Shown here one piece after another: positions 1-60,101 of a DNA stretch of 60,101 bases. The DNA is taken from contig NZ_LIKT01000026.1 of assembly GCF_001294455.1 (NCBI RefSeq), positions 1 through 60,101 of the forward strand, in the 5' to 3' direction. A program made the position numbers and the translations under genes. The notes beneath the pieces are model-generated. The model was not told the origin of the DNA. It saw only the letters and a program-made list of their open reading frames with translations, and did not search any database. Position 1 is the stretch's first letter; every line of letters begins with the position of its first letter. This DNA comes from Phaeobacter sp. 11ANDIMAR09 (GTDB lineage: Bacteria; Pseudomonadota; Alphaproteobacteria; Rhodobacterales; Rhodobacteraceae).

Positions 1-326
1 AAAAATCCAAAAATCACAGCAATCACAAAGGATTAATGCTCACCCTTTAGGCGTTTCCCTTGGAGAATCCCTGCCTAACTCTCTTCCTCTCTCGCAACAC
101 AACTGGCCTCACTGCTAGATATAGATGTTGCTGCGCCCGCAGCCACAAGAGGCGCAGCGACTCTCCGCGATTCTCGCCTGCGGCGACCGGGCGTTTTCCT
201 CGCCTCGCCCACCCCAAGCCCCGCGATCGCCGCTGGGCAGATACAGGGCTGAACCCCAGGTCCTCGCAGGGCTGCGGTATTTGCTTTCCACTTGGCGCGG
301 CGGTGCTTCCCTTTCATAGTGAAGGG
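1..326. other. intergenic region, no gene seen
   Basis: No convincing gene or RNA is visible. An open frame runs in from position 60, but its translation is low-complexity, rich in Arg, Ser and Cys, and does not resemble protein until the ATG at 327. The stretch probably holds the promoter of the downstream glycosyltransferase gene; no clear -35/-10 pair stands out. Confidence 0.5.
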
Positions 327-1187
327 ATGAAAATCTGTGCACTCACCATGGTCTATCAAGATCATTGGGCTCTGACCCAATGGTTTCACCACTATAGTCG
401 GCTGCTTGGGGCCGAGAATCTCTATATTGTCTCCCATGGGGCAGACCCGCGCATTCAGGAGATCTGCCCCGGCGCTTCGGTCCTGACCATTCCGCGTGAC
501 CGCCTGCAGGGGTTTGATCACTGGCGAGGGCGGATGCTGAACGGGTTTCAACAGGGGTTGTTGGAGCTCTATGATTGGGTCATTCGAACCGACGCCGATG
601 AATTGATCTGCCTTGATCCCAATCAGTGGACCTCTTTTGGTGACCTTCTGCAAGCCCAAGAGGCCGCTGCGGTTTTTGCGCTTGGCTTCAATCTGTTTGA
701 TTTTTCCGCGCCGCAAGCCGACAAGGCAACCGCCGAGGTGTTTTCCCGCGCCCGAGACGGAGTGTTCACTGGCCACTACAGCAAGGCCTGGGCGGTGCGG
801 CGCCCCATTGGGCTGCGCCGCCATGGGGTTCAGCTGCGCCCAGACCGACTGGCCAAGTTTCCCTTTGCCATGCCACGCGGGGTCTATCTGGCCCATCTGA
901 AATTCACCGATCAGACGGCCCTCGCCACCATGAGTGACATCCGCAAGGCGGTGGGCAACAGCAATGTTCCCGGCCTGCCAGGAAAGGCCTGGCACCAGGC
1001 CGACAGGGAGGCCGAAGAGAAGGTCGCAAAGGCGCAGGCCCTGCCCTGTCTTCCCTGGCCCGAGGCAGAGGAGCAGGCCTGGTCGCAGTTGCAACAGCCC
1101 GTGCGGGACGAAGACAAATCAATTTTGCGCGCCAAGAGCCTGCGGTTTGCCTTTCGCACCCGGCTGCCAGACTGGTTTGGGCGATAG
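327..1187 (+). CDS. family 2-like glycosyltransferase
   Basis: Predicted cytoplasmic glycosyltransferase of 286 residues, resembling the Glyco_tranf_2_4 type common in Rhodobacteraceae. The N-terminus (MKICALTMVY) is a short beta strand opening a nucleotide-sugar fold, and a DADE motif at residues 89-92 is the expected metal/nucleotide-sugar DXD site. No signal peptide or membrane segment is visible. The start at 327 was chosen because recognisable family sequence begins there; a GAAGGG sits directly before it, closer than usual for a ribosome binding site, so translation initiation is uncertain. Donor and acceptor sugars cannot be read from sequence. It ends only 14 bases before the convergent stop of the dehalogenase gene and has no polysaccharide cluster around it. 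Confidence 0.75.
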   Translation: MKICALTMVYQDHWALTQWFHHYSRLLGAENLYIVSHGADPRIQEICPGASVLTIPRDRLQGFDHWRGRMLNGFQQGLLELYDWVIRTDADELICLDPNQWTSFGDLLQAQEAAAVFALGFNLFDFSAPQADKATAEVFSRARDGVFTGHYSKAWAVRRPIGLRRHGVQLRPDRLAKFPFAMPRGVYLAHLKFTDQTALATMSDIRKAVGNSNVPGLPGKAWHQADREAEEKVAKAQALPCLPWPEAEEQAWSQLQQPVRDEDKSILRAKSLRFAFRTRLPDWFGR

Positions 1188-1201
1188 CCCAGGCTGACCC
1201 G

Positions 1202-4200
1202 CTACAGATCGACCTCTATAACACCGTCTTTTGCAGCCGCACGGGATTGGCACAGGATGACCGCGTCTTGGCGCTGCGCCTTTGAAAGAACAAAATCGCG
1301 ATGTTCGACCTCGCCAGAGAGCAGCCCGCATTTGCAGACCCCGCAGATCCCGTCGGAACATTTGACATCAATCTGGACACCATTTTCTAGCAAGACATCG
1401 GTGGCAGTCTTTTCTGCTGGTACCGTGAGTTCCCGACCAGAACGGGCCAGTTTCAGAGTAAAGGCGTGGTTTTCATACTCCGGCAATTCCGGCACCGAGA
1501 AATATTCAAGGTGACGCGCCTCTTCCGGGAAACCCTGGCGCGCGGCGGCCTGCATCACCCCCTCCATGTAAAGGTCGGGGCCACAGGTATAGACATGCTG
1601 ACCCGGTGCGTAGCCAGACAGCAGCTGATCCAGATCGGCGCGACTGCCGTCGGCCGAGACATGGATCTGCACCCTATCCGACCAGGGCACCGCGGCCAGA
1701 TCCTGTAGATAGCCCGCATCCGACTGGTTTGAGATCGAATAATGCAGCTCGAACTCCTGGCCCAGCGCATGCAGGCGATGCGCCATTGCGATCATCGGTG
1801 TGACGCCAATGCCGCCACCCATAAGGTAGGATTTCGCCGCCCCCTCTTCCAATGGGAAATGGTTTATCGGTTTCGAAATGAAGACCTTGCGCCCCTCGGC
1901 AAAGATCCGGTGCAACAGCTGGGAACCGCCACGGCCTGCGTCTTCGCGCAGCACCCCAATCTGGTATTTTGAGCGGTCCGCCGGATCGCCCGACATGGAA
2001 TACTGCCGCAGGTATTCCGGCGCCACCACGATATCGAGATGCGCCCCAGCCGCCCATCGCGGCAAAGGCGCCCCGTCCAGGCTCTCAAATTCATACTTGG
2101 TCACATCCGGGCTCATGGCCTCGACCCGCGACACCCGCACGCCCAGCACAGGGCTGTCAACATCATTACTATAGCGGTGATCCCATGCCCCGGTCTCACC
2201 TTTGGCGCGCCGGGCCCTGTATTCCTCTGCGGTGATCATCTGCTGGTAGGCCTCGATCCCCGCCTCACGATCCATCGGGAAAGGATAGGGCCAGGGGTGT
2301 GGCGCCAGATGTGCTGGGTAGACCGCCAGGGTCTGGTCCTCATACTTCAGATCCAGATCTTTTTGCAGGGCGCGTGCATTCACCGGATGGCGCGTCGGGC
2401 GATAGCCACCGTCCTCTTCCATCTCTAGATCCCACCACCATTTCTTGGCCGGGTTCATCTCGCCATTGCCCAGCGCATCATCCAGTTTTGCCAGCACCGG
2501 CGCGGCCTTGGGCATATTCATCGCCGCCCAGCGAAAGGGGCGTTCGGCAAAGATGCCTTCGAGGTTCCAGGGGCAGGTCTTCATGCAGCGCCCACACATG
2601 GCCCCACCCGGCGTGGTGATCCGGTAGGTGGTGCATTTCTGGCTGTCCGATTTCCAGATCTCATAGCCGTTGAACATCAGTTTGGGCCCGGCGGTGATCG
2701 CCCCCGAAGGGCATTCTCGGGCGCATTTGTTGCAGGCTTCGCAGAATTTTTGCAGACCGAAGTCGATCGGCTTGTCGTGATCCATCGGCATATCCGTGGT
2801 CACGACACCGGACTTCAGCCTTGGGCCAAGGAAGGGATTGAGGATCACTTCGCCAATGCGGCTGACCTCTCCCAGACCCGCCATCAACAACAGTGGCGGC
2901 TGCAACACCTCGCCATCCATCACCGTATGGGCCTTGGCCTTGTAGCCGAGGTTACGGATCTGGCGGGCAATCACGCCGCCGAGCAGGGAGAACCGCAGAT
3001 AGGCGCGCATCGACTGGGCTACCGCGATCCAATCATCGCCCGAAGTGCCCTCGGTGGTGTCAAAGCCCTGATCCACAATCATGCTGATCGCCTGATCATG
3101 TTCCGGGTGGATCTCGGCCCCCGTCGCATCGTGGCTGTACCATGTCCAGTCGGGGCAACGGCTGATGCCGACCGCATCAATACCCAGCCAATAACTTGCT
3201 GCTTTGACATTGGCCGCGTTGCGGGCTGCATCGCTGGGGCGCGGCCCTTTGGCAGGCACGCCGTCCTGCAACAGCACAAAGGCCCCCAGCATCCGCCGCT
3301 GCGCCATAGAGGGCGCTGCCTTGCGGACATAAAACCCGCCAGTCGCCGCCGCCTGGTTACCCTTGCCCATGTCGCCGAACTGGCTGCGGGCAAACATATC
3401 CGCGCGCTTTGGCACCCGCGCCACATTGGGTTCATCAATATAGGTGGTGGGATCCTCGACCCGCTTTAGCGTTTCAAAGGGATGCGGCCCATCCTTGAAA
3501 TCGCGCGCCTCAAAGGGATCACCGTTCAAAGCCGAGCGTTCTGAGCCAAGGCCCAGCCACCATTTCGGCCCCTTGACCTGCATCATCGGCTGCTGATCCA
3601 ACGGCAGCAACGGGCGGTCCATTGCCAGATCAAAATCGGTGGTGACCACCGCCAAACCAAAACGCGCGCCTAGGTAGGGGCTGACCAGATGCCCGTCCTG
3701 CACTGTGACCAGCCCCGCCGCCACAGTCAGCTGGTTGAGATCCACATCCGACGAGGTACCCGTATGCGCCTTGGCGTCCCAGCCCAGCAGCCGGATGTAG
3801 TTGGCCAGAACTACGGCGGTTTCACTGGCGCGCAAACAGGCACGGTGCTGTTCTGCCCCCTGGATCCACTCCGCCCCCTCTTCCTCCGGGCGTGGATCAC
3901 GGGGCATATCATACAGAAACACAATGGCATGTTTATGATCGCCAATCGTCGTGGGCGGCGCCTGCATCGCCTCTTTGAGATCCGCCATGATATGGTCGAT
4001 CCCCGCCGCCAGGGTCTTGGTCTGGCGGGTTTTCAGATCCTCCGACAAACGGTCAATGTCCGGATTGCGATAAGGCTGCGCCAGCCGCGCCGAGGCGGGA
4101 ACCGGGCCAATCCCCACCATCGACGCGTCAGAGAAATAGCCAAAGGCCTTGATATGATCGGCGCGCTCCTGCGGGTCACCGGGGCAACTGGCCTGTGCCC

Positions 4201-4411
4201 TATTCACCAACCCGTCGCGGATGGCATCCATCATCGCCTGGTATTCCCCCATGGCATTGACGATTGAGGCAGGCGTGGTCGGTCGGCGAAACTCCAGCGG
4301 CTGCGACCTCGGCACCGCATCCAGATCCGGCATTGGCCCCCGCACCAGTCGTTCCATCGGAAAGGGGCCCATATGGATAGGGCGTTGCCGGGTTGAAAAG
4401 ACTTTGGTCAT
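1202..4411 (-). CDS. self-sufficient (catabolic-type) reductive dehalogenase fused to flavin/NAD reductase and ferredoxin
   Basis: A 1069-residue fusion. Residues ~1-540 resemble the corrinoid-binding half of RdhA dehalogenases, and an internal pair of related blocks (AKAHT followed by a VVTTD motif, each present twice) suggests a duplicated domain. Two 4Fe-4S sites follow (CEACNKCARECP near 556-568; CGRCMKTCP near 604-613). From ~750 comes a ferredoxin-reductase module (RQYSMSG flavin site, GGGIGVTPM nucleotide site). The C-terminus is a plant-type 2Fe-2S ferredoxin (CSDGICGVCKC near 1018, distal C in ILCQS). There is no Tat signal or membrane segment, so it should be cytoplasmic. This matches the respiration-independent class exemplified by BhbA and NpRdhA, which remove halogens from phenolic compounds using cobalamin and NAD(P)H. 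The opening RPIHMGPFPMERL fits that family. Actual substrate is unknown; an epoxyqueuosine-reductase-related alternative is unlikely given the fused reductase. Confidence 0.85.
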   Translation of the reverse strand: MTKVFSTRQRPIHMGPFPMERLVRGPMPDLDAVPRSQPLEFRRPTTPASIVNAMGEYQAMMDAIRDGLVNRAQASCPGDPQERADHIKAFGYFSDASMVGIGPVPASARLAQPYRNPDIDRLSEDLKTRQTKTLAAGIDHIMADLKEAMQAPPTTIGDHKHAIVFLYDMPRDPRPEEEGAEWIQGAEQHRACLRASETAVVLANYIRLLGWDAKAHTGTSSDVDLNQLTVAAGLVTVQDGHLVSPYLGARFGLAVVTTDFDLAMDRPLLPLDQQPMMQVKGPKWWLGLGSERSALNGDPFEARDFKDGPHPFETLKRVEDPTTYIDEPNVARVPKRADMFARSQFGDMGKGNQAAATGGFYVRKAAPSMAQRRMLGAFVLLQDGVPAKGPRPSDAARNAANVKAASYWLGIDAVGISRCPDWTWYSHDATGAEIHPEHDQAISMIVDQGFDTTEGTSGDDWIAVAQSMRAYLRFSLLGGVIARQIRNLGYKAKAHTVMDGEVLQPPLLLMAGLGEVSRIGEVILNPFLGPRLKSGVVTTDMPMDHDKPIDFGLQKFCEACNKCARECPSGAITAGPKLMFNGYEIWKSDSQKCTTYRITTPGGAMCGRCMKTCPWNLEGIFAERPFRWAAMNMPKAAPVLAKLDDALGNGEMNPAKKWWWDLEMEEDGGYRPTRHPVNARALQKDLDLKYEDQTLAVYPAHLAPHPWPYPFPMDREAGIEAYQQMITAEEYRARRAKGETGAWDHRYSNDVDSPVLGVRVSRVEAMSPDVTKYEFESLDGAPLPRWAAGAHLDIVVAPEYLRQYSMSGDPADRSKYQIGVLREDAGRGGSQLLHRIFAEGRKVFISKPINHFPLEEGAAKSYLMGGGIGVTPMIAMAHRLHALGQEFELHYSISNQSDAGYLQDLAAVPWSDRVQIHVSADGSRADLDQLLSGYAPGQHVYTCGPDLYMEGVMQAAARQGFPEEARHLEYFSVPELPEYENHAFTLKLARSGRELTVPAEKTATDVLLENGVQIDVKCSDGICGVCKCGLLSGEVEHRDFVLSKAQRQDAVILCQSRAAAKDGVIEVDL

Positions 4412-4422
4412 AGTGGCCGGGC

Positions 4423-4466
4423 CTCTGTGCTGAGATGGTTTGAAGTGCCTTGACTATTCCACAGAG
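4423..4466. promoter_or_regulatory. divergent intergenic region with 7-bp inverted repeat (possible operator)
   Basis: Between the divergent dehalogenase and LuxR-type genes, CTCTGTG (4423-4429) and CACAGAG (4460-4466) form an inverted repeat with 30 bases between arms. Each arm is flanked by a GGCC, giving partial further symmetry. The whole intergenic space is only about 77 bases, so one operator could control both genes. That it binds the neighbouring regulator is inference. Confidence 0.3.
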
Positions 4467-4488
4467 ACGGCCTCAGTCTGTCACCCGA

Positions 4489-5277
4489 ATGAGTGACACC
4501 TTTCCCCCCAGACCGCTCCCCAGAGACGATGTCGCAGAACTGGCTGCCGCGGTGGTCAGACCTGACTTCGCCCAGCACTTGCTCAGCTATATCCGCGCGG
4601 CGGCCGAGATTGCCAATTTTGGTACTTTCTATGTCGCTGATATGTCCCGCCCCGCGCCAGTCCTGTCGATCTGGGCCGGAGAGATGAGCGGCTATTGGTT
4701 CAACCGCAATGCCAGCACCATCCTGAAAGATGAGCGTCTGATTCAAAGCATCCTGCAAAGGATCCGCGCCGCCGAGGGCAGCGGGCTGGTGATCGAACGC
4801 TGGCGCCCCACACCAGATGATCCGATCAGCCCGATCTACGCCCGCGATCAGGTGATTGAGCGGGTCACTGTATCATCCTTAAGCGATCGCGTTGGCTTTC
4901 AGACCTTCTTTCTACGGGGGGAGAAATCCGGCTGGATTTCCGATCAGGAGATGCAGCGCCTACAACAGGTTCTGCCGCTGGCGCATGAACTCATCGGGTT
5001 GCGCCACCGGATTGCCGGCGCCGCCGCCACTGGACAGGCGGCCAGTGCACGGGCCTCAACCCTGCGGGAACAGGATGCAGGCCCCTTTGGTGCCCTGACC
5101 CCGCGCGAGGCCGAGGTCTGTGATCTTGGGGTGCAGGGCCTGAGTGTTGCGGGCACGGCGCTGGAGCTGGGCGTATCAGAGAATACCATCCGCACCCTAC
5201 GCCGCCGCGCCTATGGCAAACTGGGGGTTCATTCCTCTACCCAGATTGCCACGCTGATCCTCAACGCTATGGGCTAA
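4489..5277 (+). CDS. LuxR-family transcriptional regulator, divergent from the dehalogenase gene
   Basis: A 262-residue protein with a C-terminal LuxR/GerE helix-turn-helix (LTPREAEVCDLGVQGLSV ... SENTIRTLRRRAYGKLGV, residues ~200-255). The ~180-residue N-terminal domain is not recognisable as a response-regulator receiver: there is no phospho-acceptor Asp pattern. It may bind a small molecule. An in-frame TTG at 4450 would add 13 residues; ATG 4489 is preferred as the standard start codon. It is transcribed away from the reductive dehalogenase gene across a 77-base gap, the usual arrangement for a local regulator, so it is the best candidate to control dehalogenase expression, perhaps in response to a haloaromatic ligand. 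That role is inference from position only. Confidence 0.8.
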   Translation: MSDTFPPRPLPRDDVAELAAAVVRPDFAQHLLSYIRAAAEIANFGTFYVADMSRPAPVLSIWAGEMSGYWFNRNASTILKDERLIQSILQRIRAAEGSGLVIERWRPTPDDPISPIYARDQVIERVTVSSLSDRVGFQTFFLRGEKSGWISDQEMQRLQQVLPLAHELIGLRHRIAGAAATGQAASARASTLREQDAGPFGALTPREAEVCDLGVQGLSVAGTALELGVSENTIRTLRRRAYGKLGVHSSTQIATLILNAMG

Positions 5278-5283
5278 GACAGA

Positions 5284-6072
5284 CTAGCCTTGCCGTCCGC
5301 TGAACTGCGCCAGCTTAACACCGCCCGCCTCGAGGCTGCTGCGTACCGATTTTGCCAGCGCCACCGCCTCAGCCGTGTCGCCATGCAGGCAGATGGTGTC
5401 GATCGAGGTCGGAATACGTTTGCCGCTCTCAGTAATGATTGCGCCCTCCTGCACCATTTGCAGAATACGCGGCCCGGCCAGCGCCGCGTCATGAATCACC
5501 GCGCCCGGAAGCGAACGATCCACCAGGGTCCCATCATCATTGTAGGCGCGATCGGCAAAGATCTCGCCGCACCAGTTACAGCCCAGCTCGCGCACCACCT
5601 CTTCCATCGCGGTCGACGCCAGGACCATGATGATGACATCGGGGTCTACCTCCAGCGCCGCCTCATAACAGGCCCGCGCCATGTCGTGATCAACACAGGC
5701 CATGTTGGACAGCGCCCCGTGCAGTTTCAGATGGCGCACCTCGGTGCCCAGCGCTGTCGCCATACCGCGCGCGGCCCCCAGCTGGTAGCGCACCATATTG
5801 CCCAAGCTGGCTGGCGACATCTGCATCTTGCGTCGGCCAAACCCCTGTAGATCCGGAAAACCGGGATGCGCGCCGATACCGACCCGATTGTCCCGGGCCA
5901 GCGCCATGGTCGCGGCCATCACATCCGGATCGCCTGCATGAAAGCCACAGGCCATATTGGCCGAGGTCACGATGTCCAGCAGCGCTGTGTCATCGCCCAT
6001 GTTCCAGGGGCCAAAGCTCTCGCCCATATCCGCGTTTAGATCGACGGTTTTTGCCTTATCCGTGGTGCTCAT
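5284..6072 (-). CDS. pxpA: 5-oxoprolinase subunit PxpA (LamB/YcsF family)
   Basis: 262 residues of the LamB/YcsF family. The family signature is clear: VDLNADMGESFG near the N-terminus, then ANMACGFHAGDP, GAHPGFPD, LKLHGALSNM and a C-terminal CLHGDT. With PxpB and PxpC it forms the prokaryotic ATP-dependent 5-oxoprolinase that opens 5-oxoproline (pyroglutamate) to glutamate. The frame is open upstream to 6255, but the conserved start is ATG 6072, which overlaps the pxpC stop by four bases (ATGA), showing translational coupling. It is the last gene of the pxpB-pxpC-pxpA operon. Confidence 0.92.
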   Translation of the reverse strand: MSTTDKAKTVDLNADMGESFGPWNMGDDTALLDIVTSANMACGFHAGDPDVMAATMALARDNRVGIGAHPGFPDLQGFGRRKMQMSPASLGNMVRYQLGAARGMATALGTEVRHLKLHGALSNMACVDHDMARACYEAALEVDPDVIIMVLASTAMEEVVRELGCNWCGEIFADRAYNDDGTLVDRSLPGAVIHDAALAGPRILQMVQEGAIITESGKRIPTSIDTICLHGDTAEAVALAKSVRSSLEAGGVKLAQFSGRQG

Positions 6073-7100
6073 GTGATATCTCCAGTGTCGAACGGGTCCG
6101 CCTGGGCCGAGATCACCCCGCCGACCAGTTGATAAGAAAGCAGATCCTGCATACGGGCAGGGTCCCGTAACACAGGCTTGCAGGTCGCGGGCAGCGCTTT
6201 CACCAGGGCATCGTGTTTTGCCTGAATCGCCAGCCCCTCTTCCAATGTGACCCAAGTGAACTGCAGATCCAACCCGGTCTGCGCCTGCGCCACCTTGCTC
6301 AGATCGCAGGGCAGGACCGTACCAATCCGCGGGTAGCCGCCAGTGGTCTGGGCTTCGCGCAACAGCACAAAGGGTTTGCCATCGCCGGTCATCTGCACAT
6401 CGCCCGGCAAAATGATCTCGGACAGAATATTGAGCTGCCCCGCCGCCGCGAACCCTGCGCCGCCAGAGACCATCTCGACCCCCATCCGGTTGGCACGTCC
6501 ACCCCGTTTAAAAGCAGTATCGGCAAAGCGCGCACGGACCTCCGCGTCAAAGAGATCCGACTGAAAGCCAGCAACGATCCGCAAAGCGCCGCCCTGAAAA
6601 CGATCCTCAGCCTGCAGCCCAAGCCCGACCTCACGCCCTGGGTCCGCGCCGCAGGGCAGTAGATCGCCCACCGCCACCGGACTGCCGAGACCAGACATCA
6701 AATGCACTGCACGGGCGCCAAGCTGAACCGCGCTGTCGATGCCCCCGCCCAGGTGCAGATAGCCGTAGACGCCTTGGCGCGCAGCTCCGATGTCGAGTTT
6801 TTGCCCGGCCTGCATCTGGTGCGAGGCATTCCAGGCCAGGTTTTCACCATCAAGGCTCGCCTGCATCGGCGCCCCGGTGAGGGCAATCCGCAAAGGCGCC
6901 GTCGCCTCAAACAGCCCACCAATTCCCGCCATCTCAAGCGCTGCCAGATCTGCCTTTTGCCGCAGCAGGGCCGCACCTTCGGCCAGCGCCAAAAGATCCG
7001 CCGCCCCACCGCGAGACACCCCCCGCTGCAACTGGCCCGGTCGCCCCTGATCCTGAATCGAGGCCAGCGGACCAATGCGAAGAACCTTGAGAGCGCTCAT
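6069..7100 (-). CDS. pxpC: 5-oxoprolinase subunit PxpC (biotin-dependent carboxyltransferase-like)
   Basis: 343 residues of the KipA/PxpC family (carboxyltransferase domain, subdomain A-like). Family landmarks include LASIQDQGRPG near residue 10, a GAADLLALA segment, LTGAPM, the G-rich GYLHLGGGID and the late LREAQTTGGYPRIGTV. It works with PxpB to phosphorylate and activate 5-oxoproline for cleavage with PxpA. An upstream in-frame ATG (7151) lies inside pxpB and was rejected: ATG 7100 overlaps the pxpB stop by four bases, matching the coupling seen at the next junction. Older annotations call such proteins allophanate hydrolase subunit 2; no allophanate hydrolase amidase gene is nearby. Confidence 0.9.
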   Translation of the reverse strand: MSALKVLRIGPLASIQDQGRPGQLQRGVSRGGAADLLALAEGAALLRQKADLAALEMAGIGGLFEATAPLRIALTGAPMQASLDGENLAWNASHQMQAGQKLDIGAARQGVYGYLHLGGGIDSAVQLGARAVHLMSGLGSPVAVGDLLPCGADPGREVGLGLQAEDRFQGGALRIVAGFQSDLFDAEVRARFADTAFKRGGRANRMGVEMVSGGAGFAAAGQLNILSEIILPGDVQMTGDGKPFVLLREAQTTGGYPRIGTVLPCDLSKVAQAQTGLDLQFTWVTLEEGLAIQAKHDALVKALPATCKPVLRDPARMQDLLSYQLVGGVISAQADPFDTGDIT

Positions 7101-7846
7101 GCCGGAATCCCCTCGCGGCTGGCGCCACCATATTGGCTGTCTTCCGCACAAAAGCGATCATAGTCGGATCTGCTGACAGGGGTAAAAATCATCTCATCCC
7201 CCGGACGCAGAGCGATGGGTTCGGGCCGATCCAGATCAAAACCGCGAAAGCCGGTCTGCCCGACATGACGCCAACCGGTCGGCGCTGTGGTGGCAAAGAG
7301 CACGAACTGGCTGATCGCCAGCACCAGCGCCCCGGTGGGCACTTGTGGGGTTAGCGCGGTCTGGCGTGGCAGGTTCCATTCGGCCCCAAGCGGCCCCAGA
7401 TAGGGCTGTCCCGGCGCAAAACCAATGGTCAGGACCCGCACCCGAGCGCTGCCCAGACTTTCGATCGCCTGGGCTTCGGTCAGGCCGGCAGCATCGGCGG
7501 CCTCGGCCAGCTGTGGCGCCAGGTCGGTGCCAAAAACCGTCGGCACCCGCCACAAGCGCCGACCCGGTGGCAGTGGAGCCTGTTGCCAATCCTGCTCTTC
7601 CAGCAGGGCCCACAGCAGATCCTTGAGCGCCTCATGTTGCAGGGCAGTATTGTCAAAGCGCAGGAATACAGAGGCCAGCGAGGTCGAGACCTCCTGCACG
7701 CCCGCCCAGTCCCGCGCTCTGACTGCCGCACTAAAGGCCAGGGTGGCGCGGTTGGATGGCTCACTCAGAGCATCTGCAAATGTCACCAGCATTCCGTCGA
7801 GGCCGGCGGTGCGAATGATTGGAAAACTCAACGCGCTTGATGTCAC
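7097..7846 (-). CDS. pxpB: 5-oxoprolinase subunit PxpB (KipI family)
   Basis: 249 residues of the KipI/PxpB (allophanate hydrolase subunit 1-like) family. The C-terminal half carries the diagnostic FAPGQPYLGPL segment, the RQTALTPQVPTGALVLA block and GFRGFDLDRP. It is the first gene of pxpBCA and pairs with PxpC in the ATP-using half of 5-oxoprolinase. In Bacillus the homologue is known as a sporulation-kinase inhibitor, but the operon context here supports the metabolic role. The N-terminal ~20 residues (TSSALSFPIIRTAG) fit the family start. Confidence 0.9.
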   Translation of the reverse strand: MTSSALSFPIIRTAGLDGMLVTFADALSEPSNRATLAFSAAVRARDWAGVQEVSTSLASVFLRFDNTALQHEALKDLLWALLEEQDWQQAPLPPGRRLWRVPTVFGTDLAPQLAEAADAAGLTEAQAIESLGSARVRVLTIGFAPGQPYLGPLGAEWNLPRQTALTPQVPTGALVLAISQFVLFATTAPTGWRHVGQTGFRGFDLDRPEPIALRPGDEMIFTPVSRSDYDRFCAEDSQYGGASREGIPA

Positions 7847-7993
7847 CTTTTTGCCCCCAACTTGCGTATCGCGCCACCGTCGCGGCAGGGGGGGAGAGTG
7901 TCAATATTGCTTTTGCCTTCAACCAGCTTAACCTGGATCACAATGGGTTTTCCATAGCGGCCGCTCGCAGGTCATAGACGGGGCCGGAATCGC

Positions 7994-8019
7994 CAACGGC
8001 CCGGAAAACCGGACCGTTG
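7994..8019 (-). terminator. hairpin downstream of the chemoreceptor gene, no U-tract
   Basis: An 11-bp stem with one mismatch (CAACGGCCCGG, 7994-8004, with CCGGACCGTTG, 8009-8019) closed by an AAAA loop lies 33 bases past the chemoreceptor stop and before pxpB. It lacks a T-run, so it may stabilise the 3' end rather than terminate by itself. Confidence 0.4.
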
Positions 8020-8051
8020 CAGAACGCGTCAAAGCTGATGTCGGCAAAAGC

Positions 8052-9506
8052 CTAGAAATCATCCCAGCCAATCGAAGCCCCATGGGCTGAGGCCACGCCC
8101 CCGGTTCCGGTTTCGGCCAATGGCGTGCTAGTGGCTGAAGCCTGCACTGGGGGCACTGCGGGCATAGGTACCACGTTTGATGCACTTGGCCCCCGACCTT
8201 CGCCCGATATCTTGAATGCGCCGAGTTGCTGGGTCAATTGCCCGGCGTCATTGGAAAGCGTTCGGCTGACGGCGGCAGATTGATCCACCATGGCAGCGTT
8301 TTGCTGGGTAACTTGATCCAGCTGCACCACCCCGGTATTGATCTCAGACAGGGCAGAAGACTGTTCAGCCGCGCCACGCGCGATATCGCCGATATGGACC
8401 GAAATTGTGCCAACGCTTTTGATAATGCGCTCCAATTCGGTGCCGGTTTTGCCAACCAGATCTACACCGCTGGTCACATGATGCTGGCTCTGAGCAATGA
8501 GATCCTTGATCTCGCCCGCCGCATCAGCAGAACGCTGCGCCAACCCGCGCACCTCAGAGGCGACAACCGCGAAACCGCGCCCGGCTTCGCCAGCCCTTGC
8601 GGCCTCGACCCCGGCGTTGAGCGCCAGAAGGTTGGTCTGAAAAGCGATGTCATCAATCACCGTGATGATCTTGGCAATCTCATCAGAAGAGCCTTCGATC
8701 TTTGACATGGCGTCAATGGCCTTCCCAACCACAACGCCGCTCTGGGTGGCGACGGCCTGTGCCTCCCCCACGATCACTTCAACCTTTTTGGCCCCATCCG
8801 CCGAGGACTGGACCGTTGTGGTCAACTCTTCCAGCGCAGCGGCGGTCTGCTCCAGAGTTGCCGCCTGGCTTTCAGTGCGCTGCGACAGATCGCTGGAGGA
8901 TTGGTTGATTTCGCCGGCGGTTCGGCCAACACCAGCAGATACGGTTTTGGCATTTGAGACAGTCTGTTCCAACTGTTCGACGGATTCATTAAAGGCCCGG
9001 CCCAGATTTCCGATGTCAGGGATATCAGACACTTCGACCCGGTGCACTAGATCGCCTTGGCGCAGGGCATCCAACCCTTCGGAAATCGCGCCCAGCCCGC
9101 GACGGCGCCCGGTCACATCGCTGGCGACCTTGACCACGCGGTCCACAACACCATCTTCGCCAAGACAAGCCGCATAGGTGGCCTGGATCCAGATCGTCGA
9201 TCCATCCTTGGTTACACGGGGGAATTGGTCGGTGATATCCTCTCCCTTGGCCAGTCTCTGCCAAAACTCTTTATATGCAGGGCTTTGGGCAATATCCGGC
9301 GCAACAAACATCGAATGATGCTGACCAACAATTTCTTCCAGATCATAGCCAACGGCCCGCAGAAAATTCTTGTTTGCCGTCAGAATTGTGCCCTTCGGAT
9401 CGAACTGAATAGTTGCCTGCGTGCGGTCTATCACCCCTGCAATGACCTTGCTCGTCTCAACTTCGGAACTCTCTTTTTGAGACTTTCTTTTAAAAAACAA
9501 TGCCAT
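8052..9506 (-). CDS. soluble PAS-domain methyl-accepting chemotaxis protein
   Basis: 484-residue chemoreceptor. Residues ~20-140 form a PAS domain (IQFDPKGTILTANKNFLRAVGYDLEEIVG), followed by a HAMP-like segment (~140-190) and a long signalling coiled coil with the universal CheA/CheW-binding tip (DDIAFQTNLLALNAGVEAAR ... GRGFAVVASEVR) near residues 280-330. There is no transmembrane helix, so it should be a cytoplasmic receptor sensing an internal signal such as redox state or a metabolite. The protein ends in a flexible Pro/Ala/Thr-rich tail with a terminal GWDDF, resembling the WxxF-type pentapeptide tether for CheR/CheB. No chemotaxis operon is adjacent, so it is an orphan receptor. Confidence 0.92.
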   Translation of the reverse strand: MALFFKRKSQKESSEVETSKVIAGVIDRTQATIQFDPKGTILTANKNFLRAVGYDLEEIVGQHHSMFVAPDIAQSPAYKEFWQRLAKGEDITDQFPRVTKDGSTIWIQATYAACLGEDGVVDRVVKVASDVTGRRRGLGAISEGLDALRQGDLVHRVEVSDIPDIGNLGRAFNESVEQLEQTVSNAKTVSAGVGRTAGEINQSSSDLSQRTESQAATLEQTAAALEELTTTVQSSADGAKKVEVIVGEAQAVATQSGVVVGKAIDAMSKIEGSSDEIAKIITVIDDIAFQTNLLALNAGVEAARAGEAGRGFAVVASEVRGLAQRSADAAGEIKDLIAQSQHHVTSGVDLVGKTGTELERIIKSVGTISVHIGDIARGAAEQSSALSEINTGVVQLDQVTQQNAAMVDQSAAVSRTLSNDAGQLTQQLGAFKISGEGRGPSASNVVPMPAVPPVQASATSTPLAETGTGGVASAHGASIGWDDF

Positions 9507-9823
9507 ACTCCGCGTGTAATCTGTTCGCTATTGGCAAAGTAAATACCCCTGAAAACCCTTTTTTTTTCTTAAAGCCAAACGTCGCAACTCAACGTCCGAA
9601 GGCGCAAACAACCGTTCATTGCTAAAAAAAACGGCATTTTCCCCCGAGGTGACTAAAAAATGCACCACAGAGTTGGGTTTTAGGGAATCACCTGGACATC
9701 CGATCCCAACCCTAACCTCCTGCCATGAATCCTGCCGGCAGCTCTGAGCCGCTGGGACGGGCGCCGCCCAAAATCTAGCACTGCGCGCGCCGCAAAACCG
9801 GGTTGCGTCAAAACCACCGGTCC
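9507..9823. other. intergenic region without gene
   Basis: A stretch of 317 bases between two minus-strand genes. It has a T9 run near 9559 and otherwise mixed sequence. It should contain the chemoreceptor promoter, but no -35/-10 pair is convincing. No RNA gene was recognised. Confidence 0.4.
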
Positions 9824-10195
9824 TCAGCCGCGTTGCAAAGCGGGGAAATCCTCGACCGGTCCAGACAGCAGTGCCTGCAGTTCAGAAAAGCCCCCCACAA
9901 GCCGCTGATCAACAAAGACCATCGGAAAAGTCGCCCATCCAGACCACATCTTGAGCGCCAGCCGTTTGTGCCACTGCGCAGTATAGCTGCCGTATTCCAG
10001 ATAGGTGAAGGCAATGCCCGCCTCTTGCAGCGCTTTGCGGGCCTTGGATACAAAGGGATTGTATTTCATCCCCACCACAACCACCCCATTGGCAGCGACA
10101 GCTTCTTCAACCTGCTGAACAATTTCCGCGTGATAGCTGCTGATCTTGTCCTCAATGGCAGAATGAACGGATTCTGGGCGAAGCAGTTTACGCAT
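9824..10195 (-). CDS. glutaredoxin-fold protein lacking the active-site cysteine
   Basis: 123 residues with a glutaredoxin-like pattern: a beta strand (VVVVGMK), the active-site helix start, TYLEYGS, then TFPMVFVDQRLVGGFSEL with the cis-proline (P91) and GG glutathione-binding turn. At the usual CPYC/CGFS position it reads KYNPFVSKARKAL, and the protein has no cysteine at all. It therefore cannot do thiol-disulfide or cysteine-ligated Fe-S chemistry. It could bind glutathione, act as a scaffold, or belong to a cysteine-less subfamily. There is no frameshift, so the loss is not decay. The neighbouring metallo-beta-lactamase-fold gene lies upstream on the same strand with about 90 bases between. 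Confidence 0.75.
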   Translation of the reverse strand: MRKLLRPESVHSAIEDKISSYHAEIVQQVEEAVAANGVVVVGMKYNPFVSKARKALQEAGIAFTYLEYGSYTAQWHKRLALKMWSGWATFPMVFVDQRLVGGFSELQALLSGPVEDFPALQRG

Positions 10196-10287
10196 GTCAG
10201 TCTCTCTCAGGTGATTTCAGGTGCTGGACTTGGCCTATCAAATCTGCCGCCCATGCTAAAGGCATCTCGGCCCGATTGCCCACAGAG

Positions 10288-11241
10288 TCATTCCCATTCC
10301 ATCTGCATATAGAGGTTCTGCGCGTTTTTTCTGGCGATCTGATCAAAGACCGCCAGATGGCTGAACTGGGACTGATCTATATGGGTTCCCGCGTCGATGG
10401 ATCCCCCGGTCTCGATAATCTGGCCGATCGCATGGCGCAGATGGGCCAGGTAGTCCCGTGTCTCTGCTCTGGCCTGCGCCATATCGGTGGCGCCGCCATG
10501 GCCGGGAACGATATGGCCCGCGTCAAACCCCGCCATGGCATCAAAGACCTCCAGCCAGCTCGCACTGTCACCAGCCGGGCCAATCCCCAACATACGGTCG
10601 ACATAAACGATATCACCAGTGAACATCACATCCTGCGCAGCCAGCCAGACAAAGCTGTCGCCCAGGGTATGCGCCGCCCCACGGTGCATGATGTCAAAGC
10701 GCATGCCCCCGAGGTCCAATTGGTAGTCGGTCTTAAAAATGATGTCAGCAAAGGAGGGCTCGGTGCCCTCCAGAGCGCCCCCCAGCATCTGCGACAGGGC
10801 TGAGATCTGCATCGAACCACGCGCCTTTTGATCCGCAACTGCCGCCTCAGAGGCGATAACCTGCGCGCCCCGCGCCTGCCAATAGCCATTGCCCAGCCAA
10901 CGGTGATCTTGCCCGCCCGTATTGATCACATATTTCACCGGCTGATCCGTCAGCCCCTGCACAATCGCGTGCAGGGCCTCCGCACCTTTTGCAGAGCCGC
11001 CCGGATCCACAAGAATCGCGCCCTCTCCGGTTTCGATCAGGCCAAAGGTGGCGTTATTGGCCAGATTGTCAGAGTTGCGCTGTTCATTGGGGCCAACGAT
11101 GGCCCAGACCTGAGCTGTCACCTGCTGAACCTCTAGCTCCTGCGCCGAGGCCAAGGCCGGCAGGCAAAGCCCGACGAAAAGACCAAGACCACGGATCGCC
11201 TCCGACAAGCCTTGGACCGCTGAGAAAACCTTCATACGCAT
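10288..11241 (-). CDS. secreted MBL-fold metallo-hydrolase with degenerate HxHxDH motif
   Basis: 317 residues. A signal peptide is evident (hydrophobic LGLFVGLCLPALASA, cleavage near residue 33), so it is periplasmic. The rest has the metallo-beta-lactamase fold: GEGAILVDPGG strand, a His in HRGAAHTLGD, FTGDIVYVDR and VPGHGG. The core HxHxDH motif instead reads TGGQDH (residues 108-113), so two of the usual zinc-1 histidines are Thr and Gly, while D and the last H remain. It resembles the quinoprotein-relay or SoxH-like branch of the fold. It may use a single metal site or none. Substrate unknown. An in-frame second Met (residue 3) is an alternative start. Confidence 0.8.
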   Translation of the reverse strand: MRMKVFSAVQGLSEAIRGLGLFVGLCLPALASAQELEVQQVTAQVWAIVGPNEQRNSDNLANNATFGLIETGEGAILVDPGGSAKGAEALHAIVQGLTDQPVKYVINTGGQDHRWLGNGYWQARGAQVIASEAAVADQKARGSMQISALSQMLGGALEGTEPSFADIIFKTDYQLDLGGMRFDIMHRGAAHTLGDSFVWLAAQDVMFTGDIVYVDRMLGIGPAGDSASWLEVFDAMAGFDAGHIVPGHGGATDMAQARAETRDYLAHLRHAIGQIIETGGSIDAGTHIDQSQFSHLAVFDQIARKNAQNLYMQMEWE

Positions 11242-11550
11242 AACGCCGTCCTTTTAGTTGGGCCCATCAACGGATTTCAGGCAGCCTAGCGGTCATATTC
11301 CAATACCCAAATGCGACATACCGCCCGGCACGACTGTCTTCTCCAGCGGCTCCCCAGCCCAAATTCCCGCCAGCTAAAACCGCATCCCTCGGAACGCGCC
11401 TCCAGGTAATCCGGGAGGGATGTGTCGGCAACAATACAGCGCAAAGACGGGGATCGGGTGACAGGTTTCGTTGCGCTTCAGCAGTCGGAGTCGCACCAAA
11501 CAATCAGTTTCATCCGAATGTCCGACCTGGTGATTTGCAAATGAAGGCAG
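11242..11550. other. intergenic region without gene
   Basis: About 309 bases between the MBL-fold gene and the tRNA. A 78-codon open frame exists on the minus strand (11267-11503), but its composition does not look coding. No hairpin with a T-run was recognised. Confidence 0.35.
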
Positions 11551-11627
11551 TGGCGGACCGAGGAGGATTCGAACCCCCGACCCCCTGATTCGTAGTCAGG
11601 TACTCTATCCAGCTGAGCTATCGGTCC
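11551..11627 (-). tRNA. tRNA-Arg (anticodon ACG)
   Basis: Read on the minus strand, a full cloverleaf is visible. The acceptor arms GGACCGA and TCGGTCC pair, the D arm is GCTC...GAGT, and the anticodon stem CCTGA/TCAGG has the loop CTACGAA giving anticodon ACG. The T arm contains GGTTCGAAT. A discriminator G is followed by encoded CCA (11553-11551). ACG (deaminated to ICG) reads the CGU/CGC/CGA arginine codons. Confidence 0.95.
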
Positions 11628-11732
11628 ACTGCGGCGGGGTTTAGTGCTAGGGGATGGGGGGCGCAACCCCAAAAACACCCAAGCTGCCCTCTTTTTGAAA
11701 TCTTGCTTTTGGCAAGGCCAACCCCGCCCTCT

Positions 11733-13118
11733 TCACAGGGTTCCGTCGCCTTTTGGCAGATGAATTTCAAAGCTGCTTCCACCGGGGCCGGTCTGGCTGA
11801 GCCTCACCCAACCGCCATGGCCCTTTGTCAACTCAGCCGCGATAGCCAGGCCCAAACCACTGCCGCCTTTGCGCACACTGCCCTGGAAGGGGGTAAACAG
11901 ATTTTCCTGGGCCCGTTTGGGCAGACCCGGCCCGGTGTCAGAGACCGTGATCCACCAGGCATCCTCCTCGTCGCGGGCAGCGATGGTGACGCTGCCGGGC
12001 TTGCCCGTTGCCACGATTGCCTGGCGGGCATTGCGCACCAGGTTCATCACCACCCGGAACAATTGTTCGGAATCCCCGCGCAGCACCATTCCCTTTGGCA
12101 CCGCATTGATCAGATCAACGGCAACCTCGCCCGGCGCCAGCAATTCGCTTTCGACGATATCCTCCACCAACTCACAAAAGGCCACATGAGCAAAGGTGGG
12201 GGCGGGTTCTTCAGCGCGACCAAAAGCCAGGGTGCCCTCGCATAGGGAAACGGCTCGGGTGATCGAGTTCACCAGTTTCGGCGCCAGACGCCGCACCAAA
12301 GGGTCTTCGCTCATCTCGATACGGTCGGTAAACAGCTGCGCCGAGGTGAGAATATTGCGCAGGTCATGGCTGATTTTTGCCACTGCGCCCCCCAGCTGGG
12401 CCAGGCGTTCGCGTTGCCGCAGCGCCTGGGTCAATTCGGTCTGCAGCTGCAGCAAGGCCTCTTCGGCCTCACGCAGCTCGATAACCCCGGCATTGGGCTG
12501 GATGATCCCACGGGCATCCTCGGGTGCGGCAGCATAGCGCTGCATATAGCCAACCACCCCCTTGATGGGGCGCACCAGGAACACCCGGACAGCGGCGAAT
12601 AACAACACCGCCGTGAAGGCAGAAATCACCGCCGACAAGAGCAACACCCGCACGCCGTAGTCGATCATCGCCATGCGCAGCGGCGCGGTCTCGATGGTGA
12701 TTTCAATCAGCAGCCCGGCATCACGGACCGGCGCGCCAATAACGCGAATGATTCTGTTTTCAGGGCTGGCCAATTGGCGAAAGGCATCGCCAATCAGGGT
12801 CAAGGCATTGGCCATACGCAAATCATAGGTGCCGGCAATGGGATCTGGAATCGGTGACGACAAAACCAGCTGGCGGATCTCATCGCGGCGCAGCACCACG
12901 TTATAGACCCCCGCATTCTCCAGCAGTTCAGCTTCCAGATCGGTTTCCAGCATGTCATCGGCCAGGAGCGCCAAAGAGGCAATCTGCGCCCGCTCCAGAC
13001 GTTCGGACAGGTAGTCGAGACGGAAACGAGAAACCGATGGCACAAAGATCAGAACTTCGGCCAACATGACAAAGACGACGGTCAGGACCAAAAACCTGCC
13101 TGAGAGCGAGTTCAGCAT
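11733..13118 (-). CDS. membrane sensor histidine kinase (orphan)
   Basis: 461 residues. An N-terminal membrane segment (FLVLTVVFVMLAEVLIFV) and a second near residues 155-180 (VLLLSAVISAFTAVLLFAAV) flank a periplasmic sensing domain of ~120 residues. After a cytoplasmic linker comes a HisKA domain with the H-box KISHDLRN (phospho-acceptor H251). An HATPase domain follows, with N-box NLVRNARQAI, DTGPGLP and GGSGLGLAIA. No response regulator is adjacent: it lies 15 bases downstream of the flavoprotein gene, possibly in the same transcript. The signal sensed is unknown; with a redox flavoprotein and a TVP38 protein upstream, an envelope or redox stress cue is possible but speculative. Confidence 0.88.
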   Translation of the reverse strand: MLNSLSGRFLVLTVVFVMLAEVLIFVPSVSRFRLDYLSERLERAQIASLALLADDMLETDLEAELLENAGVYNVVLRRDEIRQLVLSSPIPDPIAGTYDLRMANALTLIGDAFRQLASPENRIIRVIGAPVRDAGLLIEITIETAPLRMAMIDYGVRVLLLSAVISAFTAVLLFAAVRVFLVRPIKGVVGYMQRYAAAPEDARGIIQPNAGVIELREAEEALLQLQTELTQALRQRERLAQLGGAVAKISHDLRNILTSAQLFTDRIEMSEDPLVRRLAPKLVNSITRAVSLCEGTLAFGRAEEPAPTFAHVAFCELVEDIVESELLAPGEVAVDLINAVPKGMVLRGDSEQLFRVVMNLVRNARQAIVATGKPGSVTIAARDEEDAWWITVSDTGPGLPKRAQENLFTPFQGSVRKGGSGLGLAIAAELTKGHGGWVRLSQTGPGGSSFEIHLPKGDGTL

Positions 13119-13133
13119 AGAGCCCTTTCCAGC

Positions 13134-14567
13134 TTAAGGGATCCAGCGTTGCACAAATTGCACCGCGCGTTTGACCAGTCGGCTCTCAAAGAGCCGTGGC
13201 GAGAAATATGCTCCGGCGACACGTTTGTTGATCTCCCCAACCGACGGGTAAGGTGCCACCATCGCAGCGACCTCACTCATCTTCAGCCTATTCGCCAAAG
13301 CCAGCGACCACAATGATATCAATTCACCCGCCTGATGACCGACAATTGTCGCCCCGACAGGCCGTCCCTTGACCACCATCACTTTGATGAAACCCTTGGT
13401 CTTGAGCTCAGCCAGAGCCCGGTCGTTGTGATGAAAATCAAACCGCGCCAGCTCGAGCCTATCGCCATATTGCGCCCGCGCCGCGGCCTCGCTCAGGCCA
13501 ACCTGCGCCAGTTCCGGATCGGTATAGGTGGCACGCGGAATATGCAGCTCCTGCGCCTTGGAGGGCAGGCCAAACAGCGCCGAGCGAATGATCACCCCTG
13601 CATGATAGCCCGCCACATGGGTGAACTGCAGCCCACCCGCCACATCCCCGATGGCATAGACCCTCTTGTTGCTGGTGCGCAGCGAGGCATCCACCTTGAT
13701 CCCTGTACGGCTCGGTTCGATCCCGCCGGCCTGGAGGTTCAGCCGTTCCACATTGCTTTTGCGCCCTACCGCCATCAACAGGTGCGAGCCCGCAAAGCTG
13801 CGCCCATCTTTGGTCTTCACCTCGATAGCGCCAGCCTCACCTGTTATTTCGGCAGCCAGCGCATCCTCGGCAATTTCCACACCCTCATCTCGCAGAGCCT
13901 CCAGCACGATGGCAGCGGCTTCGGGATCATCCCGTCCCAGCGCCTTGGCGCCTTCGATCACCGTGACCTTACAGCCCAGCCGGATATGCGCTTGGGCCAT
14001 CTCCATGCCGATGGGACCACCGCCAATGATCAGCAGATGCTCGGGGCGTTCACGCAGATCAAACAGGGTCTCATTGGTTTCATAGGGCACGCTCTCCAGC
14101 CCCGGCACCGGCGGCACCAGCGGCGAAGAGCCGGTGGCAATCACCACCCGGCGGGCGCAGATCACATGATCGCCCGCTTTCACTTCTGTTGGGGAGATGA
14201 ATTCACCAAATTCGCGAAAGACCTTGACGCCAAAGCCTTCGAACCGTTCCTGGCTGTCCATTGGCGCGATGGTTTCAATAGTGTTGTGCACATGGGTCTT
14301 GGCGGCGGCGTAATCCACCTGCGGCACCTGATCCGCAACGCCAAAGGCGGCGGAATGCGCCTGGGTCTGTGCGACCTTGGCACTGGCCAATAGGGCCTTG
14401 GAGGGGACGCAGCCAAAGTTCAGGCAGTCCCCGCCCATCTTATGGCCTTCCAGCAGCACGACAGAGGCGCCCATCTGACTGGCCCCCGCCGCAACCGACA
14501 GCCCGCCCGAGCCGGCGCCAATCACCAAGAGGTCACATTTTATCGGGGTCTGAGAGGAGACAGTCAT
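13134..14567 (-). CDS. FAD-dependent pyridine nucleotide-disulfide oxidoreductase, mercuric-reductase-like but not MerA
   Basis: 477 residues of the dihydrolipoamide dehydrogenase/mercuric reductase family. FAD binding is at GAGSGG (17-22), the redox disulfide at GGDCLNFGCVP (C48, C53), NAD(P)H binding at GGGPIGMEMAQ and a second FAD segment at YAIGDVAG. It lacks the N-terminal metal-binding domain and the C-terminal vicinal cysteines of true MerA. The usual C-terminal catalytic His-Pro of lipoamide dehydrogenases is Tyr-Pro (VAPYPSVGEINKR). It is thus a distinct flavoprotein whose substrate is unknown. It starts three bases after the TVP38 gene ends, so the two are co-transcribed; this pairing suggests a membrane-linked redox role (inference). 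Confidence 0.85.
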   Translation of the reverse strand: MTVSSQTPIKCDLLVIGAGSGGLSVAAGASQMGASVVLLEGHKMGGDCLNFGCVPSKALLASAKVAQTQAHSAAFGVADQVPQVDYAAAKTHVHNTIETIAPMDSQERFEGFGVKVFREFGEFISPTEVKAGDHVICARRVVIATGSSPLVPPVPGLESVPYETNETLFDLRERPEHLLIIGGGPIGMEMAQAHIRLGCKVTVIEGAKALGRDDPEAAAIVLEALRDEGVEIAEDALAAEITGEAGAIEVKTKDGRSFAGSHLLMAVGRKSNVERLNLQAGGIEPSRTGIKVDASLRTSNKRVYAIGDVAGGLQFTHVAGYHAGVIIRSALFGLPSKAQELHIPRATYTDPELAQVGLSEAAARAQYGDRLELARFDFHHNDRALAELKTKGFIKVMVVKGRPVGATIVGHQAGELISLWSLALANRLKMSEVAAMVAPYPSVGEINKRVAGAYFSPRLFESRLVKRAVQFVQRWIP

Positions 14568-14570
14568 GGC

Positions 14571-15293
14571 TCAGCTCGCTTTCTTTGCACGCAGGGATTT
14601 GACGATGATGGGCATGGCCGCCAGAACACAGAGCCCCAGCAAGGGACCAATCACATGTGGCTCCCACAGCAGCGACAGATCCGGATCTTCACCGCGATCA
14701 AAAACTTCGCCAACGCCAACGCCGATCCAGGTAAAGACAATCGCCCCCGGAATGATGCCCAGCGCAGTGGTCCACAGAAAATTGCCAAAGCGCACCCCAA
14801 CCAACGCAGGCAGCAGATTGGCCACAAAGAACGGCACTGCAGGCACCAGACGCAGCAGCAGCAGCACCTCGATTTCATTCTGGCGCAGCGCCCGCTTCAG
14901 CATCTGCACCCGGCCCTCTGCCGCTTCCAGCTTGGAGGTGAGCATTTCCCCCAGCCCCAGCCGTGCAGCCAGAAAGATGCCAGAGGCACCAATGGTCGCT
15001 GCCAGCACATTCAGCGCCGTCCCGGTTGTCAGTCCAAACAGGAAGCCCCCAGTGACCGACGCCACCGCAGCGCCGGGCAATGAAAAGACCACGATCAGGA
15101 TATAGATGCCAACAAAGAGCCCCACCAGACCGATGAAATTCTGGTCGCGGAAGGCCATCAACACTTCATGATTGTCGCGCAGCGTATCAAAGCTGAGATG
15201 ATCCTTGAGCGTTGCGGCCCCGATCAGCGCGATCACCAGTACGATGATCAGGGGAAGGTGACGGGTAATCCCGCGTTTTGGCGTCTCTGACAT
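14571..15293 (-). CDS. TVP38/TMEM64 family (VTT domain) membrane protein
   Basis: About 240 residues with five or six hydrophobic helices and the VTT/SNARE-associated pattern (GAAVASVTGGFLFG ... LRLVPAVPFFVANLLPALVGV ... GAIVFTWIGVGVGEV). Proteins of this DedA-related superfamily sit in the inner membrane and are proposed to move lipids or ions. Three in-frame starts exist (15326, 15302, 15293). ATG 15293 was chosen because an AAAGAG lies nine bases before it. The gene leads a probable operon with the flavin oxidoreductase and the histidine kinase on the minus strand. Confidence 0.82.
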   Translation of the reverse strand: MSETPKRGITRHLPLIIVLVIALIGAATLKDHLSFDTLRDNHEVLMAFRDQNFIGLVGLFVGIYILIVVFSLPGAAVASVTGGFLFGLTTGTALNVLAATIGASGIFLAARLGLGEMLTSKLEAAEGRVQMLKRALRQNEIEVLLLLRLVPAVPFFVANLLPALVGVRFGNFLWTTALGIIPGAIVFTWIGVGVGEVFDRGEDPDLSLLWEPHVIGPLLGLCVLAAMPIIVKSLRAKKAS

Positions 15294-15632
15294 CTTACTC
15301 ATCTCTTTTGTCACTCTGCCCTGCATTGGGCTTGGTCCATGGTGCTACGCTTAATCTATAGAGCCTGCGAGGTTTAGCGGCGGCTGATCACGCGGCCTTG
15401 ATCTGTTAGGCTCTTTTCGTGAGGATTCGCAGAATTGCCCAGAGGCTTTGAAACATTCCTGAGGCTGTATTGCGCTTTTCGGGGGTTTTTGAAAGAAATC
15501 TGCCCAGAAGAGGCCAAAACAACCGGCTCAGCGTTTGACTTGCCAGAGAATCCCTTCTAAAGACCGGGCTTCGAGATTGACCTTCCGGGTGGCGATTCCG
15601 CTTGCCCGATGTAGAAATTGGAGACCGGAGCG
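15294..15632. other. intergenic leader region of rpmH
   Basis: A divergent intergenic region between the TVP38 gene (minus) and rpmH (plus). Apart from the rpmH promoter candidate it shows a C-rich/T-rich tract (15475-15490) but no hairpin or RNA that I recognise. An open frame on the minus strand here covers rpmH antisense and is a shadow. Confidence 0.4.
15535..15563 (+). promoter_or_regulatory. promoter of rpmH-rnpA
   Basis: TTGACT (15535-15540) and TAAAGA (15558-15563) are separated by 17 bases, a good sigma-70-type match. It lies 70 bases upstream of the rpmH start and nothing else intervenes. Confidence 0.55.
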
Positions 15633-15767
15633 ATGAAACGCACCTATCAGCCTTCGAACCTGGTTCGTAAACGTCGCCACGGTTTTCGTGCGCGCATGGC
15701 CACCAAGGCAGGCCGCAAGATCCTGAACGCACGCCGCGCACGTGGCCGCAAGGAGCTGAGCGCATAA
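15633..15767 (+). CDS. rpmH: 50S ribosomal protein L34
   Basis: The 44-residue L34, too short for the usual open-frame cut-off but unmistakable: [19 protein letters not shown] at the start, then [12 protein letters not shown] and [12 protein letters not shown]. It is a basic structural protein of the large subunit. A GGAG lies at 15627-15630, close to the start. rnpA follows after 26 bases, the near-universal rpmH-rnpA pair. Confidence 0.97.
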
Positions 15768-15793
15768 GCGCGACGCCCCAAGGATTGACAGAT

Positions 15794-16225
15794 ATGACAC
15801 CGCCGAAGGCCCCACAGGACAGCTCAGCTGCCGCCGGGAACCAGCCTTCGGCGGTTTCTGTTTGCGCGGAGGCAGCACAGAAGCGCCCCGCTTTGGTGGT
15901 GCTCAGCAAACGCAGCGAATTTCTGGCCGCTGCCCGTGCCCGCCGTCAGGGCACCAAAAGCATGATGGTACAGGGCCGCCAACGTAAAGCGGGCGAGGCC
16001 GAGGGTTTTCGCGTTGGGTTCACCTGTTCCAAAAAGGTAGGCAACGCTGTGGCCCGTAACCGCGCCAAGCGCCGACTGCGGGAAGCCGCGCGCCATGTGC
16101 TGCCCGCTCTTGGCCGCGACGGCTGGGACTATGTGTTGATTGGCCGGGCCGAGGCGACAGCCAATCGTGGCTTTGAAGATCTCAAGCGTGATCTGGCCTA
16201 TGCGGTGAAGAAGATCCACGGATGA
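15794..16225 (+). CDS. rnpA: ribonuclease P protein component
   Basis: 143 residues. The C-terminal ~110 match Rnp[10 protein letters not shown], then [24 protein letters not shown] (the RNR signature that contacts RNase P RNA) and the DYVLIGR strand. It is the protein subunit that helps RNase P remove 5' leaders from tRNA precursors. A ~30-residue N-terminal extension rich in Pro/Ala/Ser precedes the fold, as in many alphaproteobacterial forms. ATG 15794 has AAGGA nine bases upstream; a TTG at 15785 is less likely because that motif would abut it. Confidence 0.95.
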
Positions 16226-16262
16226 TCTTCTGTCTTCGCATCACTCCCGCTATCTTGGCACC

Positions 16263-16550
16263 ATGACCCCTTTTGCCCATATCCTGGCCCTGCCGGTCCG
16301 CGCCTATCGGCTGATCTTTTCGCCTTGGGTGGGGTTTAACTGCCGCTATCAACCGACCTGTTCAGCCTATTCCCTGGAAGCCCTGGAAAAACACGGCGCC
16401 CTCAAGGGCGCATACCTCACGATACGCCGCATCGGCCGTTGCCACCCCCTCGGCGGGAGTGGCTATGATCCGGTGCCCGGTAGTGACCCTGACCACGACA
16501 ACGGCCGTGACCCGGCCGCCCAGGATCAGACCAGCGCCAAATTGCCCTGA
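16263..16550 (+). CDS. yidD: membrane protein insertion efficiency factor YidD
   Basis: 95 residues of the YidD/DUF37 family, with the signature [19 protein letters not shown] (C27, C33) and [28 protein letters not shown]. YidD is a small membrane-associated protein that assists YidC-mediated insertion of inner-membrane proteins. It sits in rpmH-rnpA-yidD, but yidC itself is about 3.7 kb further on because three other genes intervene. Its last 25 bases overlap the 3' end of the convergent DUF900 gene, so its Gln/Asp-rich tail may be lineage-specific. Confidence 0.93.
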
Positions 16551-17461
16551 TCTGTCCGTGTCCGCGTCGGGATGACATCCCGGTCCAGCCTGCCCATGAA
16601 GGTGTGGTACAGATCTTCGTAAAAGCGCGGGGAATCAAAATACCAGCGATGGGAGATGCCGATTTCAGCGCCAAAGTCATCGCTGTTGTCTTTGTAGTAT
16701 TGCCCGCAATAGAGGTTCACGGCCTTTTCACCATGATCCTGGGGCAGCCCAACGCGTCCTAACCGGCGGCTGACGCCAATGCGTTTCACTTCTGAAATAG
16801 ACAGAATGTCATCAAAAGGGCTGTAATAGCTGGTGACCCGAGTGCAATGGCGCAACAAAGATGATGATTTGGGACTGCCCTCGCGCATTGATTTTTGTGA
16901 GATATCCGCCGCAACCAAAGCAATCTGGCTCACCGTCCAGCTGCGCTGCGCTGTTTTGTGGTCATCATCTGCATAGTCAAAGGCTTCGCGCAGCAGGAAG
17001 CACCCCATCGAATGCGCCAGAACATGGATGTTGAAATCACAATCCTCTTTCTGCAGAGCTGAAAGCTGAGTGAGCCCATCCTGGAACAAACGGTCCGCAG
17101 AAAGCCGCGCATCACGCCGATCCGATGAATACCCAAGCGCAGAGCCATCGCTGGGCCAGTCAAAGCTGATCAAGGTTCCCTTAAAGCCATGTGCTTCCAA
17201 ACCTTTTCTGATCTTACGGTGGCGTTCCAGCATGTCGTATTGTTCAGTATTGAAGCCGTGAACAAAGATCACGATATGACCCTTGGCGGGCGGATTGGCT
17301 CCGGCCTTGGACTGCACCGCCTTAAACCATTTACTCTTATTGATCTCGTGGGCGCGCGTTGCCTTTTTCACGGAACCCGGGATCGCCAGGTATTTTGCCT
17401 TTCCCAATCTGTCAGAATAGAGATCACCCGAGCGGCCACGCACAGAAAAGAAATAGTCCAT
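16526..17461 (-). CDS. DUF900-type alpha/beta hydrolase
   Basis: 311 residues. An alpha/beta-hydrolase core is visible: the oxyanion turn VIFVHGFN, then [13 protein letters not shown], and a nucleophile elbow AHSMG (Ser151, in [14 protein letters not shown]). A late DDILS and GISHRWY may supply acid and His. The VHGFN + FDWPS pairing is typical of the DUF900 family, which are esterase/lipase-like proteins of unknown substrate. No signal peptide is apparent. It is transcribed against its neighbours within the rpmH-yidC region and overlaps the end of yidD, which suggests a later insertion. Confidence 0.8.
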
Positions 17462-17527
17462 TAAAACACTCCCTAAAAATACTCACACGATCAGAGTACC
17501 ACAATCTAAAGCTGATCAGATAGGGTT

Positions 17528-17556
17528 TTGACTTTCCAAGCCAACCTGGCCTATGC
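17528..17556 (+). promoter_or_regulatory. promoter candidate for ttcA
   Basis: TTGACT (17528-17533) and CTATGC (17551-17556) are spaced by 17 bases, about 30 bases before the ttcA start. The -35 element is the same hexamer as in the rpmH promoter; the -10 is weaker. Confidence 0.4.
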
Positions 17557-17584
17557 CTCGCGGTCATGAATCAGGAGCTCGGCC

Positions 17585-18472
17585 ATGTTTGATGACGACC
17601 AGACCGAAATACACCCGCTCTTTGCCGGGGCGCCCTCGACCACCGAGTTCAAGAAGCTGCGCAAGCGCATCGTGCGGCAGACCCGCGAAGCGATTGAGCA
17701 GTATGGCATGGTGGAACGTCCTGCTGATGGCGGGACACCGAAATGGCTGGTCTGCCTATCGGGCGGCAAGGATAGTTATACCCTGCTGGCGGTGCTTTAT
17801 GAATTGAAGTGGCGTGGGCTTTTGCCAGTCGATCTGGTGGCCTGCAACCTGGATCAAGGCCAACCCGGTTTTCCGGCCACCGTGCTTCCGGCTTTCCTGG
17901 AAAAGATGGGAGTGCCGCATCGGATCGAGTATCAGGACACCTATAGTATCGTGATGGACAAGGTGCCCGAGGGGCGGACCTTCTGCGCGCTCTGCTCACG
18001 TTTGCGCCGTGGGAACCTTTACCGGGTTGCTCGCGAAGAGGGCTGTTCGGCAGTGATTCTCGGCCATCACCGCGATGACATCCTCGAAACCTTCTTTATG
18101 AACCTTTTCCACGGCGGCCGCCTCGCCACCATGCCTCCAAAACTGGTCAACGAAGAGGGCGATCTCTTTGTCTATCGCCCCCTCGCCCATGTGGCCGAGG
18201 TGGATTGTGAAAAGTTTGCAAAAGCAATGAATTATCCCATCATCCCCTGTGACCTTTGTGGCAGTCAGGACGGGTTGCAGCGCCAGCAGGTCAAACAGAT
18301 CCTCGACCAATGGGAGACCAATAGTCCCGGACGGCGCCAGGTGATGTTCCGCGCCCTGACCAATGCCCGCCCTTCGCATCTTCTGGACCCCAAGCTTTTC
18401 GATTTTGCGGGGCTTGAACGTAAAATCGGTCCGAAAAGCGCCGATTCAGACGAGATTCCACTTTTGCGTTAA
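17585..18472 (+). CDS. ttcA: tRNA 2-thiocytidine biosynthesis protein TtcA
   Basis: 295 residues of the PP-loop ATPase superfamily. SGGKDS (59-64) binds ATP, the pair C134/C137 (CALC) with C222 (PCDLC) matches the three-cysteine 4Fe-4S site of TtcA, and GHHRDD is the adenylation-loop motif. The enzyme thiolates cytidine-32 of certain tRNAs, including arginine tRNAs such as the ACG species encoded in this window. The start at 17585 has GGAG upstream (17576-17579). It follows a promoter-like element and is followed after ~65 bases by the EAL gene. Confidence 0.95.
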
Positions 18473-18537
18473 CTCCGAAGTCAGAAACAGGCCTCTATTC
18501 TGCCAAGGCATCCCTGCTTTAGGCGAAAGGTCTGAAC

Positions 18538-20082
18538 ATGAATAAATCGAATTCCGGTCTCATTTACCGAATTCGGGCTAGATTGGCTCCAGCGCTCTTG
18601 GCGCCCCCCATTCTTGCGTTCCTACCTGCCGTAACTCTGGCCACCTTCTGGCTTGGTGGCGAAGTCGCCTTGCTCTGGGTGGCTCTGGGCATTCCGCTGA
18701 TCTTTGCCGCCTTTGGTGGCTTTTCCGCGCAGGGACGAAACTTTGCCTCCCGCGACAGCGTGACCGGGCTCATGCTGCGCGAGGGCTTTGAGCTGGAAAT
18801 GAAGCGCATCGTCGAAGACTGCGCAAAAACCGAGCTACGCTCGGCGCTTTACTATGTCGAAATTGATGAATTCAAAGAGCTCACTGACCGGGAAGGTCAG
18901 GAAGCCGGCGACCGGATCATTCAAAGCTGCGGCGAACGTATTGCCAGCACCCTGCGCAATGGCGACACCGTTGCCCGCGTTGGCGATTGCAAATTTGCCA
19001 TTTGCCTGACCCCGGTGTTGCAATTGGACCTGGAAACCTGTGTTCAAATGGCCGGGCGTATTCAGGCCGCCGTCGAAGAGCCAATTTCGCTGGATGGCAC
19101 CACGGTCTATGCGACCTCCTCGATTGGCTTTTGCCTGAATACACGGGCCCCCAGCACGGATTATGCCGACTGGTCCGCTGCAGCCTGCGCGGCGCTGAGC
19201 GAAGCTCAGCAAAACGGTCCCTCGGGGATCCGGGTGTTTTCGGCCGATATGCACCAACGCAGCAAAGCCCGCGGCAACCTGCGCGAAGAGGCTGCCGAAG
19301 CGCTGGAAGCGGGTCATATCCAACCCTGGTTCCAACCGCAAATCTGCACCGACACTGGCCGTGTTTCGGGCTTTGAGGCCCTGGCGCGCTGGATGCATCC
19401 GGTGCGTGGGCTGATCCCCCCTGCCAAGTTCCTGCCCGTGCTGGAAGAGGCAGGCCTGATGGAACGGCTGAGCCAGGTCATGCTGTATCATTCACTGACC
19501 GCCTTGAACGCCTGGGATGCTGCGGGTCTGAAAGTTCCCACTGTTGGAGTGAACTTTGCCACGCAGGAGCTGCGCAATCCAAACCTGGCTGAAAACATCA
19601 AATGGGAGTTGGAACGTTTCGATCTACCTGCCGCACGGTTGTCGGTGGAGATCCTTGAAACCGTGATGACCGACCGCCCAGATGATATTGTCACCCGCAA
19701 TATTGCGGCGCTCAGCGAACTGGGCTGCCATATCGAACTGGATGATTTTGGGACCGGCCATGCTTCGATTTCAGCGGTACGTCGGTTCAACATCTCGCGA
19801 ATCAAGATTGACCGCTCCTTTGTTCTGCGCGCAGATCGGGACCCGGATCAGCAAAAACTTATCGCAGCAATTCTGACCATGGCCGAGCGGCTCGATCTGG
19901 ATACGCTGGCAGAAGGTGTCGAAACGGTTGGCGAACACGCCCTGCTGTCACAGCTTGGCTGTGGCCATGTTCAGGGCTTTGGCATTGGTCGCCCCATGCC
20001 GTTTGACCAGACTCTGGACTGGATCACCGCCCATGAAGCCAAGCTGCAAGACGCTCCGGAAATCGGCCGCCATACCCGCTGA
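18538..20082 (+). CDS. membrane GGDEF/EAL protein, probable c-di-GMP phosphodiesterase
   Basis: 514 residues. Two hydrophobic segments (~18-38 and 42-62) anchor it in the inner membrane. The GGDEF domain (~70-225) is degenerate: the active-site loop reads VGDCKF (148-153), so cyclase activity is unlikely. The EAL domain (~245-500) is intact: EALARW (280-), SVEILE, DDFGTG, IKIDRSF and LAEGVET, holding the metal and catalytic residues. It should hydrolyse cyclic di-GMP, affecting the motile/sessile switch. The GGDEF part may bind GTP as a regulator, as in other such hybrids (inference). Confidence 0.9.
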   Translation: MNKSNSGLIYRIRARLAPALLAPPILAFLPAVTLATFWLGGEVALLWVALGIPLIFAAFGGFSAQGRNFASRDSVTGLMLREGFELEMKRIVEDCAKTELRSALYYVEIDEFKELTDREGQEAGDRIIQSCGERIASTLRNGDTVARVGDCKFAICLTPVLQLDLETCVQMAGRIQAAVEEPISLDGTTVYATSSIGFCLNTRAPSTDYADWSAAACAALSEAQQNGPSGIRVFSADMHQRSKARGNLREEAAEALEAGHIQPWFQPQICTDTGRVSGFEALARWMHPVRGLIPPAKFLPVLEEAGLMERLSQVMLYHSLTALNAWDAAGLKVPTVGVNFATQELRNPNLAENIKWELERFDLPAARLSVEILETVMTDRPDDIVTRNIAALSELGCHIELDDFGTGHASISAVRRFNISRIKIDRSFVLRADRDPDQQKLIAAILTMAERLDLDTLAEGVETVGEHALLSQLGCGHVQGFGIGRPMPFDQTLDWITAHEAKLQDAPEIGRHTR

Positions 20083-20226
20083 CCCCATTCCAAATAGCTG
20101 CTGAAACCGGGTTTTCCCGCCTCGGGGCGCTTTGCCGCCCCGGATATCAGTGATTCTGCTTGACCTTTGGGGGTCTTCTCTGTTGAACCACACCCTGTCA
20201 TTCCCTACACGAGGTGGCAGTCCCAA

Positions 20227-22032
20227 ATGGACGACCAGAACAAGAATCTCATTCTCGCAATCGCACTCAGCAGCTTCGTGCTTCTTGGGTGGATGTACTT
20301 TTTCCCACCCCCAGAGGTCGCTCCGGCTCCTGAAGCTGTGGCAACCGAAACGGCGCCCGCAGAGGCGGCCGCCAGCAGCCCCAGTGCCGTTGCAGCCGAT
20401 GCTGTAACCAGCCAGCCAGGCGAAGAGGCCAGCGCCTCTGATGCGCCGCGCATCAGCATCGAGTCTGATCGCATCACTGGCAGCATCTCGCTGCAGGGGG
20501 GCCGCATCGACGATCTGGCACTGAAAGACTACCGGATCACCAATGATGCGCCGGAAATCGTCCAGTTCCTGTCCCCTGTTGGCCAACAGGGCGCCTATTA
20601 TGCGCTTTATGGCTGGGCACCGGGCAGCGGCCTGACAGCTGCAGATGTGCCAGGGGCGAATACCCTGTGGAGCGCGCCTGCAGGCGCTGAGCTGGCGCCT
20701 GACAGTCCCATCACCCTGACCTGGGACAATGGCACAGGTCTGACCTTCAACCGCACCATCGCGGTGGACGAAGACTATATGTTCGCGATCACTCAATCTG
20801 TGACCAATGCCTCCGGTGCCAGCGTTTCGCTCGCCCCCTATGGTACCTTGGCGCGCCATGGTGAGCCTGCGGACATGAAGAACTTCTTCATCCTGCACGA
20901 AGGCGTTGTGGGCATGGCTGATGGCGAGTTGGCCGAGCTGGATTACTCCGACGTTGCGGATTTTGACGTAGATCCCCGTGATGGATCGCGCTCTGAGTTC
21001 CAGCAGGTCACAGAGAACGGCTGGATTGGTTTTACCGATCACTACTGGATGTCGACACTGATCCCAGAACCCGGCCAGGCCTTCCGCTCTTCGGTCAAAT
21101 ATGACGAGCGCCGCGACATCTATCAGACAGATGTGGTTCTGCCGACCGTGACCCTTGCGGCTGGTGAAACCTCTGAGGTCACCACTCAGCTGTTTTCCGG
21201 CGCCAAGGAATGGGCAACCATCCGCGCCTATGAAAAGGGCGGCATTGCTGGCTTCCTCGACAGCATCGACTGGGGCTGGTTCTTCTTCCTGACCAAACCG
21301 ATCTTTGCCGTGCTGCACTGGCTCAATGCGCTGATTGGCAACATGGGCTGGGCCATCATCGCCCTGACCGTTCTGATCAAGATCATCGTCTTCCCGCTGG
21401 CTTATAAATCCTATGCCTCGATGGCAAAGATGAAAGAGCTGCAGCCAGAGATGGAGAAGCTGAAAGAACGCGCTGGCGACGATCGTCAGAAGCAGCAGAA
21501 AGAGATCATGGAGCTTTATAAACGGGAGAAAGTGAATCCCGCTGCTGGCTGCCTGCCGATCCTGATCCAGATTCCGATCTTCTTTTCGCTCTACAAGGTG
21601 ATCTTTGTCACGCTGGAGTTGCGTCACGCGCCCTTCTTTGGTCCTTTCCAGGATTTGAGCGCGCCGGATCCGACCTCGATCATGAACTTCTTTGGTCTGC
21701 TGCCCTTTGAAGGCCCGGCTCCGGAAAGTCTTCTGGCTCTGGTCTTTATCGGCATCCTACCCCTGCTTTTGGGTATCTCGATGTGGCTGCAGCAAAAGCT
21801 GAACCCGGCGCCAACGGATCCGACTCAGCAGATGATCTTTGCCTGGATGCCTTGGGTCTTCATGTTCATGCTGGGTGGTTTTGCCTCGGGTCTGGTTGTC
21901 TACTGGATCGCCAACAACACCATCACCTTTACCCAGCAGTATCTGATCATGCGCAGCCATGGCTACAAACCTGACGTCTTTGGCAACATCAAGGCCAGCG
22001 TCAAGCGTAAGCCAAAGACGGATCAGAAATGA
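20227..22032 (+). CDS. yidC: membrane protein insertase YidC
   Basis: 601 residues. The N-terminal helix (LILAIALSSFVLLGWMYFF) is followed by a long Ala/Glu/Pro-rich linker and the periplasmic beta domain (~90-355), then the conserved five-helix insertase core from about 365 (WGWFFFLTKPIFAVLHWLN). It includes the charged cytoplasmic hairpin (MAKMKELQPEMEKLKERAGD) and the late WMPWVFMFMLGGFASGLVVYW helix. It inserts inner-membrane proteins with or without SecYEG. ATG 20227 is used; the frame is open to a TTG at 20167, but the family start and hydrophobic anchor follow 20227. Its stop overlaps the MOSC gene by four bases. Confidence 0.96.
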   Translation: MDDQNKNLILAIALSSFVLLGWMYFFPPPEVAPAPEAVATETAPAEAAASSPSAVAADAVTSQPGEEASASDAPRISIESDRITGSISLQGGRIDDLALKDYRITNDAPEIVQFLSPVGQQGAYYALYGWAPGSGLTAADVPGANTLWSAPAGAELAPDSPITLTWDNGTGLTFNRTIAVDEDYMFAITQSVTNASGASVSLAPYGTLARHGEPADMKNFFILHEGVVGMADGELAELDYSDVADFDVDPRDGSRSEFQQVTENGWIGFTDHYWMSTLIPEPGQAFRSSVKYDERRDIYQTDVVLPTVTLAAGETSEVTTQLFSGAKEWATIRAYEKGGIAGFLDSIDWGWFFFLTKPIFAVLHWLNALIGNMGWAIIALTVLIKIIVFPLAYKSYASMAKMKELQPEMEKLKERAGDDRQKQQKEIMELYKREKVNPAAGCLPILIQIPIFFSLYKVIFVTLELRHAPFFGPFQDLSAPDPTSIMNFFGLLPFEGPAPESLLALVFIGILPLLLGISMWLQQKLNPAPTDPTQQMIFAWMPWVFMFMLGGFASGLVVYWIANNTITFTQQYLIMRSHGYKPDVFGNIKASVKRKPKTDQK

Positions 22033-22781
22033 CCCACACCGTTACAAATATCTGGCGCCACCCGCTCAAATCTCACGGGCGGGAAGCACTGGACAGCGTA
22101 ACCATGATCGCCGGGCAGACAATGCCCGGCGATCGCGTCTGGGCGGTTGCGCATGAGAGCTCCAAGGCGGATGCATCCGCATGGGCGCCCTGTGCCAATT
22201 TCACCCGCGGGTCCAAGGCCCCGCAGTTGATGGCGATCAATGCCCAGCTTGATGATGCCAGCGGTCGGCTCACCCTCAGCCATCCCACGCGCCCCGAGAT
22301 CAGCTTTGACCCCGAAGATCCGCAGGATCTTCAGCGCTTTCTCGAATGGGAAAAGCCCCTGACCCCAGCCAATCGTGCGGCCTCTGCTCGGATCATCCGG
22401 GTGCCCGGACGCGGCATGACCGATACCGATTACCCCTCGGTAAGCCTGTGCAACTGGGCATCGCACCGCGCCGTCGAACAGGCCCTTGGTCATGAGATCT
22501 CGCCACTGCGCTGGCGCGGCAATATCTGGTTCGACCTGGGCGAGGCCTGGGCCGAGAATGATTTCATCGGCAAAGACATCCGTATCGGTGAGGCCGTGTT
22601 CCGGGTCCGAGAACCCGTGGTGCGCTGCTTGGCAACCACAGCCAACCCGGAAACCGGCGAACGCGACGCCGACACTCTCAAGGCGCTCAAGGAGACCTGG
22701 GGACATCAGAACTTCTCGGTCTATGCCGAGGTGCTGAGTGGTGGCAACATTCTCCTGAGCGATAGTGTAGAGGTACTGTGA
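22029..22781 (+). CDS. MOSC domain protein
   Basis: 250 residues with a MOSC N-terminal beta-barrel-like segment (VTNIWRHPLKSHGREAL ... MPGDRVWAVAH) and a C-terminal MOSC core (PVVRCLATTANPETGERD with conserved Cys). MOSC proteins bind molybdenum cofactor or a transferable sulfur via that cysteine; physiological function of this branch is not established. The gene overlaps the yidC stop by four bases (ATGA) and its own stop overlaps the engB start, so it is in a tight yidC-MOSC-engB operon, a common order in Rhodobacteraceae. Confidence 0.85.
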   Translation: MTHTVTNIWRHPLKSHGREALDSVTMIAGQTMPGDRVWAVAHESSKADASAWAPCANFTRGSKAPQLMAINAQLDDASGRLTLSHPTRPEISFDPEDPQDLQRFLEWEKPLTPANRAASARIIRVPGRGMTDTDYPSVSLCNWASHRAVEQALGHEISPLRWRGNIWFDLGEAWAENDFIGKDIRIGEAVFRVREPVVRCLATTANPETGERDADTLKALKETWGHQNFSVYAEVLSGGNILLSDSVEVL

Positions 22782-23431
22782 TGCAGATTTCATTCCAACT
22801 GGCCGAAGAGCCAGACCAGATCACCGCTGAGAAGGGTCGCAAGCTCTTTGCTGGCGAATCGCTTTTTGTCAAAGGCGTTGTCGCCATGTCCGGCCTGCCC
22901 GAAGCGGACCGGATGGAAGTCTGTTTTGCGGGCCGGTCCAATGTTGGCAAATCCAGCCTGATCAATGCCCTCACGGGCACCAAGGGTCTGGCCCGTGCCT
23001 CCAACACTCCCGGCCGCACCCAGGAAATCAACTATTTCACCCAGGGCCCCGAACTCTACCTCGTTGACCTTCCCGGCTATGGCTATGCCAATGCGCCGCT
23101 GGCAGTGGTGGAGAAGTGGCAAAAGCTGCTCAAACGCTATCTCTCGGGGCGTCAGACCCTGCGTCGCGCCTTTGTGCTCATCGACAGTCGTCATGGTGCC
23201 AAGGATGTCGATGAAGAGATCATGAGCCTGCTGGACAGCTCTGCTGTGACCTTTCAGGTGGTGATGACCAAGGCTGATAAGGTCAAACTCAAGGACCGTG
23301 AGCGGGTGATTGAACAGGTCCGGACCGTCCTGGCGCGCCATCCCGCCGCCTATCCTGAGATCGTGCTGACCTCTTCGGAAAAAGGTGATGGCATCGCCAC
23401 GCTGCGCTCCATCATCTGCGGTCTTGAATAG
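22781..23431 (+). CDS. engB: ribosome biogenesis GTPase EngB (YihA/YsxC)
   Basis: 216 residues with all GTPase boxes: G1 GRSNVGKSS (51-), G2 within RTQEINYF, G3 DLPGYG, G4 TKADK and a late SSEKGDG G5-like loop. EngB is an essential GTPase acting in large-subunit assembly. ATG 22781 overlaps the MOSC stop in TGATG; a GTG three bases earlier is also in frame. A strong bidirectional terminator follows, closing the yidC operon. Confidence 0.95.
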   Translation: MQISFQLAEEPDQITAEKGRKLFAGESLFVKGVVAMSGLPEADRMEVCFAGRSNVGKSSLINALTGTKGLARASNTPGRTQEINYFTQGPELYLVDLPGYGYANAPLAVVEKWQKLLKRYLSGRQTLRRAFVLIDSRHGAKDVDEEIMSLLDSSAVTFQVVMTKADKVKLKDRERVIEQVRTVLARHPAAYPEIVLTSSEKGDGIATLRSIICGLE

Positions 23432-23477
23432 ACTATAGCCCGCTCTGCGGATCACCCGCGCAGGGCCCCAAAACATC

Positions 23478-23516
23478 AAAGCCCCGCAGAGCCTGAAATG
23501 GTTCTGCGGGGCTTTT
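23478..23516. terminator. bidirectional rho-independent terminator
   Basis: A 13-bp stem (AAAGCCCCGCAGA, 23478-23490, with TCTGCGGGGCTTT, 23503-23515) has a TTTTAATT tail on the plus strand and the mirrored A-rich run giving T-rich sequence on the minus strand. It separates engB from the convergent SDR gene. Confidence 0.85.
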
Positions 23517-23544
23517 AATTACCAAGCCTTATCCCCCTGCTGGA

Positions 23545-24273
23545 TCAGACGTGCTGGGCGCCGTTCACTTCGATCTCGGAGCCCGAAATGTAAGAGCTTT
23601 CCTGCGAACATAGAAAGTAGATCGCCGCCGCGACTTCTTCGGGCTGGCCCAGCCGCTGCATCGGCAGTTTTTCGACGATCTTATCGGTGCCAGGGGACAG
23701 AATCGCCGTCTCGACCTCTCCTGGGGCGATAGCATTCACCCGCACGCCCAGGGGGCCAAAATCATGGGCCATCTCGCGGGTCAGGGCCGCAAGGGCCGCC
23801 TTGGAGGTGGCATAGGCTGCGCCAGCAAAGGGGTGCACCCGGCTGCCGGCGATCGAGGTCACATTGACCACCGAGCCCTTGGCGGCTGCCAGCTCATCCT
23901 TCAGCCCACGCGCCAGCACCACCGAAGAAAAGAAATTCACATGAAAGACCTTGCCCCAGGTCATCAGATCCGTGTCCAGAGTGCTCAGCCGCTCGCCTTC
24001 GGGGCCTTTGGGGGATATGCCGGCATTGTTGACCAGCGCATCCAACTGTCCGCCCAGTCGTTCCTGGATGACGCCGACCGCATTGATAGTGTCAGAGGGA
24101 TCCGACAGATCCAGCTGCACGTGATTCTCTGCACCACCGCCCCAGGGGCATTCCTCAGGGAAAGGCTGGCGTGAACAGGTGATCACCCGCCAGCCTTCGG
24201 CATTGAACCGTCGCACAGTTGCGTGACCAATGCCCCGGCTGGCGCCGGTCAGAAGCAATGTCTTTTGGCGCAT
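23545..24273 (-). CDS. short-chain dehydrogenase/reductase (SDR)
   Basis: 242 residues of the classical SDR family. The NAD(P)-binding motif is TGASRGIG (9-16), NNAG is at 82-85, and the catalytic Ser140 with Tyr154-Lys158 (YATSK) are present. It ends with the typical ISGSEIEVNGAQ tail. It should be an oxidoreductase acting on an alcohol or ketone, possibly 3-oxoacyl or sugar-like; the substrate cannot be inferred. It lies alone on the minus strand between engB and argB. Confidence 0.88.
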   Translation of the reverse strand: MRQKTLLLTGASRGIGHATVRRFNAEGWRVITCSRQPFPEECPWGGGAENHVQLDLSDPSDTINAVGVIQERLGGQLDALVNNAGISPKGPEGERLSTLDTDLMTWGKVFHVNFFSSVVLARGLKDELAAAKGSVVNVTSIAGSRVHPFAGAAYATSKAALAALTREMAHDFGPLGVRVNAIAPGEVETAILSPGTDKIVEKLPMQRLGQPEEVAAAIYFLCSQESSYISGSEIEVNGAQHV

Positions 24274-24339
24274 GGCGTCATATCCGTCTATTTCATCAAT
24301 GCGGCGACCCTATCAGCCCAGTCCGGGGCTGCAATCTCA

Positions 24340-24363
24340 ATGTCGCACTTGATGTCGCACTTG
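24340..24363 (+). repeat. 12-bp perfect tandem duplication
   Basis: ATGTCGCACTTG is repeated twice head-to-tail, 51 bases before the argB start, within the SDR-argB intergenic region. It could be a small slippage event or a doubled protein-binding site. Confidence 0.7.
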
Positions 24364-24413
24364 GCAGCGCGGGCGGAACCGCGTAACACCGGATGCCAAG
24401 AGGACCCTGAGCC

Positions 24414-25274
24414 ATGAAGAAACAAGATATGAACCGCGACTGGATTGCCACTGCCGAAACTCTGTCGAGCGCCCTGCCCTATTTGCAGCGCTATGACGGA
24501 GCCATTGTTGTCATCAAGCTGGGTGGCCATGCCATGGGCAGCGATGAAGCCATGGAAACCTTTGCCCGCGATATCGTGTTGATGCGCCAGGTTGGGGTCA
24601 ATCCGGTGATCGTCCATGGCGGTGGTCCGATGATCAACGCCATGCTGAACAAGCTGCAAATCCAGTCGGAATTTGTCGACGGCAAGCGCGTCACCGATCA
24701 GGCCACCATGGAAGTCGTCGAAATGGTGCTGTCCGGCGTCGTCAACAAGCGGATCGTTCAGGCCATCAATGGCCAGGGCGGCCGCGCCGTTGGCCTGTCG
24801 GGAAAAGATGCCAATTTGATCACCTGCGATCAGGCAAATGCCAAGCTGGGCTATGTTGGCGCGCCTTCACAGATGGACCCGCAGGTGCTGCATGACCTGT
24901 TTGAAAAACACATCATTCCAGTGATTGCCCCAATTGGTGCCGGTCACAATGGCGAGACCTTCAACATCAATGGCGATACCGCTGCTGGCGCCATCGCCAC
25001 CGCACTCAATGCCGACCGGCTGCTGCTGCTCACCGATGTGTCTGGCGTCAAAGATGCCACCGGCGAGGTTGTGACCGAGCTGAAGGCCGCCGATGTCGAG
25101 CGGATGACCGCTGAGGGCGTGATTGCCGGCGGCATGATCCCCAAGACCGAAACCGCGCTTGAGGCCGTACGTTCGGGTGTGCGCGCCTGTACCATTGTCG
25201 ATGGGCGGGTAAAGAACGCGGTTCTTCTGGAACTGTTTACCGATCACGGCGCAGGCTCGATGATCCGCGCCTAA
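24414..25274 (+). CDS. argB: acetylglutamate kinase
   Basis: 286 residues of the amino-acid kinase family. The phosphate-binding KLGGHAM near residue 35, the VHGGGPMIN motif, [15 protein letters not shown] and the late [14 protein letters not shown] match ArgB. It phosphorylates N-acetyl-glutamate, the second step of arginine synthesis, and is usually feedback-inhibited by arginine. It is expressed alone here, with a terminator hairpin directly after it. The first Met (24414) has GAG upstream; a second in-frame Met at residue 6 is possible. Confidence 0.95.
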
Positions 25275-25282
25275 ACGCTCAG

Positions 25283-25307
25283 GGGCTCCGGGTCCGGAGC
25301 CCTTTCT
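25283..25307 (+). terminator. argB terminator
   Basis: A perfect 9-bp stem GGGCTCCGG/CCGGAGCCC (25283-25291, 25294-25302) is followed by TTTCTGT. The T-run is short, so termination may be partial. Confidence 0.6.
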
Positions 25308-25413
25308 GTCGAAATGACCTAGCAAAGGGCGTATCTGAACCGGTAAAGCCGTTTTTGCGCGTTTCCTGCTGAGCTGTCTGATATTCTCTCTGACAGATAT
25401 CGGGGAGGGTACA

Positions 25414-26109
25414 GTGGCCATCACACCATCTATGCAGACTGAAAAGAGCCCGAGCTATGACCAAGTCTCGCAGGCGGCCTCTGAGCAGGGTCTGGTAATC
25501 TACGGTGCCCTGCGTCCCAATCTCCATCCTGCGCAGGGGCTCTCGCACGGGACTTTGGTACTGTTGGGCACAGGAGAGGCATTCTGGCCAGTCTTCACCA
25601 GCTCCCGGGAACACCTAGATGCCGTAGCAGACCCGATAGATCAGTGGTCAGCGCGTGTCATAGGTGATCTGGCCGAGACACTGGGGGCTAAGCCCTATTT
25701 CCCCTTTGGTGGCCCACCCTATACGCCCTTTGTGGACTGGGCGCTGGCCACGGGGCGGGCCTTCACATCCCCGTCACAAATGATGGTGCATGATGAGGTC
25801 GGCATGTTGATATCCTACCGGGGAGCGCTCCACTTCGATCAAAGCTTTGACATCCCCCCCCCTCCTTTGGCACACTCTCCCTGCGCGACATGCACAACCC
25901 AACCATGTTTGAATACATGCCCGGTACATGCATTGGCTGATGGCGGCCCCTATGATCTAACCGCCTGTCACCAACATCTGGACACCCCGGCCGGAGTAGC
26001 CTGCATGACGCAGGGATGCCTCGCTCGGTGCGCATGCCCTCTGAGCCAGGGGGCTGGACGACGCATAGAACAAACCGCACATCACATGAGGTATTTTCAC
26101 CCATCATGA
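25414..26109 (+). CDS. ferredoxin-like protein with two 4Fe-4S motifs
   Basis: 231 residues. The C-terminal part has one complete cluster motif CATCTTQPCLNTCP (C157, C160, C165, C169) and a second Cys set C197, C202, C206, C208 (CMTQGCLARCAC), consistent with two 4Fe-4S clusters. The N-terminal ~150 residues resemble a shortened version of the fold next to the clusters in QueG-like proteins, without its corrinoid catalytic set. The start is GTG 25414 with GGGGAGGG just upstream; an ATG at 25432 is possible. It overlaps the histidine phosphatase gene by four bases (ATGA). Function unknown; a redox role is inferred from the clusters. Confidence 0.78.
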   Translation: MAITPSMQTEKSPSYDQVSQAASEQGLVIYGALRPNLHPAQGLSHGTLVLLGTGEAFWPVFTSSREHLDAVADPIDQWSARVIGDLAETLGAKPYFPFGGPPYTPFVDWALATGRAFTSPSQMMVHDEVGMLISYRGALHFDQSFDIPPPPLAHSPCATCTTQPCLNTCPVHALADGGPYDLTACHQHLDTPAGVACMTQGCLARCACPLSQGAGRRIEQTAHHMRYFHPS

Positions 26110-26615
26110 CCCGTACCCTGATTTTGACCCGCCACGCCAAATCCGCCTGGGACAGCAACTCCCCCAGCGATCATGCCCGCCCTTTGAACAAACGCGGACG
26201 CCGATCTGCCAAAGCCCTGGGAGAATGGCTGCGCCAACACAACCATATACCCGACCAAATCCTGTCTTCCTCCTCGCAGCGCACCCGCGAAACCCAGGCG
26301 CTGATGGGGTTTGAGGCCCCGGCCTCATTTAGCGAGCGGCTGTATCATGCCAGTTCCGAAATCCTTTTTCAGGCGCTGCGCGAAGCCGAGCACCAAAGTG
26401 TACTGCTGGTCACCCATAACCCGGGCATCGCCGCCTTTGCCCATGCCATCGTGGCCGCGCCACCAGATCATGTGCGCTTTGATGACTACCCGACGGGGGC
26501 CACCCTGGTTGTACAATTTGATATCGACAGCTGGAGTCAGCTGAGCTGGAGCTCAGGCCGGGCAGTGGATTTCATCGTCCCGCGGGAACTGCTGGGCGAA
26601 GAACTGCCCGCGTAA
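26106..26615 (+). CDS. histidine phosphatase family protein (SixA-like)
   Basis: 169 residues of the phosphoglycerate-mutase/histidine phosphatase superfamily. The N-terminal RHAKS (9-13) gives the catalytic His, followed by RPLNKRGRRSA and SSSQRTRETQ for the phosphate-binding arginines, and VTHNPG for the second His. The short form resembles SixA, which removes phosphate from phosphohistidine in some signalling proteins; a metabolic phosphatase is equally possible. The frame is open further upstream, but the real start (26106) overlaps the stop of the ferredoxin-like gene in ATGA, so the two are translationally coupled. Confidence 0.85.
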   Translation: MTRTLILTRHAKSAWDSNSPSDHARPLNKRGRRSAKALGEWLRQHNHIPDQILSSSSQRTRETQALMGFEAPASFSERLYHASSEILFQALREAEHQSVLLVTHNPGIAAFAHAIVAAPPDHVRFDDYPTGATLVVQFDIDSWSQLSWSSGRAVDFIVPRELLGEELPA

Positions 26616-26698
26616 CCCCGGTCTAGTCTAACCATCGCCTGATCAAACTCGTGCCCGACAAACGGCTCTGACGCCCGGGCCAAACCCCAGACATAAAA

Positions 26699-26727
26699 AC
26701 GGCCCCCCGAATTTTCGAGGGGCCGTT
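26699..26727. terminator. terminator of the bzt operon (bidirectional)
   Basis: The stem AACGGCCCC/GGGGCCGTT, with an inner CGAA/TTCG extension, lies between the convergent histidine phosphatase and bztD genes. On the minus strand it is followed by TTTTTATG, a clear U-run; on the plus strand only TTTG. Confidence 0.8.
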
Positions 26728-26753
26728 TGACGTCACGCAGCGAGGTTCTTGGA

Positions 26754-27521
26754 TCAGTGACCCAGGATCTGGCTCAGGAACAGCTGTGTCCGCTCGCTCT
26801 GCGGGTTGTTGAAGAACTCTTCTGGTTCGTTTTGTTCCACAATTTGGCCCGCATCCATAAAGATCACCCGGTTCGCAACCTGACGGGCAAAGCCCATTTC
26901 GTGGGTCACGCAGAGCATGGTCATGCCCTCTTCCGCCAACTCGATCATGGTGTCGAGCACTTCTTTGATCATCTCGGGGTCGAGCGCCGAGGTGGGTTCA
27001 TCAAACAGCATGATCCGTGGCATCATGCACAGCGAGCGGGCAATCGCCACACGCTGCTGCTGACCACCAGAAAGCTGGCCAGGGTACTTGTTGGCTTGAT
27101 CCGGGATTTTCACCTTTTCCAGGAAATGCATCGCCCGCTCTTCGGCCTCTTTCTTGGGTGTCTTGCGAACCCAGATCGGCGCCAGCGTACAGTTTTCCAG
27201 AATGGTCAGATGCGGGAAGAGGTTGAAGTGCTGGAAGCACATGCCGACCTCGGACCGGATCTTGTCGATGTTCTTCAGATCATTCGACAAGAGCGTGCCA
27301 TCGACTTCGATGCTGCCCTGCTGGTGTTCTTCCAGCGCGTTGATGCAGCGGATCAGGGTCGATTTACCCGAGCCCGAGGGGCCACAGATCACGATCCGCT
27401 CCCCCTGGTTTACGGTCAGGTTGATGTCGCGCAGCACGTGGAAAGACCCGTACCACTTGTTCATCTGGTTGATGGTGATTGCGATTTCATCAGAGACTTG
27501 CATTTGAGAAGTGTCAGCCAT
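26754..27521 (-). CDS. bztD: glutamate/aspartate-type ABC transporter ATP-binding protein
   Basis: 255 residues of the polar-amino-acid ABC ATPase family. Walker A is GPSGSGKST (47-55), the signature [14 protein letters not shown], Walker B IMLFDEP and the switch His in CVTHEMGFA are intact. It powers uptake by the two permeases encoded just upstream. The order SBP-permease-permease-ATPase and the two very large permeases match BztABCD/AapJQMP, which take up glutamate, glutamine, aspartate and asparagine. It starts 12 bases after bztC. Confidence 0.92.
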
Positions 27522-27533
27522 TGTCCGGCCTCC

Positions 27534-28832
27534 TTATCGGTGACCAGTGGCGAGGCGACGCTCGAGCCACTGAGAGTATTGAGAAATGCCGTAGCAAACG
27601 ACGAAGAACAAAGCGGCTGCAAAGCCCAGGAGCTCCCAGTAGACGCCGTTCCACTCGGTCGAGGCAAGAATAGGACCACGGATCATCCCAACCATGTCGA
27701 ACATCGAAATGACCGAGACCAGCGTGGTATCTTTGAACAGGCCAACGGCCACGTTCACGATACCCGGGATCGAGATCTTCAATGCCTGCGGCAGGATGAT
27801 CAGACGCATCGCCTGTGGATAATCCAGGCCTAGGCTATCCGCCGCCTCATACTGTCCCTTTGGCAGGGCCGCGAGACCACCCCGGATCACCTCGGCGATA
27901 TAGGCCGCCGAGAAGAGGGTGATCATGATGACCACGCGCAAGAACAGATCCACCGTTGCATCTGGCGGGAAGAAGTAGGACAGCATCACCGAGGCCACAA
28001 AGAGCAGCGTGATCAGCGGCACGCCGCGCACGAACTCGATAAAGACCACACAGATCCACTTGATCAGCGGCATCGAGGACTGACGCCCCAAAGCCAGCGC
28101 AATACCCAAGGGAACCGAGAGCGACACGCAGGTCACGCCCAGCATCATGTTGAGCATGAAGCCACCCAGATCACGGGACGGTACAGGTGACAGCATCGCG
28201 CTCTCAGAAGCACCTTCGGGGATCAGCATGCCGCCAACTTTCCAGACCACCAGGGCCGCGACGATGGCGCCAAAGAACCCGGCGGCAAAGCTGCCTTTAC
28301 CCAGGTTTTGGAACACAACAGCGGCCACTGCAAACCCAATCAGCGCCACGATTGGCACCATGATGGTTCCACCCCAGATCAGCCAGAAGGCCAAGAAGGG
28401 GTAAACAACGGTAAAGGCCAGCAGCTTGCGCGGCAAATCAAAGAACAGCACGGGCGCCATGGCGATCAGCAAGAGCACCAGAGCCAGATTGGGCCGCCAG
28501 TATTGGTCGGTGGGGTATTTGAAGCCATAAAGCAGCTGGTTCCAGCGTTCGGTGAGAACCGAGAAACAGGCGCCAGATTCCCCTTGCAAGATCTCGCGAC
28601 ATTCAGCCAGCGATGAGGTCGTCCAGATCCCATTCAGCATCCAAGGCAGGGTGTTGCTAAGCAGGGAATAGAGCAGAGCCAGAGCTGCAAGGGTCAAGAT
28701 GCTGTTAGGAATGCTCGAGAACAGGTTCTCGCGCACCCATTTATAGGCCCCAGTGTCCCGCGCGGGGGGCGGGGATTCAGGGATGACGCTTGTGGCGACA
28801 AAGGCAATAGAATTGTTTTGTTTATCGCTCAT
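27534..28832 (-). CDS. bztC: amino acid ABC transporter permease BztC
   Basis: 432 residues with about eight hydrophobic helices. The conserved permease loop AAYIAEVIRGGLAALPKGQYEAADSLGL (EAA motif) lies near residues 310-340. The long form, with extra N-terminal helices and a periplasmic insert, is characteristic of BztC/AapM rather than HisM-type permeases of ~230 residues. It forms the membrane channel with BztB. It starts three bases after bztB ends. Confidence 0.92.
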   Translation of the reverse strand: MSDKQNNSIAFVATSVIPESPPPARDTGAYKWVRENLFSSIPNSILTLAALALLYSLLSNTLPWMLNGIWTTSSLAECREILQGESGACFSVLTERWNQLLYGFKYPTDQYWRPNLALVLLLIAMAPVLFFDLPRKLLAFTVVYPFLAFWLIWGGTIMVPIVALIGFAVAAVVFQNLGKGSFAAGFFGAIVAALVVWKVGGMLIPEGASESAMLSPVPSRDLGGFMLNMMLGVTCVSLSVPLGIALALGRQSSMPLIKWICVVFIEFVRGVPLITLLFVASVMLSYFFPPDATVDLFLRVVIMITLFSAAYIAEVIRGGLAALPKGQYEAADSLGLDYPQAMRLIILPQALKISIPGIVNVAVGLFKDTTLVSVISMFDMVGMIRGPILASTEWNGVYWELLGFAAALFFVVCYGISQYSQWLERRLATGHR

Positions 28833-28835
28833 GGC

Positions 28836-30068
28836 TCAGCGCTCCTTCAGCTTAACGGAGGCGTTATAGACGTTCATCACCATCGAAATCAGCAGCGAGG
28901 CGGTCAGATAGAACAGCATCATCAAGAGCACGCATTCGATCGCGCGACCAGTCTGGTTCAGGGTCACCCCACCCAGGGTCGCAGTGATATCCGCATAGCC
29001 AACCGCAATCGCCAGCGAAGAGTTTTTGGTGATATTGAGGAAGTTCGAAATCAGCGGCGGGATAATCACCCGCAGAGCCTGTGGCAGAACCACCAGGTTC
29101 ATGATCCGGCCAGGGCGAAGCCCCAGAGCCGCCGCGGCCTCGGTCTGACCCTTGGAAATCGCTTGAATGCCTGCACGAACGTTTTCCGCGATAAAGGCAC
29201 CGGTGTAGATCGACAAAGCAAACCAAAGGGCGATCAGAGGACCACCAATTTTGATGCCGCCTTTGAAGTTAAAGCCTTTTAGCTCCGGAACTTCCCAGGT
29301 CAGGCCCATGATCAGCATCAACGCAACAACTGGAACGATCCAGACAGCCAGCGAGATCAGCAGAGTATTGGGACGAATACCGGTCTCTTCCTGCTTGCGC
29401 GTTGCATTGGCATTGACCTGGCGCATCACAAAGAAAGAGCCGACCAAAACCGCCAGAACGAGCAGCCAGTTCAAGGCAGTCGAGGCAAACAGCCCGCTGG
29501 TGAACACAGGCATCGGTGTGTAGACACCGCGGTTGGTAAAGGCGAAGAGATCAAACAGCATACTGGCCGAGGGGTCATCGCCGCGGAACTCGCGTGGGCC
29601 CGGCATAACGGCCGTCATGATGGTGAAAATGATGATGATCCAGATCAGCACCGGGATGTTGCGAAAGATCTCAACATAGACGGCCATCAGTTTGGAGACC
29701 AACCAGTTGTTCGACAAACGCAGAACACCGGCAACAACGCCAAAGATCGTCGCGGTGATACAGGCCAGGAAGGCGACCAGCAGGGTGTTGAGGATACCGA
29801 CAACTGCGGCCCGGGCATGGCTCGACTGGCTGTCATAATCGATCAATCGCTGGGCGATGTCATAGCCAGAGCGATCGCCCAGGAAATTATAGGAAATATT
29901 CAGGCCGGCGGCACGCAGGTTCTGAATGAGGTTGTTGCCCAGGTACCAAATGGCCAGCGCCAGCACCAGCGCGGCTATCGCCTGGAAGGTCAATGATCGA
30001 TAGCGGGTATCGTTGACCAACATGGAGAGCCGAAACTGCTCCTGCGGAGGGTCAGTGAGAGTTGACAT
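28836..30068 (-). CDS. bztB: amino acid ABC transporter permease BztB
   Basis: 410 residues, the second large permease of the system. The EAA loop reads FIAENVRAGIQAISKGQTEAAAALGL, with ~8 membrane helices and an extended N-terminal region. The start ATG 30068 follows a ~145-base gap after bztA that contains a perfect hairpin terminator, so the permease and ATPase genes are probably expressed below the binding protein. Confidence 0.92.
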   Translation of the reverse strand: MSTLTDPPQEQFRLSMLVNDTRYRSLTFQAIAALVLALAIWYLGNNLIQNLRAAGLNISYNFLGDRSGYDIAQRLIDYDSQSSHARAAVVGILNTLLVAFLACITATIFGVVAGVLRLSNNWLVSKLMAVYVEIFRNIPVLIWIIIIFTIMTAVMPGPREFRGDDPSASMLFDLFAFTNRGVYTPMPVFTSGLFASTALNWLLVLAVLVGSFFVMRQVNANATRKQEETGIRPNTLLISLAVWIVPVVALMLIMGLTWEVPELKGFNFKGGIKIGGPLIALWFALSIYTGAFIAENVRAGIQAISKGQTEAAAALGLRPGRIMNLVVLPQALRVIIPPLISNFLNITKNSSLAIAVGYADITATLGGVTLNQTGRAIECVLLMMLFYLTASLLISMVMNVYNASVKLKER

Positions 30069-30172
30069 ATAAAGAGATCCCCGTAGCTCACAGATCTATT
30101 CTTCGGCGGGGTTGGCTCCCTGCTCGTCGCGTCAGATCTAAAGCAAATTTTGTTGGATAGTATCAGAAGGAA

Positions 30173-30200
30173 AAAGGGCGCAGGATGTCCTGCGCCCTTT
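30173..30200 (-). terminator. intercistronic terminator between bztA and bztB
   Basis: A perfect 13-bp stem AAAGGGCGCAGGA/TCCTGCGCCCTTT (30173-30185, 30188-30200) with a tiny loop, 12 bases past the bztA stop. The minus-strand tail is TTCCTTC. It would cut most transcripts after bztA and stabilise its mRNA, a common way to make excess binding protein. Confidence 0.75.
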
Positions 30201-30212
30201 CCTAAATGGATC

Positions 30213-31229
30213 TTAGCGGAACGGAGGCGAGTACAGCAGGCCGCCTTTGGTCCACTGTGCGTTCAGGCCACGTGCCAGACCGATTGGAGTTGCTTCACCG
30301 ATATTGTCAGCAAAGACTTCGCCGTAGTTACCACCCGCGGCAATCGCGTTCTTGCCCCAGTCAGCCGAAAGACCAAGCATCTCACCCAGGGTACCTTCGG
30401 AGCCCAGGAGACGGTTGATTTCAGGGTTGGTGGTGCCAGCAGCCATCTCACCGATGTTGGCGGAGGTCACACCCAGCTCTTCAGCCGAGATCAGCGCGTT
30501 CAGAGTCCAGCGAACAACATCGCCCCAGGCATGGTCGCCGTGACGAACCAGCGGGCCGAGTGGCTCTTTGGAGATGATTTCTGGCAGCAGGGTGTGCGCG
30601 TCAGGCGATTCAAAAGTGGCGCGGGTCGCGGCCAGACCAGAAGCATCCGTGGTGTAAACGTCACAGGCGCCAGCCAGATACTGCTGCTGCGCTTCGGCGT
30701 TGGTCTCAATAGGTACAGGCTCATAAGAGATGTTGTTCGAACGGAAGAAGTCAGCCAGGTTCAGCTCGGTGGTGGTGCCGGTCTGGATGCAGACTGTCGC
30801 GCCGTCGAGTTCTTTGGCCGAGGAAACGCCCAGCTCTTTGGGAACCATAAAGCCCTGACCGTCGTAGTAGTTTACGCCGGTAAATTCGAACTTCAGGTCA
30901 ACATCGCGCGAGAAGGTCCAGGTGGTGTTCCGGGCCAGCATGTCGATTTCGCCGGACGCCAGCGCAGTGAAGCGGGTCTTGCCGGTTGTTGGCACGAATT
31001 CAACAGCGTTGGAATCGCCCAGTACGGCGGCTGCAACAGCGCGACATACGGCAACGTCAAAGCCTTCCCATTCGCCGCTAGCATTTGGAGCCGCAAAGCC
31101 CACCAGACCGGTGGTCACGCCGCAGTTCAGTTTGCCGCGGGCTTTCACGTCGTCCAGAGTGCCAGCAGCAGCTGCACCAGCCGACAGACCAGCAATGGTC
31201 AGCGCGCCCAAAATTACGGTATTTTTCAT
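30213..31229 (-). CDS. bztA: glutamate/aspartate-type ABC transporter substrate-binding protein
   Basis: 338 residues. The signal peptide (MKNTVILGALTIAGLSAGAAAA) exports it to the periplasm. The mature protein has the family-3 solute-binding pattern (LNCGVTTGLVGFAAPNASGEWEGFDVAVCRAVAAAVLG, broken here into two motifs CGVTTGLVGFA and GFDVAVCRA). It resembles AapJ/BztA, binding acidic amino acids and their amides. ATG 31229 has GGAAGAGG just upstream and starts the signal peptide; an upstream Met at 31253 was rejected. It is the first gene of bztABCD. Confidence 0.93.
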   Translation of the reverse strand: MKNTVILGALTIAGLSAGAAAAGTLDDVKARGKLNCGVTTGLVGFAAPNASGEWEGFDVAVCRAVAAAVLGDSNAVEFVPTTGKTRFTALASGEIDMLARNTTWTFSRDVDLKFEFTGVNYYDGQGFMVPKELGVSSAKELDGATVCIQTGTTTELNLADFFRSNNISYEPVPIETNAEAQQQYLAGACDVYTTDASGLAATRATFESPDAHTLLPEIISKEPLGPLVRHGDHAWGDVVRWTLNALISAEELGVTSANIGEMAAGTTNPEINRLLGSEGTLGEMLGLSADWGKNAIAAGGNYGEVFADNIGEATPIGLARGLNAQWTKGGLLYSPPFR

Positions 31230-31249
31230 GTTTACCTCTTCCTGATGTC

Positions 31250-31273
31250 CCACCTATTGCGGTGGTTTTTTTT
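31250..31273 (+). terminator. plus-strand terminator-like hairpin upstream of bztA
   Basis: CCACC (31250-31254) and GGTGG (31261-31265) are followed by eight Ts on the plus strand. It faces against bztA and no plus-strand gene ends here. It may stop an antisense transcript, or in the minus direction form a hairpin 20 bases before the bztA ribosome binding site. Confidence 0.4.
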
Positions 31274-31459
31274 GCCCAGCACGAGTGATGCCGGAAATGG
31301 TGTGAACCGGGGGAAACCCCAATTCGTACAGGGAGTTTGGGCGCATTCATCAACAAACGTCAAGTGTGTGATCATGAAATTCGATGTCCGAATAGTGAAC
31401 TCTTTACTATTCGATACAAAATTTCTTAACGGGAAGCCTGCCCGCAATTTGCTGTCTCG

Positions 31460-32164
31460 TCAGCAAATGTCGTAGAAACTTTTTGCGTGCAAAAACGCCG
31501 TTCGCTTCAGCTCAGCGGTTTGCTGCGCCTCATCGTCAACACCCCACTGTTCTTCCTGCCAAGTCTCGTCCAGACGCGAAATCTGCCAAATATCATCCGC
31601 TGTGCGCCAATTTTTGGCTGCTGCAAAGCCCAAAACCAGGGATCCGGACATCGAAACCAAGTCGTGAAAGGCTGCGAGTTGGAAGTTGTCCAGGTCATGA
31701 ACAGCCTGACGTAGCCTCGCCAAAACTGCCGGATCCTGCCCCGCATGAAGCAGCCCCTGGCGGGTTTCCAGAGCCGCGCCCAGAGCCTCTCTGGCCCAGT
31801 TCAGGGCAGGGTCCCATTGCTCGGTCTGACGCGCCACCAGCTCCTGTGGGCTGTCGGCGCGGTAACACAACAGGTCCGAATCGCCGTAATCGGCCAGCAT
31901 GTCTGCGACTTCAGCGTGCTGATTCGCGACCTTATCGATGGCTGCATTGGCAGAACGGGTATAGGGCATGGTCTCGGGGTTGATGCCCTCAACCTGTGCA
32001 TCCCACTCCGCGGCAATCGCCTCGGCCATGGCAAGACTCGGAAGCAGCAGCGCGACCTTTGCCGGAGTTTTCACCCCGCGCCCGTCCAGCTGCACCGTAA
32101 ATCCGCCCTCGACCTCAACCGCCGAGGCCTCTTTCCAGAACCGCTTTTGCTTCCACTCACTCAT
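31460..32164 (-). CDS. ATP12-family F1 ATPase assembly chaperone
   Basis: 234 residues of the ATP12 family. The opening KQKRFWKEASAVEVEGGFTVQLDGR and the SDLLCYRA, ALNWAREALG and DLVSMSGSLVLGFA segments are characteristic. In mitochondria ATP12 binds the alpha subunit of F1 during ATP synthase assembly; alphaproteobacterial homologues are presumed to act likewise. It is the last gene of a compact crcB-rlu-gph-ATP12 series, starting three bases after gph. Confidence 0.9.
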   Translation of the reverse strand: MSEWKQKRFWKEASAVEVEGGFTVQLDGRGVKTPAKVALLLPSLAMAEAIAAEWDAQVEGINPETMPYTRSANAAIDKVANQHAEVADMLADYGDSDLLCYRADSPQELVARQTEQWDPALNWAREALGAALETRQGLLHAGQDPAVLARLRQAVHDLDNFQLAAFHDLVSMSGSLVLGFAAAKNWRTADDIWQISRLDETWQEEQWGVDDEAQQTAELKRTAFLHAKSFYDIC

Positions 32165-32167
32165 GTC

Positions 32168-32836
32168 TCATGTCTTCCAGATCTGTTGCAACAGAGGGGG
32201 CAACTGGTCAAACCTGCTGACGATATGATCCGCCCCAAGGTCAGCCGCAGGGTGATAGCCCCAGTCAACCGCGATGGTGCGTACACCGGCCGCCCGCCCC
32301 ATATCAATGTCAAAGCTTGTATCCCCGATCATCACCGCATCGGCAGGCTCCACACCGGTTTCCTCCAGGGCCGTCAGCACCATCGAAGGATGCGGCTTGG
32401 AGGGGTGATGATCCGCCACTTGGCGCGTGACGAAACACTCAAGATTATGGGCGGCAATAAGAGCCTCCAGCCCACGTTGTGATTTACCGGTCGCCACCCC
32501 CAGCAGATATTCCGGCACGGCGTGCAGCTCTGCCAGAACCTCGGCGGCGCCAGGAAACAGCGGCGAATGCCCCGTCCCCTGGGCCAGACGTTTGTCCATA
32601 TAGGCTTGTTTGTAGCCCTCGACCAAATGCGCCCGCACTGCGACGGGCTGGTCAGGTGCCAGTTGATCCATCGCCAAAGGCAACGACAGCCCCACAATTG
32701 ACAGGATTTTGGCATGGGGCGGAACCGCCAGCCCCTGACCGGCAAACGCCCGTTCCATCGCCGAAGCAATGGCATTTTGGCTGTCCGCCAAAGTGCCATC
32801 CACATCAAACAGGATCAGACGCAGATCAGTGCTCAC
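32168..32836 (-). CDS. HAD-IA hydrolase, phosphoglycolate phosphatase-like
   Basis: 222 residues of the HAD superfamily. The nucleophile motif is LFDVDGTLADS near residue 9, the cap region spans ~18-90, motif II is VATGKSQRG, Lys lies in HPSKPHPSM and motif IV is MIGDTSFDID. Typical of Gph-like phosphatases that hydrolyse small phosphoesters such as 2-phosphoglycolate; the exact substrate is not certain. ATG 32836 overlaps the pseudouridine synthase stop by four bases. Confidence 0.85.
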   Translation of the reverse strand: MSTDLRLILFDVDGTLADSQNAIASAMERAFAGQGLAVPPHAKILSIVGLSLPLAMDQLAPDQPVAVRAHLVEGYKQAYMDKRLAQGTGHSPLFPGAAEVLAELHAVPEYLLGVATGKSQRGLEALIAAHNLECFVTRQVADHHPSKPHPSMVLTALEETGVEPADAVMIGDTSFDIDMGRAAGVRTIAVDWGYHPAADLGADHIVSRFDQLPPLLQQIWKT

Positions 32837-33879
32837 ATCAAGGCCTCAAAAGGATCATCGGCGGCCAGGTCTTCGGTCCAGCCAAAGGTGTCCCAGCTGT
32901 CCTTCATATGTGGCGGCAGCTCCGCCATCATCACGATGTCTTTTTTGGTTGTCGGGTGTTCAAACACCAAGCGGCGTGCATGCAGATGCAGCTTTTTGCT
33001 GATCACTCCGCCCAGCTGCGCCCCCCAGCCATCGCCCAGGTTTTCCTGGCCTGAACCACCGTATTTGCCATCGCCAATGATGGGGTGACCAATCTCGGCC
33101 ATATGGGCGCGCAGCTGGTGGGTGCGCCCGGTCACCGGCTCCATTGCCACCCAAGAGGCGCGCCCGGCGACCCGGTACAGCGTGGCGTAATAGGTATGCG
33201 CCCGCTTAGCTCCAGGAGTTCTGTCGATCTCATTTGGATGCACCGCGATCATTTTTTCGCCCTCTCCACTGGCGCCATGTCCGCCAGCTTTGACCAACCC
33301 CGCTTTGATCTCGCCCAGGTAGGGCGTGGGAACGCCTGCAACCAGCGCCCAGTAGATCTTGCGGGTGTTGCGATGGCGGAAGGCCGCCGTCAGCGATTTT
33401 GCCGCCAGCCGCGTGCGGGCCAGTACCAGTACGCCAGATGTGTCCTTGTCGAGGCGATGCACCAGCCGGGGCTTTTCCTCGGCGTCAAAGCGCAGCGCAT
33501 CGGCCAGACCATCCACATGTTTGGTGGTGCCGCTGCCGCCCTGCACCGCCAGACCCGCAGGTTTGTTCAGGACAATAACGTCGTCATCCTTGTAGATGAC
33601 ACAGCCCCGGATCATCTTGGCATCCGCCTCTGAAATCCGCGCAGCACGGGGGGCCGCTGGCTTCATATCCGACTCGGCCAGGGGTGGAACCCGCACAACC
33701 TGACCGGCAGCAACACGCGTATTGGCCTTGACCCTACCGCCATCCAGGCGCAGCTCGCCCTTGCGGCACATCTTTTCAATGCGGCCCTGGTTCACATGCG
33801 GGAACAAGCGACGCAGCCAGCGGTCAATCCGCTGGTCATCATCCGCCTCGGCTACGGTAATCATCTGTACGCCGCTCAT
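32833..33879 (-). CDS. RluC/RluD-family 23S rRNA pseudouridine synthase
   Basis: 348 residues. An N-terminal S4 RNA-binding domain (QRIDRWLRRLFPHVNQGRIEKMCRKG, split as RIDRWLRRLFP and GRIEKMCRKGEL) precedes the synthase domain. The active-site motif is HRLDKDTSGV (141-150) with catalytic Asp144, and RTHQLRAHM follows. It converts specific uridines of large-subunit rRNA to pseudouridine. The frame is open upstream to 34218 through crcB; ATG 33879 was chosen because it overlaps the crcB stop in ATGA and matches the family start. Confidence 0.9.
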   Translation of the reverse strand: MSGVQMITVAEADDDQRIDRWLRRLFPHVNQGRIEKMCRKGELRLDGGRVKANTRVAAGQVVRVPPLAESDMKPAAPRAARISEADAKMIRGCVIYKDDDVIVLNKPAGLAVQGGSGTTKHVDGLADALRFDAEEKPRLVHRLDKDTSGVLVLARTRLAAKSLTAAFRHRNTRKIYWALVAGVPTPYLGEIKAGLVKAGGHGASGEGEKMIAVHPNEIDRTPGAKRAHTYYATLYRVAGRASWVAMEPVTGRTHQLRAHMAEIGHPIIGDGKYGGSGQENLGDGWGAQLGGVISKKLHLHARRLVFEHPTTKKDIVMMAELPPHMKDSWDTFGWTEDLAADDPFEALM

Positions 33880-34259
33880 GCGAACACTCCTCTTGCGAGC
33901 CAAAGGCCCAAAAACAATCCGCCAACCGACAGGCCGACAGATAGAAACACATAGACCGCAGCCTGCCCAAAAGCACCGCGCTCGATCAGATTGGCGCTCT
34001 CCAGTGAAAAGGCCGAAAAGGTGGTAAAGCCCCCCAACAGCCCGGTCATCACCAGCGGGCTGAGATGTGTCAGCCCCTTTTGCGCCGCCGCCACCACAAA
34101 GACCCCCATCAGAAAGGAGCCGACCACGTTGACGGTTATGATCGCAAGCGGGAAGTCCTGGTGACCAAACAGGCGCAAAACCCCGACGCCCGTCAGGTAG
34201 CGAAGCGCTGCCCCGCAAGCGCCGCCAAGGGCGACCAGAGATACCGTTGAAATCATCAA
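33876..34259 (-). CDS. crcB: fluoride exporter CrcB (Fluc)
   Basis: 127 residues with four membrane helices. The signature GGFTTFSAFSLE and the first-helix GGACGAALRY with VNVVGSFLMG identify the Fluc channel family, which dimerises to expel fluoride. A Met at residue 2 is an alternative start. It heads the crcB-rlu-gph-ATP12 series. No fluoride riboswitch could be recognised in the short upstream region shared with the serine hydrolase gene. Confidence 0.92.
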   Translation of the reverse strand: MMISTVSLVALGGACGAALRYLTGVGVLRLFGHQDFPLAIITVNVVGSFLMGVFVVAAAQKGLTHLSPLVMTGLLGGFTTFSAFSLESANLIERGAFGQAAVYVFLSVGLSVGGLFLGLWLARGVFA

Positions 34260-34360
34260 GGGTCTGTGGCGCGGGTGAGCAAAGATGTCAAGTTTTCCCG
34301 TTGCAAGCCATGCAGTGCCGCCCTAGCTCTTATGCAAAGCGAACAACAGGAGCCTCCTAT

Positions 34361-35416
34361 ATGTCGATGTCCCTCAGATCCCTGGCAATGATTTGCGCTG
34401 TTTTTCTGCCCGCACAGGCCGCCTATGCCAATGAGGTAGAAGACCAGTTGCAGGCTGCTTTTGACAGTGGCGAATTGGCAGGGCTGCATGGTGTCTTGGT
34501 CCGTCGAGACGGGCAGACCTTGGCAGAGGCCTATTTCGAAGGCCAGGACCAACGTTGGGGCGATCCTCTGGGAGAGCGCCAGTTTGGGCCCGAAGAACTG
34601 CACGATCTGCGCTCCATCTCCAAAAGCATCGTCAGCCTTTTATATGGTATTGCCCTGGACAGAGACCTGGTGCCCCCACCCGAGGCCGGATTACTGGCGC
34701 AGTTCCCTGAATATGCCGATCTGGCTGACCCTCAGCGCAATGCGATCACGATCGAACACGTGCTGACCATGCAGATGGGTTTGGAGTGGAACGAACAGCT
34801 TCCCTATACCAACCCCAAAAACTCAGAAGTCGCTATGGAGCTGGCCGAGGACAAGCTGCGCTTTATCCTCTCCCGCCCAATCGTCGACACACCCGGCACC
34901 ACATGGTCCTATTCCGGGGGCTCCACTGCTTTGCTTGGCGCACTGATCAGCCGGGGTTCGGGTCAAACACTGGCAGAATTTGCCCAGGAGGCGCTGTTTC
35001 AACCGCTTGGCATCAACAAAAGCGACTGGGTGCTGGGGTTGGATGGCAAAACCCATGCGGCAGCTTCGGGACTGCGGCTAACCGCGCCGGATCTGGCGCG
35101 GATCGGCACCCTGCTGGCCAACAAAGGACAATATCAAGGCCAGCAGATCGTTTCCCAGGACTGGATCACGCGCAGTTTCAGCGCCCATGCCGCAGCCGGT
35201 GGATTGCGTTATGGTTATCAGTGGTGGCTGGCCCCCGTCGGCACCCCGCCGGTCTGGGCTGCGGGTTTTGGCAATGGCGGTCAGCGCCTAACCGTCGGGC
35301 AAAAGACCGGAACCGTAGTGGTCATCCAGGCCGGCAACTACAATCAGCCAGATGACTGGAAGCTCCCGGTCAAATTGATGGAAGAGTTCCTGATCCCCGG
35401 CCTGCCCCCGAAATAG
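34361..35416 (+). CDS. exported serine hydrolase, class C beta-lactamase-like
   Basis: 351 residues. A signal peptide (MSLRSLAMICAVFLPAQAAYA) directs export. The catalytic Ser85-x-x-Lys88 (SISK) and a YSG motif (WSYSGGST) mark the beta-lactamase/transpeptidase-like (class C, EstB) family; WAAGFGNGGQR may supply the third motif. Such proteins are esterases, D-aminopeptidases or cell-wall hydrolases more often than true beta-lactamases. ATG 34361 has AGGAG eight bases upstream; the frame extends to 34247 without family sequence. Confidence 0.82.
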   Translation: MSMSLRSLAMICAVFLPAQAAYANEVEDQLQAAFDSGELAGLHGVLVRRDGQTLAEAYFEGQDQRWGDPLGERQFGPEELHDLRSISKSIVSLLYGIALDRDLVPPPEAGLLAQFPEYADLADPQRNAITIEHVLTMQMGLEWNEQLPYTNPKNSEVAMELAEDKLRFILSRPIVDTPGTTWSYSGGSTALLGALISRGSGQTLAEFAQEALFQPLGINKSDWVLGLDGKTHAAASGLRLTAPDLARIGTLLANKGQYQGQQIVSQDWITRSFSAHAAAGGLRYGYQWWLAPVGTPPVWAAGFGNGGQRLTVGQKTGTVVVIQAGNYNQPDDWKLPVKLMEEFLIPGLPPK

Positions 35417-35429
35417 CCCCGCTGAGCGC

Positions 35430-36749
35430 CTAGCTATTGCGCTGCGCCCGCAGCTTGGCAAAATACTCAGAGCGCCGTTTCAACTCGCGCTCAAATCCAC
35501 GCTCCACTGGCTGATACAGCACCGGACGGCGCACCCCGTCCGGGAAATAGTTCTGTCCGGAAAACCCATCTTCGGCATCGTGATCATAGGCATAGCCATC
35601 GCCATAGCCCTGTTCCGCCATCAGCTTGGTTGGGGCATTCATGATATGTTTGGGCGGCGGCGCTGATCCGGTCTCTTTGGCGAGACGGCGGGCCGCCTTG
35701 ATGCCGACATAAACCGCATTGGATTTGGGCGCCAAGGCCAGATAGACGGCCGCATTGGCCAGGGCCAGCTCGCCTTCGGGACTGCCAAGGCGTTCATAGG
35801 TATTCCAGGCATTCAGACAGACCGTATTGGCCTGTGGGTCCGCCAGGCCGATATCCTCGGTCGACATCATGGTCAGACGCCGTGCCAAAAACCTCGGGTC
35901 CTCGCCGCCTTCCAGCATCCGCCCCAGCCAGTAGAGCGCCGCATCCGGGTCAGATCCCCGGATAGATTTATGCAGGGCAGAGATCAGATTGTAATGTTCA
36001 TCGCCGGATTTGTCATACTTTGCTGCCCGACGCATCAATCGGGTGGCCAGCGCCTCCCGCCCCAAGGGGGTCGCTACCCGCCAGGCCGCGACCTGTTCGA
36101 TCAGATTGAGCAGCGTGCGCCCGTCGCCATCGGCCATCTCATGCAGCGCATCCCGCGCTTCGCCATTGAGCGGCAAGGCTTTGTCCAACTCCCGCTCGGC
36201 GCGCTGCGTCAACAGCTCCAGATCCACCAGCGATAGCCGCTCCAACACCAGGACCTGGGACCGCGACAGCACAGCAGCGTTCAACTCAAACGAGGGGTTT
36301 TCCGTGGTGGCGCCAACCAACAAGATTGTGCCGTCTTCCATGTAGGGCAGAAATCCATCCTGCTGCGCCTTATTGAAGCGGTGGATCTCATCGACAAACA
36401 GCAATGTGCCCTGGCCGTTCTGACGCCGGATCTTGGCGGCTTCAAACACTTTGCGCAGGTCGGGCACCCCGGTGAAGATTGCAGAAATCTGAACAAAATG
36501 CAGATCCGTTTCCCGCGCCAGGAGCCGCGCAATGGTGGTCTTGCCGACACCCGGCGGCCCCCAGAAAATCAACGACGACAAGGAGCCCGAGGAAAGCATC
36601 ACCCCCAGCGGCGCCTCCTCGCCCAGGACCTGTTGCTGGCCGATCACCTCCGCCAGGGATCGCGGCCGCAAACGATCGGCCAGCGGCCGATTTAGGTCCG
36701 GTTTTTCGGTAATCGCTGCAGGTGCGCCGTCATCAAACAGATCCGCCAT
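35430..36749 (-). CDS. rarA: replication-associated recombination protein A (MgsA/RarA AAA+ ATPase)
   Basis: 439 residues. The AAA+ core includes Walker A GPPGVGKTT, a Walker B-like FVDEIHRFNKAQQD and sensor GATTENPSFELN, followed by the RarA-specific C-terminal tetramerisation region (MNAPTKLMAEQGYG, YAYDHDAEDGF). RarA works at stalled replication forks with single-strand binding protein. It begins three bases after the DegP-type protease stop, so the two are likely co-transcribed. Confidence 0.93.
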   Translation of the reverse strand: MADLFDDGAPAAITEKPDLNRPLADRLRPRSLAEVIGQQQVLGEEAPLGVMLSSGSLSSLIFWGPPGVGKTTIARLLARETDLHFVQISAIFTGVPDLRKVFEAAKIRRQNGQGTLLFVDEIHRFNKAQQDGFLPYMEDGTILLVGATTENPSFELNAAVLSRSQVLVLERLSLVDLELLTQRAERELDKALPLNGEARDALHEMADGDGRTLLNLIEQVAAWRVATPLGREALATRLMRRAAKYDKSGDEHYNLISALHKSIRGSDPDAALYWLGRMLEGGEDPRFLARRLTMMSTEDIGLADPQANTVCLNAWNTYERLGSPEGELALANAAVYLALAPKSNAVYVGIKAARRLAKETGSAPPPKHIMNAPTKLMAEQGYGDGYAYDHDAEDGFSGQNYFPDGVRRPVLYQPVERGFERELKRRSEYFAKLRAQRNS

Positions 36750-36752
36750 GGT

Positions 36753-38168
36753 TCAGCGCCGCATATGCAGGCTGACCCGCTGACCGCGACGGTTCAGATC
36801 AAAGCGCAGCCGACGGCCCGAAGCTTCCAACAGAGCTGGCACATCTTCCGAGCCTGTCACCTCGTTGCCATTGATGGCCAGAAGGATATCCCCAGCCCTG
36901 ACCCCGGCCCGTGCCGCATAGGGCCCGGGATCCAGAACCGCGACGCCCCGCGCCGAAAGCGGCAATTGCAGACGGACGATGGCAACAGGGTTGATCAGCC
37001 CCACAGTCAAGCCTGGCAGCACGCTGTTTTCGTTCATGACGACAGAGCGCGCCGGCGGATCATTTGGCGCGGTGAACATCTCAACCACAAGAGTCTCACG
37101 TGTCTCACGTGTCTCGCCGCGCAGGCGCGTCACCTGCGAGGTGCCATCAAGCCCGGCGACTGACATGCGGAACACCATTTCTGACGGAGAATTCACCACC
37201 TCACCGTCAACTTCGGTGATCACATCCCCCACCTCAAAACCCGCCTTGGCAAAGGGGCTTTGGGGGTGCAGTTCGGAAATCACCATGCCCTCGGGCAGCT
37301 CCATGCCCAGCGATCCCGCCAGATCCGCATCCACCGGCTGCCCGGCCATGCCCGCCCAGGGGCGCTGGAACTCTTCGGCGCCATTGCGCGCCTGTTTGAC
37401 AAATTCCCGCACCAGATTGGCCGGAATGGCAAAGCCGATGCCGTTGGAGCCACCAGAGCGGCTGAGGATGCGGGTGTTGATGCCAATGAGATCGCCGTTC
37501 ACATCAATCAGCGCCCCGCCCGAATTGCCCGGATTGATCGGCGCATCTGTCTGGATGTAATAGCCAAAGCCCTCACCCGAGGCGGTGCCGCTGCGCGCCA
37601 GTCCCGAAACAATGCCGCTGCTGACTGTCTGGCCAACCCCAAAGGGATTGCCGATGGCCAGGGCCAGCTCCCCCACCTCAACCTGATCGCTGTTGCGCAG
37701 GTTCAGATAGGGCAGGCCCGAGACCTCCTGCAGCTGCAGGATCGCCAGATCGCTGGCCTGATCGGCCAGAACCACGCGGGCCTCATATTCCCGCTTGTCC
37801 GTGGTCACCACCCGGATCTCGGTCGCCATGGCCACCACGTGATAGTTGGAAACCACGATGCCATCCTCGGACAGGATGACCCCCGAGCCCAGCGAGCTTT
37901 CAACCCGGGGGCGTGGATTGGAGAACCCTCGAAAAAAGTCCTCAAAGAATGGATCGTTCATAAAGGGAGAGCGCTGCCGCGCCTGACGCACCACCTTGGC
38001 GTAGATGTTCACCACCGCCGGAGCCGCCTGTTTCACCAGTGGCGCAAAGCCCAATGAGATCTCGGCCTGGGATTGCGGCACGCGAGTCTCGGCCTGAGCC
38101 GGGGTCAGCGTGCAAAGGGCCAGGGCAAGGGCCACAAAGAGTCGGGTGGAAACAGCAAAGCGGATCAT
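36753..38168 (-). CDS. periplasmic DegP/Do-type serine protease
   Basis: 471 residues. The signal peptide (FVALALALCTLTPAQA) leads to a trypsin-like domain with His110 (SNYHVV), Asp140 (SDLAIL) and Ser216 (GNSGG), the complete triad. Two PDZ domains follow (~290-370, ~385-465). It degrades or chaperones misfolded envelope proteins. In the first PDZ region a GETRETRETL stretch reflects a 9-base tandem repeat. The conserved periplasmic start is ATG 38168. Confidence 0.93.
   Translation of the reverse strand: MIRFAVSTRLFVALALALCTLTPAQAETRVPQSQAEISLGFAPLVKQAAPAVVNIYAKVVRQARQRSPFMNDPFFEDFFRGFSNPRPRVESSLGSGVILSEDGIVVSNYHVVAMATEIRVVTTDKREYEARVVLADQASDLAILQLQEVSGLPYLNLRNSDQVEVGELALAIGNPFGVGQTVSSGIVSGLARSGTASGEGFGYYIQTDAPINPGNSGGALIDVNGDLIGINTRILSRSGGSNGIGFAIPANLVREFVKQARNGAEEFQRPWAGMAGQPVDADLAGSLGMELPEGMVISELHPQSPFAKAGFEVGDVITEVDGEVVNSPSEMVFRMSVAGLDGTSQVTRLRGETRETRETLVVEMFTAPNDPPARSVVMNENSVLPGLTVGLINPVAIVRLQLPLSARGVAVLDPGPYAARAGVRAGDILLAINGNEVTGSEDVPALLEASGRRLRFDLNRRGQRVSLHMRR
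37093..37110 (-). repeat. 9-bp tandem repeat within the DegP-type gene
   Basis: GTCTCACGT occurs twice in tandem on the plus strand, followed by a degenerate third copy. Being a multiple of three, it adds repeated Arg-Glu-Thr units to the coding sequence without breaking the frame. Confidence 0.7.
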
Positions 38169-38250
38169 GGGAACTCCCCAAAAGAATGTCTTCCAAGGAT
38201 ATGCGTGGGCCGCCCTGCGAATGCAAGCTTTGCTAGCGGCCTGAGCGCCC

Positions 38251-38281
38251 CCTGCCTGGATCAGTCTTTGGCCCAGGCAGG
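38251..38281. terminator. hairpin between aroG and the DegP-type gene
   Basis: A perfect 9-bp stem CCTGCCTGG/CCAGGCAGG (38251-38259, 38273-38281), 15 bases past the aroG stop. No T-run follows in either direction, so it may protect the 3' end or act as a weak terminator of aroG. Confidence 0.45.
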
Positions 38282-38295
38282 AAGCGATTTGCCCT

Positions 38296-39366
38296 TTATC
38301 CCGCCAGCTGCGCCGGGCGCGCGCGGCGCTGCTTTACTGCTTCGGCCAGTTTGCGCAGCTCCGCCACGGTATCTTCCCAGCCGATACAGCCATCGGTGAC
38401 CGACTGACCATAGGTCAGCTCCCCCTTGCCCAGATCCTGACGCCCGGCGACCAGATGGCTCTCGATCATCACCCCGGTAATGCGCTGCTCCCCCGCACGC
38501 AGCTGGGTGCTCACATCCGCCAGCACCAGCGGCTGCTTCGCTGGATCTTTGTCGCTGTTGGCATGGCTGGCGTCGATCATCACATGGCCGCGAATGCCGT
38601 CTTGCTCGGCCTTCTGACAGGCCGCATGAACAGACCCCGCGTCATAGTTGGTGCCGCCACCACCGCGCAGGATGATATGGCAATCGGGGTTGCCGCTGGT
38701 GGCCGCAATCGCCGCGCGGCCATTTTTGGCCAGGGCCATGAAATGATGCGGATGCGCCGAGGACCGCACCGCATCAATGGCGATCTGCACATTACCACGG
38801 GTGCCGTTTTTGAAACCCACCGGACAGCTAAGGCCCGAGGCCATCTCCCGGTGGATCTGGCTCTCAGTGGTGCGCGCGCCAATGGCCGCCCAGGCCATCA
38901 GATCCGACAGGTACTGCGGCACCGCCGTATCCAGGAACTCGGTCCCAACCGGCAGCCCCATCTGGTTGATGTCGAGCAGGAGCTTGCGCGCCATCTCCAA
39001 CCCCTCGTTGATGCGGAAGGAGCCATCGAGCCTGGGATCATTCACCAGCCCCTTCCAGCCGCTGATGGTGCGGGGTTTCTCGAAGTAGACCCGCATCACC
39101 ACTTCCAGCTCACCCGCCAATTCATCGCGCAGGTGTTTCAGCCGTTCAGCGTAGTCCAGCGCCGCCTTGGTGTCGTGGATCGAACAGGGCCCGACCACAA
39201 CGATCAGCCGGTCATCCCCGCCGCGCAGCACCCTTTGGATATCGGCGCGGCTATCCAGCACGGTTTCGCTGGCCAGATCATTACTGGGCAGTTTCGCCGC
39301 CAGTTCATCTGGCGAGATCAGTTCCTGCATATCGGTGATACGGAGGTTTTCGATTTTGGTGGTCAT
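38296..39366 (-). CDS. aroG: 3-deoxy-7-phosphoheptulonate (DAHP) synthase, class I
   Basis: 356 residues of the AroFGH type. It condenses phosphoenolpyruvate and erythrose-4-phosphate, the first committed step to chorismate, tryptophan, phenylalanine and tyrosine. Family segments include VVVGPCSIHDTKAAL, MRVYFEKPRT, WKGLVNDPRLDGS, GARTTESQIHREMASGLS, VGFKNGT and the late MIESHLVAGRQDL. Which aromatic amino acid inhibits it cannot be told. Its expression is very probably set by the leader ORF and terminator directly upstream. It follows no other gene on the minus strand and is separated by a hairpin from the protease gene downstream. Confidence 0.95.
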   Translation of the reverse strand: MTTKIENLRITDMQELISPDELAAKLPSNDLASETVLDSRADIQRVLRGGDDRLIVVVGPCSIHDTKAALDYAERLKHLRDELAGELEVVMRVYFEKPRTISGWKGLVNDPRLDGSFRINEGLEMARKLLLDINQMGLPVGTEFLDTAVPQYLSDLMAWAAIGARTTESQIHREMASGLSCPVGFKNGTRGNVQIAIDAVRSSAHPHHFMALAKNGRAAIAATSGNPDCHIILRGGGGTNYDAGSVHAACQKAEQDGIRGHVMIDASHANSDKDPAKQPLVLADVSTQLRAGEQRITGVMIESHLVAGRQDLGKGELTYGQSVTDGCIGWEDTVAELRKLAEAVKQRRARPAQLAG

Positions 39367-39412
39367 GGTCCTAAGGTTCCTTGCGGGAGGCCCCGGAGCG
39401 TGGCGGCGGATA

Positions 39413-39442
39413 CAAAAAAACCGCCATCTGCTGAGGGCGGTT
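39413..39442 (-). terminator. rho-independent attenuator terminator in the aroG leader
   Basis: Minus-strand AACCGCC (39442-39436) pairs with GGCGGTT (39425-39419) over a 10-base loop and runs straight into seven Ts. It lies about 50 bases before the aroG start and 30 bases after the leader ORF stop. A GGCGG inside the leader ORF (39502-39498) could pair with the CCGCC arm instead, giving an alternative, antiterminating fold. Confidence 0.85.
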
Positions 39443-39471
39443 GGTGTGGTATCTGCTGTTGCGCGCTTATG

Positions 39472-39552
39472 TCATCTGCACGCCAAGACCCCTCCGTCCG
39501 CCTGTCGGCCCGGATAAAAATAAAACCAGATTGCAGCATAGGTTTGGGTCAT
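39472..39552 (-). CDS. aroG leader peptide (aromatic amino acid attenuator)
   Basis: A 26-codon ORF on the minus strand, ATG 39552 to TGA 39474-39472, reading MTQTYAAI, then Trp-Phe-Tyr-Phe-Tyr at codons 9-13 (39528-39514), then PGRQADGGVLACR. It has six aromatic residues, five of them consecutive, which is hard to explain by chance. It sits between a weak promoter candidate (TTGTAC 39659-39654, 18-base spacer, TAGGCT 39635-39630) and a terminator before aroG. When charged Trp, Phe or Tyr tRNA is scarce, the ribosome would stall in this run and favour the antiterminator, turning on DAHP synthase. A clear Shine-Dalgarno sequence is lacking, the one weak point. Function is inferred from architecture. 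Confidence 0.78.
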   Translation of the reverse strand: MTQTYAAIWFYFYPGRQADGGVLACR

Positions 39553-39710
39553 GTTGGCGACGCTAGCGGAGATTCGGAAGGGTGTCATTAGGAAAGTTGG
39601 AAGTGGTACTTTTAGAACCGTACTAGCCAAGCCTAGAAAACACTTCGACAAAAGTACAACGTCAGCTCTGAGCCCACTTTGACCAATCCGGCGCTCCCAA
39701 TGAGCGTCTA
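39553..39710. promoter_or_regulatory. upstream region of the aroG leader
   Basis: Holds the promoter candidate described with the leader peptide (39630-39659, minus strand) and no gene. The sequence is AT-richer than the surroundings. Confidence 0.3.
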
Positions 39711-40103
39711 CTATCGTTGCTTGATCAAATCTGCCAGATAGTCAATTTCTTCGCTCGACCTGAAGTGGCCTTCCGCCAACCAAACGACCGCCTCGCATAC
39801 CTCTTGAACATCGATGCGCTGCGCTTGTTCGCCGCAAGCAATTTGTGCAAAATTGTCGGGGAAACACAGAAATATGCTCCGTCTACCAATATCATCTATG
39901 AAGCGAGTAAACCCAGACTGAGCCAGAACGTTGGCAGCTCTTTCAAGATCACCCGCACACTTGTTGTCGAATGTTTCGACCAGTCCATCAATGGCATGAC
40001 GTTCGGTGTGGTAGTGAAGGTCAAAAATACAATTCGCTAATGCCAAAATTCGCCCTGTGTGCGAATCCTCTGGTCTGGCTTTCCAAGGCGGTAAATCATG
40101 CAT
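39711..40103 (-). CDS. hypothetical protein
   Basis: Not recognised. About 130 residues from ATG 40103 (MHDLPPWKAR), with two notable motifs: FDLHYHTERHAIDG in the middle and a C-terminal EEIDYLADLIKQR. Acidic and without signal peptide or membrane helix. The frame is open upstream to 40430, but that part translates into Arg/Pro/Ser-rich sequence over a complex hairpin region and is unlikely to be coding. No clear ribosome binding site precedes 40103. The coding status is uncertain; it fills the space between the aroG leader and the terminator of the ribosomal cluster. Confidence 0.45.
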   Translation of the reverse strand: MHDLPPWKARPEDSHTGRILALANCIFDLHYHTERHAIDGLVETFDNKCAGDLERAANVLAQSGFTRFIDDIGRRSIFLCFPDNFAQIACGEQAQRIDVQEVCEAVVWLAEGHFRSSEEIDYLADLIKQR

Positions 40104-40266
40104 TTTGACATAATGTCGAGCCGCGGCAATAACCGCAACTATGCCTTTACCTCGATGGAACGGTCTTTGAGCGGGTCTCAAGGAACGGCAGCAAAGTCCG
40201 CATTGTAAACCTTCAATTGCTGTAGAAATCAAATGTTTAGTGAATTGCCAAAGTCTTGCTTTGGCA

Positions 40267-40318
40267 GCGCCCGAACCGCCCCCACGGGGCGGGCGCTTTG
40301 CTTCCCCCCTCGGTTCGG
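40267..40318. repeat. complex inverted-repeat region
   Basis: Two overlapping inverted repeats. GCGCCC...GCCCC pairs with GGGGC-GGGCGC (40267-40296, with a five-base bulge), and CCGAACCG (40271-40278) pairs with CGGTTCGG (40311-40318). They can form mutually exclusive folds. They lie upstream of the hypothetical gene 39711-40103 and past the rplQ terminator. Confidence 0.5.
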
Positions 40319-40393
40319 ACGCGGTGGTTTTGTGAAGCGTCGGAAAACCTCCAAAGCAGCTAGACGGCTGAATACTGGCCTCTGACACATTCC

Positions 40394-40427
40394 AAAAGAA
40401 AAGCCCCCGCTCCAGCGGAGCGAGGGC
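40394..40427 (-). terminator. terminator of the rpsM-rpsK-rpoA-rplQ operon
   Basis: The stem GCCCTCGCTCC/GGAGCGGGGGC (one mismatch, three-base loop) is followed on the minus strand by TTTTCTTTT, 28 bases after the rplQ stop. Strong rho-independent terminator. Confidence 0.9.
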
Positions 40428-40454
40428 CATGCCATCTGACGATGTCAGAGAGTC

Positions 40455-40880
40455 TTATTCTGCGTCTTCAACTTCGACTTCGGCCGCAACGCGGGCCTTG
40501 TCGGCGGCGCCTTTGGCTGCAACGTCACGATCGACGAATTCGATGATCGCCATGGGCGCCATGTCACCATAGCGGAAGCCCGCTTTCAGGATACGGACAT
40601 AGCCGCCGGAACGCTCAGCGTAGCGTGGGCCCAGAACGTCGAACAGTTTGGAAACATACTGGTCTTCTTTCAGGCGCGCGTTGGCCTGACGACGGGCGTG
40701 CAGGTCGCCGCGTTTTGCCAGAGTGATCATCTTTTCGATGATCGGGCGCAATTCTTTTGCCTTGGGCAGAGTTGTTTTGATCTGCTCGTGCTCGATCAGC
40801 GAGCCGGCCATGTTTGCAAACAGGGCCTTACGGTGTTCGTGTGTACGATTAAGGCGGCGGTAACCACGTTTATGACGCAT
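40455..40880 (-). CDS. rplQ: 50S ribosomal protein L17
   Basis: 141 residues: [20 protein letters not shown] at the start, the [17 protein letters not shown] helix and [18 protein letters not shown]. It is a large-subunit protein near the exit tunnel. An acidic/Ala tail ([21 protein letters not shown] region) extends it beyond the shortest forms. Last gene of the alpha segment, 140 bases after rpoA, and followed by the cluster terminator. Confidence 0.97.
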
Positions 40881-41020
40881 ATGTCTATTCCTTCGATCTT
40901 GCGTTTTTGCTTTGTCTGTCAGCCGATGCGTGTCAGCTGATCTCCTTGGGGCAGATGCCCGGCATTCCCCGCCACTGCGGGCATTTCGGGGAGGGTTACC
41001 CCTCCCCTAATCTGTTTGGC

Positions 41021-42037
41021 TTAGAAAGTGTCTTCGAACTTCTTGGCCAGATCTTCGATATTGTCCGGTGGCCAATCCTCGACGTCCATGCCGAGGTGCA
41101 GACCCATTCCGGACAGCACTTCTTTGATCTCGTTCAGCGACTTGCGGCCAAAGTTTGGCGTGCGCAGCATCTCTGCTTCGGTCTTCTGGATCAGATCGCC
41201 GATGTAAACGATATTGTCGTTCTTGAGGCAGTTTGCCGAACGGACAGAGAGTTCCAGCTCGTCCACTTTCTTCAGCAGAAGCGGGTTGAACTCGAGACCA
41301 TCATCTTCGTCCTGACGGTTTGCCGACTCGGGCTCCTCAAAGTTGACGAAGATCGACAGCTGGTCCTGCAGGATACGTGCGGCATAGGCCAGCGCGTCAT
41401 CCGGGGTCACAGAACCATCGGTTTCGATTTTAAGGGTCAGCTTGTCATAGTCCAGCACCTGGCCCTCACGGGTGGGCTGAACATCATAGGAGACCTTCTT
41501 CACCGGCGAGTAGATCGCATCGATTGGGATCAGACCAATGGGCGCATCTTCTGGCTTGTTCTTATCGGCAGAGACATAGCCCTTGCCGGTGTTCACGGTG
41601 AGTTCCATGAACAGATCAGCGCCATCATCCAGGTGGCAGATCACGTGCTCGCGGTTCAGAACCTCGATGCCTGCGCTCTCAGAGATGTCACCAGCGGTAA
41701 CAACGGCTGGGCCCTTAGCATTGATCGACAGGCGCTTGGGGCCTTCGACTTCCATGCGCAGGGAAACGCCTTTGAGGTTCAGGATGATGTCAGTCACGTC
41801 TTCACGCACACCAGCGACGCTGGAGAATTCATGCAGAACGTTATCGATCTGTACGGATGTGATCGCGGCACCCTGCAGCGAACTCATCAGAACGCGGCGC
41901 AGCGCGTTGCCCAGCGTCAGGCCAAAGCCGCGCTCGAGTGGTTCAGCAACAATTGTTGCCTGACGTGCGGGATCATTGCCCGGCTTAGCTTCAAGCTGTG
42001 TTGGCTTGATCAGCTCTGCCCAATTTTTATGGATCAT
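41021..42037 (-). CDS. rpoA: RNA polymerase alpha subunit
   Basis: 338 residues. The N-terminal assembly domain ([20 protein letters not shown], then [26 protein letters not shown]) dimerises and holds beta and beta'. The C-terminal domain from about 250 ([42 protein letters not shown], in pieces) contacts UP elements and activators. ATG 42037 is the family start; a Met ten residues upstream was rejected. It is in rpsM-rpsK-rpoA-rplQ. Confidence 0.97.
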
Positions 42038-42151
42038 GCAGTCCCTCCATTCCTGTCTGTACCTCATGTCCGAAGGTGCAGACGCCCGAGGTTTAAAATG
42101 ACGGACTGGGGCCCAGCAAACAAGCGGGGCCCCAGCGTAATGCTCGACGTC

Positions 42152-42541
42152 TTAGACGCGACGACGCTTTGGTGGACGGCAGCCGTTGTGCGCCATCGGA
42201 GTTACGTCGCGGATCGAGGTGATGTTGAAGCCGATTGCGGCCAGAGCGCGCAGAGCGGATTCACGACCGCCACCGGGGCCCTGAACTTCAACTTCAAGAG
42301 ATTTAACACCGTGATCCTGGGCTTTTTTGCCCGCATCTTCTGCCGCCATCTGAGCCGCATAGGGAGTCGATTTACGCGACCCCTTAAAGCCCATGGAACC
42401 GGCAGAGGACCATGCAATTGCATTACCCTGAACGTCAGAGATCAGGATTTTGGTGTTGTTGAACGAGGAATTCACATGCGCCACACCAGTGGCGATATTC
42501 TTACGTTCTTTTTTCTTCGTACGAGTCTTATCGCGTGCCAT
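42152..42541 (-). CDS. rpsK: 30S ribosomal protein S11
   Basis: 129 residues with the S11 core: [42 protein letters not shown], and the C-terminal [11 protein letters not shown]. It forms part of the small-subunit platform near the mRNA exit. It lies 15 bases after rpsM and 115 before rpoA. Confidence 0.97.
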
Positions 42542-42556
42542 TGATCAAACCCTCCC

Positions 42557-42925
42557 TTACTTCTTCTTACCGGCAATGGCCTTTGCAGGGCCTTTGCGAG
42601 TGCGAGCGTTGGTGTGGGTACGCTGACCGCGAACGGGCAGGTTACGACGATGGCGCAGGCCGCGGTAGCAACCCAGGTCCATCAGACGCTTGACGTTCAT
42701 CTGAACTTCACGACGCAGGTCACCTTCAACGGTGAAGTTTGCATCGATGAATTCACGGATAGACAGGATTTCGGCATCGGACAGTTCGTTGACGCGACGA
42801 GCGGCGTCAATGCCCACGGCTTCACAGATCTGTGCAGCCGAGGTGTTTCCGATTCCGGTGATATATGTGAGGGCGATAGGCACCCGCTTAGCAGCGGGGA
42901 TGTTTACGCCGGCAATACGTGCCAC
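42557..42925 (-). CDS. rpsM: 30S ribosomal protein S13
   Basis: 122 residues: [21 protein letters not shown], then [28 protein letters not shown] at the basic C-terminus. S13 contacts the P-site tRNA and the large subunit. In most bacteria it follows directly on secY/adk or rpmJ; here the gap to adk is 800 bases and holds a terminator and another gene, so rpsM opens its own transcript. Confidence 0.97.
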
Positions 42926-43079
42926 GTGTCACTTTCCTTTTCGTTGCGGTTCCGTAGTCCCAGAACCTTTTTTCACAACGCTTGACCTTGGCATTCAGCC
43001 GTTCAGCCCAGCATTTTGAGGTGGTCATGTGAGCAAAAGAATCCGCCCACATGGAATCATCCCGCAAAAGGGATGGGCT

Positions 43080-43108
43080 TGCGTATGAGGATTTCAACAA
43101 AGCGTCAA
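43080..43108 (-). promoter_or_regulatory. promoter candidate for rpsM-rpsK-rpoA-rplQ
   Basis: On the minus strand TTGACG (43108-43103) and TACGCA (43085-43080) are spaced by 17 bases, 155 bases before the rpsM start. The -10 is weak, but the position fits a separate alpha operon. Confidence 0.35.
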
Positions 43109-43168
43109 CCCGTCAAAAGGGGAACCGTGGCTTTTTCCTCAAAACATGGGCTTTTCAGGCAATTGGCC

Positions 43169-43549
43169 TCAAAATTTGCAGGCGTAGAACCGCTGAGGTT
43201 CTTCTTCGCCGGTAAAGATGGTTACCTCGCCCGGGCTGTAGGGGTCCAACAGAACCGAAAAAAGCTTTGGCGTGATATAGGGGCCCGGCTCTTCACAATA
43301 TCCAACATGGGTTGTGACTTTTGGTTTGGACCAGTCAAACTTCAGCACCGGCTCAAAGCTGCAATGGTACTCAAGCGAGCCATAGCCGGTTTCTCCCAAA
43401 AGCAAGCCCCCCTCGGCGGCGAAGTCGAGATCGCCATCCGGACTGCTGGCCATCATTGCACAGCCTTCGAGATCATTGACATAGATGTCTTGACTGACAG
43501 CAGCCTGGGTCGATCCAACAACCACCAAAGCTGCAATAAGAACGCGCAT
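43169..43549 (-). CDS. exported hypothetical protein
   Basis: Not recognised. 126 residues with a signal peptide (MRVLIAALVVVGSTQAAVSQ), followed by an acidic ~105-residue mature part with four cysteines (EGCAMM, EYHCSF, VGYCEE, FYACKF) that could form two disulfides in the periplasm. GGAG lies nine bases before ATG 43549, which decides this start over the longer open frame. It sits between the adk terminator and the rpsM operon, an insertion in the ribosomal cluster on the same strand. Confidence 0.7.
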   Translation of the reverse strand: MRVLIAALVVVGSTQAAVSQDIYVNDLEGCAMMASSPDGDLDFAAEGGLLLGETGYGSLEYHCSFEPVLKFDWSKPKVTTHVGYCEEPGPYITPKLFSVLLDPYSPGEVTIFTGEEEPQRFYACKF

Positions 43550-43668
43550 AATAACTTTCTCCAAATCAGGGACAGACCCAAGGATAGGCGCAGCGCCATA
43601 GTTCGGCGCAGGGCTTTTGAGAGGCTTTCCAAAGCCGTTGCCCAGAGGACACAACACTCCTTGCAAAA

Positions 43669-43700
43669 CAAAAGGGAGAGCATCAAGCCCTCCCTTTTTA
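43669..43700 (-). terminator. terminator of the rplO-secY-adk operon
   Basis: The stem AAAGGGAGGGC/GCTCTCCCTTT (one mismatch, five-base loop) is followed on the minus strand by TTGTTTTG, about 30 bases after adk. Confidence 0.85.
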
Positions 43701-43725
43701 ATTCTTGCATCAACCCGTTTATGGC

Positions 43726-44370
43726 TCAGCCCAAAACCTTAGCGATTTCGTCCCGAACCTCTTCCATCGAACCCAGACCATTGACCGACTGAAGGTTGCC
43801 TTTGGCGTAGTAGTACCCAAGCAACGGCGAGGTCTTTTTGTAATACTCCATCAGACGGGTCTTGAGGCTGTCCTCATTGTCGTCTGCTCGGCGTTTTACA
43901 TCAGTGCTGCCACAATTGGTACATTTGCCATCAGCCGCCCAGGGCTTGGTCACATCATGGTAGACCTCACCGCAGCCGCCGCACGTCGACCGGCCGGTGA
44001 TCCGCGCCACCAAAGCACTGTCATCCACAGCCATTTCGATCACGGCATCCAGCGTCAGACCCATTTCCGCCAGCAACTCACCCAGAGCATCCGCTTGCCC
44101 CAGGGTGCGTGGGAAACCATCAAAAATGAAGCCTCCCTCGGCGCCTTCGGCAATCTTTTCGCGGATCAGGCCGATGACGATCTCATCCGTGACCAGTTCA
44201 CCGCGCGCGATCACGTCAGCGACCTTCTTGCCCATTTCCGAGCCATTGGCCTGAGCTTCACGCAGCATGTCGCCTGTGGAGAGTTGAACCATTCCGCGTG
44301 CCTCGGTCAGATGACGCGCCTGCGTCCCCTTACCAGCACCGGGAGGTCCCAGCAGAATAATATTGGTCAT
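43726..44370 (-). CDS. adk: adenylate kinase
   Basis: 214 residues. The P-loop is GPPGAGKGT (8-16), the NMP region [18 protein letters not shown], and the LID carries four cysteines (CGGCGE ... KCTNCG) that should bind zinc, the long zinc-LID form. It interconverts AMP+ATP and 2 ADP. It overlaps the secY stop by four bases, the common secY-adk coupling. Confidence 0.96.
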
Positions 44371-45731
44371 CGGCGCGAAGGTCCCCGTTTTGCACGTTTC
44401 TTATTGCGGCCGCGCAGCTGGCTCTTCTCGATCAACCCTTCGTACTGATGGGCGAGAAGATGGCTTTGCGCTTGCTGAATGGTATCCATCGTAACCGAAA
44501 CAACAATCAAGACTGACGTTCCGCCAAAATAGACCGGGAAAGCAAATTGACCGCGCAGAACTTCCGGAAGCAAACAAACCAGCGCCAGATACATCGAACC
44601 CAGAACCAGAACCCGGTTCACAACATATTCAATATATTCGGCTGTCTTCTTGCCGGGGCGAATGCCGGGAACAAAGCCGTTCTGGTTCTTCAGGTTATTC
44701 GCAACATCCTCAGGTTTGAACGCAACGTTGAAGGTGTAGAAATAGGCAAAGAACACGATCATCGAGACAAAGAACAACAGATACAGCGGCTGACCGGGGC
44801 CAAAGTTGGCAAGAAGCCAAGACATCACCGGACCGTTGGTAGCACCAGAAGAAAAGGCCGAGATCGTGGTTGGCAGCAGCAAAAGCGAGCTGGCAAAGAT
44901 CGCCGGGATAACGCCTGCTGGGTTCACTTTGACCGGCAGATGCGAGGAGCCACCATCATAGACCTTCATGCCGACTTGGCGGCGCGGGTACTGGATGTGG
45001 ATCTTGCGCAGGGCGCGCTCCATAAAGACAACAAACATGATCACCGCGATCACCATCAGGATCACACCAATGATCACAGCAGGGCTGATTGCACCGGAGC
45101 GACCGGAGGCAAAGAATTGCGCGATGGAGGCTGGGACTTCGGCAATGATGCCAACAAAGATAATGAGCGAGATGCCGTTGCCGAGACCACGCTGGGTGAT
45201 CTGCTCACCCAACCACATCAGGAACATGGTGCCACCCACCAGGGTGATCATGCAGGCCATGCGGAAATACATGCCAGGATCTGTCGCCAAATCACCGGCT
45301 TCCAGCGAAACCGCCAGACCATAGGCCTGGGCTGTTGCCAGCGCCACGGTGCCGTAGCGGGTGTATTGGTTGATTTTCTTTTGGCCCTGAGCACCCTCTT
45401 TTTTGAGCTGCTCAAGCGCCGGAACCATCGAGGTCAGCAGCTGGACAATGATCGAAGCCGAGATATAGGGCATGATCCCAAGGGCAAAGATGCCCATACG
45501 GCCAAGGGCGCCACCGGTGAACATCGACACCATGCCGCCAATGCCCTGTCCCGCCGCTTCCATAAAGTTGCGTAGGGCGTTTGCGTCGATGCCAGGAACC
45601 GGAATAAAGGTGCCGAGGCGATAGACGATCAAAAGGCCAAGCGTAAACAAGATGCGATTGCGCAGATCCGTGGCTTTGCCAAGTGCGGACCAGCTGGTGT
45701 TCGCTGCCATTTGTTCTGCTGCTGATACCAT
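44367..45731 (-). CDS. secY: preprotein translocase subunit SecY
   Basis: 454 residues with ten membrane helices, the channel of the Sec translocon. Signature segments include [34 protein letters not shown] and [12 protein letters not shown] with the following GLAVSLE. It follows rplO by ~110 bases, the usual spc order, and is coupled to adk. Confidence 0.97.
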
Positions 45732-45841
45732 GAAATGGGTCTCTTTTTGCGAAAACGCCGCCCGGAGCCCTTTTCCGGCTCGGACGGCGTATAGGAAAAC
45801 TGATGACCTATGTAAGCGGCATTTGCGCCGCTCACAAGGCG

Positions 45842-46312
45842 TTACTCAGCTGCGGCTGCTGTTGCCACGGTCAATGCGCCACCGGCCTTTGCAACTGCTT
45901 CAACAGCAGCGGCGGATGCGCCGGTTACCGCGATGGTGGCTTTGGCGGTGAATTCACCTTTGGCCAGAACGCGCACACCGTCTTTTTTGCGGCGGATCAG
46001 ACCGGAAGCCACCAGAGTGTCTTCGGTGATCGAGGCTGCGTCCAGCTTGCCCAGGTCGATGAATTTCTGGATCAGGCCCAGGTTTACAACGGCGTAGGCC
46101 TTACGGTTTGGCTTGTTAAAGCCACGCTTAGGCAGACGCTGGTACAATGGCATCTGGCCGCCTTCGTAGCCATTGATCGAAACACCCGAACGGGATTTCT
46201 GACCTTTGATACCACGGCCACCCATTTTACCCTTGCCGGAGCCGGGACCACGGGCAACGCGCATGCGTTTTTTGGAGGCGCCTGGATTGTCGCTGAGTTC
46301 GTGAAGTTTCAT
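45842..46312 (-). CDS. rplO: 50S ribosomal protein L15
   Basis: 156 residues: [40 protein letters not shown] and [18 protein letters not shown] are the L15 hallmarks. L15 is a late-assembling large-subunit protein with a flexible Gly/Arg-rich N-terminus. Normally it follows rpmD directly; here 800 bases with terminators and a DUF1127 gene intervene, and a promoter candidate sits before it. Confidence 0.97.
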
Positions 46313-46413
46313 TTCGCTTCTCCTTAGCCGGATGTGATCCCAGAAGCGTAAACAGGATCAACCACGGCATGTCTTTGATTTATGATTCCATGACCCCAAG
46401 AGGCCACCGCAGG

Positions 46414-46442
46414 CATATAGCCCCCCTTCCCCAATGGATCAA
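46414..46442 (-). promoter_or_regulatory. promoter for rplO-secY-adk
   Basis: On the minus strand TTGATC (46442-46437) and TATATG (46419-46414) with a 17-base spacer, 102 bases before the rplO start and past the DUF1127 terminator. A good sigma-70 match that explains separate expression of this segment. Confidence 0.55.
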
Positions 46443-46518
46443 GCCCTAGCAGCCCCGTGGGTTTCACATTGACGCTAAGGCGACGATGCCCCTCGTCACC
46501 GCCCCCCGTGGCACAAAC

Positions 46519-46550
46519 CAAAAACGCCCCCATCCAAAGACAGAGGCGTT
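46519..46550 (-). terminator. terminator of the DUF1127 gene
   Basis: Minus-strand AACGCC (46550-46545) pairs with GGCGTT (46528-46523) and is followed by TTTGGTTT, 38 bases after the DUF1127 stop. Confidence 0.65.
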
Positions 46551-46587
46551 CTTGCGACCAGGAGCGAGGGAGGAGAGCTCTGGCTGG

Positions 46588-46803
46588 TCAGTGACACTGA
46601 TGAACGTGTTTGCGCGCGATATCAGCGATATCGCAGCGGCGCACGCCGATATCGGCCAATTCGCGGTTGGTGAGGCGAGACAGCTGCGCATAGGTGCGCT
46701 TGTACTCGCGGCTCATCGCCCAGTTAGCCGCGACTTGCGCCACAAAGGCGCGCAAACGTGCAACCGGACCAAATTCCGAGGTGATGTTTTGAACAAAAGC
46801 CAT
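46588..46803 (-). CDS. DUF1127 small protein
   Basis: 71 residues. The C-terminal DUF1127 motif is clear: LSRLTNRELADIGVRRCDI followed by ADIARKHV. Such small proteins are common in alphaproteobacteria; some bind RNA or phosphate-related targets, but function here is unknown. ATG 46803 was chosen as the family start; the frame continues upstream without coding signs. It has its own terminator and lies in the rpmD-rplO break of the ribosomal cluster. Confidence 0.82.
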   Translation of the reverse strand: MAFVQNITSEFGPVARLRAFVAQVAANWAMSREYKRTYAQLSRLTNRELADIGVRRCDIADIARKHVHQCH

Positions 46804-47131
46804 TTTGTATTCCTTATCTTCGGCTGGAACCCATTTCCCAGCCCTTTTCAGACCCGTTTTAGGTGTCCCTGAAATAAAGGATTTAATTTGCCACAAACAA
46901 CCACTGCCGCAAGACAACCCGCTATGCATGGGGCGCATAAGAGGCCGCCTCACCGCGCCAAGATTTTGCTCAGAGACAGGCCTAGGGCGGCCAGGGGCGC
47001 GGCCGTGATCTGACAGATTTGAGGGATCTGCGCAGGCCCTTGCTCCCCCCTGCCCAAAGTCCAAAGGGCACAATAGAAGAAGGCGCCCCCGGTTTCCCGA
47101 AAGCGCCCTCAACAGGTCACTCGAAAGAGGC
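46804..47131. other. intergenic region between rpmD and the DUF1127 gene
   Basis: Contains the rpmD terminator and, on the minus strand, a weak promoter candidate for the DUF1127 gene: TTGTTT (46900-46895) and TTATTT (46877-46872) with a 17-base spacer. No other gene is visible. Confidence 0.4.
47082..47107 (-). terminator. terminator after rpmD
   Basis: GGCGC/GCGCC and CGG/CCG stacks separated by a 3x3 internal loop form a hairpin about 25 bases past rpmD; on the minus strand a TTCTTCTATT tail follows. Weaker than the other cluster terminators. Confidence 0.5.
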
Positions 47132-47320
47132 TTAGTCGCGCTCTTCGATGATCTCTACCATGTGAGAGATCTTGCGAACCATGCCACGAACCGAAGGGGT
47201 ATCTTCGAGTTCACGGGTTTTGTGCATCTTGTTCAGACCCAGACCGATCAGCGTCGCGCGCTGGTCGGCGGGGCGGCGGATCGGGGAACCGATCTGCTTA
47301 ACAACGATTGTTTTAGCCAT
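47132..47320 (-). CDS. rpmD: 50S ribosomal protein L30
   Basis: 62 residues: [21 protein letters not shown], then [16 protein letters not shown] and a RKISHMVEI end. L30 binds the large subunit near L5/5S rRNA side. It follows rpsE by 12 bases and ends the spc segment, which is cut off from rplO by a terminator. Confidence 0.96.
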
Positions 47321-47332
47321 CTGTCCGTCTCC

Positions 47333-47902
47333 TTACGCTTCTGCTGCTTCAGCAGCAGGTGCTTCGTCCCGCTTGGGCAGGATGTCGGCAACCTTTTTAC
47401 CACGACGCTGTGCAACCGAACGCGGGCTCTGCTCTTTGGTCAGGCCGTTGATGGTGGCACGGATCATGTTGTAGGGGTTCTGAGAACCGATCGATTTGGA
47501 CACAACGTCTTTGACGCCGAGCATTTCGAAAACGGCACGCATTGGACCACCGGCGATGATACCAGTACCTTCAGGTGCGGTACGCATCACAACCTTGCCG
47601 GCACCGTGACGACCATCGATGTCGTGGTGCAGGGTACGGCCCTCTTTCAGAGGCACACGAACCATCTGACGCTTGGCCTGCTCGGTTGCCTTACGGATGG
47701 CTTCAGGTACTTCTTTTGCTTTACCTTTGCCAAAGCCGACACGGCCTTTCTGATCGCCAACAACAACCAGGGCTGCAAAACCAAAGCGCTTACCGCCTTT
47801 TACGGTTTTGGAGACGCGGTTGATCGCGACCAGACGGTCTGCGAATTCCGGGGTCTCTTCTTCGCGGCGGCCACGGCCACGGCGGTTTTCACGTTCTGCC
47901 AT
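47333..47902 (-). CDS. rpsE: 30S ribosomal protein S5
   Basis: 189 residues. An N-terminal [14 protein letters not shown] extension precedes the S5 dsRBD-like core ([39 protein letters not shown], split here). S5 shapes the mRNA entry site and decoding accuracy. ATG 47902 starts the family sequence; the frame is open upstream to 47959. Confidence 0.97.
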
Positions 47903-48014
47903 TGGGCATTCCTTTTTGACTGGCGCTTGGCGCCTATTGTTCCAATCCTGGTGGGACACTCCCGCAGGAGCATCCCCCGGATCATCGGGGCGGCGTCACC
48001 GCCGCCCGCAAGTC

Positions 48015-48374
48015 TTAGATCTTCAGACCGCCTTCACGCGCAGCGTCGGCCAGAGCCTTCACTTTGCCGTGGAACAGGAAGCCGCCACGATCGAAGTAGG
48101 CCTCGGAAACACCAGCCGCCTTGGCGCGCTCGGCGATAACCGAGCCCACTTTGGTGGCGGCTTCGATGTTGTTCTTGCCAACAAAGCCGAGATCTTTTTC
48201 GAGGGTCGAAGCCGCTGCCAGTGTCTTGCCTGCGCGATCGTCGATCAACTGAACAAAGAGGTTCTTGTTCGAACGATGCACGGAAAGACGCAGGCGATCT
48301 GCGTTGACCTTGCGAAGTTTGTTCCGGACGCGCAGGCGACGCTTCAGAAACAGGGTACGTTTGCTGTTTGCCAT
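48015..48374 (-). CDS. rplR: 50S ribosomal protein L18
   Basis: 119 residues: [21 protein letters not shown], the strand [10 protein letters not shown] and the C-terminal [23 protein letters not shown] pattern. L18 binds 5S rRNA. ATG 48374 is the L18 start; upstream in-frame codons overlap the end of rplF. Confidence 0.97.
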
Positions 48375-48385
48375 TGTGCTGGTCC

Positions 48386-48919
48386 TTACTTCTTCTTGCC
48401 TTCCTTGCGGAAGATGAATTCGCCCTTGTAGCGGATGCCTTTGCCTTTGTAGGGCTCGGGACGGCGCCATTCACGGATCTTAGCCGCGACTTCGCCCACC
48501 TGCTGCTGGTCGATACCTTCCACAACGATTTCGGTCTGCTTCGGAGCGGTAATGGTGATACCTTCCGGAGCAACGAATTCGACATCATGGCTGTAGCCCA
48601 GGTTCAGCTTCAGGGTGTTCCCCTGCATCTGAGCCCGGTAACCAACACCCTGAATCTCCAGCTCTTTTTTGAAGCCGGTGGTCACGCCAGCAACCAGGTT
48701 TGCAACCATGGTGCGGGACATGCCCCACTGCTGACGGGCGCGCTTGGACATGCCGCGAGGCGTGACCGAAACAGCGTTGTCTTCAACAGTCAGAGTGACG
48801 TCGTCGGTAGCAGTGAAGCTGCGGGTGCCCTTAGGGCCCTTTACTTCAATGCTCTGGCCGGAAACTGCTGCGGTAACACCGCTGGGCAGTTGGACCGCTT
48901 TTTTACCAATACGGGACAT
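48386..48919 (-). CDS. rplF: 50S ribosomal protein L6
   Basis: 177 residues: [26 protein letters not shown], and the conserved [19 protein letters not shown] end. L6 sits at the base of the stalk near the factor-binding site. In the rpsH-rplF-rplR-rpsE order. Confidence 0.97.
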
Positions 48920-48931
48920 CGATAGACCTCC

Positions 48932-49324
48932 TTAGAAGACGGTGCAGAGCACTTCGCCGCCAACATTGGCTGCGCGTGCGTTTGCGTCCGACATCACACC
49001 CTTGGGGGTGGAGACAATCGACACACCCAGGCCCTGACGGACCGACGGGATGTCATTGACGCCCATGTAAACGCGACGGCCAGGCTTGGAAACCCGCTTC
49101 ACTTCGCGAATGACAGGATCGCCATCGTAGTACTTGAGGCTGATTTCCAGGGCCGGGTGGCCGCGTTCATCAGTGGTTTTCTCATAACCGCGGATGTAAC
49201 CCTCGTCTGCCAGCACGTCCAGAACCCAAGCCCGCAGCTTTGACGCTGGGGAGCTTACGGTGGATTTGCCACGCATTTGCGAGTTACGGATACGGGTGAG
49301 CATATCGCCGATAGGATCGTTCAT
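48932..49324 (-). CDS. rpsH: 30S ribosomal protein S8
   Basis: 130 residues: [43 protein letters not shown] in parts, and the end [13 protein letters not shown]8 binds 16S rRNA and, in Escherichia coli, represses the spc operon by binding a site near rplE; whether that holds here cannot be seen. Confidence 0.97.
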
Positions 49325-49337
49325 ATCTGTCTCTCCC

Positions 49338-49643
49338 TTACCAGCTCGATTTCACCATACCGGGGATCTGGCCATTCGAGCCCAGTTCCCGCAGCGCGAT
49401 CCGGCTGACCTTCAGCTTACGATAGTAAGCGTGAGGACGACCGGTCAGCTGACAACGGTTGTGCAAACGTGTCGCCGAGGAGTTCCGCGGCAATTTCGCC
49501 AGTGTCAGACGCGCCTTGAAGCGCTCTTCCATCGACTTGGACTCGTCATTCGCGATTTCTTTCAGCTCGGCGCGTTTTGCGGCATATTTTGCCACCAGAC
49601 GCTCGCGCTTTTTCTCGCGTTCGATCATGCTTTTCTTAGCCAT
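49338..49643 (-). CDS. rpsN: 30S ribosomal protein S14 (zinc-free form)
   Basis: 101 residues: [20 protein letters not shown], then [24 protein letters not shown]. The length and lack of the paired CxxC motifs mark the zinc-independent long form. Lies between rplE and rpsH in the spc order. Confidence 0.97.
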
Positions 49644-49665
49644 GTCTCTACTATCCTTCCCGCGC

Positions 49666-50229
49666 TCAGCTATTGAAGGGCATGTTGAAAGCTTTCAACA
49701 GCGCCTTAGCTTCCGCATCGGTATTCGCGGTGGTGGCAATCACGATATCCATGCCCCAGTTCTCGTCGATTTTATCAAAATCGATTTCCGGGAACACAAG
49801 ATGCTCTTTCAGGCCCATGGCGTAGTTGCCACGACCGTCAAAGGAGGTACCCGATACGCCGCGGAAGTCACGGATACGGGGCATCGCGATGGTGATCAGA
49901 CGATCCAGGAATTCAAACATCCGGTCGCCGCGCAGAGTAACCTTTGCGCCCATTGGCATGCCTTCGCGAACGCGGAAGCCTGCAATGGAGTTCTTTGCCA
50001 CGGTGGTCAGAGCTTTCTGACCCGCGATGGTGGAGAGATCAGCCTGAGCGGATTTGGCTTTCTTGCTGTCTTTGACAGCAGCGCGGCCACAACCGATGTT
50101 CAGAACGATTTTTTCCAGCTTAGGCAGCTGCATTTCGTTCTTATAGCCGAACTCTTCTTTCAGGGACGCACGGATGCTGTCCTTGTAAAGCGTCTTCAGG
50201 CGGGGGGTGTAGGTTGCGTTATCAAGCAT
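49666..50229 (-). CDS. rplE: 50S ribosomal protein L5
   Basis: 187 residues: [53 protein letters not shown] and [21 protein letters not shown]5 binds 5S rRNA and contacts the P-site tRNA and S13. Its start overlaps the rplX stop by one base. Confidence 0.97.
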
Positions 50230-50534
50230 CAGACAGTCTCCCCAGTGGTTTTGGCGAAGCGGACCTTTTTGTCGTCTTCCATGCGGAAGCCAACGCGGGT
50301 CGCTTTACCGTTGCTGTCCAGCAGGGCCAGGTTCGACAATTCGATTGGCAGTGCCTTGGGCAGACGGCCGCCCTGTTCATTCTGCGACTGACGTGTGTGG
50401 CGGATCGCCATGTTCACACCATCAACAACAGCTTTGCCGGACTTGGGGTCAACAGAGGCGATGGTGCCTTCTTTGCCCTTGTCCTTGCCGGCCAGTACGA
50501 CAACCTTGTCGCCTTTACGGAGTTTAGCAGCCAT
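50229..50534 (-). CDS. rplX: 50S ribosomal protein L24
   Basis: 101 residues with the KOW motif [19 protein letters not shown] at the start, then [16 protein letters not shown]24 initiates large-subunit assembly. It follows rplN by two bases. Confidence 0.97.
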
Positions 50535-50536
50535 GG

Positions 50537-50905
50537 TTACAGCACCTCCGGAGCAAGCGAGATGATTTTCATGAAGTTTTTAGCGCGCAGCTCACGAACA
50601 ACTGGGCCAAAGATACGCGTACCTACGGGCTCATTGTTGTTGTTCAGGATCACGGCGGCGTTGCGATCAAAACGGATCGCAGTACCGTCGGGGCGACGGA
50701 CTTCTTTTGCGGTGCGCACGACGACGGCCTTACGGACATCACCTTTCTTAACGCGACCGCGGGGGATGGCTTCCTTAACCGAGACAACAATGATGTCGCC
50801 TACGGATGCGTATTTACGCTTGGAACCACCCAGAACCTTGATGCACTGAACTCGGCGAGCGCCGGAGTTGTCAGCAACATCCAGGTTTGTTTGCATCTGG
50901 ATCAT
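50537..50905 (-). CDS. rplN: 50S ribosomal protein L14
   Basis: 122 residues: [41 protein letters not shown] and [14 protein letters not shown]14 lies at the subunit interface. It follows rpsQ after about 97 bases, a wider spacing than its neighbours. Confidence 0.97.
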
Positions 50906-51002
50906 GTGGTTTCTCCCGACCTATGGGGCAGCGATGCGTGCTGTAATCCCCCAGGGTTTCGACAAACTGGTCAGTTTGCCGCTTATGGGACCTTACGGTC
51001 TC

Positions 51003-51233
51003 TTAAGCGGTCAGAACTTCCCAGCGTTTCGTTTTCGATTTCGGCGCGCATTCGATGATGCGGACTTGGTCGCCGACCTTGAAAGCGTTCTGTTCATCGT
51101 GCGCCCGATATTTCTTGGACTTACGAATGGTCTTTTTCAGAACAGGGTGCGTGAAGCGGCGTTCAACCGAAACTGTTACGGTCTGGGCGTTGGCGTCGCT
51201 GGTCACGGTGCCTGCGAGAATACGTTTGGGCAT
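51003..51233 (-). CDS. rpsQ: 30S ribosomal protein S17
   Basis: 76 residues: [40 protein letters not shown] and [16 protein letters not shown]17 is a primary 16S rRNA binder with an OB fold. Starts 12 bases after rpmC. Confidence 0.97.
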
Positions 51234-51245
51234 CTGTCAGGCTCC

Positions 51246-51449
51246 TTATTCTGCAGCTGCGGCTGCAGCTTTTTCGTTCAGGATGGTTTTCACACGAGCA
51301 GCATTGCGGCGTGCCGCTTTGATGCCTGCAGTGTTTTCCAGCTGACCGGTAGCTTGTTGAAAACGGAGATTGAAGCTCTCTTTTTTCATGTTGGCAAGCA
51401 CATCGCGGAGTTCATCCACGGTCTTGTCACGCAGATCATTGGCGTTCAT
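51246..51449 (-). CDS. rpmC: 50S ribosomal protein L29
   Basis: 67 residues: [20 protein letters not shown], then [19 protein letters not shown] and the [14 protein letters not shown] helix. L29 is at the exit tunnel, a docking site for nascent-chain factors. L16-L29-S17 are contiguous in most bacteria; here L29 is 2.8 kb from rplP and opens its own segment. No clear promoter was found upstream. Confidence 0.96.
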
Positions 51450-51730
51450 CGCCTTTGTTCCTTGTCCAAAGCACCAGAAGGCCCCGTGAGGGTCACCTTG
51501 TCATCTGGTGGGTTATGTAAAACCCGCACTTGAGAAGTGCAGAAAAGAATCGCCGGGGCCAAATCCAAGGTGAATTTAGCCCAAGCGATGTGCTCCTATA
51601 AGGGAGATAGGGGGTGGGGGCAAGGGAAAGGTTAGTCTTGCAAAGTTGCCACCGCGACAACACAATCTAAAGGGGGTATTCACCCATTCTGCAATCTTAT
51701 AACGGAAGTCACCGCAAGGGGGAACAGCAT

Positions 51731-52147
51731 ATGTCAGGCCGAGGACCGGAAACAACTCAAACTGCTAAACTCGTGACGCGAGGAACCAGCAAATACGCTG
51801 TATTTGAGACCATCGCGACAGGCCACCACTGGATCGCTTGGAAAGACTTGAAGGTTAGAGTCACGTCTGAAAACCACGCAACCTTCACAGCGACCATCGC
51901 TCAAACACCAGCACAGGGTTCACGGTCCCATGAGCTAGATTCTGTGACCGTTGAGCTATTGGATAAGGATGGCATCCATGTTGCCTTCATTTGTAGAGGC
52001 TTGGAGCACGGTTTTGAAGAATGCGGGCATCAAAAAGAGAAGGAAAACAATACGCTTCCGCCCGAAGGGATCACTATTCCCGACCTTTTTCAGAAGGCTG
52101 ACGCAGCTCGAATCCACCTTGTGCCAGGCTTATGTGTAAATTGCTAA
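51731..52147 (+). CDS. orphan hypothetical protein inserted in the ribosomal cluster
   Basis: Not recognised. 138 residues, soluble, no signal peptide, with a beta-rich look (TSENHATFTATIAQTPAQGS, VTVELLDKDGIHVAFICRG) and Cys near the C-terminus (EECGH, LCVNC). AAGGGGGAA lies before ATG 51731. Base composition is AT-richer than the flanking ribosomal genes and the gene faces against them, both signs of acquisition. A shared hairpin element follows the stop (52153-52212). Function unknown. Confidence 0.65.
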   Translation: MSGRGPETTQTAKLVTRGTSKYAVFETIATGHHWIAWKDLKVRVTSENHATFTATIAQTPAQGSRSHELDSVTVELLDKDGIHVAFICRGLEHGFEECGHQKEKENNTLPPEGITIPDLFQKADAARIHLVPGLCVNC

Positions 52148-52152
52148 GATAG

Positions 52153-52212
52153 GCGCCGCCCGACCCTCCCTACAGGTGAGCGCTTCACGCCCACCCAGGG
52201 TCAGGCACCGCC
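52153..52212. repeat. imperfect hairpin element downstream of the orphan gene
   Basis: An outer inverted pair (GCCCGACCCT and AGGGTCAGGC) encloses an inner pair (GGTGAGCG and CGCCCACC), six bases past the stop of 51731-52147. It contains the 13-base CCCAGGGTCAGGC (52194-52206) that recurs at 57773-57785 downstream of the other orphan gene. Confidence 0.6.
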
Positions 52213-52404
52213 CTTGTGTTGCATGTGATGCTTTAGGCTCCCATTTAGAGCCAAAAGGGACGGGCTTGTCATTGGCCAACCAGATAAGCTCCGCCTGTTC
52301 TCAGGCGACATGATCCCCCGGACCATCTCCAAGACGCTTTTGGTCTCCGACCGTTCGCCCCTCAATCGTTCCCCCGGAACGATTGCCGCTTCGCTGACCA
52401 GGGC

Positions 52405-53025
52405 TCACTCCCAGCGATAATTAAAGCTGACGGAGATACGCTCGTCTTCGGCCATGTTTATCGGGACCTCGTGGCGCAGCCAGCTTTCCCACAAGAGCAC
52501 ATCGCCCACGGCGGGCTTCATGTAGATAAAGGGCTTCAGCTCACGCCGCGCCTCTTTGGTGCGGGTGGGGGCGGCCATCATCCGGCCAGAACGCGGGTCT
52601 TCCAGTTTCAGCGCGCTCGCCCCTTCGGGCATCGCCACATAGGTGGTGCCAGAGATGACTGAGTGGGGATGCAGATGCGAGGAATGCATGCCGCCCTCTG
52701 GCAGGATATTGATCCAGAGATCCTCGAGCACCAGCTTGCGGCCATCCAGATCAAACTCCAGATCCTTGGCGAAATTCATCACATGTTCATCCAGCGACTT
52801 CACCAGATCGGCAAAGACCGGAAAGCGCCAGGGCAGATCCGTGAGTGAGGCATAGGAGGTATAGCCGGGATAGCCGTTCTCCTCGCACCAATCCTGTCCA
52901 GCCTCGTCATCTTCAGCGATAACAATGCAAGAGGTTTCCATTTCCTGCGCATCAATTGCCGGTCCGCATTCGGACAGAGCAGCACGGTACAAGCGGGTCA
53001 CAAAGAGGGATTCTATCTGGGCCAT
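52405..53025 (-). CDS. 2OG-Fe(II) oxygenase family protein (TIGR02466-like)
   Basis: 206 residues. The iron site is suggested by the His-rich HSSHLHPHS (H114, H117, H119, H121) and a later RHEVP, with an Arg in the final ERISVSFNYRW for 2-oxoglutarate. This pattern (LHPHSVISGTTYV ... WESWLRHEVP) fits the TIGR02466 putative dioxygenase family. The substrate is unknown; some relatives hydroxylate proteins. Not ribosomal, though its presence in the rplP-rpmC gap is intriguing because ribosomal oxygenases exist elsewhere; there is no direct evidence for that here. Confidence 0.8.
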   Translation of the reverse strand: MAQIESLFVTRLYRAALSECGPAIDAQEMETSCIVIAEDDEAGQDWCEENGYPGYTSYASLTDLPWRFPVFADLVKSLDEHVMNFAKDLEFDLDGRKLVLEDLWINILPEGGMHSSHLHPHSVISGTTYVAMPEGASALKLEDPRSGRMMAAPTRTKEARRELKPFIYMKPAVGDVLLWESWLRHEVPINMAEDERISVSFNYRWE

Positions 53026-53133
53026 ATGGGCGGTTTACAGCATCCAAATCACGAGCGCGAGCCTGTTCATCGCAGCACTTCCCCATCCCATCGCCTGTGC
53101 CTAAAGTGGGGAACAGGACAGAGGGATGAAGAC

Positions 53134-53601
53134 ATGAAATGGATCTTTCGGATTATCACCCATGGTGCCGCTCTCGTGGCGGGTATCGCGCTTGGCATCT
53201 ATATCTTGCCGATCCTCACCGCACCTGACGGCCCGGATCCTGGCAGCTTGCAAAGCGCCGCCAATGAGGCACAGTTCAGCGCCGCATTTTCCCGCGATTT
53301 GAAAGGCAGCGACTTTCTGCATTGGGGCGACGGCAGCATCAGCCTGTCACCTGAGCGGATCACCCATATCGGAACCCTGGCGCCGGGGCCTGACTACAAA
53401 CTCTATCTGACCCCGGCTTTTGTCGAGGACGAAGCCACTTTCCTGGCGCTCAAATCCGAGGCGGTCCGAATTGGAGACGTCCAGATGTTCAACGGGCTGA
53501 TCCTCGACGTCCCCGACGGAGTTGACATCACGCGCTACAACAGCGTCGTCATCTGGTGCGAGGCCTTTGGCGAATTCATCACTGCCGCGCAATACCAATA
53601 G
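53134..53601 (+). CDS. DM13 domain protein, membrane-anchored
   Basis: 155 residues. An N-terminal membrane helix (AALVAGIALGIYILPIL) places a ~115-residue DM13 domain in the periplasm: FSRDLKGSDFLHWGDGSISL, YKLYLTPAFV and the conserved VVIWCEAFGEF with single Cys142. DM13 domains are proposed to take part in electron transfer or cysteine chemistry. GAGGG lies before ATG 53134, which decides the start. It is one of four non-ribosomal genes in the rplP-rpmC break. Confidence 0.82.
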   Translation: MKWIFRIITHGAALVAGIALGIYILPILTAPDGPDPGSLQSAANEAQFSAAFSRDLKGSDFLHWGDGSISLSPERITHIGTLAPGPDYKLYLTPAFVEDEATFLALKSEAVRIGDVQMFNGLILDVPDGVDITRYNSVVIWCEAFGEFITAAQYQ

Positions 53602-53607
53602 GGTGCG

Positions 53608-53943
53608 CTAGCCTCCGACCACAGAGATCGCACAGCCCGCATGGGCGTTGGGCTGGCCGACGTGATGCGGATTCTGCACAAGATACCAGACCACACGGCC
53701 GCCAGCGTCATGGGTGCGCGAATAGGTGCAGCCATTGGCAGTGGTCCAATGGGCGGCATTGCCACTGAACGAGATGTTTTCCTGCGACAACCCGGAATCG
53801 ATCCTTTGACGCTGTACAACCGGGTTACGATAATTGGTGGCCGGACCATAGGTTCCAGACAGGTCATTGCCTCCAAACTCAGCCTCGCCACAGGCGGTGA
53901 CTGACACGAGGGTTAGGGCAGATACAGGCAGCAGCATCTTCAT
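53608..53943 (-). CDS. putative lipoprotein
   Basis: 111 residues with a lipoprotein signal (MKMLLPVSALTLVSVTAC, lipid-attached Cys18). The mature part has SGTYGPATNYR and a histidine/cysteine-containing end (WYLVQNPHHVGQPNAHAGC). No family recognised. GGAG nine bases upstream supports ATG 53943; a GTG three bases earlier is in frame. It ends seven bases from the convergent DM13 stop. Confidence 0.7.
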   Translation of the reverse strand: MKMLLPVSALTLVSVTACGEAEFGGNDLSGTYGPATNYRNPVVQRQRIDSGLSQENISFSGNAAHWTTANGCTYSRTHDAGGRVVWYLVQNPHHVGQPNAHAGCAISVVGG

Positions 53944-54165
53944 CACTCTTTACTCCATAAAAACATCAACTGTTGCCAATTTGGAGACAAAGAATGGAAC
54001 ATGCGTAAACAATCTTTCGTTTAGTAAAATTGTCACCAATCTCTCCAAGGGTTGAAGTGGGTTTGCCTGGCAAGAGGGATCTTGACTGCCAGATCTTGCA
54101 GACCTCGTTTCGCCCACCCCAAGCTACCCTTTGCGGCCCGGAGAGCAGAGCAGATAGGACCAGAC

Positions 54166-54201
54166 AAAGAAAAACCCCCGCCGATTGCTCAGCGGGGGTT
54201 T
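54166..54201 (-). terminator. terminator after rplP
   Basis: Minus-strand AAACCCCCGC pairs with GCGGGGGTTT over a 10-base loop and is followed by TTCTTTG with further Ts, 25 bases past the rplP stop. It ends the rplB-to-rplP segment, where most bacteria would run on into rpmC. Confidence 0.9.
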
Positions 54202-54224
54202 CTGATTTTTCTCGATGACCGGGC

Positions 54225-54638
54225 TTACCAGTCTTCGCGAACCACGACGCGGGTTTTCACCGGCAGCTTCATCGCAGCAAGACGCAGGGCCTCGCGCGCG
54301 ATGTCGTCGTTGACGCCGTCGATTTCGAACATCACGCGGCCAGGTTTGACCTTGCATGCCCAATAATCCACGGAACCTTTACCCTTACCCATACGAACTT
54401 CGACGGGCTTGGAGGTGACTGGAGTATCTGGGAAGATACGGATCCAGACACGACCCTGACGTTTCATGTGACGGGTCATGGCACGACGGGCAGCTTCGAT
54501 CTGACGCGCGGTGACGCGCTCAGGTGTGGTTGCCTTGAGGCCGTAGGTGCCAAAGTTCAGATCAGAGCCGCCTTTGGCTTCGCCCTTGATCCGGCCTTTG
54601 TGCATCTTGCGGAATTTTGTACGCTTTGGTTGAAGCAT
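54225..54638 (-). CDS. rplP: 50S ribosomal protein L16
   Basis: 137 residues: [44 protein letters not shown] and [23 protein letters not shown] in parts. L16 organises the A-site region of the large subunit. It follows rpsC and is the last gene before the cluster is broken by four unrelated genes and a terminator. Confidence 0.97.
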
Positions 54639-54649
54639 CTATTCTCTCC

Positions 54650-55360
54650 TTAGCGACGACCGCCACCAGCACCACGAGGTGCAGGGCCGTCCTGGAGTTC
54701 CTGTGCTTTACGGTCACGTGCCTGAGGATCGTGTTCCATGATCTCGCCTTTGAAGATCCAGGTTTTGATCCCGATGATACCGTAAGGTGTCATGGCCTCA
54801 TTGTGAGCGTAATCGATGTCGGCGCGCAGAGTGTGCAGAGGCACACGACCTTCGCGGTACCATTCGGTACGGGCGATTTCAGCACCACCCAGACGGCCAG
54901 CAACGTTCACCCGGATACCCAGGGCGCCCATGCGCATGGCAGACTGTACGGCACGCTTCATCGCGCGACGGAAGGATACACGACGTTCCAGCTGCTGGGC
55001 AATGCCCTCACCAACCAGCTGCGCGTCCAGCTCGGGCTTGCGAACTTCAACGATGTTGAGGTGCAGTTCCGAGTCAGTCATCGAGGCCAGCTTCTTGCGA
55101 AGCACTTCGATGTCAGCGCCTTTTTTGCCGATGATCACGCCAGGACGTGCAGTGTGGATAGTCACACGGCATTTCTTGTGTGGGCGTTCGATGATCACAC
55201 GGGCAACACCAGCCTGCTTGCACTCATCTTTGATGAAATCACGCAGTTTGATGTCTTCCAGCAGCAGATCACCAAAATCTTTGGTGTCGGCGTACCAGCG
55301 GCTGTCCCAGGTGCGGTTGATCTGCAGGCGCATGCCAACCGGATTGACTTTATGTCCCAT
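54650..55360 (-). CDS. rpsC: 30S ribosomal protein S3
   Basis: 236 residues. The KH domain carries [20 protein letters not shown] and the C-terminal part has [23 protein letters not shown] and [19 protein letters not shown] in pieces. S3 lies at the mRNA entrance and has helicase-like activity. Starts at the rplV stop with a one-base overlap. Confidence 0.97.
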
Positions 55361-55740
55361 TAGGCTTGCTCCTCAACTTGACGCACCTTGATGGTGATCT
55401 CAGCGAACGGTTTCAAGATCTTGCCGAAACGACCACGCGCCCGTGGACGACCACGCTTGAGGGTCATGTTCTTACCAACCCAAGCCTCGGCAACGATCAG
55501 CTCGTCAACGTCCAGGTTGTGGTTGTTTTCAGCATTGGCAATCGCGGACTGAAGGCATTTCTTCACGTCCTGAGCCACGCGCTTGTTCGAGAAAGTCAGG
55601 TCGGTCAGAGCCTTGTCAACTTTCTTGCCGCGGATCATTTGCGCAACCAGGTTCAGCTTTTGCGGGGAAGTACGCAGCATGCGAGTTTTCGCCATTGCTT
55701 CGTTGTCTGCCACGCGGCGGGGATTTTGTACCTTACCCAT
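55360..55740 (-). CDS. rplV: 50S ribosomal protein L22
   Basis: 126 residues: [45 protein letters not shown] and the [20 protein letters not shown] hairpin that reaches into the exit tunnel. Follows rpsS after three bases. Confidence 0.97.
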
Positions 55741-55743
55741 GAC

Positions 55744-56022
55744 TTACTTCCGCTTCGCTTTTTTGTCAGCGGCGTGGCCATAATAGGTACGAGTTGGCGA
55801 ATACTCACCAAACTTCTGACCAATCATGTCTTCCGAGACGTTGACAGGAATGTGTTTCTGACCGTTGTACACACCAAATGTCAGACCCACGAACTGGGGC
55901 AGAATGGTGGAACGACGCGACCAGATTTTGATGACATCATTGCGGCCCGACTCGCGCGCAGCTTCGGCTTTTTTAAGCACATAGCTGTCGACAAAAGGAC
56001 CTTTCCATACAGAGCGAGACAT
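55744..56022 (-). CDS. rpsS: 30S ribosomal protein S19
   Basis: 92 residues: [39 protein letters not shown] and [21 protein letters not shown]19 contacts S13 in the head of the small subunit. Follows rplB after three bases. Confidence 0.97.
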
Positions 56023-56025
56023 AAA

Positions 56026-56868
56026 TTAACGTCCCTTCTTCTTGGCGTGACGCGAGCGGATGATCAGCTTTTGCGACGCTTTGTTTTTGTTACGGGTACG
56101 CTTACCTTTGGTTGGCTTACCCCATGGGGTTACCGGGTGACGACCACCAGAGGTACGACCTTCACCACCACCGTGTGGGTGATCGATCGGGTTCATAACA
56201 ACACCACGAACCGAAGGACGCTTGCCCTTGTGACGCATACGGCCAGCTTTACCGTAGTTCTGGTTCGAATTGTCTGGGTTCGACACGGCACCAACGGTGG
56301 CCATGCATTCCTGACGGACCATGCGCAGCTCGCCCGAGGACAGGCGGATCTGAGCGTAGCCACCATCACGACCAACAAACTGAGCATATGTGCCAGCTGC
56401 ACGGGCGATCTGGCCGCCTTTGCCTGGCTTCATCTCGATGTTGTGGATGATGGTACCGATTGGCATGCCAGAGAAAGGCATTGCGTTACCGGGTTTGATG
56501 TCAGCTTTTGCCGAAGCAACAACCTTGTCACCAACTGCCAGACGCTGAGGGGCCAGGATATAGGCCTGCTCGCCGTCTTCATATTTGATCAGCGCGATGA
56601 ATGCGGTCCGGTTCGGGTCATATTCGATCCGTTCAACGGTTGCCGCAACATCCAATTTGTTCCGTTTGAAGTCAACGATCCGGTAGAGACGCTTTGCGCC
56701 ACCGCCGCGGCGGCGTGAAGTGATCCGTCCGGTGTTGTTCCGGCCGCCCGATTTCGTCAAACCCTCAGTGAGAGACTTGACGGGACGTCCTTTCCAAAGC
56801 TCCGAACGGTCGATCAGAACCAGCCCACGCTGGCCCGGCGTCGTCGGCTTATACGACTTAAGTGCCAT
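56026..56868 (-). CDS. rplB: 50S ribosomal protein L2
   Basis: 280 residues: [37 protein letters not shown] and the near-catalytic [22 protein letters not shown]2 is needed for subunit joining and peptidyl transfer. Normally rplW-rplB are adjacent; here 1 kb with a terminator and an orphan gene separate them, so L2 starts a new segment, apparently without an obvious promoter in view. Confidence 0.97.
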
Positions 56869-57200
56869 GCTTTCTGTCTTCCGTTTAGCGTGCGGACCCT
56901 TAGGTTTTTGTCTTTGGACCCGCTATGTGTAAGCCCCCCGTCCGCCTGTCCCACAGGGACAATGACTACTAAGGTGGCCAGTCTTTAGGGCCCCGAAGGT
57001 CCCCAGCTCATGTGTTTCCCACAAAGATAACGGCCCCAGAACGAATCTGAGGCCAGTAGGATTGGGCGGATGTAGCAGGGTTGGAGGTGGGTGGCAATGG
57101 AGAATAGTGCGAAGCTTGAACAACCGTGTCTTGCGGCGAGGGAAAGCTAGCACTAGCCTTTTCACCGATAAAGCAGATTTCAAATAGGAGATTTCAATAA
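56869..57200. other. intergenic region between rplB and the orphan gene
   Basis: 332 bases between divergent genes. It must carry the rplB promoter, but I find no convincing hexamer pair. The ~120 bases closest to 57201 are AT-richer and seem to belong with the orphan gene. Confidence 0.35.
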
Positions 57201-57725
57201 GTGTCGAAGTTAACTAGCTTGGGAGCACTTTTCAGCGGGCTTGGTGGTCTTGCGGTAGGTGCGGTTGCTGTTTGGAAGATTGTATCACCTTCTCCAATCA
57301 TAAACTTGCAAGATCTGACCGCCACCCTCAGCGAAGTTCAAAAAGCAATTCCTAAGGAAACATTTGTTGCATCCGAAAGCGAACTCATTGAGCTGGAAGC
57401 CGCGCTGGAGAATCTTACTGGGAAAGTGGCGCAATCAGCGGTGGGTCAAAACGGAGAGCTCTTGTCGGTGGCGCGCTCGTTCTCAGGCCTACAAGAATAC
57501 AAACAGGGAGAGATTTTCGACTTCGTCGCTCCGAACGGTGAAAGCAAACTGTTTGTCGTTAACGTTACAGATGATACTTTCTACTTCAGAGCAGATGGAT
57601 CCCTCACTAGGTCACTTAGACTCGGGCAAAACATTCCGTTCAAGTTCGGAGAACTAACTTGCGTCTTTGAGAATGTTGGTTTGAAACCTGGAAAAAGCGT
57701 GATTGTGCGCTCATCCTGTAGTTAG
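57201..57725 (+). CDS. orphan membrane-anchored hypothetical protein inserted in the ribosomal cluster
   Basis: Not recognised. 174 residues. An N-terminal Gly-rich helix (LFSGLGGLAVGAVAVWKIV) should anchor it, followed by a helical SESELIELEAALENLTGKV stretch and a beta-rich C-terminal part (LFVVNVTDDTFYFRADGSL). Start is GTG 57201, with AGGAG about nine bases before. Its base composition is visibly AT-richer than the ribosomal genes around it and it lies on the opposite strand, suggesting acquisition. A short element shared with the other orphan gene follows the stop. Confidence 0.68.
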   Translation: MSKLTSLGALFSGLGGLAVGAVAVWKIVSPSPIINLQDLTATLSEVQKAIPKETFVASESELIELEAALENLTGKVAQSAVGQNGELLSVARSFSGLQEYKQGEIFDFVAPNGESKLFVVNVTDDTFYFRADGSLTRSLRLGQNIPFKFGELTCVFENVGLKPGKSVIVRSSCS

Positions 57726-57746
57726 CAAAAAGCCGAGTAGACTATA

Positions 57747-57788
57747 TCGTGCCGCCCTGGAGTATCTTCCCGCCCAGGGTCAGGCGCC
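57747..57788. repeat. hairpin element downstream of the second orphan gene
   Basis: GCCCTGG and CCAGGGTC-type arms can pair around a short spacer (57754-57779), and the element carries CCCAGGGTCAGGC (57773-57785), identical over 13 bases to the one at 52194-52206. It starts about 20 bases after the stop of 57201-57725. Confidence 0.55.
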
Positions 57789-57815
57789 TTCCTCTCGATA
57801 GAGAGACATCCCAAC

Positions 57816-57845
57816 GAAAAAGGCCCCCGCTTCGCAGCGAGGGCC
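57816..57845 (-). terminator. terminator after rplW
   Basis: GGCCCTCGC/GCGGGGGCC stem (one mismatch, six-base loop) followed on the minus strand by TTTTTCG, 28 bases past rplW. It ends the rpsJ-rplC-rplD-rplW segment. Confidence 0.9.
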
Positions 57846-57873
57846 CGTCTCGTCAGGTCAAAAACCTCAGATC

Positions 57874-58170
57874 TCAGAGTCCGGTGGACACGTCGATTGT
57901 GTTGCCCTCTTCGAGCGTCACATAGGCTTTTTTCACGTCTTTGCGACGGCCGATCTGGCCGCGGAACCGCTTTTGCTTACCCTTGGTGATGGTGGTGTTG
58001 ACCGCCTTCACTTTCACACCAAAGAGGCTTTCAACCGCTTCTTTGATCTGGGGTTTGTTGCTGTCGATCGCAACTTCAAAAACAACCGCACCGTTTTCGG
58101 ATGCCATGGTGGTTTTCTCGGTGATGATCGGCTTGCGGATCACATCGTAGTGTTCTGCTTTAGCGTTCAT
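57874..58170 (-). CDS. rplW: 50S ribosomal protein L23
   Basis: 98 residues: [38 protein letters not shown] and [17 protein letters not shown]23 is the trigger-factor and SRP docking site at the tunnel exit. It overlaps the rplD stop by four bases and ends its segment with a terminator. Confidence 0.97.
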
Positions 58171-58784
58171 TTCAAACGAGCCTCCAGTGCTTCGAGACCA
58201 GCCTTGGTGATAACCAGGGTGTCACGCTTCAGGATGTCGTAAACGTTCGCACCCATTGTTGGCAGGATATCCAGGCCTTCAATGTTGCGCGAGGCTTTCA
58301 GGAAGCCTTCGTTTACTTCGGCACCGTCGATGACCAGCGCGCGCTTCCAGCCCAGGTTTGCAACCTGTTTGGCCAGAGCACCGGTTTTGCCTTCGGCAGC
58401 AGCGTCAGAGATCACCACCAGTTCGCCGGCTTTTGCCTTTGCGGAGAGTGCATGACGCAGACCCAGCTTGCGGAACTTTTTGGTCAGCTCGTGGCCATGC
58501 GAACGCACAACGGGGCCTTTGTAGATACCACCACCGCGGAAGATCGGAGCAGAACGTGCGCCGTGACGTGCGCCGCCGGTGCCTTTCTGACGATAGATCT
58601 TCTTGGTCGAGTATTTGACTTCCGAACGGGTCTTTACCTTGTGGGTACCGGCCTGTGCGTTGTTACGCTGCCAGCGGACCACACGGTGCAGAATGTCCGC
58701 ACGTGGCTCCAGACCAAAGAGGTCAGCGTTCAGCTCGATGTCGCCAGCTTTGCTGCCGTCGAGATTCATCACATCAAGTTTCAT
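58167..58784 (-). CDS. rplD: 50S ribosomal protein L4
   Basis: 205 residues: [42 protein letters not shown] in parts, and [16 protein letters not shown]4 lines the exit tunnel and in Escherichia coli also represses the S10 operon by promoting attenuation in its leader, relevant to the hairpin before rpsJ here. It overlaps rplC by four bases. Confidence 0.97.
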
Positions 58785-59491
58785 GCTTCACCACCTTCCG
58801 CAGGGGCTTCGCTCGCAGCGGCTTTGATACCAGCTGGGAAGGGAAGACCTTCAGGAGCTTTCTTCTTCACGGCATCCTTGACGGTGACCCAGCCAGATTT
58901 CGGACCAGGTACGGCGCCTTTGATGAAGACCAGACCACGGTCGGCGTCAGTTTTGACGACTTCCAGGTTCTGAGTGGTAACGCGGGCAGCACCCATGTGA
59001 CCAGCCATCTTCTTGCCTTTGAAAACCTTACCGGGATCCTGACACTGACCGGTCGAACCATGCGAACGGTGAGAGATCGAAACACCGTGCGAGGCACGCA
59101 GACCACCAAAGTTCCAGCGCTTCATCGCACCGGCAAAACCTTTACCGATGGATGTACCGGTGACGTCAACTTTTTGACCTTCCAGGAAGTGCTCGGCCGA
59201 GATTTCGGCGCCGACTTCGATCAGAGCATCGGCAGGCACGCGGAATTCCACGAGCTTACGCTTAGGCTCTACTTTGGAGGCCGCAAAGTGACCGCGCATC
59301 GCTTTGGATGTGCGTTTTGCCTTGGCGGAACCCGCACCGAGCTGAACAGCTGTGTAGCCGTCTTTGTCATCGGTACGCTGAGACACAACCTGCAGGCCGT
59401 CCAGGTGAAGAACGGTCACAGGGATCTGCTGACCATCTTCCATGAACAGACGGGTCATGCCGACTTTTTTTGCAATAATACCAGAGCGCAT
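58781..59491 (-). CDS. rplC: 50S ribosomal protein L3
   Basis: 236 residues: [39 protein letters not shown] and [19 protein letters not shown] in parts. L3 reaches the peptidyl transferase centre. [15 protein letters not shown] tail extends it compared with shorter forms. Follows rpsJ after 18 bases. Confidence 0.97.
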
Positions 59492-59509
59492 TATCTATAC
59501 CCTCCGATC

Positions 59510-59824
59510 TTAAGATTGCAGCTTGATCTCGACGTCCACACCAGCGGCCAGGTCGAGCTTCATCAGCGCGTCCACGGTCTGGGGGGTCGGATCAACGATG
59601 TCGAGCATACGCTTGTGCGTACGGATCTCGAACTGGTCACGAGATTTCTTGTCAACGTGGGGACCACGCAGAACAGTGAATTTCTCGATCTTGTTTGGCA
59701 GTGGGATCGGGCCGCGAACAGTCGCGCCGGTCCGCTTGGCAGTGTTGACGATCTCTTGTGTGCTGGCGTCCAGTACACGATAGTCAAATGCCTTGAGCCG
59801 AATACGGATATTTTGGCTTTGCAT
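59510..59824 (-). CDS. rpsJ: 30S ribosomal protein S10
   Basis: 104 residues: [39 protein letters not shown] and the [20 protein letters not shown] end. S10 is a small-subunit head protein and also a transcription antitermination partner (NusE). First gene of the cluster, with a promoter and a hairpin leader upstream. Confidence 0.97.
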
Positions 59825-59894
59825 TAGTCAGCCTTTATCTAGGCGTGAAGGTTGAGAGGAGGGGCAGCGACCACCGCTTACCCTCATCGAACCC

Positions 59895-59918
59895 AAAAGG
59901 CGGGAATCACCCCGCCTT
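59895..59918 (-). terminator. terminator-like hairpin in the S10 operon leader (possible attenuator)
   Basis: Minus-strand AAGGCGGG pairs with CCCGCCTT over a six-base loop, followed by two further Ts. It lies between the promoter candidate (59943-59971) and rpsJ, about 70 bases before the start, so it is inside the leader rather than after an upstream gene if that promoter is real. Otherwise it could end an upstream transcript. Confidence 0.5.
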
Positions 59919-59942
59919 CATTCGCACGAGGCGAACTAGCGC

Positions 59943-59971
59943 CCTATACGCCTGATACGCCCACCTGGCAA
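59943..59971 (-). promoter_or_regulatory. promoter candidate of the S10 segment
   Basis: On the minus strand TTGCCA (59971-59966) and TATAGG (59948-59943) are spaced by 17 bases. Transcription would begin near 59936, giving a ~110-base leader to rpsJ. A small hairpin GTTTCG-TGCG-CGAAAC (59975-59990) overlaps its upstream side. Confidence 0.5.
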
Positions 59972-59990
59972 GACGTTTCGTGCGCGAAAC

Positions 59991-60101
59991 ATGCCTCATC
60001 TGCAGGATCGATGTTCACGGCTCCGGGGGCTCTGCCCCTCTTGTCCCTTCGCGGCGCTTTGGTCCAATTCACCCCGGAATATTTCAGGAAAGGTGAAGCC
60101 A
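59991..60101. other. window edge, no gene seen
   Basis: Nothing recognisable as a gene on either strand; the tuf or fus genes usually upstream of rpsJ would lie beyond the window if present. Confidence 0.4.

Follow-up and report, generated by a model that had tools for sequence, protein, structure and literature searches.

What does a short open reading frame (ORF) with five consecutive aromatic codons do immediately upstream of aroG, the type I DAHP synthase gene of Phaeobacter sp. 11ANDIMAR09? The window, the whole stretch of 60,101 nucleotides analysed here, carries this arrangement on its minus strand from the putative promoter to the end of aroG (39588-38296). A first-pass annotation had proposed ribosome-mediated attenuation, based on the ORF, a rho-independent terminator before the gene, and a GGCGG within the ORF able to compete for the CCGCC arm of that terminator. 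The layout consists of the following features:

39583-39588, minus strand: −35 box, ATGACA
39560-39565, minus strand: −10 box, TAGCGT, placed by alignment, 17 nt from the −35 box and 7 nt 5′ of the leader ATG
39472-39552, minus strand: leader peptide ORF, predicted to be leaderless, with transcription predicted to start at or within 1-2 nt of 39552
39514-39528, minus strand: codons 9-13 (Trp-Phe-Tyr-Phe-Tyr), the proposed stall site
39498-39502, minus strand: GGCGG, the proposed antiterminator 5′ arm within the ORF
39451-39454, minus strand: AGAU, inner part of the predicted antiterminator, pairing with GUCU
39413-39442, minus strand: intrinsic terminator with U-tract (arms 39442-39436 and 39425-39419)
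38296-39366, minus strand: aroG, type I DAHP synthase

Translation of the ORF (39552-39472; 26 codons plus stop) gave MTQTYAAIWFYFYPGRQADGGVLACR* in the list of ORFs for the window, with Trp9-Phe-Tyr-Phe-Tyr13 at 39528-39514, confirming the frame and run first noted. The terminator, AACCGCC-CTCAGCAGAT-GGCGGTT-TTTTT, begins at 39442, and its gap from the leader stop codon is 29 nt. Its loop of 10 nt between the two arms is presumably why a simple terminator scan of the window, with a loop limit of 8, did not list it. The gene that follows starts at 39366 and is identified as a type I DAHP synthase by PF00793 (E = 3.9e-91) and TIGR00034 (E = 4.1e-154). GGCGG (39502-39498) is the complement of the terminator's CCGCC; a 5-base complement like this was matched by 49% of 200 shuffles of the window leader, and the stability of the whole leader RNA was unremarkable (z = −1.62, equalled in 14 of 200 shuffles). 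Since the complement is within chance in the window alone, the antiterminator pairing rests on comparison among loci.

Several neighbouring elements were also observed. AGATACCA and GTATCCGCC, located 5′ and 3′ of the terminator (~39454-39403, minus strand), could form a helix enclosing it and are found again in several Rhodobacteraceae, and a CCGCC downstream of the terminator is a second possible partner for GGCGG. Between rplQ and the leader, a 239-codon ORF (39711-40430, minus strand) matches no Pfam family; its overlap with a terminator-like hairpin after rplQ suggests that its start may be misassigned. Elsewhere in the window, 56871-56979 (minus strand) matches the Rfam L2-Alphaproteobacteria ribosomal protein leader (46.8 bits).

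The conservation of the layout was assessed with an automatic test for at least four aromatic residues in six codons of a short ORF, followed by a terminator. Upstream of aroG, 66 of 102 fetched loci passed, compared with 6 of 1020 sequences shuffled under a first-order Markov model and 0 of 612 downstream stretches. These loci comprised 80 named loci (the best 80 of at least 591 candidates) and 22 family or genus loci; L103, an aroG fragment lacking its 5′ end, was omitted and L056, with 58 nt upstream, was scored negative. Leader-positive named lineages include Devosia, Bradyrhizobium, Mesorhizobium, Phenylobacterium, Xanthomonas and kin, Dyella, Rhodanobacter, Burkholderia and kin, Cupriavidus and Oxalobacteraceae. 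Among the 102 loci, the test failed at aroG of enterics, Vibrionaceae, Methylotenera, Azoarcus, Thauera and Chromobacterium. L051, on a metagenome-assembled contig labelled Anaerolineae, was kept negative although an aromatic ORF and a hairpin are readable there: upstream of its type I aroG are an ATG ORF whose product begins MSRYFSFFSWYGYF and a GC-rich, strong inverted repeat (~1297-1460), possibly representing a similar leader outside Proteobacteria or a mis-binned contig.

A second sample gave a comparable picture, with 36 of 68 aroG loci passing the run and terminator test. It was drawn from 398 genomes of the phylum, 225 of them with aroG, and consisted of the 28 best-scoring new loci and 40 hand-picked among the matches listed, with species that may overlap the 80 named loci. 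By family, the leader in this sample was all-or-none, save for one family with two of three. All 56 alphaproteobacterial loci with an intact 5′ end pass (22 family or genus, 13 named and 21 second-sample loci, counted by hand, with overlap between collections possible). On a quick tree of 92 AroG proteins, the leader label requires 5 changes versus 27.6 when labels are shuffled. Ten loci were omitted from the tree (nine near relatives of kept rows, and L056), and L015 was labelled positive by hand after its upstream ORF and terminator were read.

In the family Rhodobacteraceae, type I aroG is patchy, occurring in 15 of 295 genomes, each of a separate genus, and in 9 of 12 genomes of the genus, one merely as a fragment. 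Where the gene is present, the leader accompanies it: the frame and its aromatic codons, whose conservation the first-pass annotation had left to be checked, are kept at 15/15 family loci and 8/8 genus loci whose 5′ end is intact (the locus in the window counts in both sets), as well as at two named Leisingera loci. The exact run motif was absent from all three genus genomes without aroG and from G305, in which only an aroG fragment was found; as a search pattern it is too strict for some true leaders, among them L101, whose codon 13 is Cys. The window genome also encodes a class II DAHP synthase (genome G000, contig C22:18371-19681), beside which the type I gene, with its putative attenuator, is an addition that is patchy in the family. 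A second leader copy was sought before this class II gene and nothing comparable was found: four aromatics in six codons occurred there only in a TTG-initiated frame of 9 codons that overlaps the start of the gene.

A covariance model (R1), built from 21 Rhodobacteraceae leaders, linked the leader to aroG: in the 295 family genomes it gave 12 strong matches (E below 1e-20), 12/12 directly before aroG. One of nine weak matches is the true aroG leader of G130 (E = 5.1e-4), and the other eight (E = 2.7e-5 to 0.0072) were rejected as leaders, because, read individually, they resemble ordinary GC-rich terminators or, in one case, a match within a long ORF. R1 misses the leaders of two aroG genomes, G138 and G234, both plain by eye. 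Outside its training set, R1 matched at the leader position in 20 of 23 sources (missing L051, L093 and L094) and, when leader-positive loci alone were scanned, in 26/26 (L143 and L151 left out), and 25 of the 36 leader-negative loci yielded one match, with E = 0.31. Many of these transfer scores (20-32 bits) overlap those of ordinary genomic terminators (24-33 bits), and R1 therefore backs common descent of the leaders only moderately.

The aromatic run is the part of the peptide that is kept. Codons 9-13 of the 21 aligned Rhodobacteraceae leaders make up 105 cells, 100 of which hold Trp, Phe or Tyr (hand count). Variants among relatives are WFYFY, WYFFY, WYFYY and WYYFY, with FYWF in three genera; aromatic identity is therefore kept while Phe and Tyr swap places within the run, and the peptide around the run changes between lineages. 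This pattern bears on two alternatives. One is a dual system, combining attenuation with a terminated leaderless RNA or a 26-residue peptide that acts in trans, as do the products of the Sinorhizobium meliloti trp leader, which has the architecture of leaderless ORF and attenuator that is predicted here (available text of PMC7298713 and PMC10117765). We regard such an addition as improbable here, as the peptide differs between lineages outside the run, and part of its sequence is explicable by RNA pairing. Considerably less probable is that a ligand-binding riboswitch, T-box or protein-binding leader governs the terminator and the aromatic ORF is incidental. Such a leader would share the layout of a terminator before a biosynthetic gene, and some RNA outside the run is conserved in Rhodobacteraceae, but retention of the run amid a varying peptide and exchanging Phe and Tyr argues against it. 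So does Rfam 15, which returned no match for the window leader stretch at E up to 10 and no gathering-score match in the leader loci of 17 relatives (18 loci scanned with the window).

A ribosome translating the run, the preferred reading, needs a way to start. SD-like 4-mers occur in front of 61 of 66 aroG starts but of only 1 of 66 leader ATGs, so the first-pass annotation was right that a clear Shine-Dalgarno sequence is missing, but it had counted this as a weak point, which the promoter boxes would remove. GACA of the −35 box begins −35 to −33 from the ATG in 33 of 35 alphaproteobacterial loci (26 at −34); 32 of the 35 have the TA of the −10 box at −13 or −12. Judged from these positions, the leader is probably leaderless, with a predicted transcription start at its own ATG, and would need no Shine-Dalgarno sequence. 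Transcription of S. meliloti trpL likewise starts at the ATG (available text of PMC7298713), and leaderless mRNAs in Bradyrhizobium japonicum have an extended −10 element, TGnTA (available text of PMC4842269). In Xanthomonadales, a TGnTA-like −10 element can also be read from the sequence close to the leader ATG; for Burkholderiales, the transcription start was not readable from upstream sequence. That the terminator merely stops read-through from the rplQ side, with the aroG promoter downstream and the ORF there by chance or unrelated, is the least probable account, since, although ordinary terminators can have the same GC-rich stem and R1 weakly matches such terminators elsewhere, the promoter boxes precede the ORF, their distance from it hardly varying, and the ORF, run and terminator recur jointly across families with near-constant spacing, and not so in controls.

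The edge of a ribosome is usually 12-13 nt from the A-site codon. Counted from the first base of the last aromatic codon, GCGG, the core of the competing arm, occurs at 15, 18 or 21 nt in 87 of 102 leaders (66 from the first sample and 36 from the second); a ribosome with its A site at that codon would thus end just short of this core. The duplexes that leaders form with their own terminator arms average −15.21 kcal/mol versus −13.75 kcal/mol for swapped arms, and 0 of 2000 swaps were as good (73 distinct pairs). When swaps were confined to four broad groups, which partly controls for relatedness, the pooled count was again 0 of 2000, with 11, 215, 202 and 0 of 2000 per group, making the swap test alone weak in two of the four. 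The spacing and the arm comparison together back the proposed competition of GGCGG for CCGCC. A per-sequence shuffle test, from which L015 is absent, was passed at 0.05 by 33 of 66 leaders and failed by that of the window (0.49), and it was set aside as evidence for the competing arm.

Substitutions in the two arms give a mixed picture. The antiterminator pairing is kept as AGCGG facing CCGCU, instead of GGCGG:CCGCC, in L093 (Rhodobacteraceae) and in L165 and L167, which share a genus in a different alphaproteobacterial family. In L069, by contrast, the leader arm is AGCGG while the terminator has an unchanged CCGCC, and the AGCGG change is therefore not strictly coupled to the terminator arm. 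The alignment of Rhodobacteraceae suggested in the first-pass annotation bore out the run and the terminator, which has one double change and keeps 7/7 pairs in all 19 distinct rows, but compensatory change did not extend to the antiterminator: the GGCGG:CCGCC pairs are invariant, and the remaining antiterminator covaries no better than shuffles, with helix 2, the one that includes AGAU, paired in 88.6% of cells and its covariation at shuffle level. A consensus 5′ stem from RNAalifold (GACCC:GGGUC) was not retained as a firm protector stem, since no pair has a double change.

The part of the RNA not covered by a ribosome was folded in transcripts ending before the terminator 3′ arm. With the ribosome at the last aromatic codon, 71% of the terminator 5′ arm in the window is sequestered at this stage, compared with 3-5% for a ribosome near the stop codon. 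Group averages, taken for six groups, are 0.54-0.72 for a ribosome at the last aromatic codon and drop to 0.06-0.25 when it is eleven codons further on (Oxalobacteraceae n = 2), and footprints of 10, 13 and 16 nt gave the same direction. The minimum free energy fold for a ribosome at Tyr13 and a transcript ending at the loop also uses GUCU:AGAU, a predicted pairing that would explain the conserved GATACC before the terminator. Equilibrium folding was rejected as proof of a switch: in the window the terminator is favoured even when a ribosome occupies either of the last two aromatic codons (P = 0.75-0.84, with 0.75 the lowest value reached), and a switch must therefore be kinetic. With no ribosome, or with a stall upstream of the run, the 5′ arm is likewise 0.71 sequestered (P(term) 0.96 without a ribosome), so that no protecting stem for the untranslated state is evident.

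The first-pass annotation had further suggested that the leader integrates all three aromatic amino acids. Trp, Phe and Tyr are indeed all present in the run of 52 of 66 leaders. However, folding of Rhodobacteraceae leaders indicates that, on average, the terminator is weakened most by a stall on either of the final two aromatic codons and less by one at the Trp codon, and equal sensing of the three amino acids is therefore not established; in the Corynebacterium glutamicum AroR leader, tyrosine availability is without effect (available text of PMC11802643).

Together, the conserved run, terminator, competing arm and spacing strongly support ribosome-mediated attenuation at aroG. The parts, their conservation and spacing, the promoter position and the pairing fit are computed results, and from them we infer, with high confidence, a ribosome-mediated transcription attenuator of aroG that works by the classical mechanism. 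The predicted transcription start, translation, stalling, termination and the amino acids that count all belong to this proposal, which would run as follows. RNA polymerase would start at the leader ATG or no more than a base or two away, and a ribosome would load on the bare 5′ end with no Shine-Dalgarno sequence required. With ample charged aromatic tRNA, the ribosome would pass the run and cover or pass GGCGG, allowing the CCGCC/GGCGG terminator to form before aroG. When aromatic aminoacyl-tRNA is scarce, the ribosome would stall on the Trp-Phe-Tyr-Phe-Tyr codons, and GGCGG, emerging ahead of it, would pair with CCGCC before the terminator 3′ arm is made, resulting in read-through into aroG.

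A broader and more speculative reading, which we consider possible and rather less likely to be true than not, is that an old, uncatalogued RNA family spanning Alphaproteobacteria, Xanthomonadales and Burkholderiales controls entry into the whole aromatic pathway through a single codon run that senses three charged tRNAs, and that in Alphaproteobacteria leaderless initiation synchronises translation with transcription, with no usual pause hairpin. If leaderless initiation is part of the device, the ribosome would load on the 5′ end as the polymerase leaves the promoter.

A term search of the available main text of a broad survey of premature terminators (PMC2965389) finds no mention of aroG, aroF or DAHP. 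Among the matches listed in open-access literature, there was no such leader before proteobacterial aroG. The proteobacterial aroG leader appears to be ordinary in mechanism, widespread and uncatalogued. Such a leader would show how many marine, soil and plant-associated proteobacteria gate carbon entry into the shikimate pathway, and the collection is a natural set for probing leaderless attenuation and multi-amino-acid sensing at a single stall site.

The aroR transcript of C. glutamicum is reportedly leaderless, as Neshat et al. are said to have found in 2014. Its existence corrects the first-pass statement that no leader of this type had been described: the DAHP synthase gene aroF of C. 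glutamicum has the AroR leader with Phe-Tyr-Phe, and is controlled by ribosome-stalling attenuation (PMC11802643, PMC4046766) in response to Phe (PMC11802643), according to the available text of these sources. Both leaders carry consecutive aromatic residues before a DAHP synthase gene, whereas AroR is from a different phylum and the run here is longer and includes Trp. Computational predictions have also been made at gammaproteobacterial DAHP synthase genes, namely attenuators before Vibrio aroF-tyrA type operons (PMC1173090) and regulatory RNAs before Shewanella aroF/aroH (PMC2659441). Unlike the aroG leader, these are given without a leader peptide of this type in the available text, and three Vibrionaceae aroG loci fail the leader test. 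E. coli offers the classical cases of attenuation by aromatic aminoacyl-tRNA in its trpL-trpE, pheL-pheA and pheST leaders, whereas its DAHP synthase genes aroH and aroF are described as controlled by the DNA-binding repressors TyrR and TrpR (available text of PMC11802643), and enteric aroG loci fail the leader test. The trpL leader of trpE(G) in S. meliloti differs in its Trp codons as sensor, its length of 14 residues, its target gene and its additionally trans-acting products, and yet, in the available text of PMC7298713 and PMC10117765, it is an alphaproteobacterial leaderless ORF that begins at its ATG and acts by ribosome-mediated attenuation, as is predicted for the aroG leader.
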